Source of the DNA: Kocuria atrinae C3-8
Lineage (GTDB): Bacteria; Actinomycetota; Actinomycetes; Actinomycetales; Micrococcaceae
Length of the DNA: 64,000 nucleotides
NCBI RefSeq assembly: GCF_000286355.1
Contig: NZ_AJXN01000002.1
Coordinates: forward strand, 1 to 64,000
Direction: 5' to 3'
The notes under the pieces are model-generated. The model made no database searches. It worked only from the letters and a program-made list of their open reading frames with translations, and was not told the origin of the DNA. Numbering within the stretch: position 1 is the first letter of the stretch; each line of letters starts with the position of its first letter. The translations under genes and the position numbers were made by a program. Of the stretch, positions 1 to 64,000 are shown piece after piece.

Positions 1-78
1 GCTGCCCGGAAGGAAATGGATGACGGCGAGGATGCCATCCCATGGGACCAGGTCAAATCTGATCTTGGCCTTTCATGA
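1..78 (+). CDS. RelB/Phd-type antitoxin, C-terminal end only (gene starts before the window)
   Basis: The frame open from base 1 encodes 25 residues ending in WDQVKSDLGLS and a TGA stop at 76-78. The stop overlaps the start of the RelE-like gene as ATGA, the usual arrangement of an antitoxin-toxin pair, in which the upstream protein neutralises the toxin and represses the operon. Only this tail is visible, so the DNA-binding fold cannot be assigned. The identification rests on position, the acidic composition and the overlap with the toxin gene. Confidence 0.7.
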   Translation, partial: AARKEMDDGEDAIPWDQVKSDLGLS

Positions 79-332
79 CCTACCGGATTGAACTAGCACC
101 GGCAGCGTTGCGCCAGATCAGGAAACTCGACAAGCCCGCACGGTTACGAATTCAGGCCGCAATTGAACTTTTGGCCGATAATCCCCGACCTCACGGCGCT
201 AAAAAGCTCGTGGGCGGCAAAGGAGAGTGGCGGGTACGCACGGGCAATTACCGCGTTATCTACGAGATCGATGACGGAGTCTTGATGGTCCTGGTCTTGG
301 CCGCGGGACACAGGCGAGAGATCTATCGCTAG
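75..332 (+). CDS. relE: RelE/ParE-family toxin of a type II toxin-antitoxin system
   Basis: The 85-residue product has the RelE fold signature: an N-terminal MTYRIELAPAALRQIRKL strand-helix segment, the central GEWRVRTGNYRVIYEI motif and the C-terminal VLAAGHRREIYR segment with the basic residues typical of RelE mRNA interferases. RelE toxins cleave mRNA in the ribosomal A site when their antitoxin is degraded. The length is normal (80-95 residues) and the frame is intact. It is translationally coupled to the preceding antitoxin through an ATGA overlap. The 3' end of the gene coincides with the break point of a truncated gene on the other strand. The family call is firm; the exact target is not known. 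Confidence 0.9.
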   Translation: MTYRIELAPAALRQIRKLDKPARLRIQAAIELLADNPRPHGAKKLVGGKGEWRVRTGNYRVIYEIDDGVLMVLVLAAGHRREIYR

Positions 333-391
333 CCTCCTACAAGATGCGCGCCCAAAAAGCCGGTCCCGCCAAGTACCAAAACGTTGGTCAT
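329..391 (-). pseudogene. Truncated start of an NAD(P)-binding epimerase/dehydratase-like gene
   Basis: Reading the minus strand from an ATG at 389-391 gives MTNVLVLGGTGFLGAHLVGG and then TAG at 329-331. The GGTGFLG glycine motif preceded by a hydrophobic strand is the first beta-alpha unit of extended short-chain dehydrogenases such as sugar-nucleotide epimerases. The reading frame stops exactly at the 3' end of the RelE gene, so the rest of the gene has been lost or displaced. No good ribosome binding site is visible upstream. A chance match is possible for 20 residues, but the motif is unusually complete. Confidence 0.55.
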
Positions 392-419
392 GACGGGACC
401 GTAGCAGGGCCTGCCGTTG

Positions 420-587
420 TCAGTTCTCCGTGGCCGGGTCTTCGTCCTTGTTGTCGGTCATGGCACCAACACCCTCATCGGCGGGTTCGGCGTCGGCTTC
501 GGTGCGGCTGCTCAGTTCTTCGCGCTCTTCTTCGGCGCTCATCTTGATCGAGTCTTCGCCGGGTTTACCGTTGTTCTGCGACTGCAT
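420..587 (-). CDS. Small acidic hypothetical protein
   Basis: An ATG at 585-587, preceded by an AAGGAG ribosome binding site at 594-599 with 6-base spacing, opens a 55-codon frame ending with TGA at 420-422. The product starts MQSQNNGKPGEDSIKMSAEE and is very rich in Glu and Asp, with no membrane segment and no domain I recognise. The good ribosome binding site and the biased composition suggest a real, probably disordered cytoplasmic protein. Function unknown. Confidence 0.55.
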   Translation of the reverse strand: MQSQNNGKPGEDSIKMSAEEEREELSSRTEADAEPADEGVGAMTDNKDEDPATEN

Positions 588-753
588 GGGGTACTCCTTC
601 GCGTGTCCTCAAACCTCTGCGGCAACGACCGACAGATGGGGTGCCGGCCCGCAAAAGCCCTTGTCCCCCGAGCTTCCCCCGGCACTAAGTGGCCTGTCAA
701 TCACCCGCATGGTTGATTTGAGCTAGGAGCAGCACCCCCATTGAGACAGCCGT

Positions 754-1248
754 TCAGCAGCCGTTTGCCGCCTCATTCTCAGCAACTCGCTTGATCGCGG
801 CCAGTGTTTCCGGGATGTCCCGACGAGCGGCTTCGCGACGCTTATCGGGCGCATCCTCGCCCCTGTTCTTTCGCAACCATTCACGCCCCGTAGGGAGTAC
901 GTGCCAGGTCTCGCTCAGACGGGAGCCGTTATCGGTGGGTTCAATGATGTAGCTCCACCGAGCCACACCACCGAGGTCAGGCGCCACAAGCCAAGCGAAT
1001 TCACGCGGGTGATCGGCCACGAGAACTTCGGAGATCGTGGTCCATTCGACGTCACCGACCACGTTGCGACCGGTGAACACATCTCCCACTTTGCCGGTAC
1101 CGCTGTTTTTCCACTCCCCGCCGCGACAAATGGGTGACCACTCCCCAATTCGCTTGGGGTTGGTCACCATGTCATAGAGCACCTCTGGTTCCACGACAAT
1201 GTCGATGGAATCGCTGTGTTGCCACTGCTTCTCTGGATCCTCGGCCAT
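754..1248 (-). CDS. SRPBCC (START/Bet v 1-like) family protein
   Basis: The 164-residue product begins with a short acidic leader and continues with DSIDIVVEPEVLYDMVTNPKRIGEWSP, the first strand and helix of the SRPBCC ligand-binding fold, followed by WTTISEVLVADHPREFAWLV and a C-terminal WHVLPTG...LRKN segment. This matches actinobacterial polyketide cyclase/dehydrase-like proteins with a hydrophobic pocket for small ligands. It is soluble and cytoplasmic. It lies downstream of the membrane protein gene at 1280 on the same strand with a 31-base gap, so the two may be cotranscribed. Ligand unknown. Confidence 0.75.
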   Translation of the reverse strand: MAEDPEKQWQHSDSIDIVVEPEVLYDMVTNPKRIGEWSPICRGGEWKNSGTGKVGDVFTGRNVVGDVEWTTISEVLVADHPREFAWLVAPDLGGVARWSYIIEPTDNGSRLSETWHVLPTGREWLRKNRGEDAPDKRREAARRDIPETLAAIKRVAENEAANGC

Positions 1249-1279
1249 GAGCCGATGCTATCCGAGCCCGTCGATCTGC

Positions 1280-2077
1280 TCACCTCAGACTTAGCCGCTT
1301 GTCGGAGACTCCCTGGGCACGGGCCGCAGTGATCACGCTCCACAACGTGACGGCCCAGATCACGACCACCAACGCGGGGTCCGCCCACGAGGAACGTGAC
1401 CAGGCGGCGTCGTCGAGAATGACTGGATCCACAATGTCCATGGTGAGGACAGCGGCGGTGAGGAACGCGGCGAAGGCGAAGGTTGCTACTAGTGTCACGA
1501 CTCGCAGGGCCGTGGTGGATTTCCGCGCTCGAAGTTTCCACACCTCAGCCGCGGCGAAGACCACGAGGAAGCCGTAGTACACCGGTAGCCAGACGTTCCA
1601 GAGATCAGGGTTGAGGAAGCTCCCGCCGTCATTGAGCTGACCCGCGTAAACGAATGATGTGGGGATCACCGGGATGAGCGCGAGAAACACGATGAAAACC
1701 AATGACCCGACAATCTCGGTGAGTCCGGGATGCGTGGTGTGTAGAAATACACCATGACCGTGGTCGCCTCGAACCTTGGACGACTCAGCTGGCACGATCC
1801 GGGCCAGCTGCTCCGGTAATAGCACTCGCTCAAGAATCGCGAACAGTGCTGCCAAGATCGCCACGGTGAGTAGGGCCGCCATGATGGCCTTCGCCGCCGC
1901 GACCGCGATCAATTCGCCGATCACGGGTGTGGGCTCAACGGCCAGGTACACCGCGGCGTTCACCACCGCCGCAACAACCAGCACCATGGGAAGCATCCAC
2001 AGCAGGAGTCTGATGAAGGCTGGGTACAGCTGCGGGCCAATGAGGTATTGCGGTGAATCGGAGAGTGAACTCATCAC
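1280..2077 (-). CDS. Multi-pass membrane protein of unknown function
   Basis: The 265-residue product has about six hydrophobic segments, including FIRLLLWMLPMVLVVAAVV, AAKAIMAALLTVAILAALFA, IVGSLVFIVFLALIPVIP, VWLPVYYGFLVVFAA, VTLVATFAFAAFLTAAVL and PALVVVIWAVTLWSVI. The loop after the second segment is charged and contains a GDHGHGV stretch. The first codon is GTG at 2077; an ATG follows directly at 2074, and AGGGAT upstream can serve either. A clear promoter with an embedded TetR-type palindrome lies upstream (2140-2168), so expression is probably controlled by a TetR repressor not encoded nearby. Similar membrane proteins often act as permease subunits, but no partner ATPase is present. 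Confidence 0.65.
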   Translation of the reverse strand: MMSSLSDSPQYLIGPQLYPAFIRLLLWMLPMVLVVAAVVNAAVYLAVEPTPVIGELIAVAAAKAIMAALLTVAILAALFAILERVLLPEQLARIVPAESSKVRGDHGHGVFLHTTHPGLTEIVGSLVFIVFLALIPVIPTSFVYAGQLNDGGSFLNPDLWNVWLPVYYGFLVVFAAAEVWKLRARKSTTALRVVTLVATFAFAAFLTAAVLTMDIVDPVILDDAAWSRSSWADPALVVVIWAVTLWSVITAARAQGVSDKRLSLR

Positions 2078-2124
2078 GGATCATCCCTAACGGATGCGCG
2101 AGGTCGGCCCCTTCTGAACGGAAC

Positions 2125-2168
2125 TGACCGCTTGGTCAAATTTTAGACCTGTCGGTCTAATTCGACAA
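2125..2168 (-). promoter_or_regulatory. Promoter with embedded TetR-type operator
   Basis: Read on the minus strand, -35 TTGTCG (2163-2168) and -10 TAAAAT (2140-2145) are separated by exactly 17 bases. The spacer is filled by the inverted repeat TTAGACCTGTCGGTCTAA (2143-2160, arms of 7), which resembles TetR-family operators. A second, weaker dyad TGACCGCTTGGTCA lies at 2125-2138, downstream of the -10. The promoter points at the membrane protein gene at 2077. No tetR-like gene lies within this window. Confidence 0.6.
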
Positions 2169-2237
2169 TGGGTGGCTCTACTGAGCGACCGAAACAGCGC
2201 CGCGAGCACCTTCATCACCCAGTGTCGAAGTAACTCG

Positions 2238-2816
2238 CTAAATCCCGTAAACCAGTGCAACGGTTCCAAGATCGGTTTGGGCCACGGACTTCAGTTCAAG
2301 GTTTGTGGGTATTGGGGGCTCGCCGAACAGGCGCTTGCCGGTTCCCAGCAGGAGGGGATGGATGAAGAGTCGCAGCTCGTCGACCAGGTTCTCGGCCAAC
2401 AACTGACGAGACAGATTCCCGCTCCCCAATACTGCGATGTCTCCGGTTTCCGTCCCCTTGAGGCCTTGCACGGCAGCGCTGAGATCGGCGGACAGAATGG
2501 TCGTCCCAGCCCACGAAACGTCACGAAGGGTGCGGGAGGCCACGTACTTGGGCGTAGCGTTCAGGTGAGCGGCCATCGGATGGTCATCGGGTTGGAACGG
2601 CCAGAAGGCCGCCATTTTCTCGTAGGTCTTGCGACCGAACAGGTAGCTGGACGTGTTGCTCAAACCCGTAGGCGCCACCACCTGGTGGATACTCCCGGCA
2701 AACGGGGCACCCCATCCCCCGTGGGTGAAGCCACCTTCCGTGTCGTCCTGTGGAGAACCAAGGCCTTGCATGACCCCGTCGACGGTCAGAAATTCGATCA
2801 GCACCAGCTTGCTCAT
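2238..2816 (-). CDS. Dihydrofolate reductase family protein (RibD C-terminal-like), paralogue 1
   Basis: The 192-residue product starts MSKLVLIEFLTVDGVMQG and contains SYLFGRKTYEKMAAFWPFQP, the GRKTYE motif of the DHFR/RibD-C fold, then a NADPH-binding GDIAVLGSGNLSRQLL segment and LVDELRLFIHPLLLGTGKRLF near the C-terminus. Members of this family reduce folate- or pyrimidine-like substrates with NADPH, but most are uncharacterised. Frame and length are normal. It is the last of three related genes in a row on this strand; all three may come from local duplication. Confidence 0.85.
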   Translation of the reverse strand: MSKLVLIEFLTVDGVMQGLGSPQDDTEGGFTHGGWGAPFAGSIHQVVAPTGLSNTSSYLFGRKTYEKMAAFWPFQPDDHPMAAHLNATPKYVASRTLRDVSWAGTTILSADLSAAVQGLKGTETGDIAVLGSGNLSRQLLAENLVDELRLFIHPLLLGTGKRLFGEPPIPTNLELKSVAQTDLGTVALVYGI

Positions 2817-2834
2817 CGAGGTGTCCTTTCACGG

Positions 2835-3497
2835 TTACTGTTGGGCGTCTTTACGAGTGAATGTGACATGGATAGTTCCACTCTCGGCCACTTGCGACGT
2901 CACGTTGTGGGTGAGTTCCAGTCCTTGCAGTCCGTCATACAGTCGGGTTCCCCTGCCCAGGAGAATCGGCGCGACCATGAGATGCAGCTGGTCGACCAGG
3001 CCCGCGCGCAGAAACTCCCGTCCAGTACGGATTCCCCCGCCGATGCGTACATCCTGGCCGTTAGCGGCCTCTGTCGCTTCAGCGAGTACTTCCTCGATGG
3101 AGGCATTCCGGAAGTGGAACGTTGTGCCTCCTGCCATGGTGATGGGAGGACGAGGCACGGAATGGGTGAGTACATACACTGGCGTGCCGAAGGGTGGCTC
3201 ATCTCCCCACCACCCAGTCCAGTCGGGGTCGTCGGGAAATGAATGCAGGCCGAACATCGCGGCACCCATGATCTCGGAACCGATGCCCTTGAAGCTTTCA
3301 GCTGCGTAATAGTCATCAAGGCCGCTTGTCCCCGCGCCGCTGGTATCGCCAAAAACTAACTTTCGGAACGTGCGGGTTTCGGAATAAGCGGCTGTCAGGC
3401 CGCCCCAGTCCTCACCCATTGGGTTCTCCGGTGAGCCACCGGTGGTCGAGGCGTATCCATCCAGTGAAATGAACAAACTCAAACGAACGCTAGTCAT
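2835..3497 (-). CDS. Dihydrofolate reductase family protein, paralogue 2
   Basis: The chosen start is the ATG at 3497, giving MTSVRLSLFISLDGYASTTG, because GGAG at 3505-3508 provides a ribosome binding site; the open frame extends further upstream without family similarity. The 220-residue product carries the DHFR-like start, a central MFGLHSFP...PPFGTPVYVLTH segment, the GGGIRTGREFLRAGLVDQLHL NADPH-binding region and an APILLGRGTRLYDGL motif. Cytoplasmic NADPH-dependent reductase of unknown substrate. It lies 18 bases upstream of paralogue 1 on the same strand, so the two are probably one transcript. Confidence 0.85.
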   Translation of the reverse strand: MTSVRLSLFISLDGYASTTGGSPENPMGEDWGGLTAAYSETRTFRKLVFGDTSGAGTSGLDDYYAAESFKGIGSEIMGAAMFGLHSFPDDPDWTGWWGDEPPFGTPVYVLTHSVPRPPITMAGGTTFHFRNASIEEVLAEATEAANGQDVRIGGGIRTGREFLRAGLVDQLHLMVAPILLGRGTRLYDGLQGLELTHNVTSQVAESGTIHVTFTRKDAQQ

Positions 3498-3608
3498 AAC
3501 GGCTCTCCATCGATATCTCACGGATCGACCGACTGGTCCGTTGACTGCTCTCTCTTGAAATTGTTGGGCTTGTCGAGACATGAGTTGACGAGTTCATTCC
3601 GGCATCCT

Positions 3609-4198
3609 TCATTCACGCGACCCGAACTCATAGGTGAGCAGGACGATCTCCGAATCCGGCAAACGTCGAGCATCCGTCAGGTGCGCGTTGGTTTCGGGAA
3701 CCCCTGCAAACACCCGGTGCTCTCCGGCCACGATCTTGGGACCAACCATCAAATACAGGATGTCCACGAACCCTGGGCCATGAGTTCCGTCCAGACCGTT
3801 CGACTGCCGAAGACGAGCGCCTCGCCCTCCTGCTGCTTCAGCTCAGCAACCCGCTGAGCGAGACCCGACCGAGAAACAATGGTCGTCTGCTCGCGAAAAG
3901 GCTCGGTCTCTTCCGGAGTCAGCGAATCGGAAACAACCGTGATCGGAATGCCCTCCGCATAGCGCCGAGCAATGAACCGGTCATCTTCACCGGCGTCGGG
4001 ATTGTCGACCTGATGGGGCCAATAGCTGACCATGCCGCGGAAAGTGGTGGCCCCGAACAGGAGCGAGCTGGCCGCCGCCATACGCTGGGCATTCTGCTTG
4101 CCGAACGCCATGTCCATGGGCATGACCATTACGTCTCCCCCGGGTCCTTCGGTATACCCGTCCAAGCTGACGAGGCTGCTGACGACGATTTTTCCCAT
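3609..4198 (-). CDS. Dihydrofolate reductase family protein, paralogue 3, frame broken near 3771
   Basis: The ATG at 4198 opens MGKIVVSSLVSLDGYTEGPG, followed by LLFGATTFRGMVSYWP and EGEALVFGSRTVWTELMAQG, all typical of the DHFR/RibD-C family. The frame then closes at 3749, but one base added near 3771 restores FVDILYLMVGPKIVAGEHRV and a normal end at 3609-3611, giving 196 residues. Loss of one G from a GGGG run explains the break. It may be a true pseudogene, but the single-base deletion matches the pattern seen in many other genes here. Confidence 0.75.
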
Positions 4199-4320
4199 GA
4201 CGATTCCTTGTGATTGATGCGGGCAGCCCGGGCAATCCGGACTTGGCGAATACGTTCCGCAGTGGCCAGCCGCTCACGGTGATCCATGATCGCTAGGTCA
4301 GTGGTAACGGGTGACATCAT
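4129..4320 (-). CDS. Possible small basic protein overlapping the start of DHFR paralogue 3
   Basis: An ATG at 4318-4320 follows GAGGAA with 7-8-base spacing. The product begins MMSPVTTDLAIMDHRERLAT and continues with an Arg/Ala-rich helix, AERIRQVRIARAARINH, resembling short basic actinobacterial proteins of about 40-70 residues whose role is unknown. The last 20 or so codons overlap the 5' end of the DHFR-like gene in another frame and look like read-through, so the true 3' end may differ or a base may be missing. Moderate support only. Confidence 0.35.
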   Translation of the reverse strand: MMSPVTTDLAIMDHRERLATAERIRQVRIARAARINHKESSWEKSSSAASSAWTGIPKDPGET

Positions 4321-4350
4321 GATGATTTCCTCAGAACATTGGATGCCCGC

Positions 4351-4992
4351 TCACACGAGCATCAGAAGGATTCCGGCCCCGAGGGTCAGATCCAGAGCGG
4401 CGCACCATTCGGCGAGCGATCGCGAGACGACCGCGTGGTGCCGCCAGTGCACGGCATCCCACATGGCGTGGCCGGTCAGTCCTACGGCGATCAAGACACG
4501 ACCCCCGAGGGGATCGAGCAACAGCGCGATCAAACACACGGCCACAAATCCGACGGCGGCAAACGGCTGCCAGCGATAGGCTCCCGGCCGTTTCCACAGG
4601 CCTCGGATCAATCCGACCGTGATGGAGCCGATCACCACGGCGGCGAATACCCCCAGTTCGATGGCCACGTTGTCGGACAGCAATCGAAGAGCGACGATGA
4701 CGACCACGAGAACTCCCAGGACCGACCAGGACCAGCTGGGCTTGTCGAGGGCCGCGATGACCACGTAGGCCGTGGTCGCGACCAGCAGCACCATGAGTGC
4801 GCCGAGCGCGTTGGGGTTGTCATCGGTCACCAAGTTGAAGACCGCGAAAGCCACGCCTAACAGCAAAGGCCAGCGCCGAACAACGGTGCGTGCGAGCTGA
4901 ACTGGCCAGGGCGCGTCGGCGTACCCGAACGCCGAGCGGTACGAGCGGTAACGGTATGCGTGTTCATGCTTGGAGGTTAGGAGCGTGCGCAC
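4351..4992 (-). CDS. Multi-pass membrane protein of unknown function
   Basis: The 213-residue product has an N-terminal cytoplasmic-looking stretch rich in His, Tyr and Arg (HEHAYRYRSYRSAFGYADAP) followed by about six hydrophobic helices, among them WPLLLGVAFAVFNLV, LGALMVLLVATTAYVVIAAL, SVLGVLVVVIVALRLL and WQPFAAVGFVAVCLIALLL. A conserved-looking GHAMWDAVHWRHHAVVSRSL loop sits before the last helix. I do not recognise a named family. It is divergent from the GlxA-type regulator gene, with 77 bases between the starts, so that regulator may control it. Confidence 0.65.
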   Translation of the reverse strand: MRTLLTSKHEHAYRYRSYRSAFGYADAPWPVQLARTVVRRWPLLLGVAFAVFNLVTDDNPNALGALMVLLVATTAYVVIAALDKPSWSWSVLGVLVVVIVALRLLSDNVAIELGVFAAVVIGSITVGLIRGLWKRPGAYRWQPFAAVGFVAVCLIALLLDPLGGRVLIAVGLTGHAMWDAVHWRHHAVVSRSLAEWCAALDLTLGAGILLMLV

Positions 4993-5069
4993 GGTGACCG
5001 ACCGGTAGCTCTTATATCCCGTCCGGAATCCTGGGATACTCGTCCTACGGCTTCGGACGGGGGAATCTG

Positions 5070-6046
5070 ATGGCCGATCGTAAGACCGCAGTGATCGCGT
5101 ACGACCACACCGAACTTCTGGACGTCGCCTGCATCACCACACCCTTGTACCTGGCCAATCTCATCGGTCGGCTCAGCGATCCGTACCAGGTGCAGGTCGT
5201 CAGCCTTTACGGGGCACCCATCAGGTGCGATACCGGCCTGACTTTGCAAGCGCACGGCGCCGTCGAGCACCTGCTGGGCCCGCTCGATACCTTGATCGTG
5301 GCCGGCGGTGTGGGGCACCTTCGCGCTGCCGACAGTGAACCGCTGCTGCGACACGTTCGGAGGCTCGCGGATTCGAGTCGCCGAGTCGCCTCCGCGTGCA
5401 CAGGCGCCACCATTCTGGCCGCGGCCGGCCTCTTGGACGGTAAGCGAGCCACTACTCATTGGCGCTTCGCCGCCGACCTGGTGCGCAAGTTCCCGGAGGT
5501 CACCGTGGATCCGGACCCCATTTTCATCCGCGACGGCTCTGTGGCCACGGCGGCCGGGGTCACCAGCGCACTGGATCTGACGCTGGCCTTTATCGAGGAG
5601 GACCACGGCGTAGGGCTCTCGAGTCAGGTCGCCCGCGACCTGGTGACGTACTTGCAGCGGCCGGGCAATCAAGCGCAGATGAGCATGTTCACGGCGACTT
5701 CCGGCGAGGGCAGCGAGATCGTCCACGCGGCGGTCGCCTTCATCACCAGCACCTGGACGACGATCTCACCATCACGGCGGTCGCCGATCACGTGGGCGTG
5801 AGCCCACGGCACCTGGCACGGCTTTTCAATGCGCACCTGGGCGATTCGCCGGCGCGTTTCGTGCGCCGGATACGCAACGACGCCGCCGCGAGACTTCTCG
5901 ACGCCAGCGCCCTACCCATCTCCGAGATCGCACGCCGCTGTGGTTTCGGATCAGTGGAAGCACTGCGCCAGAGCTTCGTGAGTCAATACGACACCTCGCC
6001 CAGTGCTTATCGGGACCGGCTCGGCCGCCCTCTAGCGGACCATTGA
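5070..6046 (+). CDS. GlxA-family transcriptional regulator (DJ-1/PfpI domain plus AraC HTH), frame broken near 5744
   Basis: Residues 1-170 form a DJ-1/PfpI-like domain (VIAYDHTELLDVACITTPLYL, LIVAGGVG, SACTGATILAAAGLLDG with the nucleophile-elbow Cys position, THW). After a single missing base near 5744 (ATCCACC read as ATCACC) the frame continues as an AraC-type double HTH: DLTITAVADHVGVSPRHLARLF and ISEIARRCGFGSVEALRQSF. Restored length is 325 residues, normal for GlxA regulators, which usually activate genes for catabolism of amine or amino-acid compounds. The adjacent divergent membrane protein gene is a plausible target. The frame change fits the deletion pattern seen across the window. 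Confidence 0.85.
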
Positions 6047-6133
6047 GGGAGCGTTCGGACACGTGCCCCAGGATTCTGGACGGTCCGACCTACTACCGCC
6101 CCGTCACCAGATTCCCGGATCTACTCTTCAACC

Positions 6134-6883
6134 ATGAGCACCCACAACAACTCCGCACCCCGCATTCTGATGATCCCCGGAGCCTGGATGGGCGCGTGGA
6201 TCTGGGAACCCACCGTCGATCAGCTCCGGAACCAAGGGCTGGAAGCCGCAACCCTCACCCTGGAGGGTCTGGAACCCGAGGCCACTGACTACGACATCAG
6301 CCAGGTTCCCCTGGAACGACACGTCACTCAAGTCGCCAACATGATTCTTGAGTGGCCCGACCGTCCCGTGGTCCTGGTCGGCCATTCCTACTCCGGGATG
6401 GTCGTCGGCCAAGTCGCGGATCGGTTACCCGATCGCGTGAGCTCATCCATTCACTTCGACAGCTTTCTACCGATCGACGGACGCAGTCTGATCGATGACT
6501 GGGGTCCGGACGAACCCACTCGTTCTCAAGAACGAGCCGACATCGAGAACGGTAACGGCCACCCTTTCCATTGGGCCGCACCTCCGCCACAAGCCCTGGA
6601 ACTCGAGCCCGGACTGACCCCGCAGGACAGGACATACCTGTCCGAAAGGTTCACCCCACACCCCGGTCACACCGTGCTCGATCCAGCACATCTCGACCAT
6701 CCCGTCACTCAGCAACAGGGGTTGTTCGTGGCTTCTGCGGCAACCAACATTCCGCACATGCTGCGCACCCCTGACGCCCCCACCTGGGACATCCGCGTGA
6801 TGGAGAGCGGCCATTGGCCCATGCTCGAACGTCCGCAGGATGTCGTGGACCTCATCACCGAACACGTGGAGTCACTGGGCTGA
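6134..6883 (+). CDS. Alpha/beta hydrolase
   Basis: The 249-residue product shows the alpha/beta hydrolase order: strand and oxyanion region ILMIPGAWMGAWIWEPTVDQL (typical GAW..GAW..W motif of the EstC/plant esterase-like group), nucleophile elbow VVLVGHSYSGMVV with the catalytic Ser in GHSYSG, a lid region, and a C-terminal RVMESGHWPMLERPQDV segment carrying the catalytic His. It is cytoplasmic, with no signal peptide. Substrate is probably a small ester or lactone. It stands alone on the plus strand, 87 bases after the regulator gene. Confidence 0.85.
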   Translation: MSTHNNSAPRILMIPGAWMGAWIWEPTVDQLRNQGLEAATLTLEGLEPEATDYDISQVPLERHVTQVANMILEWPDRPVVLVGHSYSGMVVGQVADRLPDRVSSSIHFDSFLPIDGRSLIDDWGPDEPTRSQERADIENGNGHPFHWAAPPPQALELEPGLTPQDRTYLSERFTPHPGHTVLDPAHLDHPVTQQQGLFVASAATNIPHMLRTPDAPTWDIRVMESGHWPMLERPQDVVDLITEHVESLG

Positions 6884-6895
6884 CCGGTAGTCAAG

Positions 6896-6907
6896 CCTCA
6901 CGTGAGG
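6896..6907. promoter_or_regulatory. Perfect 12-bp palindrome CCTCACGTGAGG in the intergenic region
   Basis: The palindrome lies 13 bases after the hydrolase stop. A related CTCAGGTGAGG sits about 30 bases downstream and two CCTCAC half sites follow near 6969 and 7000, all upstream of the gene at 7047. This looks like a cluster of protein-binding sites for a dimeric regulator of that gene, but no regulator can be named. Confidence 0.3.
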
Positions 6908-7046
6908 TAAGCGCAACAGCCGAATCTCAGGTGAGGAACCCGCAGAAAAATCGCGCGGAATCGACACTTGCCTCACACCAGACTGGTCTCTGCATTTTCC
7001 TCACTTCACACCCGCCGCATTCACTAGCCACCCGTACGCTGAGCCC

Positions 7047-7705
7047 ATGTCCCGCACCCGGCACACCCATCACCGCTTCCACGGCCACATCGCAGGAGCC
7101 GGAACCTCCGGCGGCACCCGGCTGGTGCTGGGATGTTGGTCCCGCACCCCGCACGGCCCGTTCGCGGACGTGATGCTCGCCCACCGGACGGCCGCCGTGA
7201 ACTGCTCGCCCCGGATCAGTGGGTCGCGGACTTCGTGGCGAGCACCTACACGTTCGACGACGTTCGCATCATCCCCGTGGACGTCCAGCGCACCGGCACC
7301 ACCACGAGTTCAACGTGGACCGTGACCGCCGGCCCCCTCACCTGGACCTTCACCGTGGGCCCGCGGCATCCCCTGGGATACGCCCTACGGGCCGTACCCA
7401 CCCCGCTAGGCCGAACGTTGGCGTTCACGCGAACGTGCGACGTCGTCGCCAGCCGCATCATGCCCGGCGTACGCACGGTGGGCACCGCGGGCAACGACCG
7501 ACTCGAGTGGTACTCGGCGAGCGACCTGCACGGGATCACGGCATCTGAAGCCACCTGGAACGGCCCTTCATTGGGAATCATGACCGATATGACCCCGCCG
7601 CCGGACTTTGGCTTCAGCTCGACCCCGAAGCAGCCGAGCCTCACCGCGCTCACGAGCACCGTGCGCACAGACTTGCGCCCTGGGAGTAAACCCGGAATTT
7701 CATAA
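7047..7705 (+). CDS. Conserved actinobacterial hypothetical protein, frame broken near 7183
   Basis: The N-terminal part starts MSRTRHTHHRFHGHIAGAGT and runs to HGPFADVMLAH in one frame. One added base near 7183 (CACCGG for CACCCGG) joins it to DGRRELLAPDQWVADFVAST and a long second part rich in Thr and Trp (STWTVTAGPLTWTFTVGPRH). Restored length is 219 residues. I recall similar proteins in Micrococcales but no function. There is no signal peptide and no membrane helix. The C-terminal segment has regular beta-strand-like alternation, so a small beta-barrel fold is possible. Confidence 0.6.
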
Positions 7706-7778
7706 GGCGTCTGACAAATTTCATCCCAGGACTGATAGACAAAGGGTACTGATGATTTTCAGTCCTAGGAGGTCTGTT

Positions 7779-9997
7779 TTGTCCAAGAACGAGAACAACA
7801 TCCCGCAGGTTCCGGGCGTCCCCGGCGTGGAGCCTGCACCGCTTGAAGAACCCACTTCCCCCCGCCCCCCGCTTCCTCCCAAGGCCGATCAGTCCGGCCC
7901 GGAAACGGTGACTCCCACCGGCGCGAAAACTGGTGCCCCGAAGACTTCCAACGCACAGCAGGGTGAGTATCTCACCACCGCTCACGGTGTGCGTCTGGGC
8001 AACTCGGAGGAGACTCTCAAGGCAGGTTCGCGCGGACCTCTCCTGTTGCAGGATCACCACTTCCGCGAGAAGATCTCCCACTTCGACCACGAACGAATCC
8101 CCGAGCGCGTGGTGCACGCCCGCGGCTCCGGCGCGCACGGTACGTTCCGCTCCTACGGCACCGCGTCCAAGATCAGCCAGGCTGGTCTCTTCGCCAAGGA
8201 CAAGGAGACCCCGGTATTCGTGCGGTTCTCCACCGTGCTCGGCTTCCGCGGTTCAGGCGACCTGGCCCGTGACACCCGAGGTTTCGCCACCAAGTTCTAC
8301 ACGGACGAGGGCAACTGGGACCTGGTGGGCAACAACATGCCCGTGTTCTTCATCCAGGACCCCATCAAGTTCCCGGACGTGGTGCATGCGGCAAAGCCCC
8401 AGCCAGATCGCGAGATCCCCCAGGCTCAGTCCGCCCACGACACGTTCTGGGATTTCGTGTCCCTGCACACCGAGGCACAACATCACACGCTGTGGAACAT
8501 GTCCGACCGTGGCATCCCGCGCTCCTTCCGCATGATGGAGGGCTTCGGCGTACACACCTTCCGCCTCATTGCAGAGGGCGGCAAGACGGTACTGGTGAAG
8601 TTCCACTGGAAGCCTCGCCTGGGTGTGCATTCGGTGACCTGGGAAGAAGCTCAGCTGGTCAACGGCACTGATCCGGACTTCCACCGGCGTGATCTTGCTG
8701 ACGCCATCGAGGCCGGGGCCTTCCCTCAGTGGGAGCTGGGCGTTCAGGTGTTCGAGGACACCGAAGACCAGATGTTCCAGGGCATCGACCTGCTCGATCC
8801 CACCAAGTTCGTGCCCGAGGAGCTCGCTCCGGTGGAGCCCGTGGGCATCATGACGCTGGACAAGAACCCCACGAACTTCTTTGCCGAAACCGAGCAGGTC
8901 GCCTTCAACCCCGGCAACCTGGTCCCGGGTATCGATGTCACTAATGACCCGCTGCTACAGGGCCGCCTATTCTCCTACCTGGACACCCAGATCACGCGCC
9001 TGGGCGGGCCCAACTGGAATCAGCTGCCCATCAACCGGGCACACGCTCCGATCAACGACATGCTGCGCGACGGTATGCATCAGTCCGCCGTTCACGGGGG
9101 TGTGGCACCGTACCGGCCCAATTCGCTGGACGGCGGCAATCCGTTCGAGACTCCGGCGGACGCTCACCCGTTCATCGATTACCCGGAGTCCGTGTCTGCG
9201 TCCGTCAAGGAACGCAAGCGCCCGCAGACCTTCGACGATCACTTCAGCCAGCTCCGTATGTTCTGGCTGTCGCTGAGCGAGGTGGAACGCGAACACACCG
9301 CGCAGGCCTACGCGTTCGAGCTCGGCAAGTGCTGGGACGAGAACATCCGCGCGCGTCAGCTCCGCCACCTGGCCTCGATCGACCCGGACCTGGGTCGCAA
9401 CGTGGCCACCATGCTCGGCCTGCCCGAGCCGGAGCCTTCCGTGAAGCCTGCGGACGACATCAAGCCCTCCGCAGCGATCACCCAGGTCGGCAAGACGTGG
9501 CCCACCGAGGGTCGTCAGATCGGCATTGTGGTGGGTCCGGACGTTGACGTTGCGGCACTCAAGAACCTCATCATTGCCGTGGACGAGTCGGACATGGTTC
9601 CGCTGGTGATCGCCCCCACCGGTGGCGAGGTGGGCGATGGCATCGTTGCGCAGCGCACCTACCTCACCGCGCGTTCCATCGAGTTCGACGCCGTTCTGGT
9701 CGCCTCGAACGCGGCCCCCAGCGACGACGCCCACCACGGTTTCGATGGTAAGGCCGCCGCGGCGGGCCCCGAGGGTCTCGACCCCCGCGTTGCCCTGCTT
9801 CTGCAGGAAGTGTGGCGCCAGGCCAAGGCCCTGGTTCCTGGGGATCGGGCAACGATGTGCTGAGCACGCTCAAGCTCGACGACAGCGCCGGTGTTGAGAC
9901 GGGCAGCGATCCCGTGGAGGTCTTCAAGACCATCATGGAACTGCTCAGCCAGCACCGCGCGTGGGACCGCTTCCCGACCACGGGTCGTTTGGCCTGA
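7779..9997 (+). CDS. katE: Large-subunit monofunctional catalase (HPII/KatE type), frame broken near 9840
   Basis: Haem catalase that converts hydrogen peroxide to water and oxygen. The start is TTG at 7779, chosen because AGGAGG lies 6 bases upstream. After a Pro-rich leader come [14 protein letters not shown] (active-site His), [15 protein letters not shown] (active-site Asn) and [18 protein letters not shown] with the haem-ligand Tyr. From about residue 585 a DJ-1-like C-terminal domain ([18 protein letters not shown]) follows, as in the roughly 750-residue catalases. The frame breaks near 9840, where CCC appears as CC; restoring one C gives [13 protein letters not shown] and the normal end at 9997, 739 residues in all. 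A strong terminator follows. Confidence 0.93.
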
Positions 9998-10027
9998 CCA
10001 GCCGCCTGACCTGAGCGAGTAAAGACA

Positions 10028-10068
10028 GTTGCCGCCTCCCTGCACATGCAGTGGGGCGGCAACTTTCT
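10028..10068 (+). terminator. Rho-independent terminator after catalase
   Basis: GTTGCCGCC (10028-10036) pairs perfectly with GGCGGCAAC (10055-10063), and the inner bases CCCTGCA/TGCAGTGGG can extend the stem. TTTCT follows immediately. It lies 31 bases after the catalase stop. Confidence 0.85.
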
Positions 10069-10167
10069 GCCCACGAAAGGTGACACGTGCGCGGCATCCC
10101 GCGAGCGCCATCGTCACGTTAAGGTCCTAGTCACCCGGCTGTCAGGCTGTGGAGGCACAGTGTCTGC

Positions 10168-12189
10168 ATGTCGAATTCACAGCCCGCCGGAGAGCGGAAA
10201 CTCGGAAACCTTTCGGCCAAGGACACAAGGACTCTGCGCGAGTTCATTCGGGTGCGCGGCCAGGCGTATTTGAAGGACCCCAATGTCAGTTCGATCGGGG
10301 TCGGGTACAAGGTGGTGGACGGTAAAACCACGGATCAGATCGCGGTGCAGTTCACCGTGCATCGCAAACTCCCCGTCGATGAGCTCGCCCTGCTCGGCAC
10401 GCACGCCCTCCCGGACAGCATCGAGGTGGAGCAGCTGACCGTGCCCACCGATGTGCTCGAGGTCAGTTACGTACCCAGCTACGTGCTGGTCCCCGAGGTC
10501 GCACCCAACATCAGGACCCGCCGCCACGATCCGGTGGTGCCGGGCGTGAGCATCAGCAACGAGACCACGTCCGCGGGCACCCTGGGTGCCATTGTTTACG
10601 GTCGCGAGGACGGCACGCCCTACGGACTGAGCAATTGGCACGTCCTGCACGGCCCGGGCAGTCAGATCGGTGCCCGCACGGTGCAGCCCGGCACGTTCGA
10701 CGACAATCGCGTGGGCCAAAACTCCTTGGGCGAACTCGTGCGCTCCCATCTGGGTCCGGCCGGTGATTGCGCGATCACGTCGCTGACGGATCGGCGTTTC
10801 GACCCCACGATTCTTGAGCTGGACGTGATCCCCGAGGAGATCGGCGATCCGGAGCTGGGCGACAAGGTGGTCAAGTCCGGGCGCACCAGCGGCGTCACGT
10901 ACGGCGTGGTCCGACGCGTGGACGTGCTCACCAAACTCGATTACGGCGAGGGCTTCGGCGAGCGGAACATCGGCGGTTTCGAGATCGGCCCCGACCCGTC
11001 CCGCGGCGAGGAATTGGAACTGAGCGAGGGCGGCGATTCCGGTTCCGTGTGGATGTTCCGCAGCGGCAACGGTCGCACCTCCCGCGTGATGGCCGGGCTG
11101 CACTTCGCGGGTGATGCCGGCGGCGGTGCGGAATCCGCGATCGCGTGCCTCCCCGCGTCGGTCTTAGAGAAGCTCGACATCAGCCTGAGCCCCACCACGT
11201 ACGAAACGGTCCGCGCGGAGGCAGCCGCTGCCCCCGGTCACGGTTACGATGCCGGCTTCCTGGGTGACGACGTCGCTCTGCCCACCCTGAGCGCCGAGCT
11301 CGCCAAAGACGTCGCACCGGTTAAGGACGGCGGCGAGGTAGTTCACCACACGCACCTCTCACTGACCATGAGCGCATCGCGGAGGTTGGCCCGTTGGGTT
11401 GCATGGAACATCGATGGGGAATCACTCAAGAAGCTCTCCCGCAACTCCATCAAATTCCAGTTGGATCCGCAGATCGAGGCCCAGCACCAGATGGGCGACG
11501 AGGTCTACAAGGCCAACGACCTGGACCGCGGGCACCTCGCCCGCCGTGCGGACCTCACGTGGGGACCGCGAACGGAAGCCCAGCAAGCCAACGAGGACTC
11601 GTTCTACTTCACCAACATCTCCCCGCAGATCAACAGCTTCAACCAGTCCTCGCGCGGTGGTCTGTGGGGTCGCCTCGAGGACGCCGTCTACGACGAGGTC
11701 GAGGTGGACCGACTGCGGCTGAGCGTGTTCGGCGGACCAGTGTTCCACGACGACGACCGCGAATACCGCGGCGTGCGTATCCCCCGGGAGTTCTGGAAAG
11801 TCCTGGCCTATACGACCGACGGGCAACTCACCGCCAAGGCATTCCTGCTGACACAGAACTTGGATCAGTTGGAGACCCTGGACCTGCAGGAGTTCAAGAC
11901 CTACCAGGTGACCTTGAATGAGCTGACCGAGCGCACGGGTGTGCAGTTCCCTTCCGCTCTGGCGGAGCAGCCGGCCCCCGAGGCCTCACGGAGCCGCGGA
12001 TCGTGGAGTCCCCGAGCGACGTCGCGTGGTGACCGGCGGCGTGTGGTGACCGAGCGGCGTCGTCGGCCTGAATCGCACAAGGAAGGCGCGCGAACCAGAC
12101 TGTGGCGCACACCACCCACGCAAGGGTGGTGCAAGTCAAGTAGTTGTCACGGTTCTACATGCGAGGACGCACTTCTCAACAAATATTGA
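10168..12189 (+). CDS. Trypsin-like serine protease fused to a DNA/RNA non-specific endonuclease
   Basis: The 673-codon frame has three parts. Residues 1-115 hold the SSIGVGYKVVDGKTTDQIAV module often seen in front of bacterial trypsin-like domains. Residues about 120-340 are a trypsin-like protease: NWHVL with His158, GDCAITSL with Asp200 and GGDSGS with Ser291, a complete catalytic triad. Residues about 385-610 are a beta-beta-alpha-metal nuclease of the NUC1/endonuclease G type: LDRGHLARR with His456, then FYFTNISPQINSFNQ...LWGRLED. There is no signal peptide or membrane helix, so it should act in the cytoplasm unless exported in another way. The last 70 residues are Arg-rich and may be read-through: one added base near 11985 would end the protein as ESPSDVAW at 12030-12032. 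No partner gene is adjacent. The architecture suggests a protease-gated suicidal nuclease, which is inference. Confidence 0.85.
   Translation: MSNSQPAGERKLGNLSAKDTRTLREFIRVRGQAYLKDPNVSSIGVGYKVVDGKTTDQIAVQFTVHRKLPVDELALLGTHALPDSIEVEQLTVPTDVLEVSYVPSYVLVPEVAPNIRTRRHDPVVPGVSISNETTSAGTLGAIVYGREDGTPYGLSNWHVLHGPGSQIGARTVQPGTFDDNRVGQNSLGELVRSHLGPAGDCAITSLTDRRFDPTILELDVIPEEIGDPELGDKVVKSGRTSGVTYGVVRRVDVLTKLDYGEGFGERNIGGFEIGPDPSRGEELELSEGGDSGSVWMFRSGNGRTSRVMAGLHFAGDAGGGAESAIACLPASVLEKLDISLSPTTYETVRAEAAAAPGHGYDAGFLGDDVALPTLSAELAKDVAPVKDGGEVVHHTHLSLTMSASRRLARWVAWNIDGESLKKLSRNSIKFQLDPQIEAQHQMGDEVYKANDLDRGHLARRADLTWGPRTEAQQANEDSFYFTNISPQINSFNQSSRGGLWGRLEDAVYDEVEVDRLRLSVFGGPVFHDDDREYRGVRIPREFWKVLAYTTDGQLTAKAFLLTQNLDQLETLDLQEFKTYQVTLNELTERTGVQFPSALAEQPAPEASRSRGSWSPRATSRGDRRRVVTERRRRPESHKEGARTRLWRTPPTQGWCKSSSCHGSTCEDALLNKY
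12110..12131 (+). terminator. Hairpin near the 3' end of the protease-nuclease gene
   Basis: CACCACCC (12110-12117) and GGGTGGTG (12124-12131) form a perfect 8-bp stem with a 6-base loop. There is no following T tract. If the gene really ends at 12032, the hairpin is a plausible intrinsic or transcript-stabilising terminator before the TauE gene. Confidence 0.4.
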
Positions 12190-12249
12190 GTGCGCTGACG
12201 AGGGGGTTTTGGATGGAGCCAACTCATCTTCTTTCCGGCAGGAGCTTCC

Positions 12250-13170
12250 GTGCGGACACTCATCTTGCTCGCCCTCGTGGGATTCGGGGCGCAGCTCGTG
12301 GACGGGTCGCTGGGCATGGCCTACGGCGTCACGTCATCCACGCTGCTCCTGGCCGTGGGTTTGGCCCCCGCCTCGGTCTCCGCCACCGTGCACCTGGCTG
12401 AGGTGGGCACCACGCTCGCCTCGGGTTTTTCGCACTGGAAGTTCGGCAACATCGACTGGCGCGTGGTCGGCTTCATGGCGGTGCCCGGCGGCATCGCTGC
12501 GTTCTTCGGGGCGCACGTGTTGACGCTGTCCGGCGCGGCCGCGGCACCGGTGATGTCCATGGTGCTGCTGGGACTAGGCATTTTCGTGGTGTGGCGGTTC
12601 CTGACCATCCCGGACCGACGCCCGGACTTCAAAGGCAAGGTTCCCGGCTTCCTGCTGATCCCGCTCGCCACAGTGGCAGGATTCATGGACGCGATCGGCG
12701 GCGGCGGTTGGGGTCCGGTGGGTACCCCCACGCTGCTGGCCTCGGGGAAGATCGCGCCGCGCAAGGTCATCGGCTCGATTGATACGTCCGAGTTCGTGGT
12801 GAGCCTGGGCGCCTCCGCGGGCTTCCTGCTGGCACTGGGTAGCCAGGGCATCGACTTCGGTTTCGTGATCGCGCTGCTCATCGGCGGCGTGCTGGCCGCA
12901 CCAATCGCCGCATATCTCGTCCGCCTGCTCGCCCCGCGCGTGCTCGCGATCGCCGCGGGCGGCCTGATCATCTTCACCAACGTCCGCACGCTTTTGGGCC
13001 TCGACGCCGTGCAGTCCGTCCTCCCCGGGGCCGGCGCCTACTACGCGATCCTGGGGGTGCTGGCTGCCCTGTGGATCGCCGGCATGGTGTGGGTGGTCCG
13101 CCGCGAACTGGCCGACCGCAAGGCCGAGCGCTCCCCCGACGAGCCGGAGAAGGTGCTGGTCAACCAGTAG
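12250..13170 (+). CDS. TauE/SafE-family sulfite/organosulfonate exporter
   Basis: The GTG start at 12250 follows GGAG (12241-12244). The 306-residue product has about eight hydrophobic helices and the two repeated TauE motifs: LVDGSLGMAYGVTSSTLLLA near the N-terminus and FMDAIGGGGWGPVGTPTLLA in the middle, followed by GSIDTSEFVVSLGAS. The family exports sulfite, sulfoacetate or related anions through the inner membrane. The middle-repeat GGGGWGPVGTP motif is fully intact. It is a single gene, bounded downstream by a bidirectional terminator. The substrate cannot be told from sequence. Confidence 0.9.
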   Translation: MRTLILLALVGFGAQLVDGSLGMAYGVTSSTLLLAVGLAPASVSATVHLAEVGTTLASGFSHWKFGNIDWRVVGFMAVPGGIAAFFGAHVLTLSGAAAAPVMSMVLLGLGIFVVWRFLTIPDRRPDFKGKVPGFLLIPLATVAGFMDAIGGGGWGPVGTPTLLASGKIAPRKVIGSIDTSEFVVSLGASAGFLLALGSQGIDFGFVIALLIGGVLAAPIAAYLVRLLAPRVLAIAAGGLIIFTNVRTLLGLDAVQSVLPGAGAYYAILGVLAALWIAGMVWVVRRELADRKAERSPDEPEKVLVNQ

Positions 13171-13215
13171 TACCGACGACGACACTCGGACAGGTTTTCG
13201 CCAAGTAGCACCGCA

Positions 13216-13244
13216 GCGGCGCGGTCCGTTTTCAGACGCGCCGC
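13216..13244. terminator. Bidirectional terminator between TauE and the GH3 gene
   Basis: GCGGCGCGGTC (13216-13226) pairs with GACGCGCCGC (13235-13244) with one bulged G around an 8-base loop. The genes on either side converge. ATTCTTT lies on the plus-strand side and GGCGAAAA on the minus-strand side. Confidence 0.6.
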
Positions 13245-13267
13245 CACATTCTTTCGCGGTGGCTCAG

Positions 13268-15281
13268 CTACAGCGTGAGCCCGAATCCGTAGCTGTACAG
13301 GTTGCCGTCACGGTCGCGGTAGGCGTACTCGTCACCCAGGAACTTGCCGGGCACATCGCGGGGTGAATCCGCAATGGCTTGCGCGGACACCGGCAGGGTC
13401 ATGGGCAGGCGACCGGCAGGGCCGCCATCTTCTCCGGACAGCGAGCGCAGCAGGTGCTCGGGCTTGATCTCAAAGGTAACCGCCACCGCCTGGGCTTCGG
13501 GTTCGAGTTCGGCCAACAGCCACGGGTTGGTCGCGTTGACCACCAACAGTGTGGGGACGGTCTTCTCGATCTCCTGCACACGGTCCACGTCCACGCCGTT
13601 GTCACGGGGGTCGAGAGACAGCGACACACCTTCGCGATCGTCCTCGAACAGCGCGATCTCGGGGCGGGCCCAGATGAGCGCGAAGTCCGCGTCCTCGGGA
13701 GCACTGACGATGTCTGCGGTTGGCCATACCGCCGCAATGGCCCCTTCCAGCTGGCCCTGCACCTGGTCGATCTTGGTACGGCCCGTCACGAAGGGATAGA
13801 CCTTGGTGGGCTTGTCGAGCTGGAGAGGCAATAGAGCGGCGTCGGCGTCGTTACGAAGGAGCGTGACCGACTGCCGCTGCGCCCGCTCGCCCAGGGCCGA
13901 GATCTCAGGGGCGCGATGACGGAGGCGGCACGAGCGGTGTCGACGTAGGGGTTCTCGAACAGGCCGAGCGCAAAGATTTCGGTGAGCAGCCGCGCGGCGG
14001 GCTGGTCGAGCTCGGAGGCTTCCAGGTGACCCTGCTCGACGGCGGCGATCAGCTGGGCGGGGTTGGCCATGTCCGAGAAAATGTCGGTGCCGGCGCGGAC
14101 GGCGGCGGCGAACCGCTCGGCCTCGCTGAGGTCCTCGACGCCCCACATCATGGCGTCGATGACGCCGGAGTCGGAGTTCACGTAGCCTCGTGGCCCATCT
14201 TGTCGCGCAGCAGCCTTTGGATGAAGGTGCGGTTGTAGGCGAACGCAACCTCCTCGAACTGAGTGGTGGGGCCCTGCCAGAACTCCTGGTCCAGCTGCGG
14301 GGCGGAGTTGTTCATGGGGCGGGCGTAATACGGCATGATCGAGGCGGCACCGGCGTCCAGAGCGGCTTGGAACGGGGGCAGGTGGTACTTCTCGAGCGCG
14401 TTCTCGGTGGGGTACTCGTTGGTCTGGCCCACTCGAAGTGCGGATCGTGGCCGTCCAGACGCACGCCGCCCGGAAAGTGCTTGATGGTGGTAGCCACGGA
14501 TTCTTCGCTCAGGGTCTCGCCCTGCATGCCGCGCACCACGGCGCCGATGTACTCGGAGACCAGCTCGGGATCCTCACCGAAGGTGCCATTGAAGCGGGAC
14601 CAGCGAGGCTCGGAGGCGAGGTCAGCCATGTACCGTAGAGCTTGTGGATGCCGCCGGCGCGCCATTCCTTGGCGATCTCCTGGCCGAACTTTTCGATGAG
14701 TTCGGGGTCATTCAAAGCGGCCAGTCCCAGCTCACCGGGCCATTCGGAGAAGATGCCGGTGGACTCGTTCACGCCGAACTGGGAGACGAGCGCGACATGG
14801 TTGCGGGGGTTGGACGCGAAGACCGCAGGGATGCCCAGTCGCGAGTTCTCGGCGAGTTCCTGGACCGCGTTGGTCCACTCGGTGAGTTCCTGGGGAGTGA
14901 GGTTGTCGCGGACCACGAAGTAGCGCTGACCGCGCTCGTTGATGGCCTTGTTGGTTGCCGAGGTCACGAGAACAGGCTCTGCGAAAGGCACGCCGGTGAT
15001 GGGGTTGGCGTCACGCCAGACGTCTTCCTGGTTGAGGATCTGGCCCTCGACCGGATTGGGCAGAAATGCGGAGTAGCCCGGGTAGTGCGAGCCGATGACC
15101 ATCAGCCGGCCTTCTCCTCGGTGGTCATGCGGGAGACGAGGTCGCGAGCTCGTTCGGCGGCGGGGAGGCGCCAGTCCTCAAAGGGTGACAGGGCGCCGTC
15201 GCCGTCGAGATCGCGAAACGTCTGGCCGTCCTGCTCGATGAAGCGGCCGGTCTTGCTGCCGAGTTCGGGTTGAGTAGTCAT
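13268..15281 (-). CDS. GH3 beta-glucosidase-like glycoside hydrolase with five single-base frame breaks
   Basis: Starting at ATG 15281 the pieces read MTTQPELGSKTGRF...DLVSRMTTEEKAG, then MVIGSHYPGYS, ASEPRWSRFNGTFGEDPEL (GH3 substrate-binding region), SVATTIKHFPGG (the KHF motif), SGVIDAMMWGVEDLS (the SD motif region of the nucleophile, in DSGVIDA), RAGTDIF and finally QRQSVTLLRND with the C-terminal domain ending YSYGFGLTL. The pieces need one added base each near 15105, 14635, 14430, 14185 and 13911, and then give 672 residues. Each gap fits loss of one C or G from a run. An exo-acting beta-glucosidase is likely; no signal peptide is visible, so it may be intracellular. It is either a decaying gene or an error-rich stretch. 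Confidence 0.75.
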
Positions 15282-15479
15282 GTGTGCGGCCCCTTCGTCG
15301 CGTCCAACTCCGTGCCATCGCGGCGGCGCTGACCACTCCAAAAACCCAGCCAGCTCCGACCATGGCGATCTGATGGTCACTGTATCCGCGGGCCCAGCCG
15401 GGTTCCCGTGGTTGGCAGCAGTTGCCAGGAGTTGCGGCTTTCGGAGCGGGGACGACGGCGCTCGGGCGGGTTTCGCGGG

Positions 15480-16774
15480 CTACCTGTCGTTCGCGAAATA
15501 TCGGGCGGGTGAGATCTGATTAATGCCTTCCATCATGCGTTCACCCAGTTCTTGATGACCAGAGTGAACTGCACTACGTTCCAATGCCGCCGGAATACCG
15601 GCGAGGATCTGTTCCACGAGCTGGGTCGATCGTTCTCCTGACAAGCCCAATCGGCGGCCTTCTTTGACAAGATCGGCAGGACCGATCCGGGTGAACTTGT
15701 ACTCGCCGTTGATTGCCATGGGGAAGGTGAGGGAGTCAGTATCCACCATGTGAGCCCCTGCCGAGATCAGGTCATAAAGGGGCGCCAAATGGACGGATTG
15801 GTCTTTCAATAGCAGGGAATAATTCTTCGCGTGGGCGTCCGTTCCCAGAATTCCAACATTGAAAACAAGCCCTTTGAAAAACGCCTCAGCGACGGCTCCT
15901 CTTTGCGATGGTGCCACCTTGTTCCTGAAGAGTTGAGCCGCCATTCCGACCCCAGGTCCACCATCGAGATGCTGATATTTTTTTTCAGGAGGCACTCCCA
16001 GGGCTTGAAGTAGGTCCTCCTGATGATCACGCTTGACGATACCTTCATCATTGATCCATCGATCAAAGCGGTCAACGACCAATGCGGTTAGATCCCCAGA
16101 TGGCGCGGTCCACACCTCGGATCGAGCGGCATCAAGGCCTAACTCGCGGGCTGCGCCCAAGGTCAGTTGTTCCACGAGGTCAATCTCGCTGACAAAGCTG
16201 CGATCGCCCACTCTTACCGGCTTGAGGATATGCGTAGTCGCAATGCGCGGATTGGGCGTGGCCCATTGCCCGTCAGGCTTCCGGCTCAGCGCGATCTTTG
16301 CCTGGGCTCCCGCCAAACTGAATCGGAAGCTCTGCCCCCCTCCGGGTTGTCTCCCTGTGTATTTGTCCACCGCCGCGCGCATGAGTTCCTCCACCCCCTG
16401 ATCGGTCAGGATGGTTCCTGAACCAACGAGAGTGGGTGTGCGTCGTCGCTGTCCACGCCCGGAGGAAGTATTTGAAGGGCACCCGCGACATCTGCGCCAA
16501 CATGGCGCAAAAGCCCAGAGAGGGAATTGGCAGATGTGCCCGCTTCGGCCGCCATGTTCGATAAAGCGTCCGGGTTATCCGGGAGGAGGCCCCATAGGAA
16601 TGCGGACGCGTTCTTGTTCGAGTGCTTCGAACTCGAGCGGGGCATAGACAAGGAAATGGGTGTGATCATCTCCCCCGAATCTATATATTCAAAGCGCACT
16701 TGCCCACTGGAAAATGTAAACGTTCCGATCGTGTTGCCGTCCAGATGGACGATTAATTTATCCACCGGAACCAC
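15480..16774 (-). CDS. hipA: HipA-family serine/threonine kinase toxin, frame broken near 16413
   Basis: The N-terminal piece (16406-16774) carries the HipA N1-type domain: LIVHLDGNTIGTFTFSSGQV and AFLWGLLPDN. One added base near 16413 joins it to the kinase: FRFSLAGAQAKIALSRKPDG (the P-loop-like SLAGAQ.K motif), THILKP, DRFDR, FNVGILGTDAHAKNYSLLL (catalytic loop with D and N) and LAPLYDLISA (metal-binding D). Restored length is about 431 residues, normal for HipA, which phosphorylates a tRNA synthetase and slows growth. It overlaps the 3' end of hipB, with possible GTG starts at 16774 and 16765. Confidence 0.9.
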
Positions 16775-16985
16775 CGATCTCAGGAGTTATCTCGATATTC
16801 AACCCCACTGCCCACAGCACATCCAGAACACGGCCGACTTCGGCGCTGTATTTTCCCGCCTCAACCTCGACCAGCCACTTGCGAGAGACACCAGCCTTGC
16901 CTGCTAGCGCAGCTTGGGTCAGCCCAGAGTCCAGCCGTCGATTGCGAATCGCTGCGCCGAGTTCAGCAGCAGTTTGAATCCTCAT
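16758..16985 (-). CDS. hipB: HipB-family antitoxin, XRE-type DNA-binding protein
   Basis: The 75-residue product contains a Cro/C1-type helix-turn-helix: LGAAIRNRRLDSGLTQAALA followed by GVSRKWLVEVEAGK. It ends in a short beta strand (LNIEITPEI), as usual for HipB, which binds HipA and represses the operon. The start ATG at 16985 lies just downstream of three copies of an 18-bp dyad that are very likely its operators. It overlaps hipA by 17 bases. Confidence 0.9.
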   Translation of the reverse strand: MRIQTAAELGAAIRNRRLDSGLTQAALAGKAGVSRKWLVEVEAGKYSAEVGRVLDVLWAVGLNIEITPEIGGSGG

Positions 16986-17001
16986 GGCACCCCTGACCGA
17001 C

Positions 17002-17074
17002 GTGTAACCGCTTGGTGACAGTCTAGAGTGTAACCGTGCGGTGACTTATTGAAAAGACACCGCACGGTTACATC
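17002..17074 (-). promoter_or_regulatory. hipBA promoter with three operator copies
   Basis: Copies of GTGTAACCG-NNN-GGTGAC occur at 17002-17019 and 17028-17045, and a third inverted copy lies at 17056-17073. Copies two and three form a perfect 14-bp inverted repeat, GTAACCGTGCGGTG with CACCGCACGGTTAC, around a 14-base AT-rich loop. On the minus strand TTTTCA and TACACT are spaced by 17 bases and overlap the sites, giving an autorepressed hipBA promoter. Confidence 0.65.
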
Positions 17075-17187
17075 ACCGAAACGCGGGGAACCATCAATTG
17101 GATGACCGCGCCCAATCGAGACCTGATTAGCCGGCGACGGGATTCCCGAGGTGTCATCGGTGTCGATCTGCCTGAAGAGCACTCAGG

Positions 17188-17823
17188 CTACTCAGCGGGT
17201 TGAACCTCGCTCTCGACAACCCACTTGTGATTCGTCATTTTCATCCCGTCCACCTCCACGTCCACCATGTAAACGGTCTCATCGGTGGAGCTCTCGATGG
17301 TGGCCTCGGCCCCCTTCATCCCCGCCATGTGATCGGCGGTCAGCACGACTTCCGTACCATCCGCCAGGGGCGGTTCACCCGGGTCCTGTAGTTCTTCCTG
17401 GACAACCCACTTGTGATCGACCACGGGTTCGCTACCGTCGGCCGGCGTGTACGTCACCGAGTAAGCGGTCGTGTCGAAGGCACCGGTGATGGTGGCCTCG
17501 CTCCCGTTCATACCCGGCATGTGATCGGCGGTCAGGGTCACGGTGGAGCCGACGGGGTATGTCGGATCGCCTGCTTCCACGATTCCCTCAGGAGGAGGGC
17601 CACCATTCGGGTTGTGCTGGTGCTCGCCACCACCCATTCCTTCGTGTCCCTCATGAGCACTGGAAGCAGACGGCGACGCGGTGGCCCCTCCCGAACCGGT
17701 CGCAGTTGCCGATGCGGTCGGAGTGGTGGGGGCCTCTTCGGTCCCGGTGTCCGTGCCCCCACAAGCTGTCAATGCCAAGGCAGCGGCAAGCGTCAGGCCA
17801 GCCACAGTGGAAGTGCGTTTCAT
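17188..17823 (-). CDS. YdhK-family (DUF1541) lipoprotein, probably copper-related
   Basis: ATG at 17823 follows GGAAGGA. The product (211 residues) starts with a lipoprotein signal peptide, KRTSTVAGLTLAAALALTAC, with the lipobox LTAC. A Thr/Ser/Ala linker and a Met/His-rich segment (HEGHEGMGGGEHQHNPN) lead to two repeats of the YdhK domain: VTLTADHMPGMNGSEATI...VDHKWVVQEE and VVLTADHMAGMKGAEATI...TNHKWVVESE. HMPGM motifs suit Cu(I) binding. The gene is preceded by a CsoR-type operator inside its promoter, so it is probably induced by copper and acts at the outer face of the membrane. Confidence 0.88.
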   Translation of the reverse strand: MKRTSTVAGLTLAAALALTACGGTDTGTEEAPTTPTASATATGSGGATASPSASSAHEGHEGMGGGEHQHNPNGGPPPEGIVEAGDPTYPVGSTVTLTADHMPGMNGSEATITGAFDTTAYSVTYTPADGSEPVVDHKWVVQEELQDPGEPPLADGTEVVLTADHMAGMKGAEATIESSTDETVYMVDVEVDGMKMTNHKWVVESEVQPAE

Positions 17824-17934
17824 GGTGAGTCCTTCCGTTGTTGGTCCGAGTTCCGACAAGCAGTACGCCAACGGTGGGCCATGGTCCAGAGCGACTGAAC
17901 GATCCGCCGAAACTCGGTCGGTTTCTCTCACTCC

Positions 17935-17963
17935 GTTATATACCCCTATGGGGTATACGGCAA
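17935..17963 (-). promoter_or_regulatory. Promoter with CsoR-type copper operator
   Basis: Minus-strand -35 TTGCCG (17958-17963) and -10 TATAAC (17935-17940) are 17 bases apart. The palindrome TATACCCCTATGGGGTATA (17939-17957) spans the spacer and overlaps the -10. Its ATACCCC...GGGGTAT arms match the consensus of CsoR copper-sensing repressors. The promoter drives the YdhK lipoprotein gene. A csoR gene is not in the window. Confidence 0.75.
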
Positions 17964-18071
17964 GGGGATATCGGTTCGCCCCGGTGAGACTCTGTCGACG
18001 TAACACCCGCGCTTCGAAGCCCTCAAGCCATCTCGAAGAAAGTCAGTAGGTGAAGAGGTAGCCTCGAAGGC

Positions 18072-18689
18072 GTGACCGATAGGCAACGAGTTTCTGCGGA
18101 TTACGACCGCAACGCTTCTGAGTACATCGATGCGCTGGGAAGCGTTGAACAAATGGCCCTGTCGGACCGAGAACTGATCGGCCAGTGGCGGGATGCGTGC
18201 TCAGGGCCGTTACTGGATGCAGGCTGCGGACCAGGTCACTGGACCCACTTTCTATGTCGAGATGACCGAGATGCCACTGGCGTTGACCTGTCTCAAGAGT
18301 TCATCGGCCATGCCAGGGCCACCTATCCTGAGGCAAAATTCGAGTGTGGAGACTTCAGTCAGCTGCCGTTGCCGCCTGACTACTGCGGAGGCATTCTCGC
18401 GTGGTACTCACTGATACACACTGACCCATCTGAAGTTCCCCGAGTTCTTGAGGAATTCGCTCGGGTACTGCGGCCCGGTGCAAGTCTGCTCCTTGGATTC
18501 TTCGACGGGAAGGATGGCGAGGCGTTCGATCATGCGGTGAGCCCAGCGTTCTTCCGGAGTCATAAGGGCATGAGCAACGATCTGAAAGCTGCCGGATTCA
18601 GAATCGTCAAGTCTCACCGGAGAACAGATCCGGGCTCCCGACCACATGCCGCACTGATCGCCCGCAAGCCAAACTTATTCACCGCTTAG
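18072..18689 (+). CDS. Class I SAM-dependent methyltransferase
   Basis: The 205-residue product starts at GTG 18072. It has motif I PLLDAGCGPGHWTHFL (SAM-binding glycine loop), the acidic post-I residue in ATGVDLSQEFI, motif II-like FECGDFSQLPLPPDYCGGIL and WYSLIHTDPSEVPRVLEEFARVLRPGASLLL. This is the Methyltransf_11/25 type, acting on small molecules. The first strand reads FLCRDDRDATG where a Gly is usual. The gene is isolated and convergent with the NmrA-like gene. Substrate unknown. Confidence 0.85.
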   Translation: MTDRQRVSADYDRNASEYIDALGSVEQMALSDRELIGQWRDACSGPLLDAGCGPGHWTHFLCRDDRDATGVDLSQEFIGHARATYPEAKFECGDFSQLPLPPDYCGGILAWYSLIHTDPSEVPRVLEEFARVLRPGASLLLGFFDGKDGEAFDHAVSPAFFRSHKGMSNDLKAAGFRIVKSHRRTDPGSRPHAALIARKPNLFTA

Positions 18690-18703
18690 TGGGAGGAGTA
18701 CTC

Positions 18704-19463
18704 CTACGCGCCGAGCCACTCGTCGACCGTCGTGGAGGTGACGTGCGCATCCGCCGGGATGAGGCCTCCGTTGGCAATTCCGCGCCCCAAGTACGAAGCC
18801 TCGCGAATGGTCTTGGGCTGCACGCCGTCGATCGATCCCTTCGCGGCAAGAATCCTCCGCGCGAAGTTCGCCGCGGAATCCACCTGGGTCCCCGGACAGC
18901 AACAATCTCGTTCCGAGCCGGGCGAGGTTCAGACACGACATCCGCCATGAATGTCACCACATCACTCATCGCGGCAGGCGCCATCAACATGCTTGGCATG
19001 ATCGACAGCGGCCCCTTGGTCACCCGATGGACGAGCACAGGGATTAGCTCGAACCACTGCGAAGAGCGCACCGTCGTGGAAGGGATATCCGCCTCTTGGT
19101 AGAAACTCTCCTGCGCGGCCTTGCCTGGTAGTAGCCATATCGATGGTTCACTTCGGGATTGGCTGCACCCGCGATGGACAGACACACGATCCTGCCGACG
19201 CCGTTCGCTTGCGCCGCCTGGACCACGTTCCGTGCCGCGCGGGTGAAGAACTCGATCGACTTCTGCGCGCCGAGCGCATCGATGTGGAGCGCGTCGACCG
19301 CGATGTCCACGTCCTCCAGAGCTCGCTCCATGCCCTCCGGCGACATCACGTCCACGCCGTGGCTCCGGCTGATGCGCACCACATCATGGCCGTGCCGTTC
19401 CAACTCGTCGGAGACGGCCGAGCCGAAATTTCCACTGGCGCCCAACACCGCAATTTTGCTCAT
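18704..19463 (-). CDS. NmrA-like NAD(P)-binding protein, two frame breaks
   Basis: ATG 19463 opens MSKIAVLGASGNFGSAVSDE, an NAD(P)-binding GASGNFG motif, followed by GRIVCLSIAGAANPEVNHRYGYY (active-site-like region). Adding one base near 19119 and one near 18892 joins AAQESFYQEADIPSTTVRSS and LMAPAAMSDVVTFMADVV to an ending at STTVDEWLGA with stop at 18704-18706, 253 residues in total. These are atypical short-chain dehydrogenases acting as NAD(P)H sensors or ether/quinone reductases. Both breaks fit loss of a G from a G run. Confidence 0.75.
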
Positions 19464-19534
19464 GCGTCCACCCTAGTCACGCCCAACTGCGGGAGATAGG
19501 GTGCGGCAAAGTCACCGTGGAGCGGACCAAGCAG

Positions 19535-20878
19535 CTACAACCGCGCGATCCGTTTGATGTCCTCCTGGAACTCGTGGACGACCTCCGCGGAAACCGTGGC
19601 GCGGGTTTGGGCGATAGCTTCCAGGTAGTCCTCGGTCGTGGGCCCGGTAGCGCGTGGTGTGCGAGCGGCGGCATTGTCGGTCTTGGCGGCGTCGTCGGCA
19701 TCGGCCGCAGAACCATCCGAAGCGGCCCCGTAGACCGATTTCTCCAGCGCGTGTTGGGAGGCCTTGCGCGCCGAGAACTCGATATCCGCCGGGGAGAACC
19801 CGTTCGATTTGGACACCAGCAGGTCCAGGTCAACGTTTTCGGCGACCGACTCGGGGATGTAGCGGAGCCAAATGGCTTGGCGAGCGACGTCGTCGGGCAG
19901 GCCAATGGGAATGACGTAATCGAAGCGGCCGTGGCGCAGGAAGGCCGAATCCAACGTGCGAATGAAGTTGGTGGCGCAAACGAGCAATCGGCCGGGGCGG
20001 TCGCGGAAGGCGGGGATGATTTTCAGCAGTTCGTTGGTCACACCCTGCAGAGGCGATGGCGGATCGCCTTTGCGTTGGGCGGCGATTTCCTCGACCTCGT
20101 CGATGAAGACGACCGCGTGTTCCAGCTGCGAGATCTCGAGGAAGATTTCGCGCAGTGCGCCGGCCAAGCCCTTGGGATCCGCGGCGAGACGGGACGGGAA
20201 GACTTCCACGAATGGCCATTCCAGTCGGGAGGCAATGGCCTTGGCGAAGGTTGTCTTGCCCGTACCTGGAGGGCCGAACAGCATGACCGCGCGCGGCGGG
20301 ACCACGCCGTACTGCTGGGCGAGATCGGGGTCAGCGAGCGGCAGGACCAGGCGTCGCTCGAGCATTTCCTTCTCCCGCTGCATGCCTCCCACGTTGTTCC
20401 AGAGGTTCCGCGGCAGCAGCCGGCCACCCAGCTCATCGAGCAGGCCGATTTCCTGTCGTTGGATAGGGATTTCACGTTCGAAGTAGCGCAGGTGTTTCTT
20501 GTCCTGGAAGCCTGCCTCGTTCAGCGCCTCCACGCGGCGCTCGGAGTCGGGCACCAGGAAGGAGAGCCTGGTGAGTCCCAGTGGTGCGAGTTTGCTTTCA
20601 ACAGCCGCCAAGAGCGCACTGCCGATGCCCTGGTCGAGCCACTGACTGTCCACACCGAAGAACACGATCCAGCCCTGGTCATGTGCCGCGCGTGCGACGG
20701 CCGCGCCGACCACCACGTCATCATCCACGGCCACCACGGCCTGGTCCTCCTGGCATGACGCCAGGACTTCCGAGAGAGCGTAGACGGGTTCCACTCCGGA
20801 CAAGCGCGAACTCTCCCACAACCGCAGAATCGAGTCCATGTCAGCGGGGTGGAAATCTCTGATATGCCACGTAGTCAC
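19535..20878 (-). CDS. GNAT acetyltransferase fused to an AAA+ ATPase
   Basis: Residues 1-135 are a GNAT domain (TTWHIRDFHPADMDSILRLW, VVVGAAVAR, and the acetyl-CoA loop QWLDQGIGSALLAAVESKL). Residues about 160-395 are an AAA+ module of the classical FtsH/Cdc48-like type: NNVGGM, Walker A GPPGTGKTT at 202-210, Walker B VVFIDEVEE at 256-264, sensor CATN at 301-304, and Arg-finger-like HGRFD at 316-320. A low-complexity Asp/Ala linker precedes a final helical segment. The GTG start overlaps the stop of the HPP membrane protein gene as GTGA, so the two are translated together. No protease domain is present; the fusion may couple remodelling with acetylation of bound proteins, which is inference. 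Confidence 0.88.
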   Translation of the reverse strand: MTTWHIRDFHPADMDSILRLWESSRLSGVEPVYALSEVLASCQEDQAVVAVDDDVVVGAAVARAAHDQGWIVFFGVDSQWLDQGIGSALLAAVESKLAPLGLTRLSFLVPDSERRVEALNEAGFQDKKHLRYFEREIPIQRQEIGLLDELGGRLLPRNLWNNVGGMQREKEMLERRLVLPLADPDLAQQYGVVPPRAVMLFGPPGTGKTTFAKAIASRLEWPFVEVFPSRLAADPKGLAGALREIFLEISQLEHAVVFIDEVEEIAAQRKGDPPSPLQGVTNELLKIIPAFRDRPGRLLVCATNFIRTLDSAFLRHGRFDYVIPIGLPDDVARQAIWLRYIPESVAENVDLDLLVSKSNGFSPADIEFSARKASQHALEKSVYGAASDGSAADADDAAKTDNAAARTPRATGPTTEDYLEAIAQTRATVSAEVVHEFQEDIKRIARL

Positions 20879-21525
20879 CCAAGAACTCCTTTGTTCCGGT
20901 CGGTGAGTTGGAGGGCTTCATCATGACACGGGACCTCGGAAGGCGTCACCGAGGTGGGGCGCGGCGTCGTCGAATCGTCCGCGGCATCCGGCCGACGCGA
21001 TGCGGAGACGTTGCGCACAAGGCGCCGATATCCGAGCGCGCACGCGGACAGCACCAGCGAGCCCACGAGCACGGGCATCAGCAGGTAGTCCCAGCCCTGA
21101 TGCGACAACAGGATGGCGATGGGCGTGCCACCGGCCGGCGGGTGAATCACGCGCAGCGACGCCATCCCAATCATCGCGAGCCCCACGGCAATGCCCAGGC
21201 TCCACCATGCAGTGGGCAGGACCGAATGAATCAGCAGGCCGCACGCGGCGGCAACCACGTGACCTCCGACCACGCTGACCGGCCGCGAGAACGGCGAATC
21301 CGGCACCAGGAACAGCAGCACACACGACGAGCCGAATGCGGCAATGAGCAGCGGAACCCCGAATAAATCACCGGTGAAGCCCAGCAGGGCAATCGTGAGT
21401 GCGCCGCCGAGCCCGCCCGCAACGATCGTGGTCAGGGGTAAAGATTCGCGCGGCCAGCCACGCAGCCGAACCGGCGAAAACTTCTTCCCACCCGAAGGGG
21501 CACTTGGCTGACGCGGCGAATTCAT
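20875..21525 (-). CDS. HPP-family integral membrane protein
   Basis: The 216-residue product has four to five hydrophobic helices (LTTIVAGGLGGALTIALLGF, VPLLIAAFGSSCVLLFLV, VSVVGGHVVAAACGLLIHSV, LGIAVGLAMIGMASL) and the hallmark RVIHPPAGGTPIAILL motif that names the family, followed by WDYLLMPVLVGSLVL. HPP proteins are implicated in nitrite transport in chloroplasts and cyanobacteria, but bacterial roles vary. The C-terminal tail is soluble and Pro/Thr/Ser-rich. It is coupled by a 4-base overlap to the GNAT-AAA+ gene, which suggests a shared task. Confidence 0.88.
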   Translation of the reverse strand: MNSPRQPSAPSGGKKFSPVRLRGWPRESLPLTTIVAGGLGGALTIALLGFTGDLFGVPLLIAAFGSSCVLLFLVPDSPFSRPVSVVGGHVVAAACGLLIHSVLPTAWWSLGIAVGLAMIGMASLRVIHPPAGGTPIAILLSHQGWDYLLMPVLVGSLVLSACALGYRRLVRNVSASRRPDAADDSTTPRPTSVTPSEVPCHDEALQLTDRNKGVLG

Positions 21526-21630
21526 GGGATTCCTTCAATGGTTGGTACGTATGCGGGTACGAAAACGAGGGGGATGCCATCGAGAGACAGCGATCCCCCT
21601 CGTGTTGTTCGGGTGGTGGTCAGGGGTGGA

Positions 21631-22836
21631 TTACGACGTCGCCTGGCTGAGTTCGGCTTGCCCCTCGTCTGCTTTGGTGGGCACCTTGGCGTAGGACGTC
21701 GCGCCCACTCCCTTGTAGGAGCCGCCTTCGACGATCAGGTATTCGGGACGGATGTCGTTACCGGCGAACCAATCTTCGAGGATTTCGCGGGTGCCGGCGG
21801 CGTAGCGAGCCTGTCCCGAGAGCGAGGTTCCGGAGGTGTGCGGAGTCATCGCGTTGTGGGGCATGGTGCGCCACGGGTGATCCACCGGTGCCGGCTGAGG
21901 GTCCCAGACATCGCCGGCGTAGCCCGCGAGCTGGCCGCTTTCGAGGGCCTGAACGATCGCGTCCCGGTCCGCAATGGCTGCGCGGGCGGGGTTCACGATG
22001 TATGCCCCGCGAGGCATGGTGTTGAGCAGCTCAGTGTTCAACAGGCCACGCGTCTCGGCCGTGAGAGGTGCGTGCACGGTCAAGACATCGATGTTCTGGA
22101 CCAGCGACTCGATGCTGTCGTGGTAGGTCAGGTTGTACTTGCGCTCGTAGTCCTCGCTCAGGCGGAAACGATCCGTATAGCTGAGGTGCACGCCGAACGG
22201 GGCGAGGCGCTCGATCACCGCGCGACCAATACGACCGGCGGCAAACACACCCACGCGCATGCCTTCCAGGTCGTAAGACCGCTCAACGGCGTCCGCGATG
22301 TTCCAGCCGCCCGCCGCGGAGATCTCGTGCTGCTTGACGAAGTCCCGGACGAGTACCAGAACCTGCATCACGGTGTGCTCGGCAACGCTGATGCTGTTGC
22401 TGTAGGTGACTTCCGCGACCGTGATGCCGCGTGCGTTGGCGGCGTCCAAGTCGGTGTGATCGGAACCGATGCCCGCGGTGACCACGAGCTTCAGGTTCCG
22501 AGCCTTCTCAATGCGTTCGGGGGTGAGGTAGGCAGGCCAGAACGGCTGGGAGATCACGATGTCCGCGTCGGGGAGTTCGCGTTCGAAGACAGAATCCGGG
22601 CCTTCCTTGTCGCTGGTAACGACCACGGTGTGGCCTTCGGATTCGAGCCAGTCGCGCAGACCCAGACCGCCAGACACACAGCCGAGCAGCTCACCCGGGG
22701 TGAAGTCCAACGCCTGGGGCGAGGGCAAGGTGGCCCCACCCGGATAGTCGTTGATGGAGGGGATCGTGTCACGCGCATACTCGGGCGGGTAACCGGTCAC
22801 GGGGTCCGGGTAGAGCACAATCAGGATTTTTGACAC
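21631..22836 (-). CDS. fdh: NAD-dependent formate dehydrogenase
   Basis: Oxidises formate to CO2 with reduction of NAD+. The chosen start is GTG 22836 (MSKILIVLYPDPVTGYPPEY), preceded by GGAG; this gives 401 residues, the usual length of the metal-free D-2-hydroxyacid-dehydrogenase-type enzyme. Visible motifs are FWPAYLTPERIEKA, TAGIGSDHTDLDAA, SVAEHTVMQVLVLVRD, the NAD loop VGVFAAGRIG, the Asp of YTDRFRL that selects NAD+, NPARAAIADRDAIV with the catalytic Arg, and MTPHTSGTSLSGQARYAAG with the catalytic His. It is divergent from a LysR gene that probably regulates it. Frame intact. Confidence 0.93.
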   Translation of the reverse strand: MSKILIVLYPDPVTGYPPEYARDTIPSINDYPGGATLPSPQALDFTPGELLGCVSGGLGLRDWLESEGHTVVVTSDKEGPDSVFERELPDADIVISQPFWPAYLTPERIEKARNLKLVVTAGIGSDHTDLDAANARGITVAEVTYSNSISVAEHTVMQVLVLVRDFVKQHEISAAGGWNIADAVERSYDLEGMRVGVFAAGRIGRAVIERLAPFGVHLSYTDRFRLSEDYERKYNLTYHDSIESLVQNIDVLTVHAPLTAETRGLLNTELLNTMPRGAYIVNPARAAIADRDAIVQALESGQLAGYAGDVWDPQPAPVDHPWRTMPHNAMTPHTSGTSLSGQARYAAGTREILEDWFAGNDIRPEYLIVEGGSYKGVGATSYAKVPTKADEGQAELSQATS

Positions 22837-23035
22837 AACAACTCCATGAGTTTTCGAGGGGTCTTTGGGATCTTGTCGTCTGGCCGTCGTGGATCGTGTT
22901 TCTTGTCGATGCGGCGACCGTGGTTTCCAAAGCTTGATTTCCAAATTAGGAGCAATTGACAGCCCCCACCACGGGCGTAACGTTGGGCCAGCACAACGCA
23001 TGGTTGTGGGTCGCTGCGGGTGGAAGGAACAGTCG

Positions 23036-23983
23036 GTGGAGAACAGCCAGCTTCCGGATGTGCGGACGCTTCAGGTTCTGGAGGCGATCGGGCGACTGCA
23101 GTCGATCACGCTCGCGGCAGGTTCCTTGGGTATCACGCAGCAGGCGGCCTCGACCCGGCTCAAGCGGCTAGAGACTCGGCTCGGGCGAAGTCTGGTGGTG
23201 CGCGCGGCGCGGGAATCGCGACTGACGGACGACGGCCAAGCCCTGGTGAGCATGGCCCGCCCGTTGTTGAGCGCAGCCACTGATTTCGAGAGTGAATTGA
23301 GCGCTTATCTTTCCCAGAAGCACGCGGTCAATGTGGCCGCCAGCCTGACCATTGCGGAGCACTTTCTGCCGCGCTGGATCGTGGCCTACCGGGAGGCCGG
23401 CAACACGGCGAGCCGCGTGAACGTCACCTCGACGAACACGCGCGAGGTGATTCGTCTGGTGTCGACCGAGGCTGTGGAGCTCGGGTTCATCGAGGGTTTC
23501 GCTCCCCCGCCGGGGTTGCAGTATGCGCCGCTCGCCTTGGATGAGCTGATCGTTCTTGTGGCTCCGTCACACCCGTGGGCCGCTCGCGGTCGGGTCAGCG
23601 CGCGCACTCTTGCTGCCACCCCGCTGATCACCAGGGAGGACGGCTCGGGCTGTCGGTCGGTCGTGGTCGCCACCTTGGGTCAGCACGGGATCCCGCCCGA
23701 GCAAGTCGCGGATCCGGCCATGCAGCTGCCCAGCAACACCGCCGTGCTTGAGGCCGCTGCCGCCAACGCTGGTCCAGCGGTGCTCAGCACGCACCCCGCG
23801 GCGTCTTTTCTGGGCGCTCACCGGCTCGTGCGGATTGAGGTGGATGGGGTTCGGTTCCGTCGCAGCCTTGGCGCGATCTGGCGGCAGGGTGCGGAACCGC
23901 CCACCCCGGCTTCACAGGAATTTCTCCGAGCGGTATCGCGCATGACGCCGCTGTCCGGGCGTCAGACGGAGGACGGTTCCTGA
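23036..23983 (+). CDS. LysR-family transcriptional regulator
   Basis: The GTG at 23036 (VENSQLPDVRTLQVLEAIGR) is preferred over the ATG at 23000 because GGAAGGA lies 8 bases upstream. The 315-residue product has a winged HTH (ITLAAGSLGITQQAASTRLK, RLGRSLVVRAARESRLTDDG) and a LysR substrate-binding domain (VNVAASLTIAEHFLPRWI, ELGFIEG, LALDELIVLVAPSHPWA, PLITREDGSGCRSVV). It is divergent from formate dehydrogenase with about 200 bases between the starts, the classic arrangement in which LysR controls its neighbour. Inducer unknown; formate or a C1 signal is a guess. Confidence 0.88.
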   Translation: MENSQLPDVRTLQVLEAIGRLQSITLAAGSLGITQQAASTRLKRLETRLGRSLVVRAARESRLTDDGQALVSMARPLLSAATDFESELSAYLSQKHAVNVAASLTIAEHFLPRWIVAYREAGNTASRVNVTSTNTREVIRLVSTEAVELGFIEGFAPPPGLQYAPLALDELIVLVAPSHPWAARGRVSARTLAATPLITREDGSGCRSVVVATLGQHGIPPEQVADPAMQLPSNTAVLEAAAANAGPAVLSTHPAASFLGAHRLVRIEVDGVRFRRSLGAIWRQGAEPPTPASQEFLRAVSRMTPLSGRQTEDGS

Positions 23984-24080
23984 GCTTGGTCACCTTTTGG
24001 CTGAGCATGCTTTTCGGGCACGACGACGCCGCCGCTCACTCGCCTTTCTGACGTTTTGCCTGGCCGCGAGCGAACTGCTT

Positions 24081-24620
24081 CTACTCCCCCGTGAGCCCGT
24101 CGATGGACTCCCTGATGAGGTCCACGTGCCCGTTATGACGGGCGTACTCCTCGATCATGTGGGTCATGACCCAGCGGAGGTTGTGCGTTTCGCCGTGTCG
24201 TGTGGCTTTGCTGAGGGCGTCCAGGCCGCCTTCCGCGTAGGCGCGTTCCGCGCTGTCACGTGCCGCCGAGACGCTCTTCTCCCAGTTCCCGACGAGCGTG
24301 GCCGGGTCATCGTAAATGGCGGTGTGGAAGTCCCAATCCGGGGAGGTCTTCCAATCGACAGAGGCCCAAGGCTCGATGCCATCTTCAGCCCAGAGGACTT
24401 CCCTGAACCACTGATCCTCAACGAGCGTGAGGTGCTTGATGAGACCGGCGAGCGTCAGGCTGCTTGGGCCCAGCGTCTGCGTCAACTGAGCCTGGCTCAA
24501 CCCCGAGGTCTTCCACGCAAACGTCGCCCGAAGGAACTCCAGGAATCCCGTGAGGGTCTCCCACTCATCACCGGCGATGGGCGGTTCAGGGCGGCCGTGC
24601 TCATCCGTTTCGGTAGTCAT
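24081..24620 (-). CDS. DinB/DUF664-family protein (mycothiol transferase-like)
   Basis: The 179-residue product has the four-helix DinB layout: ETLTGFLEFLRATFAWKTSG, then SLTLAGLIKHLTLVEDQWFREVL with the first metal-binding His, NLRWVMTHMIEEYARHNGHVDLIRESIDG with the paired H...H metal ligands, typical of actinobacterial DUF664 proteins. Related enzymes use mycothiol or bacillithiol in detoxification. The frame is intact and length is normal. It stands alone on the minus strand, downstream of the secreted protein gene at 24673. Confidence 0.88.
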   Translation of the reverse strand: MTTETDEHGRPEPPIAGDEWETLTGFLEFLRATFAWKTSGLSQAQLTQTLGPSSLTLAGLIKHLTLVEDQWFREVLWAEDGIEPWASVDWKTSPDWDFHTAIYDDPATLVGNWEKSVSAARDSAERAYAEGGLDALSKATRHGETHNLRWVMTHMIEEYARHNGHVDLIRESIDGLTGE

Positions 24621-24672
24621 GCCATCGAATGCTATCCGGGTGACCTGCGGAGTTACGCCTCACCCACATCGA

Positions 24673-25401
24673 TTAGCCGCAGTTCGATCCGCCATCACTC
24701 ACGCCTGTGAAGGTCAGCTCTTGCCCGTTCGACAATGTTGCGGTGACCTTGACAAAGTTCGGCATCCTGCCCTCGGGGCTGGGGCAAGTTCGCGGTGCTC
24801 TGACGTCCGTGTAAGTGATGGCGAAGCGACCCGACGGTCCTGTGGTGAAGTCCCTGCACCCCGTGGCGTCATTCGTGTACGTCCCGTTGGACCCGTTGGT
24901 ACCTGCGGTCCACAGGAAGTTCAGATCCCACGCATCGCGAGTAACACCACCGGGAAACTCCGTTCCGGCGAGGTTCTGCGTGTTACTCACGGTATTTCTC
25001 CACGCGGTGCCACTGCCGGGGGTGTAGCGCATGGCATTGTAGTTCTCACCGTTTCGGCTCGACGTTCCATTGCCGACCCAGAATGCGCCCGGACCAGCAG
25101 ACGTCTGTCCAATCCGGTTGGCGATCCACCACTGATAGCTAACGCGGGTGACGGTGACCCCGGCGGGGAGGTTGTCCACATAGGTCTGAGCGCCCGCATC
25201 CAAGGATTGTGTGGTGGAGGAACTACCGATCGTTCCCCATCTGTAGATGAGTCCGCCGCTGATCCTGAGGGTGGGGGTGCACGCCGAAGCCTCATACGCC
25301 GGGACCGCCGATGCCGCGACGATGACCGGAGCCGCCCAGGCCACACCTCGCGCGAGGGAACGTCGGGAAACTGGATGTGTATCAATGGTGGGGGATGCCA
25401 T
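24673..25401 (-). CDS. Secreted protein with twin-arginine leader, function unknown
   Basis: The 242-residue product starts MASPTIDTHPVSRRSLARG and continues VAWAAPVIVAASAVPAYEASAC, a twin-arginine signal with a probable cleavage site after EASA. The mature part is rich in Gly, Thr, Asn and Ser, has four Cys (two near the ends) and shows beta-strand-like alternation, like cell-surface or secreted proteins of Micrococcaceae. No catalytic motif is visible. A second protein with the same leader type is encoded at 49290. Confidence 0.7.
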   Translation of the reverse strand: MASPTIDTHPVSRRSLARGVAWAAPVIVAASAVPAYEASACTPTLRISGGLIYRWGTIGSSSTTQSLDAGAQTYVDNLPAGVTVTRVSYQWWIANRIGQTSAGPGAFWVGNGTSSRNGENYNAMRYTPGSGTAWRNTVSNTQNLAGTEFPGGVTRDAWDLNFLWTAGTNGSNGTYTNDATGCRDFTTGPSGRFAITYTDVRAPRTCPSPEGRMPNFVKVTATLSNGQELTFTGVSDGGSNCG

Positions 25402-25569
25402 GAGGGCAGTTTACAGAAGCAACCAATCATTCGTGCTCGTCACAGGCACGTTAGCGAAGTAGCGTCACTCACCTTCGTAGCTGAAGGGTCAACTTCATGT
25501 TCAGCCCTTCTCTGATGTCGTGGCCGGTGGTTGACTGGGCTTCCAACTACATAAGCTCGGGAGCTTCCC

Positions 25570-26016
25570 ATGAGCGTCACGCATCAGACCCTTGATATCA
25601 GTCAGGTCATCCCCGCGCCCCTGGACACGGTGTGGGCCGCGTTCCAGGACACCACATCGCGGTCGGTCTGGAGCGTCCCCAAGGGCGACGACTTGGTCTA
25701 TTCCAAGGACGACTTCTACCCAGGAGGCCGCGCCTCGTACCGCTGCGGACCGTCCGGTGATCTCAACGTCGCGGGCGAGATCGGATACATCCAGATCACT
25801 CCTCACGAGCTGGTCGTCCACACCGACACGGTCTCAACCGGGGGCGCTCTCCTCGCGACCGCACTGGTCACCTGGACTTTCGAACCTCACGACGACAGCG
25901 CCCTGGTCACCATCGTCGACCAAGTCGCCTCATTCGTGGGTCAAGACATGATCGATGGTCACCGGAACGGTCACACCATCGCACTCGCACAGTTGGCGGA
26001 GTTTCTGAAGTCCTAG
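25570..26016 (+). CDS. SRPBCC family protein
   Basis: The 148-residue product, MSVTHQTLDISQVIPAPLDT then VWAAFQDTTSRSVWSVPKGD, matches the AHSA1/SRPBCC ligand-binding fold, with ASYRCGPSGDLNVAGEIGYI as the central sheet and VTWTFEPHDDSALVTIVDQV toward the long C-terminal helix. These proteins are often encoded beside ArsR regulators or used as small-molecule carriers. No such partner is adjacent here. Frame intact. Ligand unknown. Confidence 0.8.
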   Translation: MSVTHQTLDISQVIPAPLDTVWAAFQDTTSRSVWSVPKGDDLVYSKDDFYPGGRASYRCGPSGDLNVAGEIGYIQITPHELVVHTDTVSTGGALLATALVTWTFEPHDDSALVTIVDQVASFVGQDMIDGHRNGHTIALAQLAEFLKS

Positions 26017-26246
26017 CTGAAGCGGCCTGACACTGGCCTGACACTCAAGGTCCTTCACCGCGAGCGCTACACATCTGCGGCAGTGGTTCGCACGTCAACG
26101 GCGGGTTTTCCTACGTCCCTCTGCCAAAAATGTCATCACCCGTCACCAGAGCGCGAAGCCCTGCCCCAAATGTTCAGACCGGCCCTCACCATGCCTCACC
26201 CCTTGAAGGAGCCATGGCTCGATCCGGCTCAGAAGGCGAACCAGTT

Positions 26247-26467
26247 CTAATCAGCGCCTCGGTTGATGAGCACGTAGAAGAGCAAACCGGCAGCTATCAA
26301 GACTGCAAAGACGATCGACAAAGCCATGTCATTGATGGCTCCGGCGACCCTCAGCACCAGGGTGCCGATTCCCAGGATGACCAACAACAGGCTGGGATGA
26401 AAGGTCTAAAAGCCACAGGAATGCCGTACTCGCCACCTGCACTCACCGCTCGTTGATCGGGTTCCAT
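26247..26467 (-). CDS. Small membrane protein with two helices, probably frame-broken
   Basis: Downstream of an in-frame TAG the minus strand reads SLLLVILGIGTLVLRVAGAI and MALSIVFAVLIAAGLLFYVL and ends INRGAD with TAG at 26247-26249. An upstream frame starting at ATG 26467 (MEPDQRAVSAGGEYGIPVAF) joins it if one base is restored near 26397-26405, giving 73 residues with two membrane helices. The second helix pair is clear, the start is less certain. It is divergent from the membrane protein gene at 26545. Function unknown. Confidence 0.45.
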
Positions 26468-26544
26468 ACCCCATGCCATCAGCCGCTGGCCCACAGCGCA
26501 AGACTCATCGGCAAGTTCCCACACGAACGTGCCCCAATTCGTTA

Positions 26545-26964
26545 ATGCCACCATGGAAAAACATGCGATTCATTGAATGGGCCCTACTGGCCGGCACAGC
26601 TCTCACCATCGGCCTACTCCGCACCACCGTTCAACTCATGGTTGATGGTGCGGACAATGCCTCCACCCCGCTGCTCGTGCTTCTGATCGCGGGCCCACTC
26701 ACAGTCATTACCTATTTCGCAGTGCGCTGGAGTGGCAAGAAGCTCGTCTTCGGAACCTTCCTCGCCAGCACGGCACGCGTGTTCCTGAGCTGTCTGATCG
26801 CCGCGCTTCTCTACGCGCTGCCCGGTCTCATCTTCGACGAAAGCGGCCTGCTCGACCTCTCACTCACGCTGCTTTTCGCCTTCGTGATGGCCCTGATCTT
26901 GGCCACCATCATGGCCCGATTCCTTCGACACCAAGTGCCTGACACCCCCGAAGATCTTGCCTGA
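26545..26964 (+). CDS. Integral membrane protein of unknown function
   Basis: From ATG 26545 (MPPWKNMRFIEWALLAGTAL) or ATG 26563 the product has four hydrophobic helices: WALLAGTALTIGLLRTTV, TPLLVLLIAGPLTVITYFAV, VFLSCLIAALLYALPGLIF and LSLTLLFAFVMALILATIMA. The open frame runs further upstream but those codons do not look like protein and overlap the divergent gene. No family is recognised. About 138 residues. Confidence 0.55.
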   Translation: MPPWKNMRFIEWALLAGTALTIGLLRTTVQLMVDGADNASTPLLVLLIAGPLTVITYFAVRWSGKKLVFGTFLASTARVFLSCLIAALLYALPGLIFDESGLLDLSLTLLFAFVMALILATIMARFLRHQVPDTPEDLA

Positions 26965-27095
26965 ACAACAGGTGTCCCTGCCCTCCATCACCCCTGATGG
27001 TCCCCGTGTTCACCAACCTTCCAGCACATGGTGGAAACATTTCACTCCGTTCGACCACCCTGCATCATTGCCAACTAATCCTTGGGGGAATTTTC

Positions 27096-28111
27096 ATGGC
27101 AACAACCGAAACGCCCACCGAAGTCCGGCAGATCGTCTTGGCCTCGCGCCCGCACGGAATGCCCACGGACAAGAACTTCCGCCTCGAGACGGCACCCATT
27201 CCTGCCCTGAAGCCCGGACAGATTCTCGTGAAGAACCAGGTCATGTCCGTGGATCCTTACATGCGCGGCCGCATGAACGACGCCGAGTCCTACATCCCCC
27301 CCTTCCAAATCGATCAGCCACTCGAAGGCACCGCGGTCGGCACCGTAATCGCCTCCGAATCCGACCGCATCAAGGTGGGCGATCACGTATCGCACATGCT
27401 CGGGTGGCGCGATTACTCCGTGATTGACGACGACGCCGCCACCGTTGTCGACCTCGACGTCGCCACTCCGTCCCAGTACCTGGCATCCTCGGCATGCCCG
27501 GGTTGACCGCGTACGTCGGGTTGACCGAGATGGCGAAGTTCAAGAAGGGCGACGTCGTGTTCGTCTCGGGCGCTGCCGGCGCCGTCGGCTCCGCCGTGGG
27601 CCAGATCGCCAAGGCGCTGGGGGCGTCCAAGGTGATCGGGTCTGCAGGCTCTGCCGAGAAGATCGCGCGCATCAAGGAACTGGGGTTCGACGAGGCCTTC
27701 AACTACAAGGAGGGTGACGTCAGCGAGTCCCTGGCCAAAGCCGCACCCGACGGGATCGACGTCTACTACGACAATGTGGGCGGCGACCACCTCGAGGCCG
27801 CAATCGGGGCGCTGCACAAGTACGGGCGCGTGGCGATGTGCGGGGCCATCTCCCAGTACAACGCGACTGAGCCGGCGCCCGGTCCGCGGAACATGTTCCT
27901 AGCGGTCGGCAAGGAGCTAAATCTGCGCGGGTTCATCGTGGGCAACCACTACGACCTGGAGCCTGAATTCCACAAGAACGCCATTAAGTGGCTGCAGGAC
28001 GGCACCCTGCAGGCGGATGAAACCTTCCGCGACGGTCTGGAAAACGCTCCGCAGGCATTCATCGACCTGCTCGGGGGAGCAAACACCGGAAAGATGATCG
28101 TGCGGTTGTAA
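27096..28111 (+). CDS. Medium-chain NADP-dependent oxidoreductase (leukotriene B4 dehydrogenase/curA-like), frame broken near 27482
   Basis: ATG 27096 follows GGGGGAA. The N-terminal part reads RQIVLASRPHGMPTDKNFRL and MSVDPYMRGRMNDAESY, the MSVDPYMRGRM signature of zinc-free MDR enzymes such as CurA. Restoring one G near 27482 (CTGGC for CTGGGC) joins it to ILGMPGLTAYVGLTEMAKFK and the NADP loop VFVSGAAGAVGSAVGQIAK, then YYDNVGGDHLEAAI. Total 338 residues. These enzymes reduce alpha,beta-unsaturated carbonyls with NADPH. Convergent with the aldehyde dehydrogenase gene across a strong terminator. Confidence 0.88.
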
Positions 28112-28155
28112 CGCGCGGATGCCTTGTTCGAACCCGGTGCAAGGCAACCGCACTT

Positions 28156-28187
28156 GACTCCGGCAGGTCGTGTGACCCGCCGGAGTC
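28156..28187. terminator. Bidirectional terminator
   Basis: GACTCCGGC (28156-28164) pairs perfectly with GCCGGAGTC (28179-28187); the loop can form an inner GGTC/GACC stem. It lies between convergent genes ending at 28111 and 28197. Confidence 0.75.
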
Positions 28188-28196
28188 ATTTGCGGG

Positions 28197-29722
28197 CTAG
28201 AGGAACTTGACGCCCTGCGCCAAGGGCAATTCACCGGAGTAATTGACTGTATTGGTTGCCTGGCGCATGTAGGCCTTCCACGAATCCGAACCGGATTCGC
28301 GGCCGCCACCCGTGTCCTTCTCACCGCCGAAGGCCCCTCCGATTTCCGCCCCCGAGGTTCCGATGTTCACGTTAGCGATCCCGCAGTCGGACCCGGACGA
28401 GGAAAGGAAGCGTTCGGCTTCGAGCTGGTCGTTGGTGAAGATTGCTGAGGAAAGTCCCTGCGGCACCCCATTGTGCAATTCGATGGCTTCAGAAAATTCC
28501 GAGTACGACATCACGTACAGAATGGGAGCGAAGGTCTCCTTCTTGACCACGTCGCTCTGGCCCGGCATTCTCACGATGGCCGGTTGCACGTAGTAGGCCT
28601 CCGGTAGTTCTTCGGCCAGTACGCGCTCACCTCCCGTGAGCACGGTTCCACCTTGATCCTGGGCCTCCCGCAGAGCTTCCTGCATGGCACCAAAACTCTT
28701 TTCGTTCATGAGTGGGCCCACAAGATTTGATTCATTGCGTGGGTCCCCGATGCTGAGAGTGCCGTATGCCTCGACAAGTTTTTCGGTGAGTTCATCGACC
28801 ACGGATTCGTGCACGATCAGGCGCCGCATACTGGTGCAGCGCTGCCCTGCCGTGCCGACCGCCGCAAACACAACTCCGCGCAATGTGAGATCCAGGTCCG
28901 CGCTGGGACCGACGATCGCGCCGTTGTTCCCGCCCAGCTCTAGCAGCACGCGGCCGAACCGTTCGGCAACACGCGGTCCAACTTCACGTCCCATCGGGAC
29001 CGAACCGGTGGCCGAGATCAGCGCAACCCGAGGGTCATCCACCAGTTGTTGTCCGCCGTTCCGGTCCGCGATCACCACTTGGTTGATGTGGTTCGGGGCC
29101 TCGCATTCACGCGCCGCACGTTCTAGCAATGCATTGGTGCCAAGCGCGGAGAGCACGGTGGCTTCCGATGGTTTCCACACAACGGTGTCTCCGCAGACCA
29201 GCGCGAGGGCTGTGTTCCAGGCATAGGGTGCGACGGGGAAATTGAATGCGGTGATGATGCCGACAACTCCCAGCGGGTGCCAGGTTTCCATGAGGCGGTG
29301 ACCGGCCCGTTCGGAGGGCATGGTCTTGCCATAGAGCATGCGGGACTGGCCCACGGCGAAGTCGCAGATGTCGATCATCTCCTGGACCTCCCCAAGGGCC
29401 TCGGAGGTGATCTTGCCCGCTTCTGCCTGCACCAGCACAGCGAGGTCTTCCTTGTGTTCCGTCAGGAGCTCCCCCCACCGTTTGACCACGTTTCCCCGTT
29501 CGGGTGCGGGCACCTCTCGCCAAGCCTCGAAAGCTTTCTGAGACCTGCCAATGGTCTCGGAGACCTCATTCTGTGATGTCAGGGCAGAGTGGTGAGCACC
29601 TCACCGGTCAAGGGGCTGCGAGCCGCCAAGTCGCCCGAAAGCGTAGCGGTATCAACACCACACGCTTGCAGAGCGCTGAAGACTGCATCGGACAGAGTGG
29701 TTTTCTGGCTGGTCTGAGACAC
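28197..29722 (-). CDS. Alpha-aminoadipate semialdehyde dehydrogenase-like aldehyde dehydrogenase (ALDH7/AmaB type), frame broken near 29585
   Basis: The GTG at 29722 (MSQTSQKTTLSDAVFSALQA) follows GGAG. One C restored near 29585 joins the leader to the main frame, 508 residues in total. Motifs: FNFPVAPYAWNTALALVCGD with the catalytic Asn region, SATGSVPMGREVGPRVAERF, LLELGGNNGAIV with the general-base Glu, VGTAGQRCTSMRRLIVHESV with the nucleophile Cys, and KKETFAPILYVM. The GQRCTS..R motif and the IGTSGAEIGGAFGGEKDTGG end are typical of ALDH7 enzymes, which oxidise aminoadipate semialdehyde in lysine/pipecolate breakdown. HglS and an FAD oxidase follow upstream in the same operon, which supports this. 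Confidence 0.88.
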
Positions 29723-29780
29723 GAGATTTCTCCTTCGTTCGTCGTTCAGTAGCGCATGTGAGCGGCCGAGTCCGTGAGGG

Positions 29781-31199
29781 TCACGGGGTTATGGGGGCCA
29801 CGGCGATACCCAATTGGTTTTGAATGCTCGCGATCGAGGCATCCTGTTGTCGTTGATACAGGTCATACGGATCGGCAACTTCCCGACCCACAATTTGCGA
29901 CATCACCGTGATGTCGTAGTCGGTGCCAAGCTGTGCGTCATCACGGGAGCCTTCATCTGTGAGATTGGACTGGAAGATCCCGGCCGCGGAGCGGGGCAGG
30001 AAGTCTTCGTAGACGATTGGTTCGGCGATCACCACGTCCGCTTCGATCAACTTCTTCAGGCACACGGGTTCAGGACCGAACGATGCCGCAGTTTGAGTTG
30101 AGGCTTCACGGTTGACCGTGAACGTGAAGTAGGCCAAGCCACGCAGGGCCATCTCTTTCTCTGTCCGCGGCAGGCTTTCCTCCCATACGGTTCGAGCCAC
30201 CTCCACGCGCACTCCGCTCGCCTGGTCCTCGGCCAGTCGCCTGTCGGTCTCGGACACCATGCGGTCATAGAGTTCTCGACCCGCCGGTGTCAGGGCAATG
30301 CCGCGTTGTTCGACTTCCCCGAAACGGACCCGCAGCTCACCACGGTCCACGGAGCCGTCCTCGTATCTGAAGACCCTCTCCTCCGCCAACGCTCTGAATG
30401 AAGTCTGGCGCAGGAGGATGTCCGGTCCGTCCCAGCCGGGTGGGCCTTGGATCTCATCGATCATGGTGATCCCCAGATCCTCCATGCGGTCGTAGAGATC
30501 ATCGATATCGAGTACTCGCGGGGTGAGGTGATTGATATGGGTCGTACTCACGCCACCGATGTCGGCGGCCACCGCGGAGATGGCCTCGAGCTTCTTGTAC
30601 CAGGCATGATCGACCGGCTCGTCCGAGAGTTCGAAAACTCCCGTGGCCTGAGTCAACAGTTGCTCCGCCTGAGCCTCATCCAGCCCGCCCTGGTCTGCAG
30701 CCAGATCCGCCAGGGACAGTAGCTCCTCCGTGAAAAGAACTCGGTTGCCAATGAACTCCTGCAGCTCTTTCTGCAATTGAGCATCAAAGAACCGGGGATC
30801 GTCAGCGGCGAGCATCGATGTGAAAACCCTGAAGGGATTCTTGGCAAGCTCCTCGGGATCAACCGGACGGAACGCCGTCGACACCACGGGGACTGAAGAT
30901 TTGGAGGCGTCCCGCAGATCGTAAAAACCCACCGGGTACATCCCGAAAGCTGCGAAAACCCGGGCGACCTGCGCCAGCTCCGTGGCGGATCCCACACGAA
31001 TCGCACCGTGGCGTTCTGCTGTCACTCGACCGATACTGCCCAGCCGCTCCGCTTCAGCACCATGACGAGCCAGGAAGTCTTCATTCACGGCCGTGGAGAC
31101 GTCGACCAAGGTGTTGTAGGCCGGGACTTCTTCGCCGTACATCTGGGACAGTCTGCGAGCGAACTGCGCCCTCAGCTGCCACGAACTCTGAAAAGTCAT
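29781..31199 (-). CDS. hglS: 2-oxoadipate dioxygenase/decarboxylase (HglS, DUF1338)
   Basis: The start is ATG 31199 (MTFQSSWQLRAQFARRLSQM) with AGGAGG 9 bases upstream. The 472-residue product has the DUF1338 vicinal-oxygen-chelate-like fold: YNTLVDVSTAVNEDFL, ERHGAIR with the metal His and the substrate Arg four residues later, FAAFGMYPVGFYDL, GVSTTHINHLTPRVLDID with the second metal His, and VYEDFLPRSAAGIFQSNL near the end. HglS converts 2-oxoadipate to D-2-hydroxyglutarate with Fe(II) and O2, the last committed step of D-lysine/pipecolate catabolism in Pseudomonas. Position between the aldehyde dehydrogenase and an amine-type FAD oxidase fits that route. Confidence 0.88.
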   Translation of the reverse strand: MTFQSSWQLRAQFARRLSQMYGEEVPAYNTLVDVSTAVNEDFLARHGAEAERLGSIGRVTAERHGAIRVGSATELAQVARVFAAFGMYPVGFYDLRDASKSSVPVVSTAFRPVDPEELAKNPFRVFTSMLAADDPRFFDAQLQKELQEFIGNRVLFTEELLSLADLAADQGGLDEAQAEQLLTQATGVFELSDEPVDHAWYKKLEAISAVAADIGGVSTTHINHLTPRVLDIDDLYDRMEDLGITMIDEIQGPPGWDGPDILLRQTSFRALAEERVFRYEDGSVDRGELRVRFGEVEQRGIALTPAGRELYDRMVSETDRRLAEDQASGVRVEVARTVWEESLPRTEKEMALRGLAYFTFTVNREASTQTAASFGPEPVCLKKLIEADVVIAEPIVYEDFLPRSAAGIFQSNLTDEGSRDDAQLGTDYDITVMSQIVGREVADPYDLYQRQQDASIASIQNQLGIAVAPITP

Positions 31200-31228
31200 T
31201 ACGGTACCCCTCCTGAGATACAAACGGA

Positions 31229-32419
31229 TCAAATGATGTTGAGCTCTCTGAGTCCCACCGAGTTGTCGCTGAATCGCTCAACTGAAAAATGCTTGGCGTC
31301 AATGAACGACTCACGCCCCAGATACAGGTCGGCCATCAGCTCCCCCACCGCGGGCCCCTGCAGGAAACCGTGTCCGGAAAACCCTGTGGCGTAGAAGAAG
31401 CCAGGCAGCTCGTCAGCCTCGCCGATCAGCGCATTGCGATCAGGAGTGTTCTCGTACAGACCCGCCCAGCCGCCGACAAGATCAGGATGCTCAAGTTCCG
31501 GAGCGCAGGTTGCCGCTGCGGCGCTGAACTCCGGTAGCCAGGCGTAATCGAACTCCCGACAGAACCCGGATTCCTCCTGATGGGAGATGCCCAGCAGCAA
31601 TCCGTTGCCGTAGTTATGGAAGTAGCAGGTTGTCGACAGATCCAACGTGAATGGCAGACGTGGATATGGTTCAGAGCATTGTCGGGTGAGACCGATAAGG
31701 CGGCGGACCGGTGTCACCGGCAAGTCCACCCCGGCCATTGCCCCAATGCGAGCACTCCATGCCCCGGCGCAACACACCACGGCGCTCGTGCGAATGACAC
31801 CCCGGTTGGTAGTTACAGAGGTGATGCTGTCGCCCTGCCGATCAATGTTCAGCACATGGGTGCGGTCCAGGATGGTGACGCCCAGTTCCATGGCACGGGC
31901 CGCATAGCCCTCCACCACCAGGGATGGATTCGCGTACCCATCCTCCGGAGAGAACGACGCCCCGACCAGCGCATCCGAGTCCAGCAGGGGATTAATCTGC
32001 GCGGCTTCACGCGGTGACACCATCCGAGTTTTCACTCCCATGGAGTTCTGGAGCTCGGTAGAACCCTCCAGACCGGCAGCCTCTTCATCGGACCGGCACA
32101 AGAACAAGTACCCGACCTGTTGGAGGCCGATACTGGCGCCCATACGGTGAGGGAAATCGCGAAAAGCGGCCAAGGATCGTTGCCCGAGAAGAATATTTCC
32201 GGGGTCGGAGAAATTCGCCCGAACCCCACCCAGCGGTTTGGCAGACGACCCGCTCCCCAACGCCGCTCGTTCAACCACCACGATGTGGCGCACGCCCCGA
32301 TCAGCAAGATGCCAGGCAGTACTGAGGCCCATGATGCCCCCGCCAATGATGACCACGTCGGCGGTAGTAGGCTGCTGCGCGGCGTAGGTCAGGTCCAGTT
32401 CCACAATCTGATTCACCAT
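31229..32419 (-). CDS. FAD-dependent oxidoreductase of the DAO family, probable pipecolate/amine oxidase
   Basis: ATG 32419 is preferred over the upstream GTG because AGAGGG is then properly spaced. The product opens MVNQIVELDLTYAAQQPTTA, then the FAD-binding VVIIGGGIMGLSTAWHLADR dinucleotide motif, VERAALGSGSSAKPLGGVRA, a middle substrate domain, and the C-terminal GFFYATGFSGHGFLQGPAVG motif of sarcosine-oxidase/DAO enzymes. It lies 29 bases upstream of hglS on the same strand. In the known pathway an L-pipecolate oxidase (AmaA) of this family makes the piperideine carboxylate that becomes aminoadipate semialdehyde, so that is the most likely role; substrate not proven. Confidence 0.82.
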   Translation of the reverse strand: MVNQIVELDLTYAAQQPTTADVVIIGGGIMGLSTAWHLADRGVRHIVVVERAALGSGSSAKPLGGVRANFSDPGNILLGQRSLAAFRDFPHRMGASIGLQQVGYLFLCRSDEEAAGLEGSTELQNSMGVKTRMVSPREAAQINPLLDSDALVGASFSPEDGYANPSLVVEGYAARAMELGVTILDRTHVLNIDRQGDSITSVTTNRGVIRTSAVVCCAGAWSARIGAMAGVDLPVTPVRRLIGLTRQCSEPYPRLPFTLDLSTTCYFHNYGNGLLLGISHQEESGFCREFDYAWLPEFSAAAATCAPELEHPDLVGGWAGLYENTPDRNALIGEADELPGFFYATGFSGHGFLQGPAVGELMADLYLGRESFIDAKHFSVERFSDNSVGLRELNII

Positions 32420-32483
32420 GTGCGGCACACCCTCTTTCTGGAGCCTGGCAACTCATTTCACGTTCGAGCGAGGCTGGTTACCC

Positions 32484-32521
32484 GTTATCGATAACTACAT
32501 CGTGCTGTGATGCGCGTCACG
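32484..32521 (-). promoter_or_regulatory. Operator region of the lysine/pipecolate operon
   Basis: A perfect 12-bp palindrome GTTATCGATAAC (32484-32495) lies 65 bases upstream of the FAD oxidase start. A CRP/GlxR-like box TGTGATGCGCGTCACG (32506-32521) follows, one base off the TGTGAN6TCACA consensus. The first palindrome shares its GTTATCG/CGATAAC arms with a site upstream of the AGCS gene at 33361, so the GntR protein between them is the likely binder. Confidence 0.55.
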
Positions 32522-32567
32522 GGTCAAGGGGTCTAGGCATAAGAACTCAATACGAGCCCCGGAGGGG

Positions 32568-33212
32568 TCAGTCGGGTTCAGGTCGGGCGTAACTCAAGTG
32601 GCGCACCATGACATCGGCAGCCTTCCGGGCCTCACCAGCGATGACGGCTTCCACTATCTCCAGATGATCCGTCGCGCTCGCTTCCAACTCAGTTCTCTTT
32701 CGAAGACCGTAGGATCCGTTGATCCGCGACTGGTCGCGCAGATTTTCAACGATTTCTGTCCATCGTCGATTCTCCAACGTATCGACCAGCGCGCAGTGGA
32801 AGGCCTGATCCGCATCGAGGTAATCGACGACCCCTTGGGCCTCGGCTGACGCGATGGTCTGCTCCGCCAACTCACGCAAGAGAGAAGCTCTCTCCGCACT
32901 CACACCGCGTTCGGCCACACGCCGAACAGCTTCGACCTCGACCAAGCACCGAAGATCGTAGACCTCCTGCTTGTCCTTCGCCGACAGTTCCACCACACGG
33001 AACCCTCGGTTTCGAACCAATTCCAGCAGCCCCTTGTTCACCAGGGACATCATGGCTTCCCGCGCCGGACTGTTGGAGACCCCTAAGCGATTCGCCAGGC
33101 TGTTCGCCGAGTAGATCTCACCCGGCTTCATGGCCCCGCTGAGCAACGCTCGACGGATCAAGGATTCGGTCGAGTCCTTGAGCGTGAGACGAGGAAGTTT
33201 CTCGAACCCCAT
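32568..33212 (-). CDS. GntR/FCD-family transcriptional regulator
   Basis: The start is uncertain: ATG 33212 (MGFEKLPRLTLKDSTESLIR) fits the family start; a GTG at 33251 with AAGGA upstream is the alternative. The product has the GntR winged HTH (IYSANSLANRLGVSNSPAREA, LVNKGLLELVRNRGFRVV) and an all-helical FCD ligand domain (VYDLRCLVEVEAVRRVAERG, DADQAFHCALVDTLENRRWT, HLEIVEAVIAGEARKAADVM) with the metal-binding D and H residues. FCD regulators usually sense an organic acid of the pathway they control. Divergent to the AGCS gene and upstream-adjacent to the lysine operon, with like palindromes at both promoters. Confidence 0.88.
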   Translation of the reverse strand: MGFEKLPRLTLKDSTESLIRRALLSGAMKPGEIYSANSLANRLGVSNSPAREAMMSLVNKGLLELVRNRGFRVVELSAKDKQEVYDLRCLVEVEAVRRVAERGVSAERASLLRELAEQTIASAEAQGVVDYLDADQAFHCALVDTLENRRWTEIVENLRDQSRINGSYGLRKRTELEASATDHLEIVEAVIAGEARKAADVMVRHLSYARPEPD

Positions 33213-33360
33213 ACCCTCTACCCATACTGGCGTTCGCGTCACTGTGATCACCAAATCCTTCTTCTACTACGCCCAGCACCACCTGCGCCACGCCCACACC
33301 TCACTCCACCGGCGGAGTGGCCCGGTCGATCAAGAAAGGAAACTCGACGGTCTTCCGTTA

Positions 33361-33391
33361 GTTATCGACAACCGATAACGTGATGCATCAC
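33361..33391 (+). promoter_or_regulatory. Operator upstream of the AGCS transporter gene
   Basis: GTTATCGACAACCGATAAC (33361-33379) is a 7-5-7 inverted repeat with the same arms as the site upstream of the FAD oxidase. It is followed directly by GTGATGCATCAC (33380-33391), a perfect 12-bp palindrome. The region lies 80-110 bases upstream of the transporter start and 150 bases from the divergent GntR start. Confidence 0.55.
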
Positions 33392-33468
33392 ACATAGTAC
33401 AGACTCCCGTTGACTCGGTGAGCCGTACACCTTCAGATCCGCCAATCGTTCCTTCAGGGGATCATCAC

Positions 33469-35025
33469 ATGAACATCTTGTCGACCCTTCCCGCCTTGCC
33501 TCAGCAGTCCGTGGACGAACGCTTGGAGAGTACATTCGGTCCACTCGTGGACACTCTGGAATCCATAGTGTTCTTCGCGGTCCCCGTGGCTGGTGCCGAG
33601 CTTCCGATTTTGGTGGTTTGGCTCCTGCTGGGCGGAATTTTCCTCACGATTCTCGTTGCCTTCAAACCCTTCCGCGATCTCCCCCATAGCCTGAAGGTGG
33701 TCCGAGGGCACTACAACCGTCACGATGATCCTGGTCAAGTCACAAGCTTCCAGGCACTCGCCACGGAGCTTTCAGGAACGGTCGGGCTGGGCAATATCGC
33801 TGGCGTGGCTGTCGCGATCTCCATGGGTGGGCCAGGGGCTTCCTTCTGGATCATTCTGGCCGGGCTCCTCGGCATGTCCATCAAAATGGCGGAAGCTACT
33901 CTCGGCCAGAAATACCGTCGCGTTCATGCGGACGGTACCGTCTCGGGTGGCCCCATGTACTACTTGCGCGATGGCTTGGCGGAACGCGGACTGCCCCGGT
34001 TGGGCAAGGTTCTCGCCTTTGCATTCGCCCTGTTCATGATGATCGGCGCACTGGGTGCCGGCAACGTCTTCCAGTCCAATCAATTGACGGCCCAAATCGT
34101 TCTGGCAACCGGGGGAGAAGACAGTTTCTTCGCAAACTCAGGGTGGTTGATCGGCCTGCTAGTAGCAGCCATAGCCGGTGCCGTCATTCTCGGTGGCATC
34201 ACGTCTATTGCGCGATGGACCAGCAAGCTCACGCCGCTTATGGCAATTATTTATATAGTCAGCGTCCTAATTATCATAGGCGCCAATATCACACACTTAC
34301 CCCAGGCGGTTTCCCTCATTTTCACGAGCGCCTTTACCGGTGAAGGTGTCACCGGAGGCATCATTGGCGTGGCAATCATCGGGATTCAACGCGCACTGTT
34401 CTCGAATGCCGCGGGCGTAGGCAGCGCCGGTCTCGCGCACTCCGTGACGAAGAACCGCAGACCTGCACAAGAAGGGTTTGTGGCCGCCTGGGAGCCATTC
34501 ATTGATTCCGTAGTGATCTGCACGATGACCGCTCTGGCTGTCATCATCACCGGTCAGTACCAGAACTCAAGCGCCGACGGCGTAGCCCTCACGTCCGCCG
34601 CGTTCGAATCCGTACACTCATTCTTCTCTCATGTCCTCACTCTCTGCGTCGTGCTTTTCGCGTTCTCCACCATCTTGAGCTACTCGTACTACGGCAAGAA
34701 AGCCACCGGATACCTCTTTGGCGACAACAAGATAGCGGAACGTGTTTACGACATATTGTGGCTGGTCATGATTGTCGTGGGTGCAGCTGTTTCACTGAAC
34801 ACCGTGGTTCGCTTTTCGGACGCCATGTTCTTCTTGCTCACATTCCCCAATCTTCTTGGTATCTATCTCCTGTCCGGAGTCCTCCGAAGGGAAATTTTCG
34901 GCCACCGCGAAGACCTCCGCACTGGAGAGGTAAACGTAGTGCCACCCGCTCAACGGAGCACCATCATGGGTGGCCGGACCGCTTCATTCAAGGCGACCCA
35001 ACAACCGGAGGGCGATGACCTCTAA
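33469..35025 (+). CDS. Alanine/glycine:cation symporter family (AGCS) transporter
   Basis: ATG 33469 (MNILSTLPALPQQSVDERLE) follows CAGGGG with 8-base spacing. The 518-residue protein has about 11 helices and the AGCS signatures: ELSGTVGLGNIAGVAVAISM (G-T-V-G-x-GNIAGVA), GPGASFWIILAGLLGMSIKM with AEATLGQKYR, GGPMYYLRDGL, and QRALFSNAAGVGSAGLAHS. Members import small amino acids with Na+. Codon use is less GC-biased than in the neighbours. The GntR-type operator suggests a role in uptake of the pathway substrate (lysine, pipecolate or a relative), although it could serve the downstream formamidase. Confidence 0.9.
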   Translation: MNILSTLPALPQQSVDERLESTFGPLVDTLESIVFFAVPVAGAELPILVVWLLLGGIFLTILVAFKPFRDLPHSLKVVRGHYNRHDDPGQVTSFQALATELSGTVGLGNIAGVAVAISMGGPGASFWIILAGLLGMSIKMAEATLGQKYRRVHADGTVSGGPMYYLRDGLAERGLPRLGKVLAFAFALFMMIGALGAGNVFQSNQLTAQIVLATGGEDSFFANSGWLIGLLVAAIAGAVILGGITSIARWTSKLTPLMAIIYIVSVLIIIGANITHLPQAVSLIFTSAFTGEGVTGGIIGVAIIGIQRALFSNAAGVGSAGLAHSVTKNRRPAQEGFVAAWEPFIDSVVICTMTALAVIITGQYQNSSADGVALTSAAFESVHSFFSHVLTLCVVLFAFSTILSYSYYGKKATGYLFGDNKIAERVYDILWLVMIVVGAAVSLNTVVRFSDAMFFLLTFPNLLGIYLLSGVLRREIFGHREDLRTGEVNVVPPAQRSTIMGGRTASFKATQQPEGDDL

Positions 35026-35067
35026 CTGAAGGGCAAACACGCCACTCCCTCCCCATAACCATCTCTG

Positions 35068-35079
35068 TATGATGTACAT
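35068..35079. promoter_or_regulatory. Palindrome TGATGTACATCA upstream of fmdB
   Basis: A perfect 12-bp palindrome 22 bases upstream of the fmdB start, similar in its TGATG/CATCA arms to GTGATGCATCAC at 33380. It may be bound by the same dimeric regulator and tie the formamidase genes to the same control. Confidence 0.4.
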
Positions 35080-35100
35080 CACATCCCGAGGGAGCGTTAC

Positions 35101-35319
35101 ATGCCCATCTACGAATTCCGGTGCACGCAGTGCGGTGACTTCGAAGCGACTCATCCGATGTCGACCACCCCGAAAAATCAGCTGTGCCCTGTCTGCGGCG
35201 GGGACGCCAGGAAATTGTTCTCGGCCGCCAACTTGTCCACCCTCAATTCGTCTCGGGCGCGTGCGATCGACCGCACGGCCCGAACTGCTGAAACACCCGA
35301 CGTCGTGAACGCCCCGTAG
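35101..35319 (+). CDS. fmdB: FmdB-family zinc-ribbon protein
   Basis: The 72-residue product starts MPIYEFRCTQCGDFEATHPM and holds two CxxC zinc knuckles (CTQC and CPVC) in the standard FmdB spacing, followed by a variable polar tail. GAGGGAG lies upstream of the ATG. FmdB was named as a putative regulator in the formamidase cluster of Methylophilus; here it stands directly before a formamidase gene, which agrees with that link. Confidence 0.9.
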   Translation: MPIYEFRCTQCGDFEATHPMSTTPKNQLCPVCGGDARKLFSAANLSTLNSSRARAIDRTARTAETPDVVNAP

Positions 35320-35444
35320 GACGGGGCAGACCGACACCCACGACAAAAGACCCGCGACATCTCAAACTGCCGCGGCCCTGAATTGCATTGATTCCACGGC
35401 CGCGCCCCTACTGGTCACGGCCGGTCACCGGAAGGACGCAGGTC

Positions 35445-36701
35445 ATGCCAGAGGTCATTTTTCCACTCGATTCATCCCAACCTTTCACCGCGCAGGAAAA
35501 GATCGGCCACAACCGGTGGCATCCGGACATCCCGCCAGTCGCCACCCTCAAGCGTGGTGAAAGCTACCGAATCGACTGCCGCGAATGGTTCGACGGCGCC
35601 ATCAGGAACGATGATTCCGCGGACGACATCCGTGATGCACCCCTGAAAAAGGTCCATGCACTGTCCGGACCTTTTGCCATCGAAGGTGCCGAACCCGGGG
35701 ATCTGCTGATCGTCGACATCTTGGACGTGGGCCCGATCCCACAAGAGCACGGCGAATTGGCCGGTCAGGGCTGGGGATACACCGGCATCTTCGCCCAGAA
35801 GAACGGCGGCAGCTTTTTGGTGGACCAGTTCCCCGATGCCTATAAGGCCGTCTGGGATTTCCAGGGTGGCGACTGCACATCCCGCCACATCCCCGGGGTG
35901 CGGTTCACCGGCATCACCCACCCTGGTTTGATGGGCACAGCGCCATCGGCGGATCTGCTGAAGAAGTGGAACAAGCGCGAGGGCGATCTGATCGCGACGG
36001 AGCCAAACCGAGTACCTCCGCTCGCCCTGCCGCCGGAACCCGACTCGGCAATCCTGGGTACACTCAGCGGCTCGGACTTCGACCGTGTGGCTTCGGAGGC
36101 GGCCCGCACTGCGCCCCCTCGTGAGAATGGCGGCAATCAGGACATCAAGAACTTCACCAAGGGCTCTCGTGTGTTTTATCCGGTCTTCGTCTCGGGCGGC
36201 CACCTTTCCGTGGGCGACCTGCATTTCTCCCAAGGGGACGGCGAGATCACGTTCTGCGGCGGCATTGAAATGGGCGGTTTCATCGACATCCATGTAGATG
36301 TGATCAAGGGCGGGATGGACACCTACGGCGTCAGTGAGAACGCGATCTTCATGCCGGGCCGCAACGGTCCGGTCTACTCGGAATGGCTTGCCTTCTCGGG
36401 CACCTCGGTCACGCTTGACGGCGAACAGCGCTATCTTGATTCGCAGCTCGCGTACCAACGCGCGGTCCTTCACGCCATCGACTACTTGTCCAAGTTCGGC
36501 TATTCGAAGGAACAGGCCTATCTGCTACTCGGTGCCGCGCCCATCGAGGGTCGTTTCTCGGGTGTGGTCGACATTCCGAACTCGTGCGCCACGGTCTACA
36601 TCCCCACCGAGATCTTCGACTTCGACGTCCGTCCATCGAGCTCCGGACCGTTCCAGGTAGACCCCGGCATGGGTGCACCCAAGTCGCTGAACCCGGGGTA
36701 A
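35445..36701 (+). CDS. fmdA: Formamidase/acetamidase (FmdA family)
   Basis: ATG 35445 (MPEVIFPLDSSQPFTAQEKI) has GGAAGGA upstream. The 418-residue protein shows the FmdA/AmdA features: HNRWHPDIPPVATLKRGESY, IEGAEPGDLLIVDILDVGPI, GWGYTGIFAQKNGGSFLVDQ, FTGITHPGLMGTAPS, GGNQDIKNFTKGSRVFYPVF and HLSVGDLHFSQGDGEITFCG (the GDLH..QGDGE..CGG metal/active-site region). It hydrolyses formamide or short amides to ammonia and the acid, in the cytoplasm; formate produced could feed the NAD formate dehydrogenase at 21631. Ends at a strong terminator. Confidence 0.93.
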   Translation: MPEVIFPLDSSQPFTAQEKIGHNRWHPDIPPVATLKRGESYRIDCREWFDGAIRNDDSADDIRDAPLKKVHALSGPFAIEGAEPGDLLIVDILDVGPIPQEHGELAGQGWGYTGIFAQKNGGSFLVDQFPDAYKAVWDFQGGDCTSRHIPGVRFTGITHPGLMGTAPSADLLKKWNKREGDLIATEPNRVPPLALPPEPDSAILGTLSGSDFDRVASEAARTAPPRENGGNQDIKNFTKGSRVFYPVFVSGGHLSVGDLHFSQGDGEITFCGGIEMGGFIDIHVDVIKGGMDTYGVSENAIFMPGRNGPVYSEWLAFSGTSVTLDGEQRYLDSQLAYQRAVLHAIDYLSKFGYSKEQAYLLLGAAPIEGRFSGVVDIPNSCATVYIPTEIFDFDVRPSSSGPFQVDPGMGAPKSLNPG

Positions 36702-36722
36702 CGGATATCTGAGCACGTAGCT

Positions 36723-36775
36723 GCGGGTGGCGGTGGCGTGATCGATTACGCCGTCGCCGCCCGCGCGCTAATTTT
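36723..36775. terminator. Bidirectional terminator after fmdA
   Basis: A 17-bp stem, 36723-36739 with 36748-36764, includes three G-U pairs in the plus-strand RNA and encloses the 8-base loop GATCGATT. TTTT follows at 36772. The convergent CPBP gene ends at 36768, so it may serve both directions. Confidence 0.65.
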
Positions 36776-37397
36776 GCCCCGCCAAGTACACGAGCACGCC
36801 CCATCCATTGGATATGAGGTGGGCAAGGATCACCATGGTCAGGTTGCGGTAGCGCCACCACAGCACACCCATGAACCACCCGAAGCTTCCTTGGATGGCA
36901 ATGACACGCACAATGTCCAGCCACAAGTCCCCGGTGCCGTGACTGCCCAGATGCATGAGCCCGAACAGCACCGACGTCACGCCGATTCCGGCCCAGGCCC
37001 CCAGGACCGCTTCCATGCGAGTTTGCAGCCATCGGCGGAAGAACAATTCCTCGCCGATACTCGCGGTGATCGCTGTGGCGGTTGCGGCAACGATGAGCAC
37101 ATCCGTGTCGATATCCCCCGGGTTATACGACGGATTCCACGGGGCCACCTCAGACAAGTAGAACCAAACAGCAAGGACCACCAGCGGCGCCCACCATCGC
37201 CACGCACCGCGTCGAGTTTCGATTCTCACGGACCCACGTACCACCCATAGCAGCACGGCGGGAAGAAGAATCAGCAGCACGAACTTGCCCAGAATGTAGT
37301 CCTCCCCCTGCAACGGCACCAGGATCGTGGCGAGGACAAAGACGGCCAGCAGCACTGGAAGCACGGTCGTTGTCACCAGCAGTCGCCGCCGCTTCAC
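36768..37397 (-). CDS. CPBP (CAAX/Abi)-family intramembrane metalloprotease
   Basis: The GTG at 37397 is chosen because it overlaps the stop of the preceding gene as GTGA. The product (209 residues) has six to seven hydrophobic helices and the CPBP motifs: ASIGEELFFRRWLQTRM with EExxxR, VLFGLMHLGSH with the FxxxH motif, and LTMVILAHLISNGW with HxxxN. Such proteases act inside the membrane; many bacterial members are linked to bacteriocin self-immunity or surface-protein processing. Its partner here is a small membrane protein of unknown role, translated just before it. Confidence 0.88.
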   Translation of the reverse strand: MKRRRLLVTTTVLPVLLAVFVLATILVPLQGEDYILGKFVLLILLPAVLLWVVRGSVRIETRRGAWRWWAPLVVLAVWFYLSEVAPWNPSYNPGDIDTDVLIVAATATAITASIGEELFFRRWLQTRMEAVLGAWAGIGVTSVLFGLMHLGSHGTGDLWLDIVRVIAIQGSFGWFMGVLWWRYRNLTMVILAHLISNGWGVLVYLAGQN

Positions 37398-37687
37398 AGC
37401 GCCGCAGGCATGGGGTCTGCACGCCACGGAAGCACGAGCGTCAACGCAATGCCCACTAGTGACGGCCCGATGATCGCCCAGTTCGACAGGGCGGGCGCGT
37501 CAGCGTCCGCGGAGACGGTGTTCCCTTCCGGCATGGCCACCATCATCGTGACGATGCTCCCTACCGTCACCAGCACGCTGGCTACGAACAGTCCGCGGCC
37601 AAGCCAGCTCGAGCTCCATAGCGGAGACGCCCCGGAGGGTTCGACGAAGGACTTCTGACGTGGTTCGCGCTCAAGGTTCGAGGTCAC
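37394..37687 (-). CDS. Small membrane protein coupled to the CPBP protease
   Basis: The 97-residue product starts MTSNLEREPRQKSFVEPSGA and has two hydrophobic helices (LGRGLFVASVLVTVGSIVTMM and WAIIGPSLVGIALTLVLPW) separated by a short acidic loop (EGNTVSADADAP). Its TGA overlaps the GTG of the CPBP gene. No family is recognised; the tight coupling suggests a partner or substrate of the protease. Confidence 0.65.
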   Translation of the reverse strand: MTSNLEREPRQKSFVEPSGASPLWSSSWLGRGLFVASVLVTVGSIVTMMVAMPEGNTVSADADAPALSNWAIIGPSLVGIALTLVLPWRADPMPAAL

Positions 37688-37743
37688 GAATCTGAAATTA
37701 GCACAGTCGTGCTACTTCAGCCACAGATGTCAGCGCACCACAG

Positions 37744-37782
37744 AAAAAGGCGACGCCGCCCGCGAAAGTCGCGAGCGGCGTC
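37744..37782 (-). terminator. Rho-independent terminator of the thiosulfate transporter gene
   Basis: GACGCCGC (37752-37759) pairs with GCGGCGTC (37775-37782) and, after one mismatch, CGCGA (37761-37765) with TCGCG (37769-37773) around an AAG loop. On the minus strand TTTTT follows. The right arm overlaps a copy of the repeated GAGCGGCGTCGTC motif. Confidence 0.85.
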
Positions 37783-37807
37783 GTCGTCAATCTCTATGAG
37801 GGTGAGA

Positions 37808-39258
37808 TCAGCCCTTCTTGACCGTGATCTGCCAGCTGGCGTCGCCGGTTTCGACGAAGTCGGTGACCTCGTGGCCGTCGGTGGCGACCCAGTGCGGGAT
37901 GGCCTCGGTGGCCTGGGTGCAGTCGAAGTCGATGACCAGGTGGTCGCCGGACTGCAGGGTCTTCATGACGTCCTTGGCCTCGATCAGCGGGAACGGGCAG
38001 ACCGCGCCCAGCGAATCAAGGGCGTAGTAACCGTCGCCCAGGTCCTTGAGCTTCTTGGACGGCGCCAACGACGGATCCTTGACCATCAGCGCGGACGGCG
38101 CCGCGGCGAAACCGGAGAACGCGTTGGTGTTCTGCGAGGTCTTGGAGGGGGTCGCGTCGATGGAGTTGCCGGACGGGTTCTCGTTGAGAACGTTGTGGTC
38201 CAGGCTCTCGTCGGTGGAGTAGGTCTCGGTCTCGTGAGCCTCGGCGGCGGGCTGCGCAGCGGAAGGCTTGAGCCAGAGCTTGGTGCCCGCGCCAACACCC
38301 AGGGCGATGAACAGCAGCGCGATCCAGCCCTGGAAGCTGAACAGGCTGGTCTCGACCATGCCGTTGCCCACGGTGCAACCGCCGGCGAGCGCAGCGCCGA
38401 CACCCATCAGGATGCCGCCGAAGACGGCGCGCACGGTGGTCTTGGCGTCAGCCACGCGAATACGGAATTCGCCGGTGGCCTTGGCGGCGATGAAGGAACC
38501 GACCAGCAGACCCAGCACGAGCAGGGTGCCCCAGTTCATGAACTTGGCGTCACCGGTGGTGATGAAGTCCACGGTGTGAGCGGACGGAGTGGTGATGCCC
38601 AGGCCGCCGTTACGACCGGAAGCGGCAGACAGCGGCCAGGCGATGACGCCCAGCAGGCCGATCATCCACGCGGCGTTGTACACGTGCAGCGGGCGCTTCC
38701 AGGCCGGACGGTTGTTGAGGCGGGCCGGCTTGGGGCTGTTGGCTTCCTTGATCATGAAGCGGCGCACCATGATGCCGGTGAAGACTGCCAGGGCGATCGC
38801 GAAGATCCACGGGGAAACGCCCAGCGCGGCGGGGACGGTGGTCAGGCCGGTGTCCCAGCTGGTCATCCAGGAGTTGAAGCCGTCCAGCATGCCGCCCTTC
38901 ATGGCGGATGCGGACAGTGCGTACATGGCGAGGGCCACCCACGAGCCGACCAGGCCTTCGCCCGAGCGGTACCAGGTACCGGAGCGCAACCGCCGGCCAG
39001 GATGATGCCGATGCCGAACAAGAAGCCACCGATGATCACTGCCGCCGGGGCGAACGTGCTGTACTCGGGGGCGATCACGCCGAGGCTCGTAAGTGCCGCG
39101 AGACCAATGGCGTGCACGGAAATCACGATGAGCAGCGCCGCGAACGTGCGCCACGACTTCTGCAGGAAGATGTCCCGCAGCATGCCGGTGACACAGAAAC
39201 GACCGCGCTGCATCACGATGCCCAGCACGGCGCCGACAATCAGACCGGTAAGAATCAT
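37808..39258 (-). CDS. YeeE/YedE thiosulfate transporter fused to a TusA-like domain, frame broken near 38990
   Basis: ATG 39258 opens MILTGLIVGAVLGIVMQRGR and FCVTGMLRDIFLQ; this and GIGIILAGGCA carry the first conserved Cys motifs of the TsuA/YeeE pore. One restored C near 38990 links it to TGTWYRSGEGLVGSWVALAM and the second half, GVGAALAGGCTVGNGMVETS. After a polar linker comes a TusA-like domain: YYALDSLGAVCPFPLIEAKD with the CPxP Cys and HLVIDFDCTQATEAIPHW. Total 483 residues. TsuA takes up thiosulfate and the separate TsuB/TusA protein assists in E. coli; here both are one polypeptide, which should pass the sulfur on directly. Confidence 0.9.
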
Positions 39259-39388
39259 GTGGTGAACCTGATTTTCAGTAGATGAGGAAGTTGGGAACGC
39301 GGAGTCGCGTCCGAAGGATCGCCATCAAGTAAACAGGGGTGTTTCCGCCGGGTCGAGGGGGTTGTAACAAACCGTCACATTCAGGATT

Positions 39389-39405
39389 CCCCCACGGTCT
39401 GGGGG
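39389..39405. promoter_or_regulatory. Inverted repeat CCCCCA-N5-TGGGGG upstream of the thiosulfate gene
   Basis: Arms at 39389-39394 and 39400-39405 lie about 130 bases upstream of the transporter start and 45 bases from the end of the HAD gene. It could be a weak terminator of an mRNA or an operator of a CsoR-like persulfide sensor (CstR), whose sites have C/G-rich arms of this kind. Not decided. Confidence 0.3.
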
Positions 39406-39448
39406 TAGCGGGAGTCACGTGGGATTCTGGTCGCGGTGAGAGGCGGGG

Positions 39449-40359
39449 CTATGTAAGGGTGCGGCCCGTTGGGTTGGTGGGGCGGGCGGCGTCGTCGGTC
39501 TCGTTGGTTTCGGGATGGGGCGCCTCGCTGAGGCCCGGGACGTCGCTCGTGTCGACGTCGAAGTAGCGGGACAGGACGCGGGCGATGCCTTCGTCGTCGT
39601 GGGAGGTGGTCACCAGGTCGGCCGCTGCCTTGGCCTCGGGGATGCCGTTGCCCATGGCGACGCCGAGCCCCGCGGTGCGCAGCATTCCGATGTCGTTGCC
39701 GTTGTCGCCGAACGCCATGACGCGGGACAGCGGGATGCCTTCGGCCTCGCAGTAGTCGGTGATGGCGGAACCCTTGTGGATGCCGGCGGCGGTGGCTTCC
39801 AAGTACAAGGGCGAGGAGTAGGCCAGTTCTACCTGGTCACCGTATGTCCGGTTGAGCTCGTCCAGCAGCGGATCGGTGATGTCCCGCTCGCCCACGAGGA
39901 GCACCTTGGTCGGTTTGACGTCCAGCTCGGTCAGATCGTCGACGTGGCGGATGCTCAGTTTGTTGCTGGTGGCTTCATGCTGCGCGTGGGTGTCGGATGG
40001 GTCCTCGACCAGCAGCTCGTCCTCGTGCGGGATCATGACCAAGACGTCATGCCTCTTGGCCACGGCAATCAGCGCCCGAGCAATGTTCAGCGGCATGGGA
40101 TGGCGGGCGATTTCGCGGTTCGTGGCCTGATCCACCACGATCGAGCCGTTCATTCCCGCGAGCACCAGATCCTGCCCGAGGTTCAGCTTGCTCGCGAGCC
40201 CCTTCAGCCCGGGAATCGGCGGCCCGAGGCCAACATGATGCGCGTCCCGGCCGCGCGCATGGCCTCGAAAGCACGCCGCGTCCCCGGCTGCAGGTCCTTG
40301 GTACTGTCCAGCAGGGTGCCGTCCATGTCGAAGGCGACCAGTTGATACTCGGGGGGCAT
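39449..40359 (-). CDS. Cof-type HAD-superfamily phosphatase, frame broken near 40228
   Basis: ATG 40359 with CAGGAGA upstream. The start MPPEYQLVAFDMDGTLLDST holds HAD motif I (DMDGT); one restored C near 40228 joins IMLASGR to PIPGLKGLASKLNLG. The C2-type cap covers the middle, then KGSAITDYCEAEGI (motif III Lys) and VMAFGDNGNDIGMLRTAGLG (motif IV GDNGND) followed by AMGNGIPEAKAAADLVTTSH. Restored length 303 residues. Cof-type phosphatases remove phosphate from sugar phosphates, FMN or PLP. The last 25 residues are an extra polar tail. Confidence 0.88.
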
Positions 40360-40462
40360 TCTTGGTTCTCCTGTTGCGGTCTACCGCAGTTGCTCACGCG
40401 GGACGGGTTGCGGAGCCAGCCCTTGCTGACTCCGCTCAACCCTAATGGCCCCGACTTTGCGC

Positions 40463-41409
40463 TCAGAACGTCAGGACCAACCGCCCGCGCACGCCGCCCT
40501 CCTGGAAGCGCCGGTGAGCTTCCGTCGCCTGCTCGGCGGGCAACGTGTCGGCCACTTCCAGGGTGACGACGCCGCTCTCCACCAGTTCGCGCAGCGCGTC
40601 CAGTTTGTCGCCGTGATGGTATTCATCGCCCACCCAGACGATGTGGAACGTGAGGTCGCTGTCCTCCGGCCCCTTCCAGAAGCGAACCGTGGCGAAGCCT
40701 CCCCCGGAGCGAACGGCGGGCACTGCGAGCTCGTTCATCACCGCGGCATCGACCAAGCCGTCCACACCGTCCGGGTAGATCTCGCGGACCTTGTCGGGGA
40801 AATCATCGCCCCGCTCCACCACATGATCAGCGCCCAAGGCGACCACGCGCTCACGGTCCTTTGGGGCGGCGTCGGCGATCACCGTGAGGCCCTGGAGCTT
40901 GGCCAGCTGAACGACGTACCCACCCAGGTGCCCGCCGCGCCGGTCACGCCCAAGACCTGGCCGGGGTCGAGGTCCAGTTTCTCCAACGCTTGGAGGGCAG
41001 TAAGCCCGTTCATGGGCAACGTGCTGGCTTCTTCCAGCGATCGGCCTTCGGGGATCCTAGCCAGAGAGTCCGCATCCGCGACCAGGTATTCGACGTATGC
41101 GCCTCCGTGGCCCCGCAACGGGATCGCGATGGCCATGACGTGATCACCCACGGACCACGGGGAAGTATCCAGCTCCGCCGTGGGCTCGCCGACCTCGTCA
41201 ATCACACCCGCCGCATCCATCCCCGGGACGTGCGGAGCGGGCAGCTGGGCGGGAGCGCCGTTACCCTGCCGCGTCTCAGTGTCCGTGGGATTGACCGCTG
41301 CAGCCTTCACGGCGATCCGAACTTCCCCGGGCCCGGCATGAGGCTCCGGAACGTCGTGGATGTCGAGGACCTCGGGCCCTCCGAATTCTGTAAATCCAAT
41401 GATTCGCAT
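40463..41409 (-). CDS. Zinc-free medium-chain NADP-dependent oxidoreductase (quinone reductase-like), frame broken near 40932
   Basis: ATG 41409 (MRIIGFTEFGGPEVLDIHDV) begins a GroES-like domain with VKAAAVNPTDTETRQG and HVPGMDAAGVIDEVG. One restored C near 40932 (GGGCACC for GGGCCACC) gives VLGVTGAAG-HLGGYVVQLA, the NADP-binding loop, and continues VIADAAPKDRERVVALGADH to ...EGGVRGRLVLTF. Total 315 residues. These enzymes reduce quinones or enones with NADPH. It is probably cytoplasmic. The 5' end is divergent from the VOC-protein gene. Confidence 0.85.
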
Positions 41410-41482
41410 ACTTACGTTAACGACTCAGGTCGACAGGAATTCCTGCGGGACATTGTGTGCGCGGGAGGTCTAGGCTTGCCTC

Positions 41483-41920
41483 ATGGGTATCCAACGGATG
41501 GACAACGTGGCCATCGTCGTCAAGGACCTGGATGGCGCCGTGGACTTCTTCACCGAGCTGGGCATGGAGCTGGAGGGGCGCACACCCATCGAGGGGCTCT
41601 TTGCGGATCAGACCGTTGGTATTGACGGGATTCGTAGCGAGATCGCCATGATGCGCACCCCGGACGGGCATGGCCGAGTGGAGCTGACGACGTACCACTC
41701 CCCCGCGCTCATCACGCCGGAGCCGCTCGCGCCGCGCCGAACACCGTGGGCTGCACCGCATCATGTTCGCGGTCGATGACATCGACGACACCATCGCCCG
41801 CCTGCGACCCACGGCGCCGAGCTTCTGGGCGAGGTCGCCAACTACGAGAACGTCTACCGCCTCTGTTACCTCCGCGGGCCCGAGGGCATCATCGTGGCGC
41901 TGGCGGAGCAGGTCGGCTAG
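41483..41920 (+). CDS. VOC (glyoxalase/bleomycin resistance) family protein, three frame breaks
   Basis: The first part, MGIQRMDNVAIVVKDLDGAV then DFFTELGMELEGRTPIEG, is a beta-alpha-beta VOC half with the family's AIVV and FF.ELG features. One added base near 41735, one near 41750 and one near 41808 give NTVG, LHRIMFAVDDIDDTIARLR and HGAELLGEVANYENVYRLCY followed by LRGPEGIIVALAEQVG with stop TAG at 41918-41920, 146 residues. RGPEGIIV..AE is a common end of two-half VOC proteins with a metal-binding Glu. Function unknown. Confidence 0.75.
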
Positions 41921-41942
41921 CTCCCATTGCGGGGCTTGGGCG

Positions 41943-41973
41943 GACGACGCCGCTCAGGTGGGACGACGCCGCT
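41943..41973. repeat. Two copies of the GACGACGCCGCT motif in tandem
   Basis: GACGACGCCGCTC at 41943-41955 and GACGACGCCGCT at 41962-41973 lie 22 bases after the VOC stop. Exact or near copies occur elsewhere in the window, mostly at 3' ends of genes. Confidence 0.6.
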
Positions 41974-42002
41974 AGCTCGCCTTAGGTCTTGGTCACGAAG
42001 GT

Positions 42003-42068
42003 TCCAGTCACCCTGGAGCCACCTTCCGTGCCCCATGATGGCTTGGGAGTGACATAAATCTGACCGGT
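42003..42068. repeat. Left copy of a 66-bp imperfect direct repeat flanking the AbiE genes
   Basis: This stretch starts TCCAGTCACCCTGGAGCCAC and ends AAATCTGACCGGT. It aligns without length change to 43978-44043 with roughly three quarters of bases identical. Its ends can pair (GGAGCC with GGCTT), giving a hairpin like the one in the other copy. Together the copies enclose the AbiEi/AbiEii genes. Confidence 0.55.
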
Positions 42069-42106
42069 CATGATCTTCTGCGACCGACGTCGACTGGTAC
42101 TTCAAT

Positions 42107-42167
42107 AGTTACGTTTTCAAGATTGATTCTACGGATTAGTACTGCATTAGTTACAGTATTATGTTAC
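42107..42167 (+). promoter_or_regulatory. AT-rich promoter/operator region of the AbiE operon
   Basis: Three copies of (A/T)GTTAC occur at 42107-42112, 42149-42154 and 42162-42167, and a TACTG...CAGTA dyad spans 42140-42158. A -10-like TATTAT lies at 42157-42162, 15 bases before the AbiEi start; no ribosome binding site is visible, so the mRNA may be leaderless. AbiEi antitoxins usually repress their own promoter by binding repeats of this kind. Confidence 0.4.
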
Positions 42168-42176
42168 TTTTGCAGT

Positions 42177-43039
42177 ATGAAGGCCATCGAGGTTGTGCGG
42201 CGCGTGCAGGAGGTCTCCGCAGATCAGTGGGGACTCTTCACCACGGCCCAGGCCAAGCAGCAAGGCATCATCGGCACTGAGCTTTCACGTGCTGCACAGG
42301 CTGGTCAGATTGAACCGATCACCCACGGGGTTTACCGACTGGCTGGAGTTCCATCCGACGAGTTTGATGGCATTCGCGCAGCGTGGCTCAGCACCGATCC
42401 GAAACGACCCGCCTATGAACGGCTGAACGATGAAGATCCGGTGGTCGTCTCGGGTTCGAGTGCCGCCTGGCTCCATGGCATAGGAGACCTTCAACCGAGC
42501 CTTACCAGTTCAGTTCGCCAGCTCGTCGACAAACCCGCAGACCAGACGTCCGTTTCAGACGGCGCAATGTGCCACCTGAATTCAGGACCGTGTCGCAGGG
42601 CCTACCGGTCACTACGGTTGAACAGACCATTGCCGATCTAGTTCACGCCAGAACGGATCTGTCGCTGATCTCCAATTGCCTCGTGGATGCCACGCAGCGC
42701 CCTGGATTTGATATCGACACACTTGCGAATGCACTTGACCCCCAGCATCACGATCGAGGCGTTGAAGAACGGGACCAACTACTTCGACATGCTGGTCTAG
42801 ATTCAGAATCAGTCATCCGTAAACTCCAGGATTCACCCATCGGAGTTGAGATTGCGGCCCGTGCGATCCGACCTCTCATGGACGACCTGAAGCGACGAGA
42901 TCTTCTGACAAAGATCGACCACTCATGGGTCAATCAGAATCTTCTGAGAAACGTTGAACTGCCCAAGGGCCTTATGCCCGAGTTCGATGTTCCCCTGCCA
43001 CCGATCGCTCCGCTAGACAGACATGAACGCCAGAAGTAG
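42177..43039 (+). CDS. abiEi: AbiEi-family antitoxin (type IV toxin-antitoxin), frame broken near 42498
   Basis: ATG 42177 opens MKAIEVVRRVQEVSADQWGL with FTTAQAKQQGIIGTELSRAA, the winged HTH of AbiEi antitoxins, and AAWLHGIGDLQP, the conserved AAxLHG(I/L)GDL motif. One G restored near 42498 (CCGAGCC for CCGGAGCC) gives YQFSSPARRQTRRPDVRF and PPEFRTVSQGLPVTTVEQTI, the C-terminal domain. Restored length 287 residues. The protein represses the operon and blocks AbiEii action without direct binding in the known systems. It overlaps abiEii by 17 bases. Confidence 0.85.
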
Positions 43040-43937
43040 TTACTCGACTCCGACCGCCACCAAGCGCGCAATCAACGATGCGGCCCGTCAAGCACGGCGG
43101 GAGAACCCCAAACTGTCAGTAGATGCCTTGATCCGGCAGGAGTACTTCAATCGTTTCTTGTCGAGGGTCTTTTCCGAAGGCCAATCATCGGAATGGTTGT
43201 TGAAGGGTGGCACCGCCATGCTGGCACGTGTGCCCGCAACAAGGACCACACTAGATATTGACCTGCTTGGAAAAATGAAGGATCTGGATGCGGCTCTCGC
43301 TGAGCTGCTGAGGATCGCCAAGATCGACCTCAATGATCACTTTCGGTTTGTATTCACGCGCTCCCAGTCGATTACCGCGGGCGAAGCACAGGAATACACC
43401 GACGGTCTCCGAGTCACTTTTGACATCTACATTGGTCCCCAACGACAGGGCAAGCTGAATGTGGATCTCGTTGTTGGAACCATGCCCATCGGTCCCGCCG
43501 AAGTACAGAGTCCCGCGAGTGGACTGCACATGACAAAGCTGCAGAACTACCCTTACCGGCTGTGCCCAATCTCCCACCAGCTTGCCGACAAAATATGCGC
43601 GACGATGAGCACCTACAGCGGCCTGCCCTCCACCCGAGAAAAGGACCTCGTGGACCTAGTCGTTGCTGCCACCAGCCAGGAGCTCCGCATTGATGCGCAC
43701 CTCCTCGGGCAAGCGATACTTCTTGAATCTTCACGACGCCGTTTGGCAACATTTGATCGCTTCGAAGTCCCTGCCAACTGGGGGCCTCGTTACAACAGCA
43801 TGATTCGCTCGCTGCCCAGTTCAATTAGACGCCCAGATATCCACGAAGCCTTGGAACTCATGCAGCTGTTTGTGGACCCAGTACTGGCAGGGAATGCAAC
43901 CGGATTTTGGTCGCCCACTGACCTGTCCTGGGGGTAG
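43023..43937 (+). CDS. abiEii: AbiEii/AbiGii-family nucleotidyltransferase toxin
   Basis: The 304-residue product has the DUF1814 nucleotidyltransferase signatures: WLLKGGTAMLARVPATRTTLDIDL with the GG and TxDID (D-x-D) motifs that bind Mg-NTP, DGLRVTFDIYIGPQRQGKLN and VDLVVG, KLQNYPYRLCPISHQLADKI and CA, and STREKDLVDLV. These toxins transfer nucleotides to RNA (tRNA acceptor ends in characterised members) and cause growth arrest on phage infection. Frame is intact and the predicted metal-binding residues are present. Confidence 0.92.
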   Translation: MNARSSYSTPTATKRAINDAARQARRENPKLSVDALIRQEYFNRFLSRVFSEGQSSEWLLKGGTAMLARVPATRTTLDIDLLGKMKDLDAALAELLRIAKIDLNDHFRFVFTRSQSITAGEAQEYTDGLRVTFDIYIGPQRQGKLNVDLVVGTMPIGPAEVQSPASGLHMTKLQNYPYRLCPISHQLADKICATMSTYSGLPSTREKDLVDLVVAATSQELRIDAHLLGQAILLESSRRRLATFDRFEVPANWGPRYNSMIRSLPSSIRRPDIHEALELMQLFVDPVLAGNATGFWSPTDLSWG

Positions 43938-43977
43938 CGACTCTTAGCATGGTTCGTGCGGACTCAAACGCGACGAG

Positions 43978-44043
43978 TCCAGTCACTCCGGAGCCACTTC
44001 CGCCGCCCCAAGGCGGCTCGGGAGTGCCTCAAATCTTGCCGGT
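43978..44043. repeat. Right copy of the 66-bp imperfect direct repeat flanking the AbiE genes
   Basis: Begins TCCAGTCACTCCGGAGCCAC and ends AAATCTTGCCGGT, aligned with 42003-42068. CTCCGGAGCC and GGCTCGGGAG form an imperfect stem, and CCGCC and GGCGG pair inside it. It lies 41 bases after the AbiEii stop. Confidence 0.55.
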
Positions 44044-44164
44044 GGCCTGGGGATGTCTCAGATCTCACGGCTGCATTGTGGCCGCAAACAACCCAGTCCC
44101 TAAAGGTGCATTTCAGAGGCCTCATGTGGCATTTTTCGGGACTGGAATGTTCAGCAAGGAAGGC

Positions 44165-45046
44165 TCACGCCAAATCCGTGCCGGTTTCCCGCACGCCCAG
44201 CGCCCATACCTCTTCAGCACTCGTGGCAGAGGTCCCGCGCGGTGACACCGACTGCACCTCCGGCCTCCCCTTCCACTTCATGAATCCGTCCGGTCCCACG
44301 TAACTCAGCGGAGCGAGGTCACCCAGAGCGGCCTCAGCGAGGGGGCGAGCGCCGTCGGCGGCGGACTGCGAGAACGGCGAGGTGACCACGACGATTGCCC
44401 GATCCAGCAGTTTGCTCCCCGTGACGTTCTGAATTCCTGTCGCCGCCCAACCGGGATGAGCGAGCGTCACCAGCGCGCGCGATCCGAGGCGTTCCTGTAG
44501 CGCCCGGGCCCACAGCATGTCGCACAGTTTGGACTGGGCGTAGGCGGACATGGGGTTCCACCGGCGTGCGCGGAAATGCGGATCATCCAGGTCCACGCGC
44601 CCCACCTTGTACGAGTCGGACCCCGTGATCACGATTCGCTCACGCACCCGGTGAGCCACCAAGTTGGTCAGCGCGAAAGGTCCCAGGAAGTTGGTGCCGA
44701 GCAGCATCTCGAATCCATCGGCTGTCTCGCGCCGTCTCGGAGATACAACACCGGCGTTGTTGATGAGAACGTCGATGTCAGTGGTGAGTGAGTCGGCGAA
44801 TCGCCGCACAGAAGCAAGGTCCGCAAGATCCATGTGCGGCGTCTCGAGACGCCCCGCGCCTTTCCCAGCGGCCGCTACTAACGACGCCGCTCTCTCCCGA
44901 TTCCGTGCTGGTGCCACTACCGTGCCGCCAGCAGCAGCTACCGCGAGCGCTAGCTCCTCACCGATCCCGCTGGTCGCGCCAGTGATGAGCCAGGTGCGAC
45001 CCAATTGGTCGGGGAGGTCGAGGGTGGTCAACGGAGGTGGATTCAT
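44165..45046 (-). CDS. Short-chain dehydrogenase/reductase
   Basis: ATG 45046 (MNPPPLTTLDLPDQLGRTWL) is chosen; the open frame goes nine codons further. The product has the NAD(P) motif WLITGATSGIGEELALAVAA, the Asp of HMDLADLASV, VLINNAGVVSP (NNAG), the catalytic Ser in VITGSDSYKVG and YAQSKLCDMLW (YxxxK). This is a classical SDR resembling retinol/alcohol dehydrogenase-like actinobacterial members, cytoplasmic, 293 residues. Single gene; substrate unknown. Confidence 0.88.
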   Translation of the reverse strand: MNPPPLTTLDLPDQLGRTWLITGATSGIGEELALAVAAAGGTVVAPARNRERAASLVAAAGKGAGRLETPHMDLADLASVRRFADSLTTDIDVLINNAGVVSPRRRETADGFEMLLGTNFLGPFALTNLVAHRVRERIVITGSDSYKVGRVDLDDPHFRARRWNPMSAYAQSKLCDMLWARALQERLGSRALVTLAHPGWAATGIQNVTGSKLLDRAIVVVTSPFSQSAADGARPLAEAALGDLAPLSYVGPDGFMKWKGRPEVQSVSPRGTSATSAEEVWALGVRETGTDLA

Positions 45047-45135
45047 ACCCCAACGGTAGGCGCCGAGATCCACGTTCTGGCCATTGGGCCACGGTCCGGC
45101 CGGAGGCGCTGCGCGCCGGCGTTGCTGAGCCGCGC

Positions 45136-45555
45136 TTACAGCTGCGGATTGAGAATCCCGTAACCCCGACGGATGCTCTGCTCGTATTCCTCGGACAAAT
45201 TGGCCGGCAGGTCAGCTACGTGAAACCACTGCAAGGAGACGTGTTCCTCGCTCAGAATCAGTTGATATGCGGAAGACAACTCCGCCGCGTAAATCACCAG
45301 GACAACCTTCTTTGTCGGAACGGGTTCGAAGAGCGTCGCATGAGCCAGGCGTAATTCACCGAGTTCTAGACCCGTCTCCTCGGAGGCCTCCCTGCGAGCT
45401 GTCTCTTCCAGGGACTCATCATCGGCGGTTGGCCACCCGCCGACGAGTTCCCACTCATCGCGTGGGTTCAAGGCGAGTAGGGTCTTGGCGCCGTTGAAAA
45501 TCGCGACCTTCACACTGGTGTGGATGAAGTACCAGCCCGTCTCGCCATCGATCAT
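45136..45555 (-). CDS. NUDIX hydrolase
   Basis: The 139-residue product carries a complete Nudix box, GWPTADDESLEETARREASE followed by ETGLEL (GX5EX7REUXEEXGU), between strands KTLLALNPRDEWELVGG and LRLAHATLFEPVPTKKVVLV. Nudix enzymes cleave nucleoside diphosphates linked to another group; the substrate cannot be predicted. Its ATG overlaps the stop of the upstream gene (ATGA), so it is translated with it. Confidence 0.9.
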   Translation of the reverse strand: MIDGETGWYFIHTSVKVAIFNGAKTLLALNPRDEWELVGGWPTADDESLEETARREASEETGLELGELRLAHATLFEPVPTKKVVLVIYAAELSSAYQLILSEEHVSLQWFHVADLPANLSEEYEQSIRRGYGILNPQL

Positions 45556-45995
45556 GCGTGCTTCTCCAACCGTTGGCGCAAACGTTCGAGTCCCTGTCCG
45601 ATGAACTGCAGGTATCCATCCCGTTCGAATTCCTGCAGCGCAGATTCTCCTGCTTCGAGATGTTTCCGAGCATCCTCCGCTCTTCCCATCCGGAGGTAGC
45701 CGTCCCCCACGTTCAGGTGCAGGCTCGGCGCGAATCCCTTGGCGCTGGGAACACCGATCGGGGCGAGACCGGCATCAGAAACATCAGCGAATTCAGCAAG
45801 TGCGCGCTCATCCCACTCGACTTCGGCTGCGACATCGGATTGCAGGTCAGCGAGGTAATGGGCAATGACGCACCGTTGCGCGTGATCGGACGGCATCGTG
45901 TCGGCCCAGCACTTCCGCAATGCTTGTTCGCCCGGTCCTTTGTCACCGCTCAACGTCAACTGCACGGCGTCTAGAACTGCAGTCCACTCGATCAT
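45552..45995 (-). CDS. TPR-like protein coupled to the NUDIX gene
   Basis: The likely start is ATG 45995 (MIEWTAVLDAVQLTLSGDKG). The 147-residue product is helical, with a repeat-like PSLHLNVGDGYLRMGRAEDA and RKHLEAGESALQEF segment and matching features of tetratricopeptide-type proteins of unknown role. A few codons upstream are open but unlikely. Its TGA overlaps the ATG of the NUDIX gene. Confidence 0.65.
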   Translation of the reverse strand: MIEWTAVLDAVQLTLSGDKGPGEQALRKCWADTMPSDHAQRCVIAHYLADLQSDVAAEVEWDERALAEFADVSDAGLAPIGVPSAKGFAPSLHLNVGDGYLRMGRAEDARKHLEAGESALQEFERDGYLQFIGQGLERLRQRLEKHA

Positions 45996-46118
45996 TTGCC
46001 CAGTATCCCTGTCACCCGTGCCAAGGACCCGCAATTTGATCGACGTTGCGACCCTCGGAGCTGGGCCGCTGCCAACTGATCGACGGTAGAGCCTCAGAAT
46101 TCGGTTTTCGGGGTCGAT

Positions 46119-46340
46119 ACGTCGATCAGGGTGCAGGCCCCTCGGCGAGGTGGGTCTTTACGTCGATCACGGTGCACGCGTGGCAGCGATGAAGGTTCTA
46201 ACGTCGACCGGCGTGCAGCATTCAGATCAACTGTGGTCCTCACGTCGATTCGCCTGCAGGCACCGCAGGGGCGAGGGTCCGAACGTGGATCACCGTGCAG
46301 ACGCGCTAGCAGCGTGGGCTCTACCGTGCATCAGATTGCG
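46119..46340. repeat. Tandem array of five to six degenerate 41-bp repeats
   Basis: Units begin at 46119, 46160, 46201, 46242 and 46283 with exactly 41 bases between them; a shorter, weaker sixth begins at 46324. Each starts ACGTCGATC or a close variant, followed by GTGCA at positions 13-17, a variable middle of about 14 bases, and a GGGTCCT-like end. The array overlaps the 3' end of the gene at 46321 and occupies the gap between it and the TPR gene. No protein is evident in either strand. Confidence 0.7.
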
Positions 46341-46896
46341 GCGACTCAGCCGCACGGGCTTCGTATCGACGATCGAACTCCTCCGAAACCACATAAAGCG
46401 CTGCGGTTCCAAGGCCCATGACCACCCGAGGATACGGAACGTACAGTTTGCGCAGTCCACGCTCGGCGGCGTCATCGAACCAGAACGAGAACCGGAACAC
46501 GCCATAGGTACAAGCCGCAACAGCCGTGGCAAGACCAATCCGCATCACCGGGTTGCTGTCCAACTTCTCGGACTCCGGCTTCGAGGCATCGAACTTCCCG
46601 GTGCTGGTTCGTTCGGTGCCGGCGTGCTCGACGCTGTCACCGTGGACATTCACAGTCTCGGCACCAACATCCTCGGGTGCAGCCTTTTCCGACCCGGCCC
46701 AGCCCGAAGTCGCCTTTTCAAGCTTCGACGCCACCCCCGGAACCGCCATCAATGTGAAGATCCCAGCCGCCGATCCCCAGGTCAGCGTGTGACGCACCCA
46801 CGCCGGGTACTTCCGCGCGGGGATGAGGGTCAATGCCCCGCCGGCGATCGCCTGAAACCATAGGTTCTTGGTACTGGTCGTCTTCGTCTCTGCCAT
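46321..46896 (-). CDS. Membrane-associated protein of unknown function
   Basis: The 191-residue product has hydrophobic segments LWFQAIAGGALTLIPA, LTWGSAAGIFTLMAVPGVA, VMRIGLATAVAACTYGVF and RVVMGLGTAALYVV, with a charged central part (EDVGAETVNVHGDSVEHAGT) between the second and third. The second half, RGLRKLYVPYPRVVMGLGTA and ALYVVSEEFDRRYEA, resembles uncharacterised Micrococcaceae proteins. No catalytic motif is seen. The 41-bp array begins at its 3' end and reads into its stop. Confidence 0.55.
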   Translation of the reverse strand: MAETKTTSTKNLWFQAIAGGALTLIPARKYPAWVRHTLTWGSAAGIFTLMAVPGVASKLEKATSGWAGSEKAAPEDVGAETVNVHGDSVEHAGTERTSTGKFDASKPESEKLDSNPVMRIGLATAVAACTYGVFRFSFWFDDAAERGLRKLYVPYPRVVMGLGTAALYVVSEEFDRRYEARAAESPQSDAR

Positions 46897-46927
46897 ACAT
46901 CCACCCTAGAACTTGCCCGCCGCGCAG

Positions 46928-47501
46928 TCAGCCCTCCATTGGCACCGAGCGCACCACCTTGGCCGGAGAACCAACACCACCGAATTGGCGGGGACATCCT
47001 TGGTGACCACGGAGGCGGCGGCGACCACAGCGCCGTCGCCAATCGTGACGCCGGGCAGGACCGTGACGTTCGACCCCAGCCACACGCGCTTGCCAATCAC
47101 AATGGGCGCGGGGTGCATGTCCGCGCGGCGGGCGGGATCCATGTCGTGGTTGAGGGTCGCCAGCAGGCGTTGTGGCCGATCAGCGAATCGTCGCCGATGG
47201 TCACCCCGCCCTGATCCTGGAACTTGCAGCCGGAGTTGATGAATATCCGCTCCCCCAGCGTGATGTTCTTGCCGAAATCGCTGTAGAACGGCGGGAACAG
47301 CGCCACCGATTCGTGCACGGGTTTGCCGATCAATTGCGCCAGCAGCTCGAGTACGCGCGTGGGTTCGTGGTAGCTGCCATTGAGTTCCGCGGTCACACGC
47401 AGCGCGTCCTGGCTGGCCCGATGCATCACAGCGTGCAGTGGCGAACCGCCGGTGATGGTCTCGCCGGAGTTGAGTGCGGCGAGCAGATCGTCGAGTTCCA
47501 T
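46928..47501 (-). CDS. Maltose/galactoside O-acetyltransferase-like hexapeptide protein, two frame breaks
   Basis: ATG 47501 opens [20 protein letters not shown], then [20 protein letters not shown] and [20 protein letters not shown], the LbetaH-type MAT/GAT acetyltransferase region. Restored bases near 47168 and 46980 give [20 protein letters not shown] with the catalytic His, [20 protein letters not shown] hexapeptide repeats and [16 protein letters not shown] with stop at 46928-46930, 191 residues. These acetyl-CoA enzymes acetylate sugars. Both breaks fit loss from short C or G runs. It lies directly downstream of the alcohol dehydrogenase. Confidence 0.85.
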
Positions 47502-47518
47502 GGTTTATCTCCTGAACG

Positions 47519-48541
47519 TCAGGGCTTGAGCAGCACCTTGATGGCCTTACGTTCGTCCATGGCCTGGTACCCCTCGGCGGCACGGTCGAGCGGAAGTTCG
47601 AGGTCAAAGACCTTGCCCGGTTCGATCTTGCGATCCCAGATCAGCTGGATCAACTCGGGCAGGAACCGCCGCACCGGCGCGGGCCCGCCGTGCAGGTGCA
47701 CCAGCCCGAAGAACAGTTCCAGGCCGTTGAGCAAGACGTCGTGCGAGACGCCCACGTAGCCCACATGCCCGCCGGGCCGGGTCGACTGGACAGCCTGCAT
47801 CATGGATTCCTGGGTGCCCACAGCCTCGATCACGCTGTCCGCGCCCAGCCCGTCGGTGAGCTCCTTGATTTTCTCGACGCCGGCCTCGCCACGCTCCTCC
47901 ACGATGTCCGTGGCCCCGAATTCCTTGGCGAGCTTCTGGCGGGATTCGTGACGGCTCATCGCGATGATTTTCTCCGCTCCCAGTTGCTTGGCGGCCAGCA
48001 CTGCCATGAGGCCGACGGCGCCGTCCCCGACTACCGCAACAGACTTGCCCGGTCCCACCTCGGCTGCCACAGCTCCGAACCATCCGGTTCCCAGCACGTC
48101 AGAGGCGGCGAGCAACGAGGGGATCAGATCGTCGTCGGGCTGGCCCGGGGTGGCGACCAGAGTGCCGTCGGCGTAGGGAATGCGCGCGTACTCGGCCTGG
48201 GTCCCAATCTGGCCATCGACGAAAATGCCGTTGACACAGCGGGACTGGTACCCGTTGGTGCAGATGGGGCACGTGTTGTCCGAGATGACGAACGAGCCGA
48301 CCACGAAATCTCCGGGCTTCACGGTCTTGACGTCGTCACCGATCTGCTCGACCACTCCCACGTATTCGTGACCCATGAGCTGGTTCTCGGCGGGGTCTGC
48401 GCCGCGGTAGGGCCACAAGTCGGAACCGCATACGCACGCGGCGACGATCTTGATGACCGCGTCCGTGGGTTCCTGGATGGTGGGATCTTCGCGTTCTTCC
48501 ACCCGGACGTCGCCCGGTCCGTGCAGTACTACTCCGCGCAT
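47519..48541 (-). CDS. Zinc-dependent alcohol dehydrogenase family protein
   Basis: ATG 48541 ([20 protein letters not shown]) has GAGGAG upstream with 7-base spacing. The 340-residue product carries the zinc-binding [27 protein letters not shown] with GHE, structural-zinc Cys in [17 protein letters not shown], and the NAD loop [18 protein letters not shown]. Cys38-type and His ligands are present. The gene is controlled by an adjacent MerR-type promoter and is divergent from a MerR regulator, so it probably detoxifies an aldehyde or other electrophile. Confidence 0.9.
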
Positions 48542-48574
48542 GGTGCTCTCCTCAAAATCTTGGTCAGTGGTTTG

Positions 48575-48605
48575 ATAGTCACAGTTGAAGTTCACTTCAA
48601 GTCAA
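48575..48605 (-). promoter_or_regulatory. MerR-type promoter with 19-bp spacer and dyad
   Basis: On the minus strand -35 TTGACT (48600-48605) and -10 GACTAT (48575-48580) are separated by 19 bases, the diagnostic MerR spacing. The spacer holds the perfect 7-2-7 inverted repeat TTGAAGTTCACTTCAA (48585-48600). It drives the alcohol dehydrogenase and lies 29 bases upstream of the divergent MerR gene. Confidence 0.8.
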
Positions 48606-48633
48606 GGACCCGGCAAAAGTTTTTGGAGACGCC

Positions 48634-49076
48634 ATGACCTACACCATCGGAGAGACCGCAGAACTACTGGGTGTTCCGGCCTCGACCATGCGCTACTACG
48701 ACAAGGAGGGGTTGCTCCCGGAGCTGTCCCGCGGCGCCGGCGGACGACGAGCGTTCGAAGACAAGGACCTCGAGGCCCTCAAAGTCATCGACTGCCTGAA
48801 GCAATCCGGCTTCACATCAGCGAGATTCGCCAATTCATGCAGTGGTACCAGCAAGGTGATGAGACGCTCAAGCAGCGCCAGGAGCTGTTCCAGAACTGCC
48901 GGACCTCGGTACTCGAACAAATGGAACAGCTCCAACGCACCCTGGAGATCGTCGAGTACAAGTGCTGGTACTACGAAGCGGCCACAAGCCTCGGCTCCGA
49001 GCAAGCCGTCATTGACCTCCCGGAGGACCAGATTCCCGCGCGCATCCGGGGTTATAGGGACCGGCTCGAGGTCTGA
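48634..49076 (+). CDS. MerR-family regulator, frame broken near 48823
   Basis: ATG 48634 (MTYTIGETAELLGVPASTMR) follows GGAG. The product has the MerR winged HTH, GETAELLGVPASTMRYYDKE and GLLPELSRGAGGRRAFEDKD, then a dimerisation coiled coil. One restored C near 48823 (ACATC for ACCATC) gives SEIRQFMQWYQQGDETLKQR and so on to GYRDRLEV, 147 residues. No Cys-rich metal pocket is visible, so it probably senses an organic electrophile like AdhR. It binds the 19-bp promoter beside it. Confidence 0.88.
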
Positions 49077-49289
49077 GTGAAGAGCCTGCCCAGCCCCGGT
49101 CGCGGCCCCGCCCAGTCCCAGTCCCGGTCTCAGTCGCGGCGCCGGACCAACAGGTCCAAGGAGAAACGCGGCAAGACGCAGAAACCCGGAAACGCGGAGC
49201 TATTGCGCCTGGTCACATTTCCCGACCTGGGTTTATCGAACGGCATCCGTGTGTTTTCATGGAATGTCATCGATTTGTGAAGGTCCCCC

Positions 49290-49916
49290 ATGACGATTTC
49301 CCGCCGAACCCTCGCGAAAGGCACGGTCTGGGCCGCACCGGTAGTCATGGTCTCCGCTGCCGCCCCGGCCATTGCCGCCTCGCCTCAATGCCAGCGCTTC
49401 GTGAGTGGACAGCCCCTGCCCGCAGCTGCGTTCGAGGTCACCTACATCAACATCACCAACGAAACCCTGGGTGATCTGGTCTCCAACAAGCGGGTGTATC
49501 TGGACTTCGGTTTCAAGATCAGCGCGGATGCCGCAGCATGCGGAGTCACCTCGGGGTCGATCAACTCTGGCAACGGAGGTGGTACGTCACGGTTCAGGCT
49601 GTCCAACGGCAACACATACGACGTCACCAACGGAACGGCCGTTGCGGCCAACGGAACCGTGGGGCGCACTGACGGAACCTGCCAAGGCGGACTGAACGGG
49701 ACTCAAGCGTGCGGCACCACGTTCGCCTCGCCCTATAACGTTCTGGACTCCAAAAGCACCAGTTCCTCCCGGGTCACGGCCGTTTCCCTGTACCGGACAG
49801 TAACCGTGCAGGGCTACGGCACCAGCGTCATCTACCTCAACGCCACCGCGTTCCCGACCGGCAGCGGCTCACGTCGCGGCTCGGGTTTCAGCGTCACCTC
49901 CACGCCGCTTTTCTGA
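49290..49916 (+). CDS. Secreted protein with twin-arginine leader, function unknown
   Basis: The 208-residue product starts MTISRRTLAKGTVWAAPVVM and continues VSAAAPAIAASPQC, a twin-arginine signal with likely cleavage after AIAA. The mature part is Thr/Ser/Gly/Asn-rich with several Cys and no catalytic motif, and it has a Ser/Gly-rich tail. It shares the leader type and the overall composition of the protein at 24673, suggesting one family of exported cell-surface proteins. A copy of the GACGACGCCGCTC motif overlaps the region just after its stop. Confidence 0.7.
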   Translation: MTISRRTLAKGTVWAAPVVMVSAAAPAIAASPQCQRFVSGQPLPAAAFEVTYINITNETLGDLVSNKRVYLDFGFKISADAAACGVTSGSINSGNGGGTSRFRLSNGNTYDVTNGTAVAANGTVGRTDGTCQGGLNGTQACGTTFASPYNVLDSKSTSSSRVTAVSLYRTVTVQGYGTSVIYLNATAFPTGSGSRRGSGFSVTSTPLF

Positions 49917-49917
49917 C

Positions 49918-49930
49918 GACGACGCCGCTC
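49918..49930. repeat. Copy of the GACGACGCCGCTC motif
   Basis: Lies one base after the stop codon of the secreted protein gene. It is one of six exact copies in the window. Confidence 0.55.
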
Positions 49931-50008
49931 TCCCCCTTCACCTCGCGCCTCACCTCAGCGAGCGCGGAACCACCCAACGGCCGCCTGCTGTCTGAGTCAC
50001 GGACCGCC

Positions 50009-50830
50009 TCACGAACCAGACGTCCGCGCTCCCTCGAACACCCGCAGCAGATCCGCCGCAACGCTCACCGCGATGGCCGCTGGCTCCTTACCGGGGATCC
50101 CCGGCACGCCGATGGGACACGAGATCTGGTTGATCGCGGCGTCGTCGTGACCTTCGTCGCGCAACCGCTTGCGGAAACGCGACCATTTGGCGGAGGACCC
50201 GATCAGTCCCACCGTGCCCAGATCGCCCCGGCGCAGAGCGGCGTCGCACAGGATGAAATCCTCCGAATGGTCGTGACTCATGATGAGCACGTGCGCACCG
50301 GCAGGCAGCTCGGCCAGCGTGGATTCCGGCACGGGGCTGTGACGGAGGTGGACCTGAGCGGTGCCGTTGGTGACGTCGGCGAACCGGGCCGGATCCAGCT
50401 GATCGGCCCGGCTGTCCACCAGGTGCAGTTGAAGCGGGAAGCGGGACAGCACCCGCGCCAACTCGTAACCCACGTGCCCCACACCGAAGATCGCGACCGA
50501 CGGCCGCGCCTGCTGCGGTTCGAGCAGCACGCTGACCACGCCGCCGCAGCACTGTCTGCCGTGCTCCACGGTGGCGTGCTCGTTGAGTGAAAACGTCATG
50601 GTTTCGGGCTCGGTGGCACCCGAACTCAACAGCTCACGGGCGCGCTCAATCGCGGTCGCCTCCAGATTGCCGCCGCCCACGGTGTCCCAGGTCTGCGACT
50701 CACCCACGACCATCTTGGCCCCGGGTGCCCTGGGGGCGTGCCCGCGCACCTCGGTCACGGTGACGAGCACACCCCCGGCCCCCTCCCCGCGCAGGCGCTG
50801 CAGGGCATCCAACCAGTCCATGTCAGTCAT
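50009..50830 (-). CDS. xdhC: XdhC-family molybdenum cofactor insertion protein
   Basis: The 273-residue product has the XdhC N-terminal domain (GGVLVTVTEVRGHAPRAPGA with the conserved R.PG region, WDTVGGGNLEATAIERA, GRQCCGGVVSVLLEP with the RCCGG motif) and the C-terminal Rossmann domain (SVAIFGVGHVGYELARVL, HVLIMSHDHSEDFILCDAAL, GTVGLIGSSAKWSRFRKRL). XdhC binds molybdenum cofactor, sulfurates it with a partner and inserts it into xanthine dehydrogenase. It lies 20 bases downstream of xdhB on the same strand. Confidence 0.92.
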   Translation of the reverse strand: MTDMDWLDALQRLRGEGAGGVLVTVTEVRGHAPRAPGAKMVVGESQTWDTVGGGNLEATAIERARELLSSGATEPETMTFSLNEHATVEHGRQCCGGVVSVLLEPQQARPSVAIFGVGHVGYELARVLSRFPLQLHLVDSRADQLDPARFADVTNGTAQVHLRHSPVPESTLAELPAGAHVLIMSHDHSEDFILCDAALRRGDLGTVGLIGSSAKWSRFRKRLRDEGHDDAAINQISCPIGVPGIPGKEPAAIAVSVAADLLRVFEGARTSGS

Positions 50831-50850
50831 CCACGTCAGATGGGCAGCCG

Positions 50851-53397
50851 TCAGCGCGTGGCTGCGGCGGTGGCGTCCGGTGAGTCCTCGGCGGCACTCG
50901 TCGAGCGAGCTTCCGCTGAAGTCGCCTCGGTCGACGCCGCTTCGCCAGCAGACACGCCCGTCGCCGACGACGCCGCTCGGTCCCGTCGAGAAGCCGGCGG
51001 CTGGGAAGCGCCGTCGTCTGACCGACCCCGGCCCGAAGCGAGCGGCCGCTTCGCGCCGTCGTCCGCGAGCGCCCGCCGTGCGTCCTGAACTGCCCAGAAC
51101 ACGGCCTCGGGAGTGGCCGGGCTGGCGAGCTCGACACTGTGCCCCTCCGGCCCGAACGCCGCCGCGGCCTGCCGCAACGCCTCGCGCACGCTGAACGCCA
51201 ACATCAGCGGGGGCTCCCCCACGGCCTTGGAGCCATAGACAACGCCGCTCTCGGTCGCCTTCTCGAACAGGTGCACGTTGAACTCTTCGGGCATCTCCGA
51301 GAAACTCGGCAGCTTGTACGTGCTCGCGGCCTGGGTGGTGAGGCGACCTCGGGAGGGGCCGTCGGAATCGTCCCAGCGCAGTTCCTCGAGCGTGAGCCAG
51401 CCGGCGCCCTGCACGAATCCACCCTCGATCTGCCCGATGTCGATCAGCGGGGACAGGCTGTCGCCCACGTCGTGCACGATGTCCGTCCGCAGCATCCGAT
51501 ACGCACCGGTGAACCCGTCCACCTCCACCTCAGACACGGACGCCCCGTACGAGAAGTACTTGAACGGCTCGCCCTGCATCCGGTCCGCGTCCCAGTGCAG
51601 CCCCTCGGTGCGGTAGTAGCCGGCGGCCCACAGGGAGATCCGCTGGAAATAGGCATCGTGGGCCAGCTCGGCAAAGGGCATCTCCTGGTCGTGGAAGCCG
51701 ATGCCGGTGACCTTGCCGTCGACGAACCGCACGTCGTCGGGATGGATGTTGAACTTGCGCGCGGCGACCTCGGCCAGCCGGTCGCGGATCTGCTCGCACG
51801 CGTTTTTGACCGCCCCGCCGTTGAGGTCCGCGCCGGAACTAGCCGCCGTGGCGGAGGTGTTGGGCACCTTGTCCGTGCGCGTGGGCGCCAACCGGACGGT
51901 CTCCAGCGGCACGCCCAGTGCGGTGGCGGCCACCTGCCGCATCTTGGTGTGCAGCCCCTGGCCCATCTCCGTGCCACCGTGATTAAAGAGCACGGAGCCG
52001 TCTCGGTACACGTGCACGAGCGCACCGGCTTGGTTGAACGCGGTGAGGTTGAACGAGATGCCGAACTTCACCGGGGTCACCGCGAGCGCGCGGCGAGTAT
52101 CGGTGTGGGTTGCGTTGAATTCCTCGATCTCAGCGCGCCGCTCCCGCACGTCCGCGCGCTGGTGCAGCTGCCCCCAGATCTCGGCCAATCGCTCCGCATG
52201 GCGCACCGGCTGACCATAAGGGGTGCTCTGCCCCGACACGTACAGATTGCGAGCGCGCAATTCCGTGGGGTCCAGACCGAGCAGCGGTGCACAGCGACCC
52301 AGGATGTCCTCGATGACCAACATGCCCTGCGGCCCACCGAATCCGCGGAAGGCGGTCTGCGAGGTCTTGTTCGTCTTCGCGATTCGACCGCTGACCTCCA
52401 CATTGGGGATCCAATAGGCGTTGTCGATATGGCACAGTGTCCGCTGCATCACCGGCTCCGAGAGGTCAAGGCTCCAGCCGCCGTCGCTGGTGACGGTGGC
52501 GCGCAGTGCTTGGAGGCGGCCGTCGTCGTCGAAGGCCACGTCCCATTCCGCGAGGTACGGGTGGCGCTTGCCGGAAAGGGTGATGTCCTGATTGCGGGTC
52601 AGCCGCAGCCGAACGGGCCGTCCGGTCAGCGTCGCCCCCAGCGCGGCAATCGCGGCGAAACCGTGCGGCTGCATTTCCTTACCGCCGAAGCCCCCGCCCA
52701 TGCGCAGGCACTGCACCGTAACCTCGTGGTTGTCCAGTCCCAACACGTGGGCGACGATTTCCTGGGTCTCGGTGGGGTGCTGCGTGCTGCACTGAACGAA
52801 CACCTGCCCACCCTCGTCCACGTACGCCAACGACGCGTGGGTCTCCAGGTAGAAGTGTTCCTGCCCACCGAACTCGAACTCCCCACTGAAACGGTGGGTT
52901 CCGTTGGCCAGGCCGATTTCGACGTCGCCGCGGCTCACCGTGGGTTGGCGGCCCTGGAAACTGTCTGCGGCAATGGCTTCCCTGACGGTGATCAAGGACG
53001 GCAAGGGTTCGTACTGGACCTCAATGGCTTCCGCGCCGAGGCGCGCTGCTTCCAGACTTTCGCCAAGCACCCAGCACACCGCGTGGCCGTAGAACATGAC
53101 CTCGCTGGGGAAGAGGGGTTCGTCGTGCTTGATGCCGGCGTCGTTGACGCCCGGCACGTCCTCAGCCGTCAACACCCGGACCACCCCGGGCACCTCGAGG
53201 GCGGGGGCGACATCCAGCGAGGTCACGCGGGCGTGGGCGTGCGGGGCCTGCAACGGCCAGGCATGGAGCACGTTCTGGTGGCGGACGATGAGGTCGTCGG
53301 TGTAGAGCGCGGTGCCCGTGGCGTGATCGGCTGCGTGTTCGTGAGCGACCGAAACGCCGACCACCGGGTTCTCGGGGCGTTCTGCGAGGGATTTCAT
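50851..53397 (-). CDS. xdhB: Xanthine dehydrogenase large, molybdenum-binding subunit with a repeat-derived tail
   Basis: The 848-residue product starts MKSLAERPENPVVGVSVAHE and GTALYTDDLIVRHQNVLHAW, then the aldehyde oxidase/xanthine dehydrogenase domains: GGQEHFYLETHASLAYVDEG with the Q and E residues, LRMGGGFGGKEMQPHGFAAI, TAFRGFGGPQGMLVIEDIL with the substrate Arg, MGQGLHTKMRQVAATALGVP, TAASSGADLNG, and YGSKAVGEPPLMLAFSVREA with the catalytic Glu. Residues after about 775 (ADDGAKRPLASGRGRSDDGA and so on) are an Ala/Ser/Asp-rich tail built of copies of the window-wide GACGACGCCGCT-like motif. It is the second gene of xdhABC, overlapping xdhA as ATGA. Confidence 0.92.
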   Translation of the reverse strand: MKSLAERPENPVVGVSVAHEHAADHATGTALYTDDLIVRHQNVLHAWPLQAPHAHARVTSLDVAPALEVPGVVRVLTAEDVPGVNDAGIKHDEPLFPSEVMFYGHAVCWVLGESLEAARLGAEAIEVQYEPLPSLITVREAIAADSFQGRQPTVSRGDVEIGLANGTHRFSGEFEFGGQEHFYLETHASLAYVDEGGQVFVQCSTQHPTETQEIVAHVLGLDNHEVTVQCLRMGGGFGGKEMQPHGFAAIAALGATLTGRPVRLRLTRNQDITLSGKRHPYLAEWDVAFDDDGRLQALRATVTSDGGWSLDLSEPVMQRTLCHIDNAYWIPNVEVSGRIAKTNKTSQTAFRGFGGPQGMLVIEDILGRCAPLLGLDPTELRARNLYVSGQSTPYGQPVRHAERLAEIWGQLHQRADVRERRAEIEEFNATHTDTRRALAVTPVKFGISFNLTAFNQAGALVHVYRDGSVLFNHGGTEMGQGLHTKMRQVAATALGVPLETVRLAPTRTDKVPNTSATAASSGADLNGGAVKNACEQIRDRLAEVAARKFNIHPDDVRFVDGKVTGIGFHDQEMPFAELAHDAYFQRISLWAAGYYRTEGLHWDADRMQGEPFKYFSYGASVSEVEVDGFTGAYRMLRTDIVHDVGDSLSPLIDIGQIEGGFVQGAGWLTLEELRWDDSDGPSRGRLTTQAASTYKLPSFSEMPEEFNVHLFEKATESGVVYGSKAVGEPPLMLAFSVREALRQAAAAFGPEGHSVELASPATPEAVFWAVQDARRALADDGAKRPLASGRGRSDDGASQPPASRRDRAASSATGVSAGEAASTEATSAEARSTSAAEDSPDATAAATR

Positions 53398-54906
53398 CGG
53401 GAGACCTCCTGAGCCTGGGCGGGCTGTTCCTGCGCCCAGAACTTGAGCAGGGATTGTTCGAGCATGGCCGAGCGGTAGCGGGAGCTGGCCCGCATGTCAT
53501 CGATCGGGGTGCCTGCTGGGCCATCACGGCCGCGGCATTGACCGCAGTTTCGCGGGTCCACGGCTGTCCGATCAGGGTTTCTTCGACCTCACGTGCACGG
53601 ATCGGGGTGGCGGCCACGCCACCCAGGCCGATGCGCGCGGAGGTGATGCTGGCGGCGTCGTCGATCTGGATCGCGATGGCCACGGCGACGCTCGAGATGT
53701 CGTCGAAGCGGCGCTTGGCGATTTTGTAGAACGCGGCGTGGTTGGCGAGCGGCAGCGGGATGCGCAGGGCGCGGATGATTTCGTCCGGACGGCGCACACT
53801 TTCGCGGTAGCCGGTGTAGTACTCGGCGAGCGGGACCTCACGTTCCTTGCCCTTGGAGGCGAGCACCACGGAGGTGTCGAGCGCGAGGAGCACCGGGGCG
53901 GAGTCGCCGATGGGCGAGCCCGTGCCCAGGTTCCCGCCGAACGTGGCCGCGTTGCGGATCAGGCGGGACGCGAATTGCGGGAAGAGTTGATCGAGCAGGG
54001 GCACCCGGCCAGCCAGGCCTCGTTCGACCTCCGACAGGCTCAGCGCGGCGCCGATTTCGATGTGGTCGTCGCTGACGTTGAGGGTGCGCAGCTCGTCGAG
54101 GCGGTCCACGGCCAGCACGAGCGGCGGGCGGACGTGGCGGATGTTGACCTCCACGCCGAGGTCGGTGGCGCCTGCGACCAATCGGACGTCAGAGGCCTCG
54201 TCCAGGTGGTTGAAGAGTTCGTCGAGCGTGGCGGGGCGCACGAAGCGCGTGGTCGCCGTATCGATCCGGGTGTAGCTCGGTTTCGGGGCGGGCTGCTCTT
54301 GACGACGCCGCAGCAGGTCCGTTTCCTCGGGCTCACCCAGGGCGTAGGCGGCGTCGCGGATGGGGCGGTAGCCGGTGCAGCGGCAGAGGTTGCCGCTCAG
54401 GGAGTGCAGGTCAAAGCCGTTGGGTCCGCATTCGTGAGCGGCGGAGTGTTCTTCGCCCTGGACCTCCGTGCCGGATTTCTCGCCGTGGGTGTCATCGGAC
54501 GGCGTGCGTTCGGGGCGGTAGTACTCCGCGGCCATCGCGCACACGAAGCCGGGGGTGCAGTAGCCGCACTGGGAGCCGCCGCGGGTGGCCATTTCGCGCT
54601 GCACCGGATGGAGTTGGCCGGGGCCGCGAGGTCCGGGTGCAGTGCCGAGGCCTTCGGCGGTGACCACTTCCTGCCCGTCGAAGGCGACGGCGGGTGGCAG
54701 ACACGCGTTGACGGAGGTCCAGCGGGTGCGATCATCGCCGTCCGGCCGTGCGACCAGCACTGCACAGCGCCGCACTCGCCTTCCGCGCAGCCTTCCTTGG
54801 CACCGGTCAGACCCTGGTCGCGCAGGAAATCGAGCAAGCGGGTGTGGGGATTGACGCCGGCGAAGCCGCGTTCGTGGCCGTTGATGGTTAAACGGATCTC
54901 GCTCAT
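53394..54906 (-). CDS. xdhA: Xanthine dehydrogenase small subunit (2Fe-2S and FAD domains), two frame breaks
   Basis: ATG 54906 opens MSEIRLTINGHERGFAGVNP and GLTGAKEGCAEGECGA; one C restored near 54764 gives CAVLVARPDGDD, completing the first 2Fe-2S motif. The second cluster reads GGSQCGYCTPGFVCAMAAEY and LSGNLCRCTGYRPI. The FAD domain has VAGATDLGVEVNIRHVRPPL and AATFGGNLGTGSPIGDSAP (the GGN.G..SP.GD motif). One base near 53515 gives IDDMRASSRYRSAMLEQSLL and an end, TGA at 53394-53396, overlapping the xdhB start. Total 504 residues. It passes electrons from the Mo site via two FeS clusters to FAD and NAD+. Confidence 0.88.
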
Positions 54907-55221
54907 GGCGCTGAACTCCTCGTGACAAGCCACTGACTGCGACGTGGAGTGGATCCGTCCTCAGCTGTACCGGGAGCTCTCTGGCGCCGAATCAGTGCGA
55001 TTCTTGGTTGCTCGCCCGGTAGATAGTCCGAATCCGGACCCGCCGTAGGCTAGTTTTAGATGTTAGCCAGACCACATTCAGACTGCAAGGTTCTGAATCC
55101 CAGCGCGGGTCGCATCCGCCCCGCTGAAGTGCAGGTTCCTTGATCCGCGCCTGCCGCCGGGCACACGACGCTCGCGCATGCGCTTCCCCGTCGCACCCAT
55201 GACTCAGGAGAAAAACACGCC
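54907..55221. other. Intergenic region between divergent xdhA and the thiamine-diphosphate gene
   Basis: The 315-base stretch holds no convincing gene. It contains a short hairpin-like GTCCGAATCCGGAC near 55028 and the AT-richer GTTTTAGATGTTAGCC near 55055, which may include the xdh promoters. The last 60 bases before 55222 are Cys/Arg codon-like but not open in a plausible frame. Likely the control region for both genes. Confidence 0.4.
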
Positions 55222-56918
55222 ATGACCACCGAGCAGAACCGTCCCGCATCGGATCAGCCCGCTGAGACAGCAAGCGTTTCGACGGCGGTCGCTGACGTGA
55301 TTGCCGAGCGTTCCGACACCTGTTCGGCCTCATGGGCAACGGCAATGCCCACGTGATCAGTCATCTCACCTATCAGGGGTTCCCGTTCACCTCTGCGCGC
55401 CACGAGGTGGCCGCCGTGACCATGGCCGACGCGTATCACCGTGCGACCGGTCGGATCGGAGCCGCCACCGTGACCTACGGTGCCGGGTTCACCAACACGT
55501 ACACAGGCTTGGCGGAGGCTCGGCTGGCCCGCGTTCCGCTAGTGCTCGTGGTGGGTGACGCGCCCACGACCGGAAGGCGACCGTTCGATATCGACCAGGC
55601 CGGAGCGGCGTCGGCGGTGGGTGTGACCACGCTGGTGGCCGGCCCGGACAATGCCGCGGCCATCACCCACCGGGCCTTCGATCTGGCGCAGCAGACCGTG
55701 CAGCCGGTGATCGTGGCGATCCCCTACGACCACGCCACCGCCCCGCTCACCGCGCAGACCGAGCTGGAGCCGCTGCCGAACAAGCCGTCCTGGGTCGCAC
55801 CGGGCGAGGAACTCGATCGTATTGCATCTATTCTTCGTGGCGCGGAGCGGCCACTGATCCTGGCCGGCCGCGGGGTGCTCCTCGGAGACGCCGCCGGTGC
55901 GCTCCAGGAGCTCGGCGATCGTCTCGGGGCGCTGTTCATGACCTCCGTGATGGCCACCAACGCGTTGGACTCGCCCTGGAACCTGGGCATCGCCGGGGGC
56001 TTCACGCGCGAGCACCGCCTGGATCTGGCGCAACAGGCCGACGTCGTTCTGGTCGCCGGTGCGAGTCTCAACACCTTCCAGTCGCGGTACGGAACGCTCT
56101 TCTCGCCGGACGCACGCGTGATCCGCATCGACAACGAACCCGAGGCCATCATGGCCCACCCGCAGGTCACCGACTACGTGCGCGCGGATCTGGGGCCCGC
56201 CACCGCCGGCCTGTTGGCCCGCATCTCGGCCACCGACGCCGCGGCCACCTGGCGCGCCGCCGTCCCCGAAGTCGCCGGGGAAGAATTCCGCTCCGCCGAA
56301 CCAGTGGAGGACCCCACCGAGTTCGGCCCAGACGGACGGCTCAACCCCCGCGCGGTGGTCTCAGCCCTCGAGGAAATCCTGCCCGCCGAGCGCTCCGTGG
56401 TCATGGACGGTGGACACTTCATCGGCTGGGCACCCATGTACTTGTCCGTCCCGGACCCTCAGGCGATGGTGCTGGTGGGCACCGCGTTCCAGTCGATCGG
56501 GCTGGGCTTCGGCTCCGCGGCCGGAGTCTCGGTGGCTCGCCCTGAACGCACCACGGTGTTCGTCACGGGCGACGGCGGCGGGCTCATGGGCCTGGCGGAT
56601 CTGGAAACGTTCGTGCGCGCCACCCGCCGCGGCGTGGTGGTGGTCCTCAACGACTCCGCTTACGGTGCCGAACTGCACCAGTACGCGTCCAAGGGCCTGG
56701 ATCCCACGGCCATGCTCATCGACGAGGTGGACTTCTCCGCGATGGGCAAGGCCATGGGCGCGGACGGCGCCAAGGTCCGCAGCCTGGCGGAACTGTCCGT
56801 GCTCACCGACTGGCTGGCCACGCATGAGGAAGGCGTTTTCGTCCTGGATGTGGCCATCTCGCAGAAGGTCGTGGCCGAGTTCATGTCCGCGTCATTGAAT
56901 GCGGGGAAGCGGCTCTGA
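55222..56918 (+). CDS. Thiamine-diphosphate-dependent enzyme (acetolactate synthase-like), frame broken near 55312
   Basis: ATG 55222 (MTTEQNRPASDQPAETASVS) follows AGGAG. One restored base near 55312 (CGTTCC for CGTTTCC) gives FRHLFGLMGNGNAHVISHLT and the ThDP pyrophosphate-binding family start. Then come TSARHEVAAVTMADAYHRAT with the catalytic Glu in RHE, TYGAGFTNTYTGLAEARLAR, and the C-terminal FVTGDGGGLMGLADLETFVR and ATRRGVVVVLNDSAYGAELH (the GDGG...N ThDP/Mg motif). Total 565 residues. It could be an acetolactate synthase-like, sulfoacetaldehyde acetyltransferase-like or 2-hydroxyacyl-type lyase; the substrate is not resolved. The 3' end overlaps the convergent membrane gene by 27 bases. 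Confidence 0.85.
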
Positions 56919-57308
56919 GGCCATCTTCTTCCGCTTGGAGTACTGCAGCGCCCAGCACAACCCCACGTGGACGAGCGTGATGATCAGGCCGTACGCAATC
57001 AGTTCGCCGACGAGTTCGCCGGACGCGGTCAGGTATGCGATCACGCACAGCAGGATGATCAGGAGGTCGATCACGCCGTAGGCAAGGGCAATTCGCTTCG
57101 CTTTCTTGCTGTACGTGGGCGGTTCGCCTGGTGGGTTCTGGGTGGTGGCGGGGCGCCGCTCGGTTTGGGCTTGCGGGGACGTTGTTGTTCTCTGCGCGCG
57201 CCGTCCCCGCAGCGCGCTCCGCAGGTACACCCACGCCCAGGTCACCACGGACCACAGGGTGGTGGCGAGCACGAAGTAGAAGAAGATCACGATCCACGCT
57301 TCGACCAT
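56892..57308 (-). CDS. Membrane protein of unknown function
   Basis: The 138-residue product has an N-terminal helix (WIVIFFYFVLATTLWSVVTW), an Arg/Pro-rich cytoplasmic loop (GRRAQRTTTSPQAQTERRPA) and two later helices (LIILLCVIAYLTAS and LIAYGLIITLVHVGLCWAL). No family recognised. It is convergent with the ThDP gene and the two stops overlap by 27 bases, which is unusual but does not disturb either frame. Confidence 0.6.
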   Translation of the reverse strand: MVEAWIVIFFYFVLATTLWSVVTWAWVYLRSALRGRRAQRTTTSPQAQTERRPATTQNPPGEPPTYSKKAKRIALAYGVIDLLIILLCVIAYLTASGELVGELIAYGLIITLVHVGLCWALQYSKRKKMASEPLPRIQ

Positions 57309-57401
57309 GTCCGTGATCCTCTCTGATCGTGGACGACTTCTTCAGTGACGATCCGCTGAAGGACTCGTGCGAGTTGAACCTCAGGCTACGCCCGAATTCG
57401 G

Positions 57402-58292
57402 TCAGGTGAGGTCCAGCTGATCGACCGCCGTTTTCACGCGTGCGCGCTGCTCCTCATCCAGGCCCTGGATCGGCAGGGGCAGACACTTCTCCGGTGCCAA
57501 GCCTAGGTACTCGGCAATAGCGGCCACCACGCGCAGACTTCCGAACTCCGCGTTGAGCTCCCACAGCGGGGCGAGGCGGACGGATTCTTTGGTCGCTTCG
57601 TTCGCGTCGCCATTCTGGGCGAGCCGAGTCAGCTTCACGGCCAGGTCCGGCAAGGTCCCGCCGATCACCGAATACCAGACATCGCACCCGGCTTTCAGGC
57701 CGCCGACGGCGCTCTGGTCACCCGAGATGCCAATGGTCACGTTCTCGGGGATCACGCTTCGGATCTCCTGAACCTTCTTCTGCGCCTCCGCGCTGTTGGC
57801 AGGCAGCGCGGGAATCTTGATGGACGCGATCCCCGGCAACTGGGCGATACGGGCGTAGAGATCCGTGGTGAAACTGAAGTGCGTGGTCCCCGGGTTGTCG
57901 TAGACGATGACCGGCAGATCCGTGTGCTCGGTGACGGCGCGAAACAGCTCGAACACGTCGTCCTCGGTGAGCGCCTGGTAGCTCATGGGTGCGAGAAGGA
58001 GAGCAGAGGCGCCGGCTTGGGCGGCGTCGTCGGCGTGGGCCAGGACGTGGGAGGTGCGCAGCGCGCCGATACCCGCGAACACCGGGACGTCACCCGCGTG
58101 CTCAACTGCTAGCCGGGCGACCCGCTGCCGCTCTTCGCGGCTCAGATACGCATAGGATCCCGTGGAGCCGAGGGCTGTGATGGAGTCGACGCCGGCCGCA
58201 GCGAGGCGTTGAACCAAGCCGATGAAGGCCTGTTCGTCGACCTGATCGTCGTGGAGCGGCGTGAGCGGGAAGGCGCTGAGTCCGGTGAACAT
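57402..58292 (-). CDS. Dihydrodipicolinate synthase (DapA/NAL)-family lyase
   Basis: The 296-residue product has the class I aldolase TIM-barrel features of the DapA family: MFTGLSAFPLTPLHDDQVDE, the AAAGVDSITALGSTGSYAYL with the GSTGE-like motif, VPVFAGIGALRTSHVLAHAD, the Tyr in LPVIVYDNPGTTHFSFTTDL and the Schiff-base Lys in GIASIKIPALPANS, plus ISGDQSAVGGLKAGCDVWYS. It condenses or cleaves a pyruvate-type keto acid; actual lysine-pathway DapA is usually more conserved, so a catabolic aldolase is likely. It is the third gene of unrelated metabolic type at this end of the window. Confidence 0.85.
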   Translation of the reverse strand: MFTGLSAFPLTPLHDDQVDEQAFIGLVQRLAAAGVDSITALGSTGSYAYLSREERQRVARLAVEHAGDVPVFAGIGALRTSHVLAHADDAAQAGASALLLAPMSYQALTEDDVFELFRAVTEHTDLPVIVYDNPGTTHFSFTTDLYARIAQLPGIASIKIPALPANSAEAQKKVQEIRSVIPENVTIGISGDQSAVGGLKAGCDVWYSVIGGTLPDLAVKLTRLAQNGDANEATKESVRLAPLWELNAEFGSLRVVAAIAEYLGLAPEKCLPLPIQGLDEEQRARVKTAVDQLDLT

Positions 58293-58341
58293 GTGGGTGC
58301 CTTTCGTTTAAGTCATATCTACCGCATAATCGCTTGTGTGG

Positions 58342-58354
58342 CTAGAAGTTCTAG
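58342..58354. promoter_or_regulatory. Perfect 13-bp palindrome CTAGAAGTTCTAG
   Basis: It lies 50 bases upstream of the DapA-like gene start and 106 bases upstream of the DUF3883 gene in a short AT-rich stretch. It may be an operator for either gene; no regulator is next to it. Confidence 0.35.
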
Positions 58355-58459
58355 AATGACAGATTCTTGAACACATGCCTTGAACCGATAAGTAACAAGT
58401 TCACTCTTTACCTAATTAGTTTCCAGATACGATTTACGCAAACGACTAAAGAGGTTGAA

Positions 58460-59305
58460 ATGTCTATAAATTTTAAATTTGTCAAGAAGGACCCTCATGA
58501 TTCATTTTCTTCATGGAATAATCGCCCCTGGGCAGGCTGGGACCCGCTGGCCGAACCAGAGGAAGTTTGGGAGTACAACCGAGGGGTTTGGCGACTGGGT
58601 GATGACGCCCGAGATGAAAAGATTGCTACCTTTTCATACGGTGGGAAAATAGTATTAGTCGCTGCTATTACCGGCATCGAGGAAGTGGGTCCTGAATTCT
58701 ATAAAAACGGCAAACGACGCCGGGCCCTCCAGGGTTATGTCCTTCATCCCGGTCACCCCGTTCATGACGAGCTCCATGGATCACAAGTGCGCAAAGGTCG
58801 TCGAGAGTTCAATTACCACGATACGAGCCACCTAGATCATCTAATTTCCGACCCAGAACTATATACTGGAAAAATTATCGATCATGAAGCCGAAGTAGAC
58901 AGTCAAGGTCGTATAGTTAATCCAGAACTCCGCAAAAAGATCGAAGATGCCGCTCAAATTCGCCTGGAAAATCACTATCGAGCCCAAGGGTGGGAAGTTG
59001 ATGACGTGCGGCACGACGGCCCATTCGATGCTATCGCAAAGAAAGGCGATGAAGTCCGATACCTAGAAGCTAAGGGCACGCAGTCCAAGGGGTCGACTGT
59101 CATTGTGACTAACGGTGAAGTGAATCATGCGCGAGAGCATCCCGGCGAGTGTGTCATTGGGATCTTAAGCGGTTTACGCTTCACCGATGAGGGCGAAATT
59201 GATGACCAGGACGCGACCTTCGTAGTCCGGGAGTGGAACCCGCGAGACGAGGATCTTCAGGCCATTGACTACAGGTGGGACTCAACTTCAACACCCGGGA
59301 TATAG
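58460..59305 (+). CDS. DUF3883-type nuclease-like protein in an AT-richer island
   Basis: ATG 58460 (MSINFKFVKKDPHDSFSSWN) has AAGAGG 6 bases upstream; the frame is open further but those codons do not look coding. Residues 1-160 are an unknown N-terminal domain. Residues about 175-260 form a DUF3883-like domain: ENHYRAQGWEVDDVRHDGPF, DAIAKKGDEVRYLEAKGTQS with D...E-x-K, then VTNGEVNHAREHPGECVIGI. The D-x(n)-ExK pattern is that of PD-(D/E)XK nucleases. Base composition is clearly lower in GC and codon use differs from neighbours, a sign of acquisition. It could be an orphan restriction-like defence nuclease. No partner methylase is seen. Confidence 0.75.
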   Translation: MSINFKFVKKDPHDSFSSWNNRPWAGWDPLAEPEEVWEYNRGVWRLGDDARDEKIATFSYGGKIVLVAAITGIEEVGPEFYKNGKRRRALQGYVLHPGHPVHDELHGSQVRKGRREFNYHDTSHLDHLISDPELYTGKIIDHEAEVDSQGRIVNPELRKKIEDAAQIRLENHYRAQGWEVDDVRHDGPFDAIAKKGDEVRYLEAKGTQSKGSTVIVTNGEVNHAREHPGECVIGILSGLRFTDEGEIDDQDATFVVREWNPRDEDLQAIDYRWDSTSTPGI

Positions 59306-59488
59306 CTCATTCCACTTGGAGACTGCCGCTTGAGAACGCCGGATCTCAAACCACGACGATCGACTGCGAGCCCAGGCATCCCAAGTTTCAGCGCTCCCGA
59401 GATCCTCACTCAGGATCTGCGTACCCGGAATAAACCGGAAACCCTCTCCGTTTGCACTCCCACAAGCGCACACAGAGAGGAACCACCC

Positions 59489-60238
59489 ATGAAGATCGGA
59501 ATCATCGGCGTAGGCAGCATCGGCTCCACGCTCGCCAAGCGTTTGCCCGCCAAGGGTCACGAGGTCAAGGTCGCCAACTCCCGCGGCCCCGAAACCATCG
59601 ACGCGGACTTGCTGGCCAACGGCGCACAGGCCGTGACGGCAGAAGAGGCCGCGAGCGACGTCGACGCCCTCATTCTGTCCATCCCCCTCGCCGCGATGCC
59701 CAAGCTGGCGCCGATCATCCAGGCGCTCCCGGACGAGACTGCGGTGATCGACACCTCCAACTACTATCCCCACCGCGACGACGCCATCGAGGCGATCAAC
59801 AACGGCCAGACCGAAAGCGAGTGGGTCGTCGAGCAGTTCGGTGGACGCACGATTGCCAAGGCCTGGAACGCAGTTCTAGCGGGCGTTTTCGCAGATCAGG
59901 CGCGTGAATCGGGTGATCCCGAGCGCATCGCCATTCCCGTGGCCGCCGACGACGCTCGCACCGGAGAGATCGCGCGTTCCCTGGTCGAGGACACCGGTTT
60001 CGACGCCGTGGACGCCGGGCCCTTGACCGAGTCCTGGCGCCAGCAGCCAGGCTCCCCCGTGTACTGCACGAGTCTTTCCGCAGATCAGGTCGTGGACGCA
60101 CTCGCGAGGGCTGAGAAGGACCGCATCCCGCCGCGTCGTGACCTGGCCATCGGCGTGATCATGGACCGTGCGGATGACCCGTCCATGACGATCGACGCGG
60201 ACTACCTGACCGAGCTGAACCGCCTCATCTACGGCTGA
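59489..60238 (+). CDS. NADPH-dependent F420 oxidoreductase-like (NAD(P)-binding) protein, paralogue 1
   Basis: ATG 59489 (MKIGIIGVGSIGSTLAKRLP) follows AGAGAGGAA. The 249-residue product has the GxGxxG motif GIIGVGSIG, ANSRGPETIDADLLANGAQA, and DALILSIPLAAMPKLAPI, then DTSNYYPHRDD, as in the F420_oxidored family (Fno/ProC-like). These proteins transfer hydride between NADP and flavin cofactors or have unknown reductase roles. The gene is about 890 bases upstream of a paralogue and carries a structured repeat after its stop. Start and frame are clean. Confidence 0.85.
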   Translation: MKIGIIGVGSIGSTLAKRLPAKGHEVKVANSRGPETIDADLLANGAQAVTAEEAASDVDALILSIPLAAMPKLAPIIQALPDETAVIDTSNYYPHRDDAIEAINNGQTESEWVVEQFGGRTIAKAWNAVLAGVFADQARESGDPERIAIPVAADDARTGEIARSLVEDTGFDAVDAGPLTESWRQQPGSPVYCTSLSADQVVDALARAEKDRIPPRRDLAIGVIMDRADDPSMTIDADYLTELNRLIYG

Positions 60239-60265
60239 TCTGTAGTCAGATCTCGACGACGAAGG

Positions 60266-60342
60266 CCGCGCTGACATCTGTGGCTCGAGTTCGCACCCGG
60301 AACACGGTTCTCGCTGCGAACCTCTGCCCAGGATGTCGGCGG
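60266..60342. repeat. Structured repeat R1 after paralogue 1
   Basis: Starts CCGCGCTGACATC (60266-60278) and ends GATGTCGGCGG (60332-60342), with arms pairing through GACATC/GATGTC and more. It shares its inside (TCGCACCCGGAAC, CGGTT, TCGCTGCG, CCTCTGCC, AGGATGTCGGCG) with R2. Confidence 0.65.
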
Positions 60343-60380
60343 ACCGACGCACGGACACCAACGCTAGGAGAACATCACTC

Positions 60381-61130
60381 ATGAAGATCGGACTCATCGG
60401 AACCGGCCACATCGGCTCCAGCCTGGCCAAGCGACTGCCCACCAAGGGCCATGAGGTCAAAATCGCTAACTCGCGCGGACCCGAAACCATTGATAGCGAC
60501 CTCTTGGCCACCGGCGCACAGGCTGTGACCGCGGAAGAGGCCGCGAGCGATGTCGACGCACTGATCCTGTCCATTCCTCTGAACGCCATGTCAAAGATCG
60601 CGCCGCTGGTTCAGGCGCTGCCAGAACAGACCGCAGTGATCGACACCTCCAACTACTACCCCAACCGGGACGAGTCCATTGAGGCGATGGAGAACGGCCA
60701 GGTGGAAAGCGAGTGGGTGGTCGAGCAGCTGGGTGGACGCACCATCGTGGAGGCTTGGAACGCCGTCGGCTGGGGCGTGCTCGCGGACGATGCGCGCGAA
60801 GCGGGCGATCCCGAGCGCGTGGCCATCCCGGTGGCCGGCGACGACGCCCACGCGAAGGAGATCGCGATGACCCTCGTCAACGATTCCGGCCTGGATCCCG
60901 TGGATGCCGGTTCTCTGGCCGAATCGTGGCGTCAGCAGCCCGGCTCCCCGGTGTACTGCACGAAACTCACGGCAGACCAGATCCCCGCGGCCCTGAAGGC
61001 TGCGCGCAAGGAGAAGCTTGCTCACCGCCGCGACATGTTCGTTGCCGTCCTGTTCGATCACATGGAGGACGAGACGCTGACCGTGGATGCCGACTACGGA
61101 ACCCAGCTGAGCCGCATCATTTACAGCTGA
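60381..61130 (+). CDS. NADPH-dependent F420 oxidoreductase-like (NAD(P)-binding) protein, paralogue 2
   Basis: ATG 60381 (MKIGLIGTGHIGSSLAKRLP) follows AGGAGA. The 249-residue product aligns end to end with paralogue 1: GLIGTGHIGSSLA for GIIGVGSIGSTLA, DTSNYYPNRDESIEAMENGQ, ESEWVVEQLGGRTIVEAWNA, ESWRQQPGSPVYCTKLTADQ. It lies 142 bases after paralogue 1 with a repeat between, giving a tandem duplication of about 890 bases. Roles could be divided between the two, or one may be redundant. Confidence 0.85.
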   Translation: MKIGLIGTGHIGSSLAKRLPTKGHEVKIANSRGPETIDSDLLATGAQAVTAEEAASDVDALILSIPLNAMSKIAPLVQALPEQTAVIDTSNYYPNRDESIEAMENGQVESEWVVEQLGGRTIVEAWNAVGWGVLADDAREAGDPERVAIPVAGDDAHAKEIAMTLVNDSGLDPVDAGSLAESWRQQPGSPVYCTKLTADQIPAALKAARKEKLAHRRDMFVAVLFDHMEDETLTVDADYGTQLSRIIYS

Positions 61131-61156
61131 CCAGCTCCCTGAATCCGAAAACGGTG

Positions 61157-61235
61157 GCGCGCCGACATCTGTGGCACTAGATCGCACCCGGAACCCGGTT
61201 TTCGCTGCGGTCCTCTGCCTAGGATGTCGGCGCGC
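61157..61235. repeat. Structured repeat R2 after paralogue 2
   Basis: GCGCGCCGACATC (61157-61169) and GATGTCGGCGCGC (61223-61235) form a perfect 13-bp inverted repeat enclosing 53 bases that are close to R1. It sits 890 bases from R1, the same distance as the genes, so the duplicated unit is gene plus repeat. Confidence 0.7.
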
Positions 61236-61257
61236 ACGAGTGCCGCCTTCCGAGTGA

Positions 61258-62148
61258 CTACGCCTCGGGAATCGCTTTGCCCCACTTCTCCAGCGTCATG
61301 GAGGCGGGTTCGGGGCCGCCGCGAACACCCTTCTCCAAGGCGTCGATGGCCGCGATCTCACTATCGATCAGTTCGAAGTCGAAGATGTCGAAGTTCTCCG
61401 CAATGCGTTCTGGGCGCACCGACTTGGGGATAACCTGCACACCTTTCTGCAGGTGCCACCGCAGCATGACCTGGGCGGGTGACTTGCCGTGGGCGGTGGC
61501 AATCTCGCCGATCGTGGGGTCCTGCAGCGGGCTGCCCTCGCCACCCTCGTAATTCACGACGCCGCCTATCGGTGACCAAGCCTGCGGCAGAACTCCGTGC
61601 TCGCGCCCCACCGCGACAACCTCTGCCTGCTGGAAGTACGGATGCAGTTCGATCTGGTTGACCGTGGGGACGACATCGGTCTGGTTGAAGAGCTCGGTCA
61701 GGTCCTCGACCATGAAGTTGCTAACGCCGATCGCGCGCACCTTGCCGTCCGCGTAGAGCTTCTCGAGAGCCTTGTACGCCTGGATCGTGCGGTCGAACTC
61801 GGTGGTGAGCGGCTGGTGCAGAATCAGCAGGTCGATCGTGTCGATCCCAAGCTTGCCGGTGGCCTTTTCGAAGGCGTGCAGGGTCTCGTCGTACCCAAAA
61901 TCGCTGATCCAAATCTTGGTTTCGATGAAGATGTCGTCCCGCGGGATGCCCGATTCGGCAATTGCTTCGCCCACGCCGCGCTCGTTGCTGTATGCCGCGG
62001 CGGTGTCGATGTGCCGGTAACCGACTCTCAAGGCCTCAGCGACAGCAGTCTTGGTCTCCTCCGGTGGGGTCTGAAAAACGCCGAAGCCAATCGCAGGCAT
62101 GACAACGCCATTGTTGAGTGTGATGTCCGTGTTCTGTGTAGTGCTCAT
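61258..62148 (-). CDS. Aldo/keto reductase (2,5-diketo-D-gluconate reductase-like)
   Basis: The 296-residue product has AKR features: MSTTQNTDITLNNGVVMPAI then GFGVFQTPPEETKTAVAEAL, RVGYRHIDTAAAYSNERGVG with the catalytic Asp and Tyr (D..Y), the Lys in FIETKIWISDFGYDETLHAF, His in LLILHQPLTTEFDRTIQAYK and C-terminal IPKSVRPERIAENFDIFDFE with the NADP-binding KS.R. The VGYRHIDTA and HQP motifs place it in the AKR5 group. It reduces small aldehydes or ketones. Single gene. Confidence 0.9.
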   Translation of the reverse strand: MSTTQNTDITLNNGVVMPAIGFGVFQTPPEETKTAVAEALRVGYRHIDTAAAYSNERGVGEAIAESGIPRDDIFIETKIWISDFGYDETLHAFEKATGKLGIDTIDLLILHQPLTTEFDRTIQAYKALEKLYADGKVRAIGVSNFMVEDLTELFNQTDVVPTVNQIELHPYFQQAEVVAVGREHGVLPQAWSPIGGVVNYEGGEGSPLQDPTIGEIATAHGKSPAQVMLRWHLQKGVQVIPKSVRPERIAENFDIFDFELIDSEIAAIDALEKGVRGGPEPASMTLEKWGKAIPEA

Positions 62149-62289
62149 GAATTCGACTCTAGGCCTCGGTTAGGGGGTTGAGGGAGCCCTGAAGACCGAT
62201 GGATACAGTGCTCACCGAGGAATCAGCATTCAGGATCTGTGCCGGAGTGTCGTTCAGAATTGGGATTCCACGCGTTTTGGAGGACCCGC

Positions 62290-64000
62290 ATGACCATCAG
62301 CACGTTCGACCCGCCCGCCTCACCCGAGCCTGGGATTCCCCGTCCGGAGCATCCTCGCCCGCAGTTCGTGCGGGAGCACTGGGTGAATCTCAATGGCCAG
62401 TGGGATTTCGAGATCGACCGCAGTGACTCCGGGATCGACCGCGGGCTGGTCTCGCGGCCGCTGGCCGGAACGATCACCGTCCCGTTCGCCCCGGAGTCGG
62501 AACTGTCAGGGATCGGGGACACCGATTTCCTGGAGGCCGTCTGGTACCGCCGGGTGATCACGGTCCCGGCCGAGTGGGATGGACTGCGTCCGGTGCTGCA
62601 CTTCGGCGCCGTCGACTACGACGCCACGGTGTGGGCCAACGGGGTGGAGTCGCCCGTCACCGCGGCGGCTTCACTCCGTTCAGCGCGGACCTCTCGAGCG
62701 TGGTTGGCCCGGGCGAGGACGTGGAGATCACAGTCCGCGCCCGCGACCTGCACCGCGAGGTCCAGGCCCGCGGCAAGCAGGCCACGTGTTCGCCAACACC
62801 CACTGCCACTACACGCGCACCACCGGGATCTGGCAGACGGTCTGGCTCGAAGGGGTCCCACCGGTCTCTATCGAGCGGCTACAGGTCACCCCCAACGTCG
62901 CGGCCCGGACCCTCACGGTTCTGGCACCGCTGTCCCGCAACCTCGCCGACGGCGTGCTGCGGGTTCGCGTGTCCGATCCGGATGGTCGGTTGGTCGCCGA
63001 AGAATCGGTGCGGACGGGCTACGATCTGGCACCGAGCGCCGTCGTCCGCATTACCGAAGAGGACGTGCGGCTGTGGGACGTGGGCGACCCGCAACTATAT
63101 GGCGTGGAAGTCGCGGTGCTCGCTGAGGCCGACGGCGCGGAACTCGACCGGGTGCGCAGCTACGCGGCGCTGCGATCGGTGAGTATCGACGGCACTTCGT
63201 TCCGACTGAACGGGCGCCGGGTGTTCCAGCGGCTCGTGCTCGATCAGGGGTACTGGCCGGAATCGCTCATGACGGCACCGAGCGATCAGGCGCTCATCGA
63301 GGACATCGAGCTGTCCATGGCGGCGGGCTTCAACGGCGCGCGCCTGCATCAAAAGGTCTTCGAGGAGCGGTTTCTTTTCCACGCTGACCTGCGCGGATAC
63401 CTGGTGTGGGGAGAATTCGGGGACTGGGGTGTGTCCGGGCAGGGGCCGGTGGGGCACAACCAGAAGCCGGATGCGTCGTTCGTGGCGCAATGGATTGAGG
63501 CGGTACGGCGGGACGTGAACCACCCGTCCATCGTGGGCTGGTGCCCGCTGAATGAGACGCACCAGGTGCTGCACGACCGGATCACCGTGCTCGACGACGT
63601 CACCCAGGCTATGTTCTGGGCCACCAAGCTGGCGGATCCGACCCGGCCGGTGATCGATGCGTCCGGGTATTCGCACCGGGTTCGCGAGACCGATGTCTAC
63701 GACTCGCATTCCTACGAGCAGGATCCCGAGGCGTTCCGCGCGGAGCAGGCCGGGCTGGCGCACGGGGATCCGCACGTGAACCGGTATCACGGGGGTGAGA
63801 TCGCCCTCCCCCACGCGCGGCCGGAATACTCGGTGCCGCATGCCGGGCAGCCGTTCTTCATTTCGGAGTACGGGGGTATTTGGTGGAACGAGGAGGAAGC
63901 CTCTCGCGCTGATGCGGAATCCGCGGGCCAGGATCAGTCCGATTCTTGGGGCTACGGGGATCGCGTGCGCAGTAAAGAGGAGTTCTACGAACGCTTCGAG
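62290..64000 (+). CDS. GH2-family glycoside hydrolase, incomplete at the window end, two frame breaks
   Basis: ATG 62290 follows GGAGG. The product opens MTISTFDPPASPEPGIPRPE and reads RPQFVREHWVNLNGQWDFEI, a GH2 sugar-binding domain with VNLNGQWDFE, then FLEAVWYRRVITVPAEWDGL. One base near 62655 and one near 62785 restore EVARHRGGFTPFSADL and HCHYTRTTGIWQTVWLEGVP, then the GH2 sandwich and the catalytic barrel with the acid/base in GWCPLNETHQ and the nucleophile region FFISEYGG. The gene runs past 64000. Beta-galactosidase, -mannosidase or -glucuronidase cannot be told apart here. Both breaks fit a lost G in a run. Confidence 0.85.

Follow-up and report, generated by a model that had tools for sequence, protein, structure and literature searches.

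In the stretch of Kocuria atrinae C3-8 DNA analysed here (the window, 64,000 nucleotides), an open reading frame of 673 amino acids with an ATG start (10168..12189, +) encodes in a single polypeptide a trypsin-like protease of the NARROW LEAF 1 (NAL1) type, a variable linker and a nuclease of the NucA/EndoG type, and the comparisons below confirm that this fusion is real. A catalase gene is located upstream and a gene encoding a TauE transporter downstream, and these immediate neighbours are not defence genes. Elsewhere in the window, a ParE-type toxin gene is found at its very start (75-332, +), and a protein combining a GNAT acetyltransferase domain with a following AAA ATPase domain is encoded at 19535-20878 (-).

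The homologues of the fusion stop at the equivalent of position 12032, and in the window a TGA codon at 12030-12032 occupies this same place. Near 11,985, past residue 606, the window has one base fewer than K. carniphila, and consequently the final 67 residues of the reading frame as called (11986..12189, +) are out of frame. One-base losses relative to K. carniphila were detected in three of the four genes compared (one in the catalase gene, one in the fusion and five in a glycoside-hydrolase-like gene), the TauE gene being free of them. Since similar losses affect two other nearby genes, the frame slip is likely to be an assembly error, more so than real decay, and relaxed constraint is not seen before the slip, where Ka/Ks between the window and K. 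carniphila is 0.06. More generally, the losses in the catalase, fusion and glycoside-hydrolase-like genes point to indel errors in the assembly between 7608 and 15480. Next to this region, a HipA kinase is divided between two reading frames, one with HipA_C and the other with the HipA N-terminal domain (15480-16774, -), perhaps by a further frame slip, and the first of them weakly matches the PADLOC PDC-M03A models (E 1.4e-5).

The K. carniphila homologue is a protein of 621 amino acids, identical to that of the window at 573 of the 606 residues compared, and with eight more it brings the NAL1-type fusions that were aligned to ten distinct proteins. Because the same fusion is found in K. carniphila and in eight further proteins, it is due neither to chance nor to two genes having been joined in assembly, and the survey of other genomes that the initial annotation had proposed has thus revealed a conserved arrangement. 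Both halves are under purifying selection, as Ka/Ks between the window and K. carniphila is 0.02 for the protease and 0.09 for the nuclease, against 0.06 for the compared sequence as a whole; selection is weakest in the linker (0.19). The linker itself (11194..11289, +; approximately residues 343-374) differs in both length and sequence among the ten fusions. The lack of a signal peptide, also noted initially for the window protein, extends to the whole group, as hydropathy windows revealed no signal-like hydrophobic stretch within the first 60 residues of any of the ten, with the start placed at an internal methionine for two of them. One hydropathy window above 1.6 occurs in the fusions of Streptomyces canus and G650, at residues 124-150 and hence inside the protease fold. 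Searches of NCBIfam and PADLOC with the fusion gave no match.

Proteases of the NAL1 type are best known from rice leaf development. In the window protein, the protease half comprises a NAL1-type N-terminal domain (10204..10497, +; approximately residues 13-110) and a trypsin-fold serine protease (10528..11193, +; approximately residues 121-342), the latter with matches in both profile and structure searches. The complete catalytic triad described in the initial annotation holds throughout the group, with His158 (10639..10641, +), Asp200 (10765..10767, +) and Ser291 of a GGDSG motif (11038..11040, +) invariant in the ten proteases; His158 and Ser291 were aligned to NAL1 and Asp200 to the Trypsin_2 group. 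No trypsin match was obtained for this half in Pfam, and its scores with NAL1_N (13.6 bits) and Nal1_C (14.9 bits) are below the Pfam gathering cut-offs of 27 and 26.1, respectively. A profile of five rows found no relative in the PDB and aligned weakly with the Trypsin_2 group, and the profile built on the ten relatives matched chains of rice NAL1 (lowest E 2e-14) in an alignment that covers the regions of both His and Ser, followed more weakly by alpha-lytic-type proteases. Against the Trypsin_2 proteases of other fusions, the ten-row profile reached a probability of 94%, covering the Asp and Ser regions and leaving the His region outside. Based on these profiles, the protease is a divergent relative of NAL1.

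Structure prediction is consistent with this assignment. An AlphaFold2 model of the full-length K. carniphila homologue, built on an alignment of that protein, the window sequence and 20 NAL1-like proteases from viral contigs, has 28 of the first 34 ten-residue blocks, which correspond to the protease half, at pLDDT 73-93. Foldseek retrieved rice NAL1 as the top match of the protease model (E 3.2e-19), and a structural aligner superposed residues 13-342 of the model on residues 88-453 of NAL1 (Z 28.7, rmsd 3.6, 308 residues). As this superposition spans residues 13-342, the N-terminal module that had been recognised at the outset is predicted to be NAL1-like as well, and the model thus has both an N-terminal domain and a trypsin fold with its triad, as expected of a NAL1-type protease. 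The predicted likeness to rice NARROW LEAF 1 (PDB 7y77, 8pmi and others) extends across the whole first half, at approximately 20% identity, whereas the plant protein carries no nuclease.

The second half of the protein (11290..11967, +) matches Pfam Endonuclease_NS over residues 375-600 (E 2.2e-46) and, among solved chains, NucA of Anabaena (E 2.3e-10) and EndoG (E 5e-9). Its DRGH motif (residues 453-456, with His456; 11524..11535, +), reported as intact from the start, is invariant in the ten nucleases, as are Asn483 (11614..11616, +), which we take to be a metal ligand, and Glu504 (11677..11679, +), presumably an active-site residue. When 36 distant viral nucleases were added to the alignment, the D-x-G-H pattern, the asparagine and the glutamate were still invariant (Asp453, Gly455, His456, Asn483 and Glu504). 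In the full-length model the nuclease half has pLDDT values under 50 and is unusable, and the nuclease was therefore modelled alone, on an alignment of the window sequence with 36 viral EndoNS relatives (pLDDT 82.7, pTM 0.82). This second model superposes on C. elegans EndoG (CPS-6; Z 24.8) and on NucA (Z 23.2), and also on human EXOG and the Serratia nuclease, so that the two structure predictions, likewise proposed initially, place one half of the protein on rice NAL1 and the other on EndoG. NucA and the Serratia nuclease are secreted. The window nuclease is predicted to share the fold and the active-site residues of EndoG, NucA and the Serratia nuclease, but none of these has a fused protease, and EndoG is mitochondrial according to PDB titles. 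The nuclease model shows no gate, and its C-terminal tail is of low confidence. A C-terminal gating tail was considered, as an ending resembling D/E-I-x-W/L recurs, and was rejected, since this ending is present in unfused nucleases too and the modelled tail is of low confidence.

Within the genus, the fusion is present in two of 27 genomes, the window's own and G018. In G011, of the same genus, the catalase gene lies directly next to that for TauE and the fusion is absent, and owing to this empty site, from which a segment equivalent to approximately 10119..12110 of the window (no strand assigned) is missing, the gene is seen to have come or gone as one unit. A match of G011 to query residues 574-673 was discarded, as it is due to shared DNA downstream of the gene. 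Twelve of the 396 genomes of the phylum match at E 1e-30 or better, near full length only in the window's own, and the nuclease is found in 44 of 393 genomes of the class (45 matches). Thirty of these 45 matches were classified: six loci encode NAL1-type fusions (the window's own genome, G625, G603, G722, G650 and G809), four encode Trypsin_2 fusions, and 20 have no fused protease in the sense that custom profiles detect none (P. marcusii, for instance, has an N-terminal extension outside those profiles). Two related genomes, G048 (L052, L053) and G021, each contain three copies of the nuclease with no fused protease, and in G663 a stop codon interrupts the nuclease gene (L099). Among plasmid records, 197 of 72,556 match, five of them with at least 80% of the query (Tsukamurella, S. 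canus and three from Rhizobium), and among 50,697 phage records there are 10 matches, all confined to the nuclease part. A phage origin of the fusion was rejected: three pattern-limited scans of viral contigs with fusion or nuclease alignments found no relative, but a scan with phage nucleases did yield 51 viral loci with distant EndoNS nucleases, which match the nuclease profile. NAL1-like proteases are encoded on 29 IMG/VR viral loci (L064-L092), some on contigs above 200 kb, and none of these loci has this nuclease on the DNA retrieved.

In a nuclease tree of 57 rows, a branch with 100/100 support separates ten NAL1-fused and nine unfused rows from 14 Trypsin_2-fused and 24 unfused rows, and in a tree of 39 rows (two of the 41 collected, a Mesorhizobium protease half and one duplicate, being left out) the NAL1-fused rows and five unfused ones share one branch (97/100). 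The larger tree was obtained from the smaller by adding 21 of the 30 class loci and then dropping one duplicate and two long branches; the nine class loci outside it are the window, two duplicates, the broken L099, and L115, L118, L119, L121 and L122. As judged from these phylogenies, each of the two protease types is associated with its own branch of a single nuclease family. Given the well-supported branches, the NAL1 label must have changed at least twice, in a tree that does not separate gains from losses. All eight fused rows outside the NAL1 group that were checked in Pfam are Trypsin_2, the type of the remaining ones being set by custom profiles, and His, Asp and Ser are invariant in ten Trypsin_2-type proteases. 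The NAL1-type protease thus appears to set the window fusion apart, the other classifiable fused examples carrying a protease of the Trypsin_2 type. Separate genes are also found: on a Mesorhizobium plasmid the two enzymes are encoded by overlapping genes, and in G084 a NAL1-like protease reading frame, obtained by profile search and missing from the list of a simple gene caller, adjoins a nuclease gene on the opposite strand.

Metabolic or transport genes flank the copies of Kocuria, Tsukamurella, G625 and others, and peptidase genes accompany some of the remaining ones. In G603 (L124:5149-10373), a gene encoding a Trypsin_2 protein of 732 amino acids ends 10 bp before the fusion, and the next gene after the fusion has a product with apparent membrane segments. 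An alpha/beta-hydrolase in the C-terminal half of this Trypsin_2 protein was considered from an HSLG motif alone and rejected, as neither Pfam nor the PDB supported it. The fusion adjoins a Peptidase_M8-like gene in G722 (E 4e-9) and a weakly Peptidase_M6-like gene in G809 (E 4e-4). In Paraburkholderia, a Trypsin_2 fusion is the last in a row of three genes encoding a trypsin, an AAA ATPase and the fusion (603, 1031 and 662 amino acids), which, from the similar protein sizes, may correspond to LypA, LypB and LypC as described for Caulobacter (PMC13236601). The two putative LypA and LypB counterparts of Paraburkholderia each matched none of seven genomes, a search with no positive control and with an own genome that is 79% complete. 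Other surroundings were also recorded: a row of phospholipase D-like, S1/P1 nuclease, Trypsin_2-nuclease fusion and CHAT protein genes on a Rhizobium leguminosarum plasmid (L048:1237-9562), a gene weakly resembling peptidyl-arginine deiminase directly 5' of a Trypsin_2-nuclease fusion in Paenibacillus (L044:1657-2973), and a weakly tyrosinase-like gene directly 5' of a NAL1-nuclease fusion in Rhizobium (L024:6993-7985).

In order to account for these features, we hypothesize, as the most likely reading but with the balance standing about even, that the window gene encodes an effector of the NucA-trypsin kind that acts in the cytoplasm and needs a single gene, its protease releasing or unlocking the nuclease when triggered, as part of defence or cell death. 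In the resting state, the nuclease would be kept inactive by the tether or by the protease. A trigger, the sensing or relay of which may involve the N-terminal NAL1 domain or oligomerisation, would turn the protease on; the active protease would then cut a linker, either its own or that of an adjacent copy, or else a different protein; and the freed nuclease would degrade DNA or RNA, so that the invader is stopped or the cell is killed. The gating, the self-cleavage, the cleavage within the linker, the triggering and the part played in defence or death are steps that we infer. They are favoured by the conserved active sites, the model-supported folds, the purifying selection and the recurrence of the fusion in ten proteins, plasmid copies included, and also by the two protease types that go with two nuclease branches and the peptidase neighbours in G603, G722, G809 and Paraburkholderia. 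The lack of a signal-like N-terminus also favours this reading, as does the existence of the nuclease module as a separate gene with much the same start: of ten unfused nucleases listed, nine have their first residue no more than 26 residues from the opening motif of the fused nuclease. By analogy, the proposal made for NucA-trypsin systems (PMC7159879) and the unrelated HamM (PMC12799240) may serve as precedents.

On the other hand, as 20 of the 30 classified loci have no fused protease, restraint of the nuclease in cis is not obvious, and the non-defence neighbours, the lack of a PADLOC match and the lack of a gate in the nuclease model also argue against this reading. The idea of the initial annotation that a protease frees or gates a toxic nuclease agrees with the proteolytic deployment proposed by Kaur et al. 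(PMC7159879) but is weakened in part, by analogy, by LypC, the one tested case found, in which lysis was reported to need protease and not nuclease residues, nuclease mutants still lysing cells (PMC13236601). Likewise, its suggestion of an effector of abortive defence or programmed death is in accordance with the pairing of trypsin-like proteases with two nuclease branches, but finds no echo in the catalase and TauE genes next to the window fusion.

These results for LypC bring forward an alternative that we regard as unlikely, in which the protease is the output, cutting other proteins and thereby leading to lysis or death, with the nuclease serving as an accessory or for stability. An S296A substitution in LypC is reported to abolish lysis, single H471A and N505A substitutions have no effect, and the LypC of C. 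endophyticus is described as having no nuclease (PMC13236601); the protease is also the more constrained half between the window and K. carniphila (Ka/Ks 0.02 vs 0.09). However, LypC partner genes do not adjoin the window gene, and all the NAL1-type fusions that were aligned keep the nuclease active site unchanged and the nuclease persists unfused in many genomes, which suggests that its activity is used. The catalase and TauE neighbours, together with several relatives located among metabolic or transport genes, would suit a housekeeping enzyme, which either turns over nucleic acids in the cytoplasm and has a protease for self-processing or regulation, or leaves the cell by an unknown route, but we consider this improbable, as the patchy spread (two of 27 genomes of the genus), the empty site, the plasmid copies and the lack of a signal-like N-terminus fit an accessory module better. 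A restraining role, in which the protease degrades or trims a nuclease that would otherwise always be active and so holds its level safe, is very improbable, since nothing specific favours it beyond the evident tolerance of cytoplasmic relatives with no fused protease, and a constantly active non-specific nuclease in the cytoplasm is expected to be toxic. Furthermore, HamM, the characterised analogue, is described as working by activation (PMC12799240).

Taking the release of the nuclease by the protease one step further, the gene could be a one-gene suicide switch in which the NAL1-type protease is the built-in activator of an EndoG-like nuclease, without STAND ATPase or CARD partners, a version that we put forward with some doubt. 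Sensing, proteolytic activation and DNA destruction would then all reside in one polypeptide, which is a tentative idea as well. If gating is true, the protein would be a compact bacterial counterpart of the protease-activated DNA destruction of animal cell death, and bacterial NAL1-type proteases would gain a function. The pair Ser291 and His456 also bears on whether the protease or the nuclease is the true effector in such fusions, which the LypC result does not decide.

With respect to known systems, NucA-trypsin conflict systems ("System 3") were predicted by Kaur et al. (2020, PMC7159879) as a NucA-type endonuclease and a trypsin-like peptidase, fused or in one operon, with a proteolytic cascade proposed to deploy the nuclease, and the name was used again by the same group in 2021 (PMC8195603). 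Both features are present in the window, where they are fused. By the account of Kaur et al. (PMC7159879), these systems are known largely from alphaproteobacteria and in part include EAD1, STAND or additional peptidases, whereas the window gene is actinobacterial, stands alone and has a peptidase of the NAL1 type; none of the additional genes known for subsets of the systems lies beside it, its neighbours being catalase and TauE, and section 32 of Kaur et al. does not mention NAL1. HamM is a pro-nuclease of the MBL type that a partner protease of the trypsin type unlocks (Tuck et al. 2025, PMC12799240); HamM/HamA and the Avs nuclease-protease pairs resemble the window fusion in combining a nuclease with a trypsin-like protease, by which the partner nuclease is activated, but as described there the nuclease is of the metallo-beta-lactamase type, always encoded by a separate gene, and not a fused Endonuclease_NS fold. 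The literature searched, with subscription papers mostly outside its coverage, yielded no description of a nuclease joined to a protease of the NAL1 type. The initial annotation knew of no characterised protein with this domain order, a statement overtaken by LypC of Caulobacter, described in 2026 with a trypsin-like region (1-335) and an endonuclease (354-662) in one polypeptide (PMC13236601). LypC shares the order of the window protein, as compared by published description, but acts with LypA (CARD-trypsin-ATPase) and LypB (NLR), and no LypA/LypB-like gene adjoins the window gene, which lies between catalase and TauE. The kind of protein encoded in the window is thus already known from NucA-trypsin and LypC, and the difference here, relative to the fused examples that could be classified, is the NAL1-type protease.
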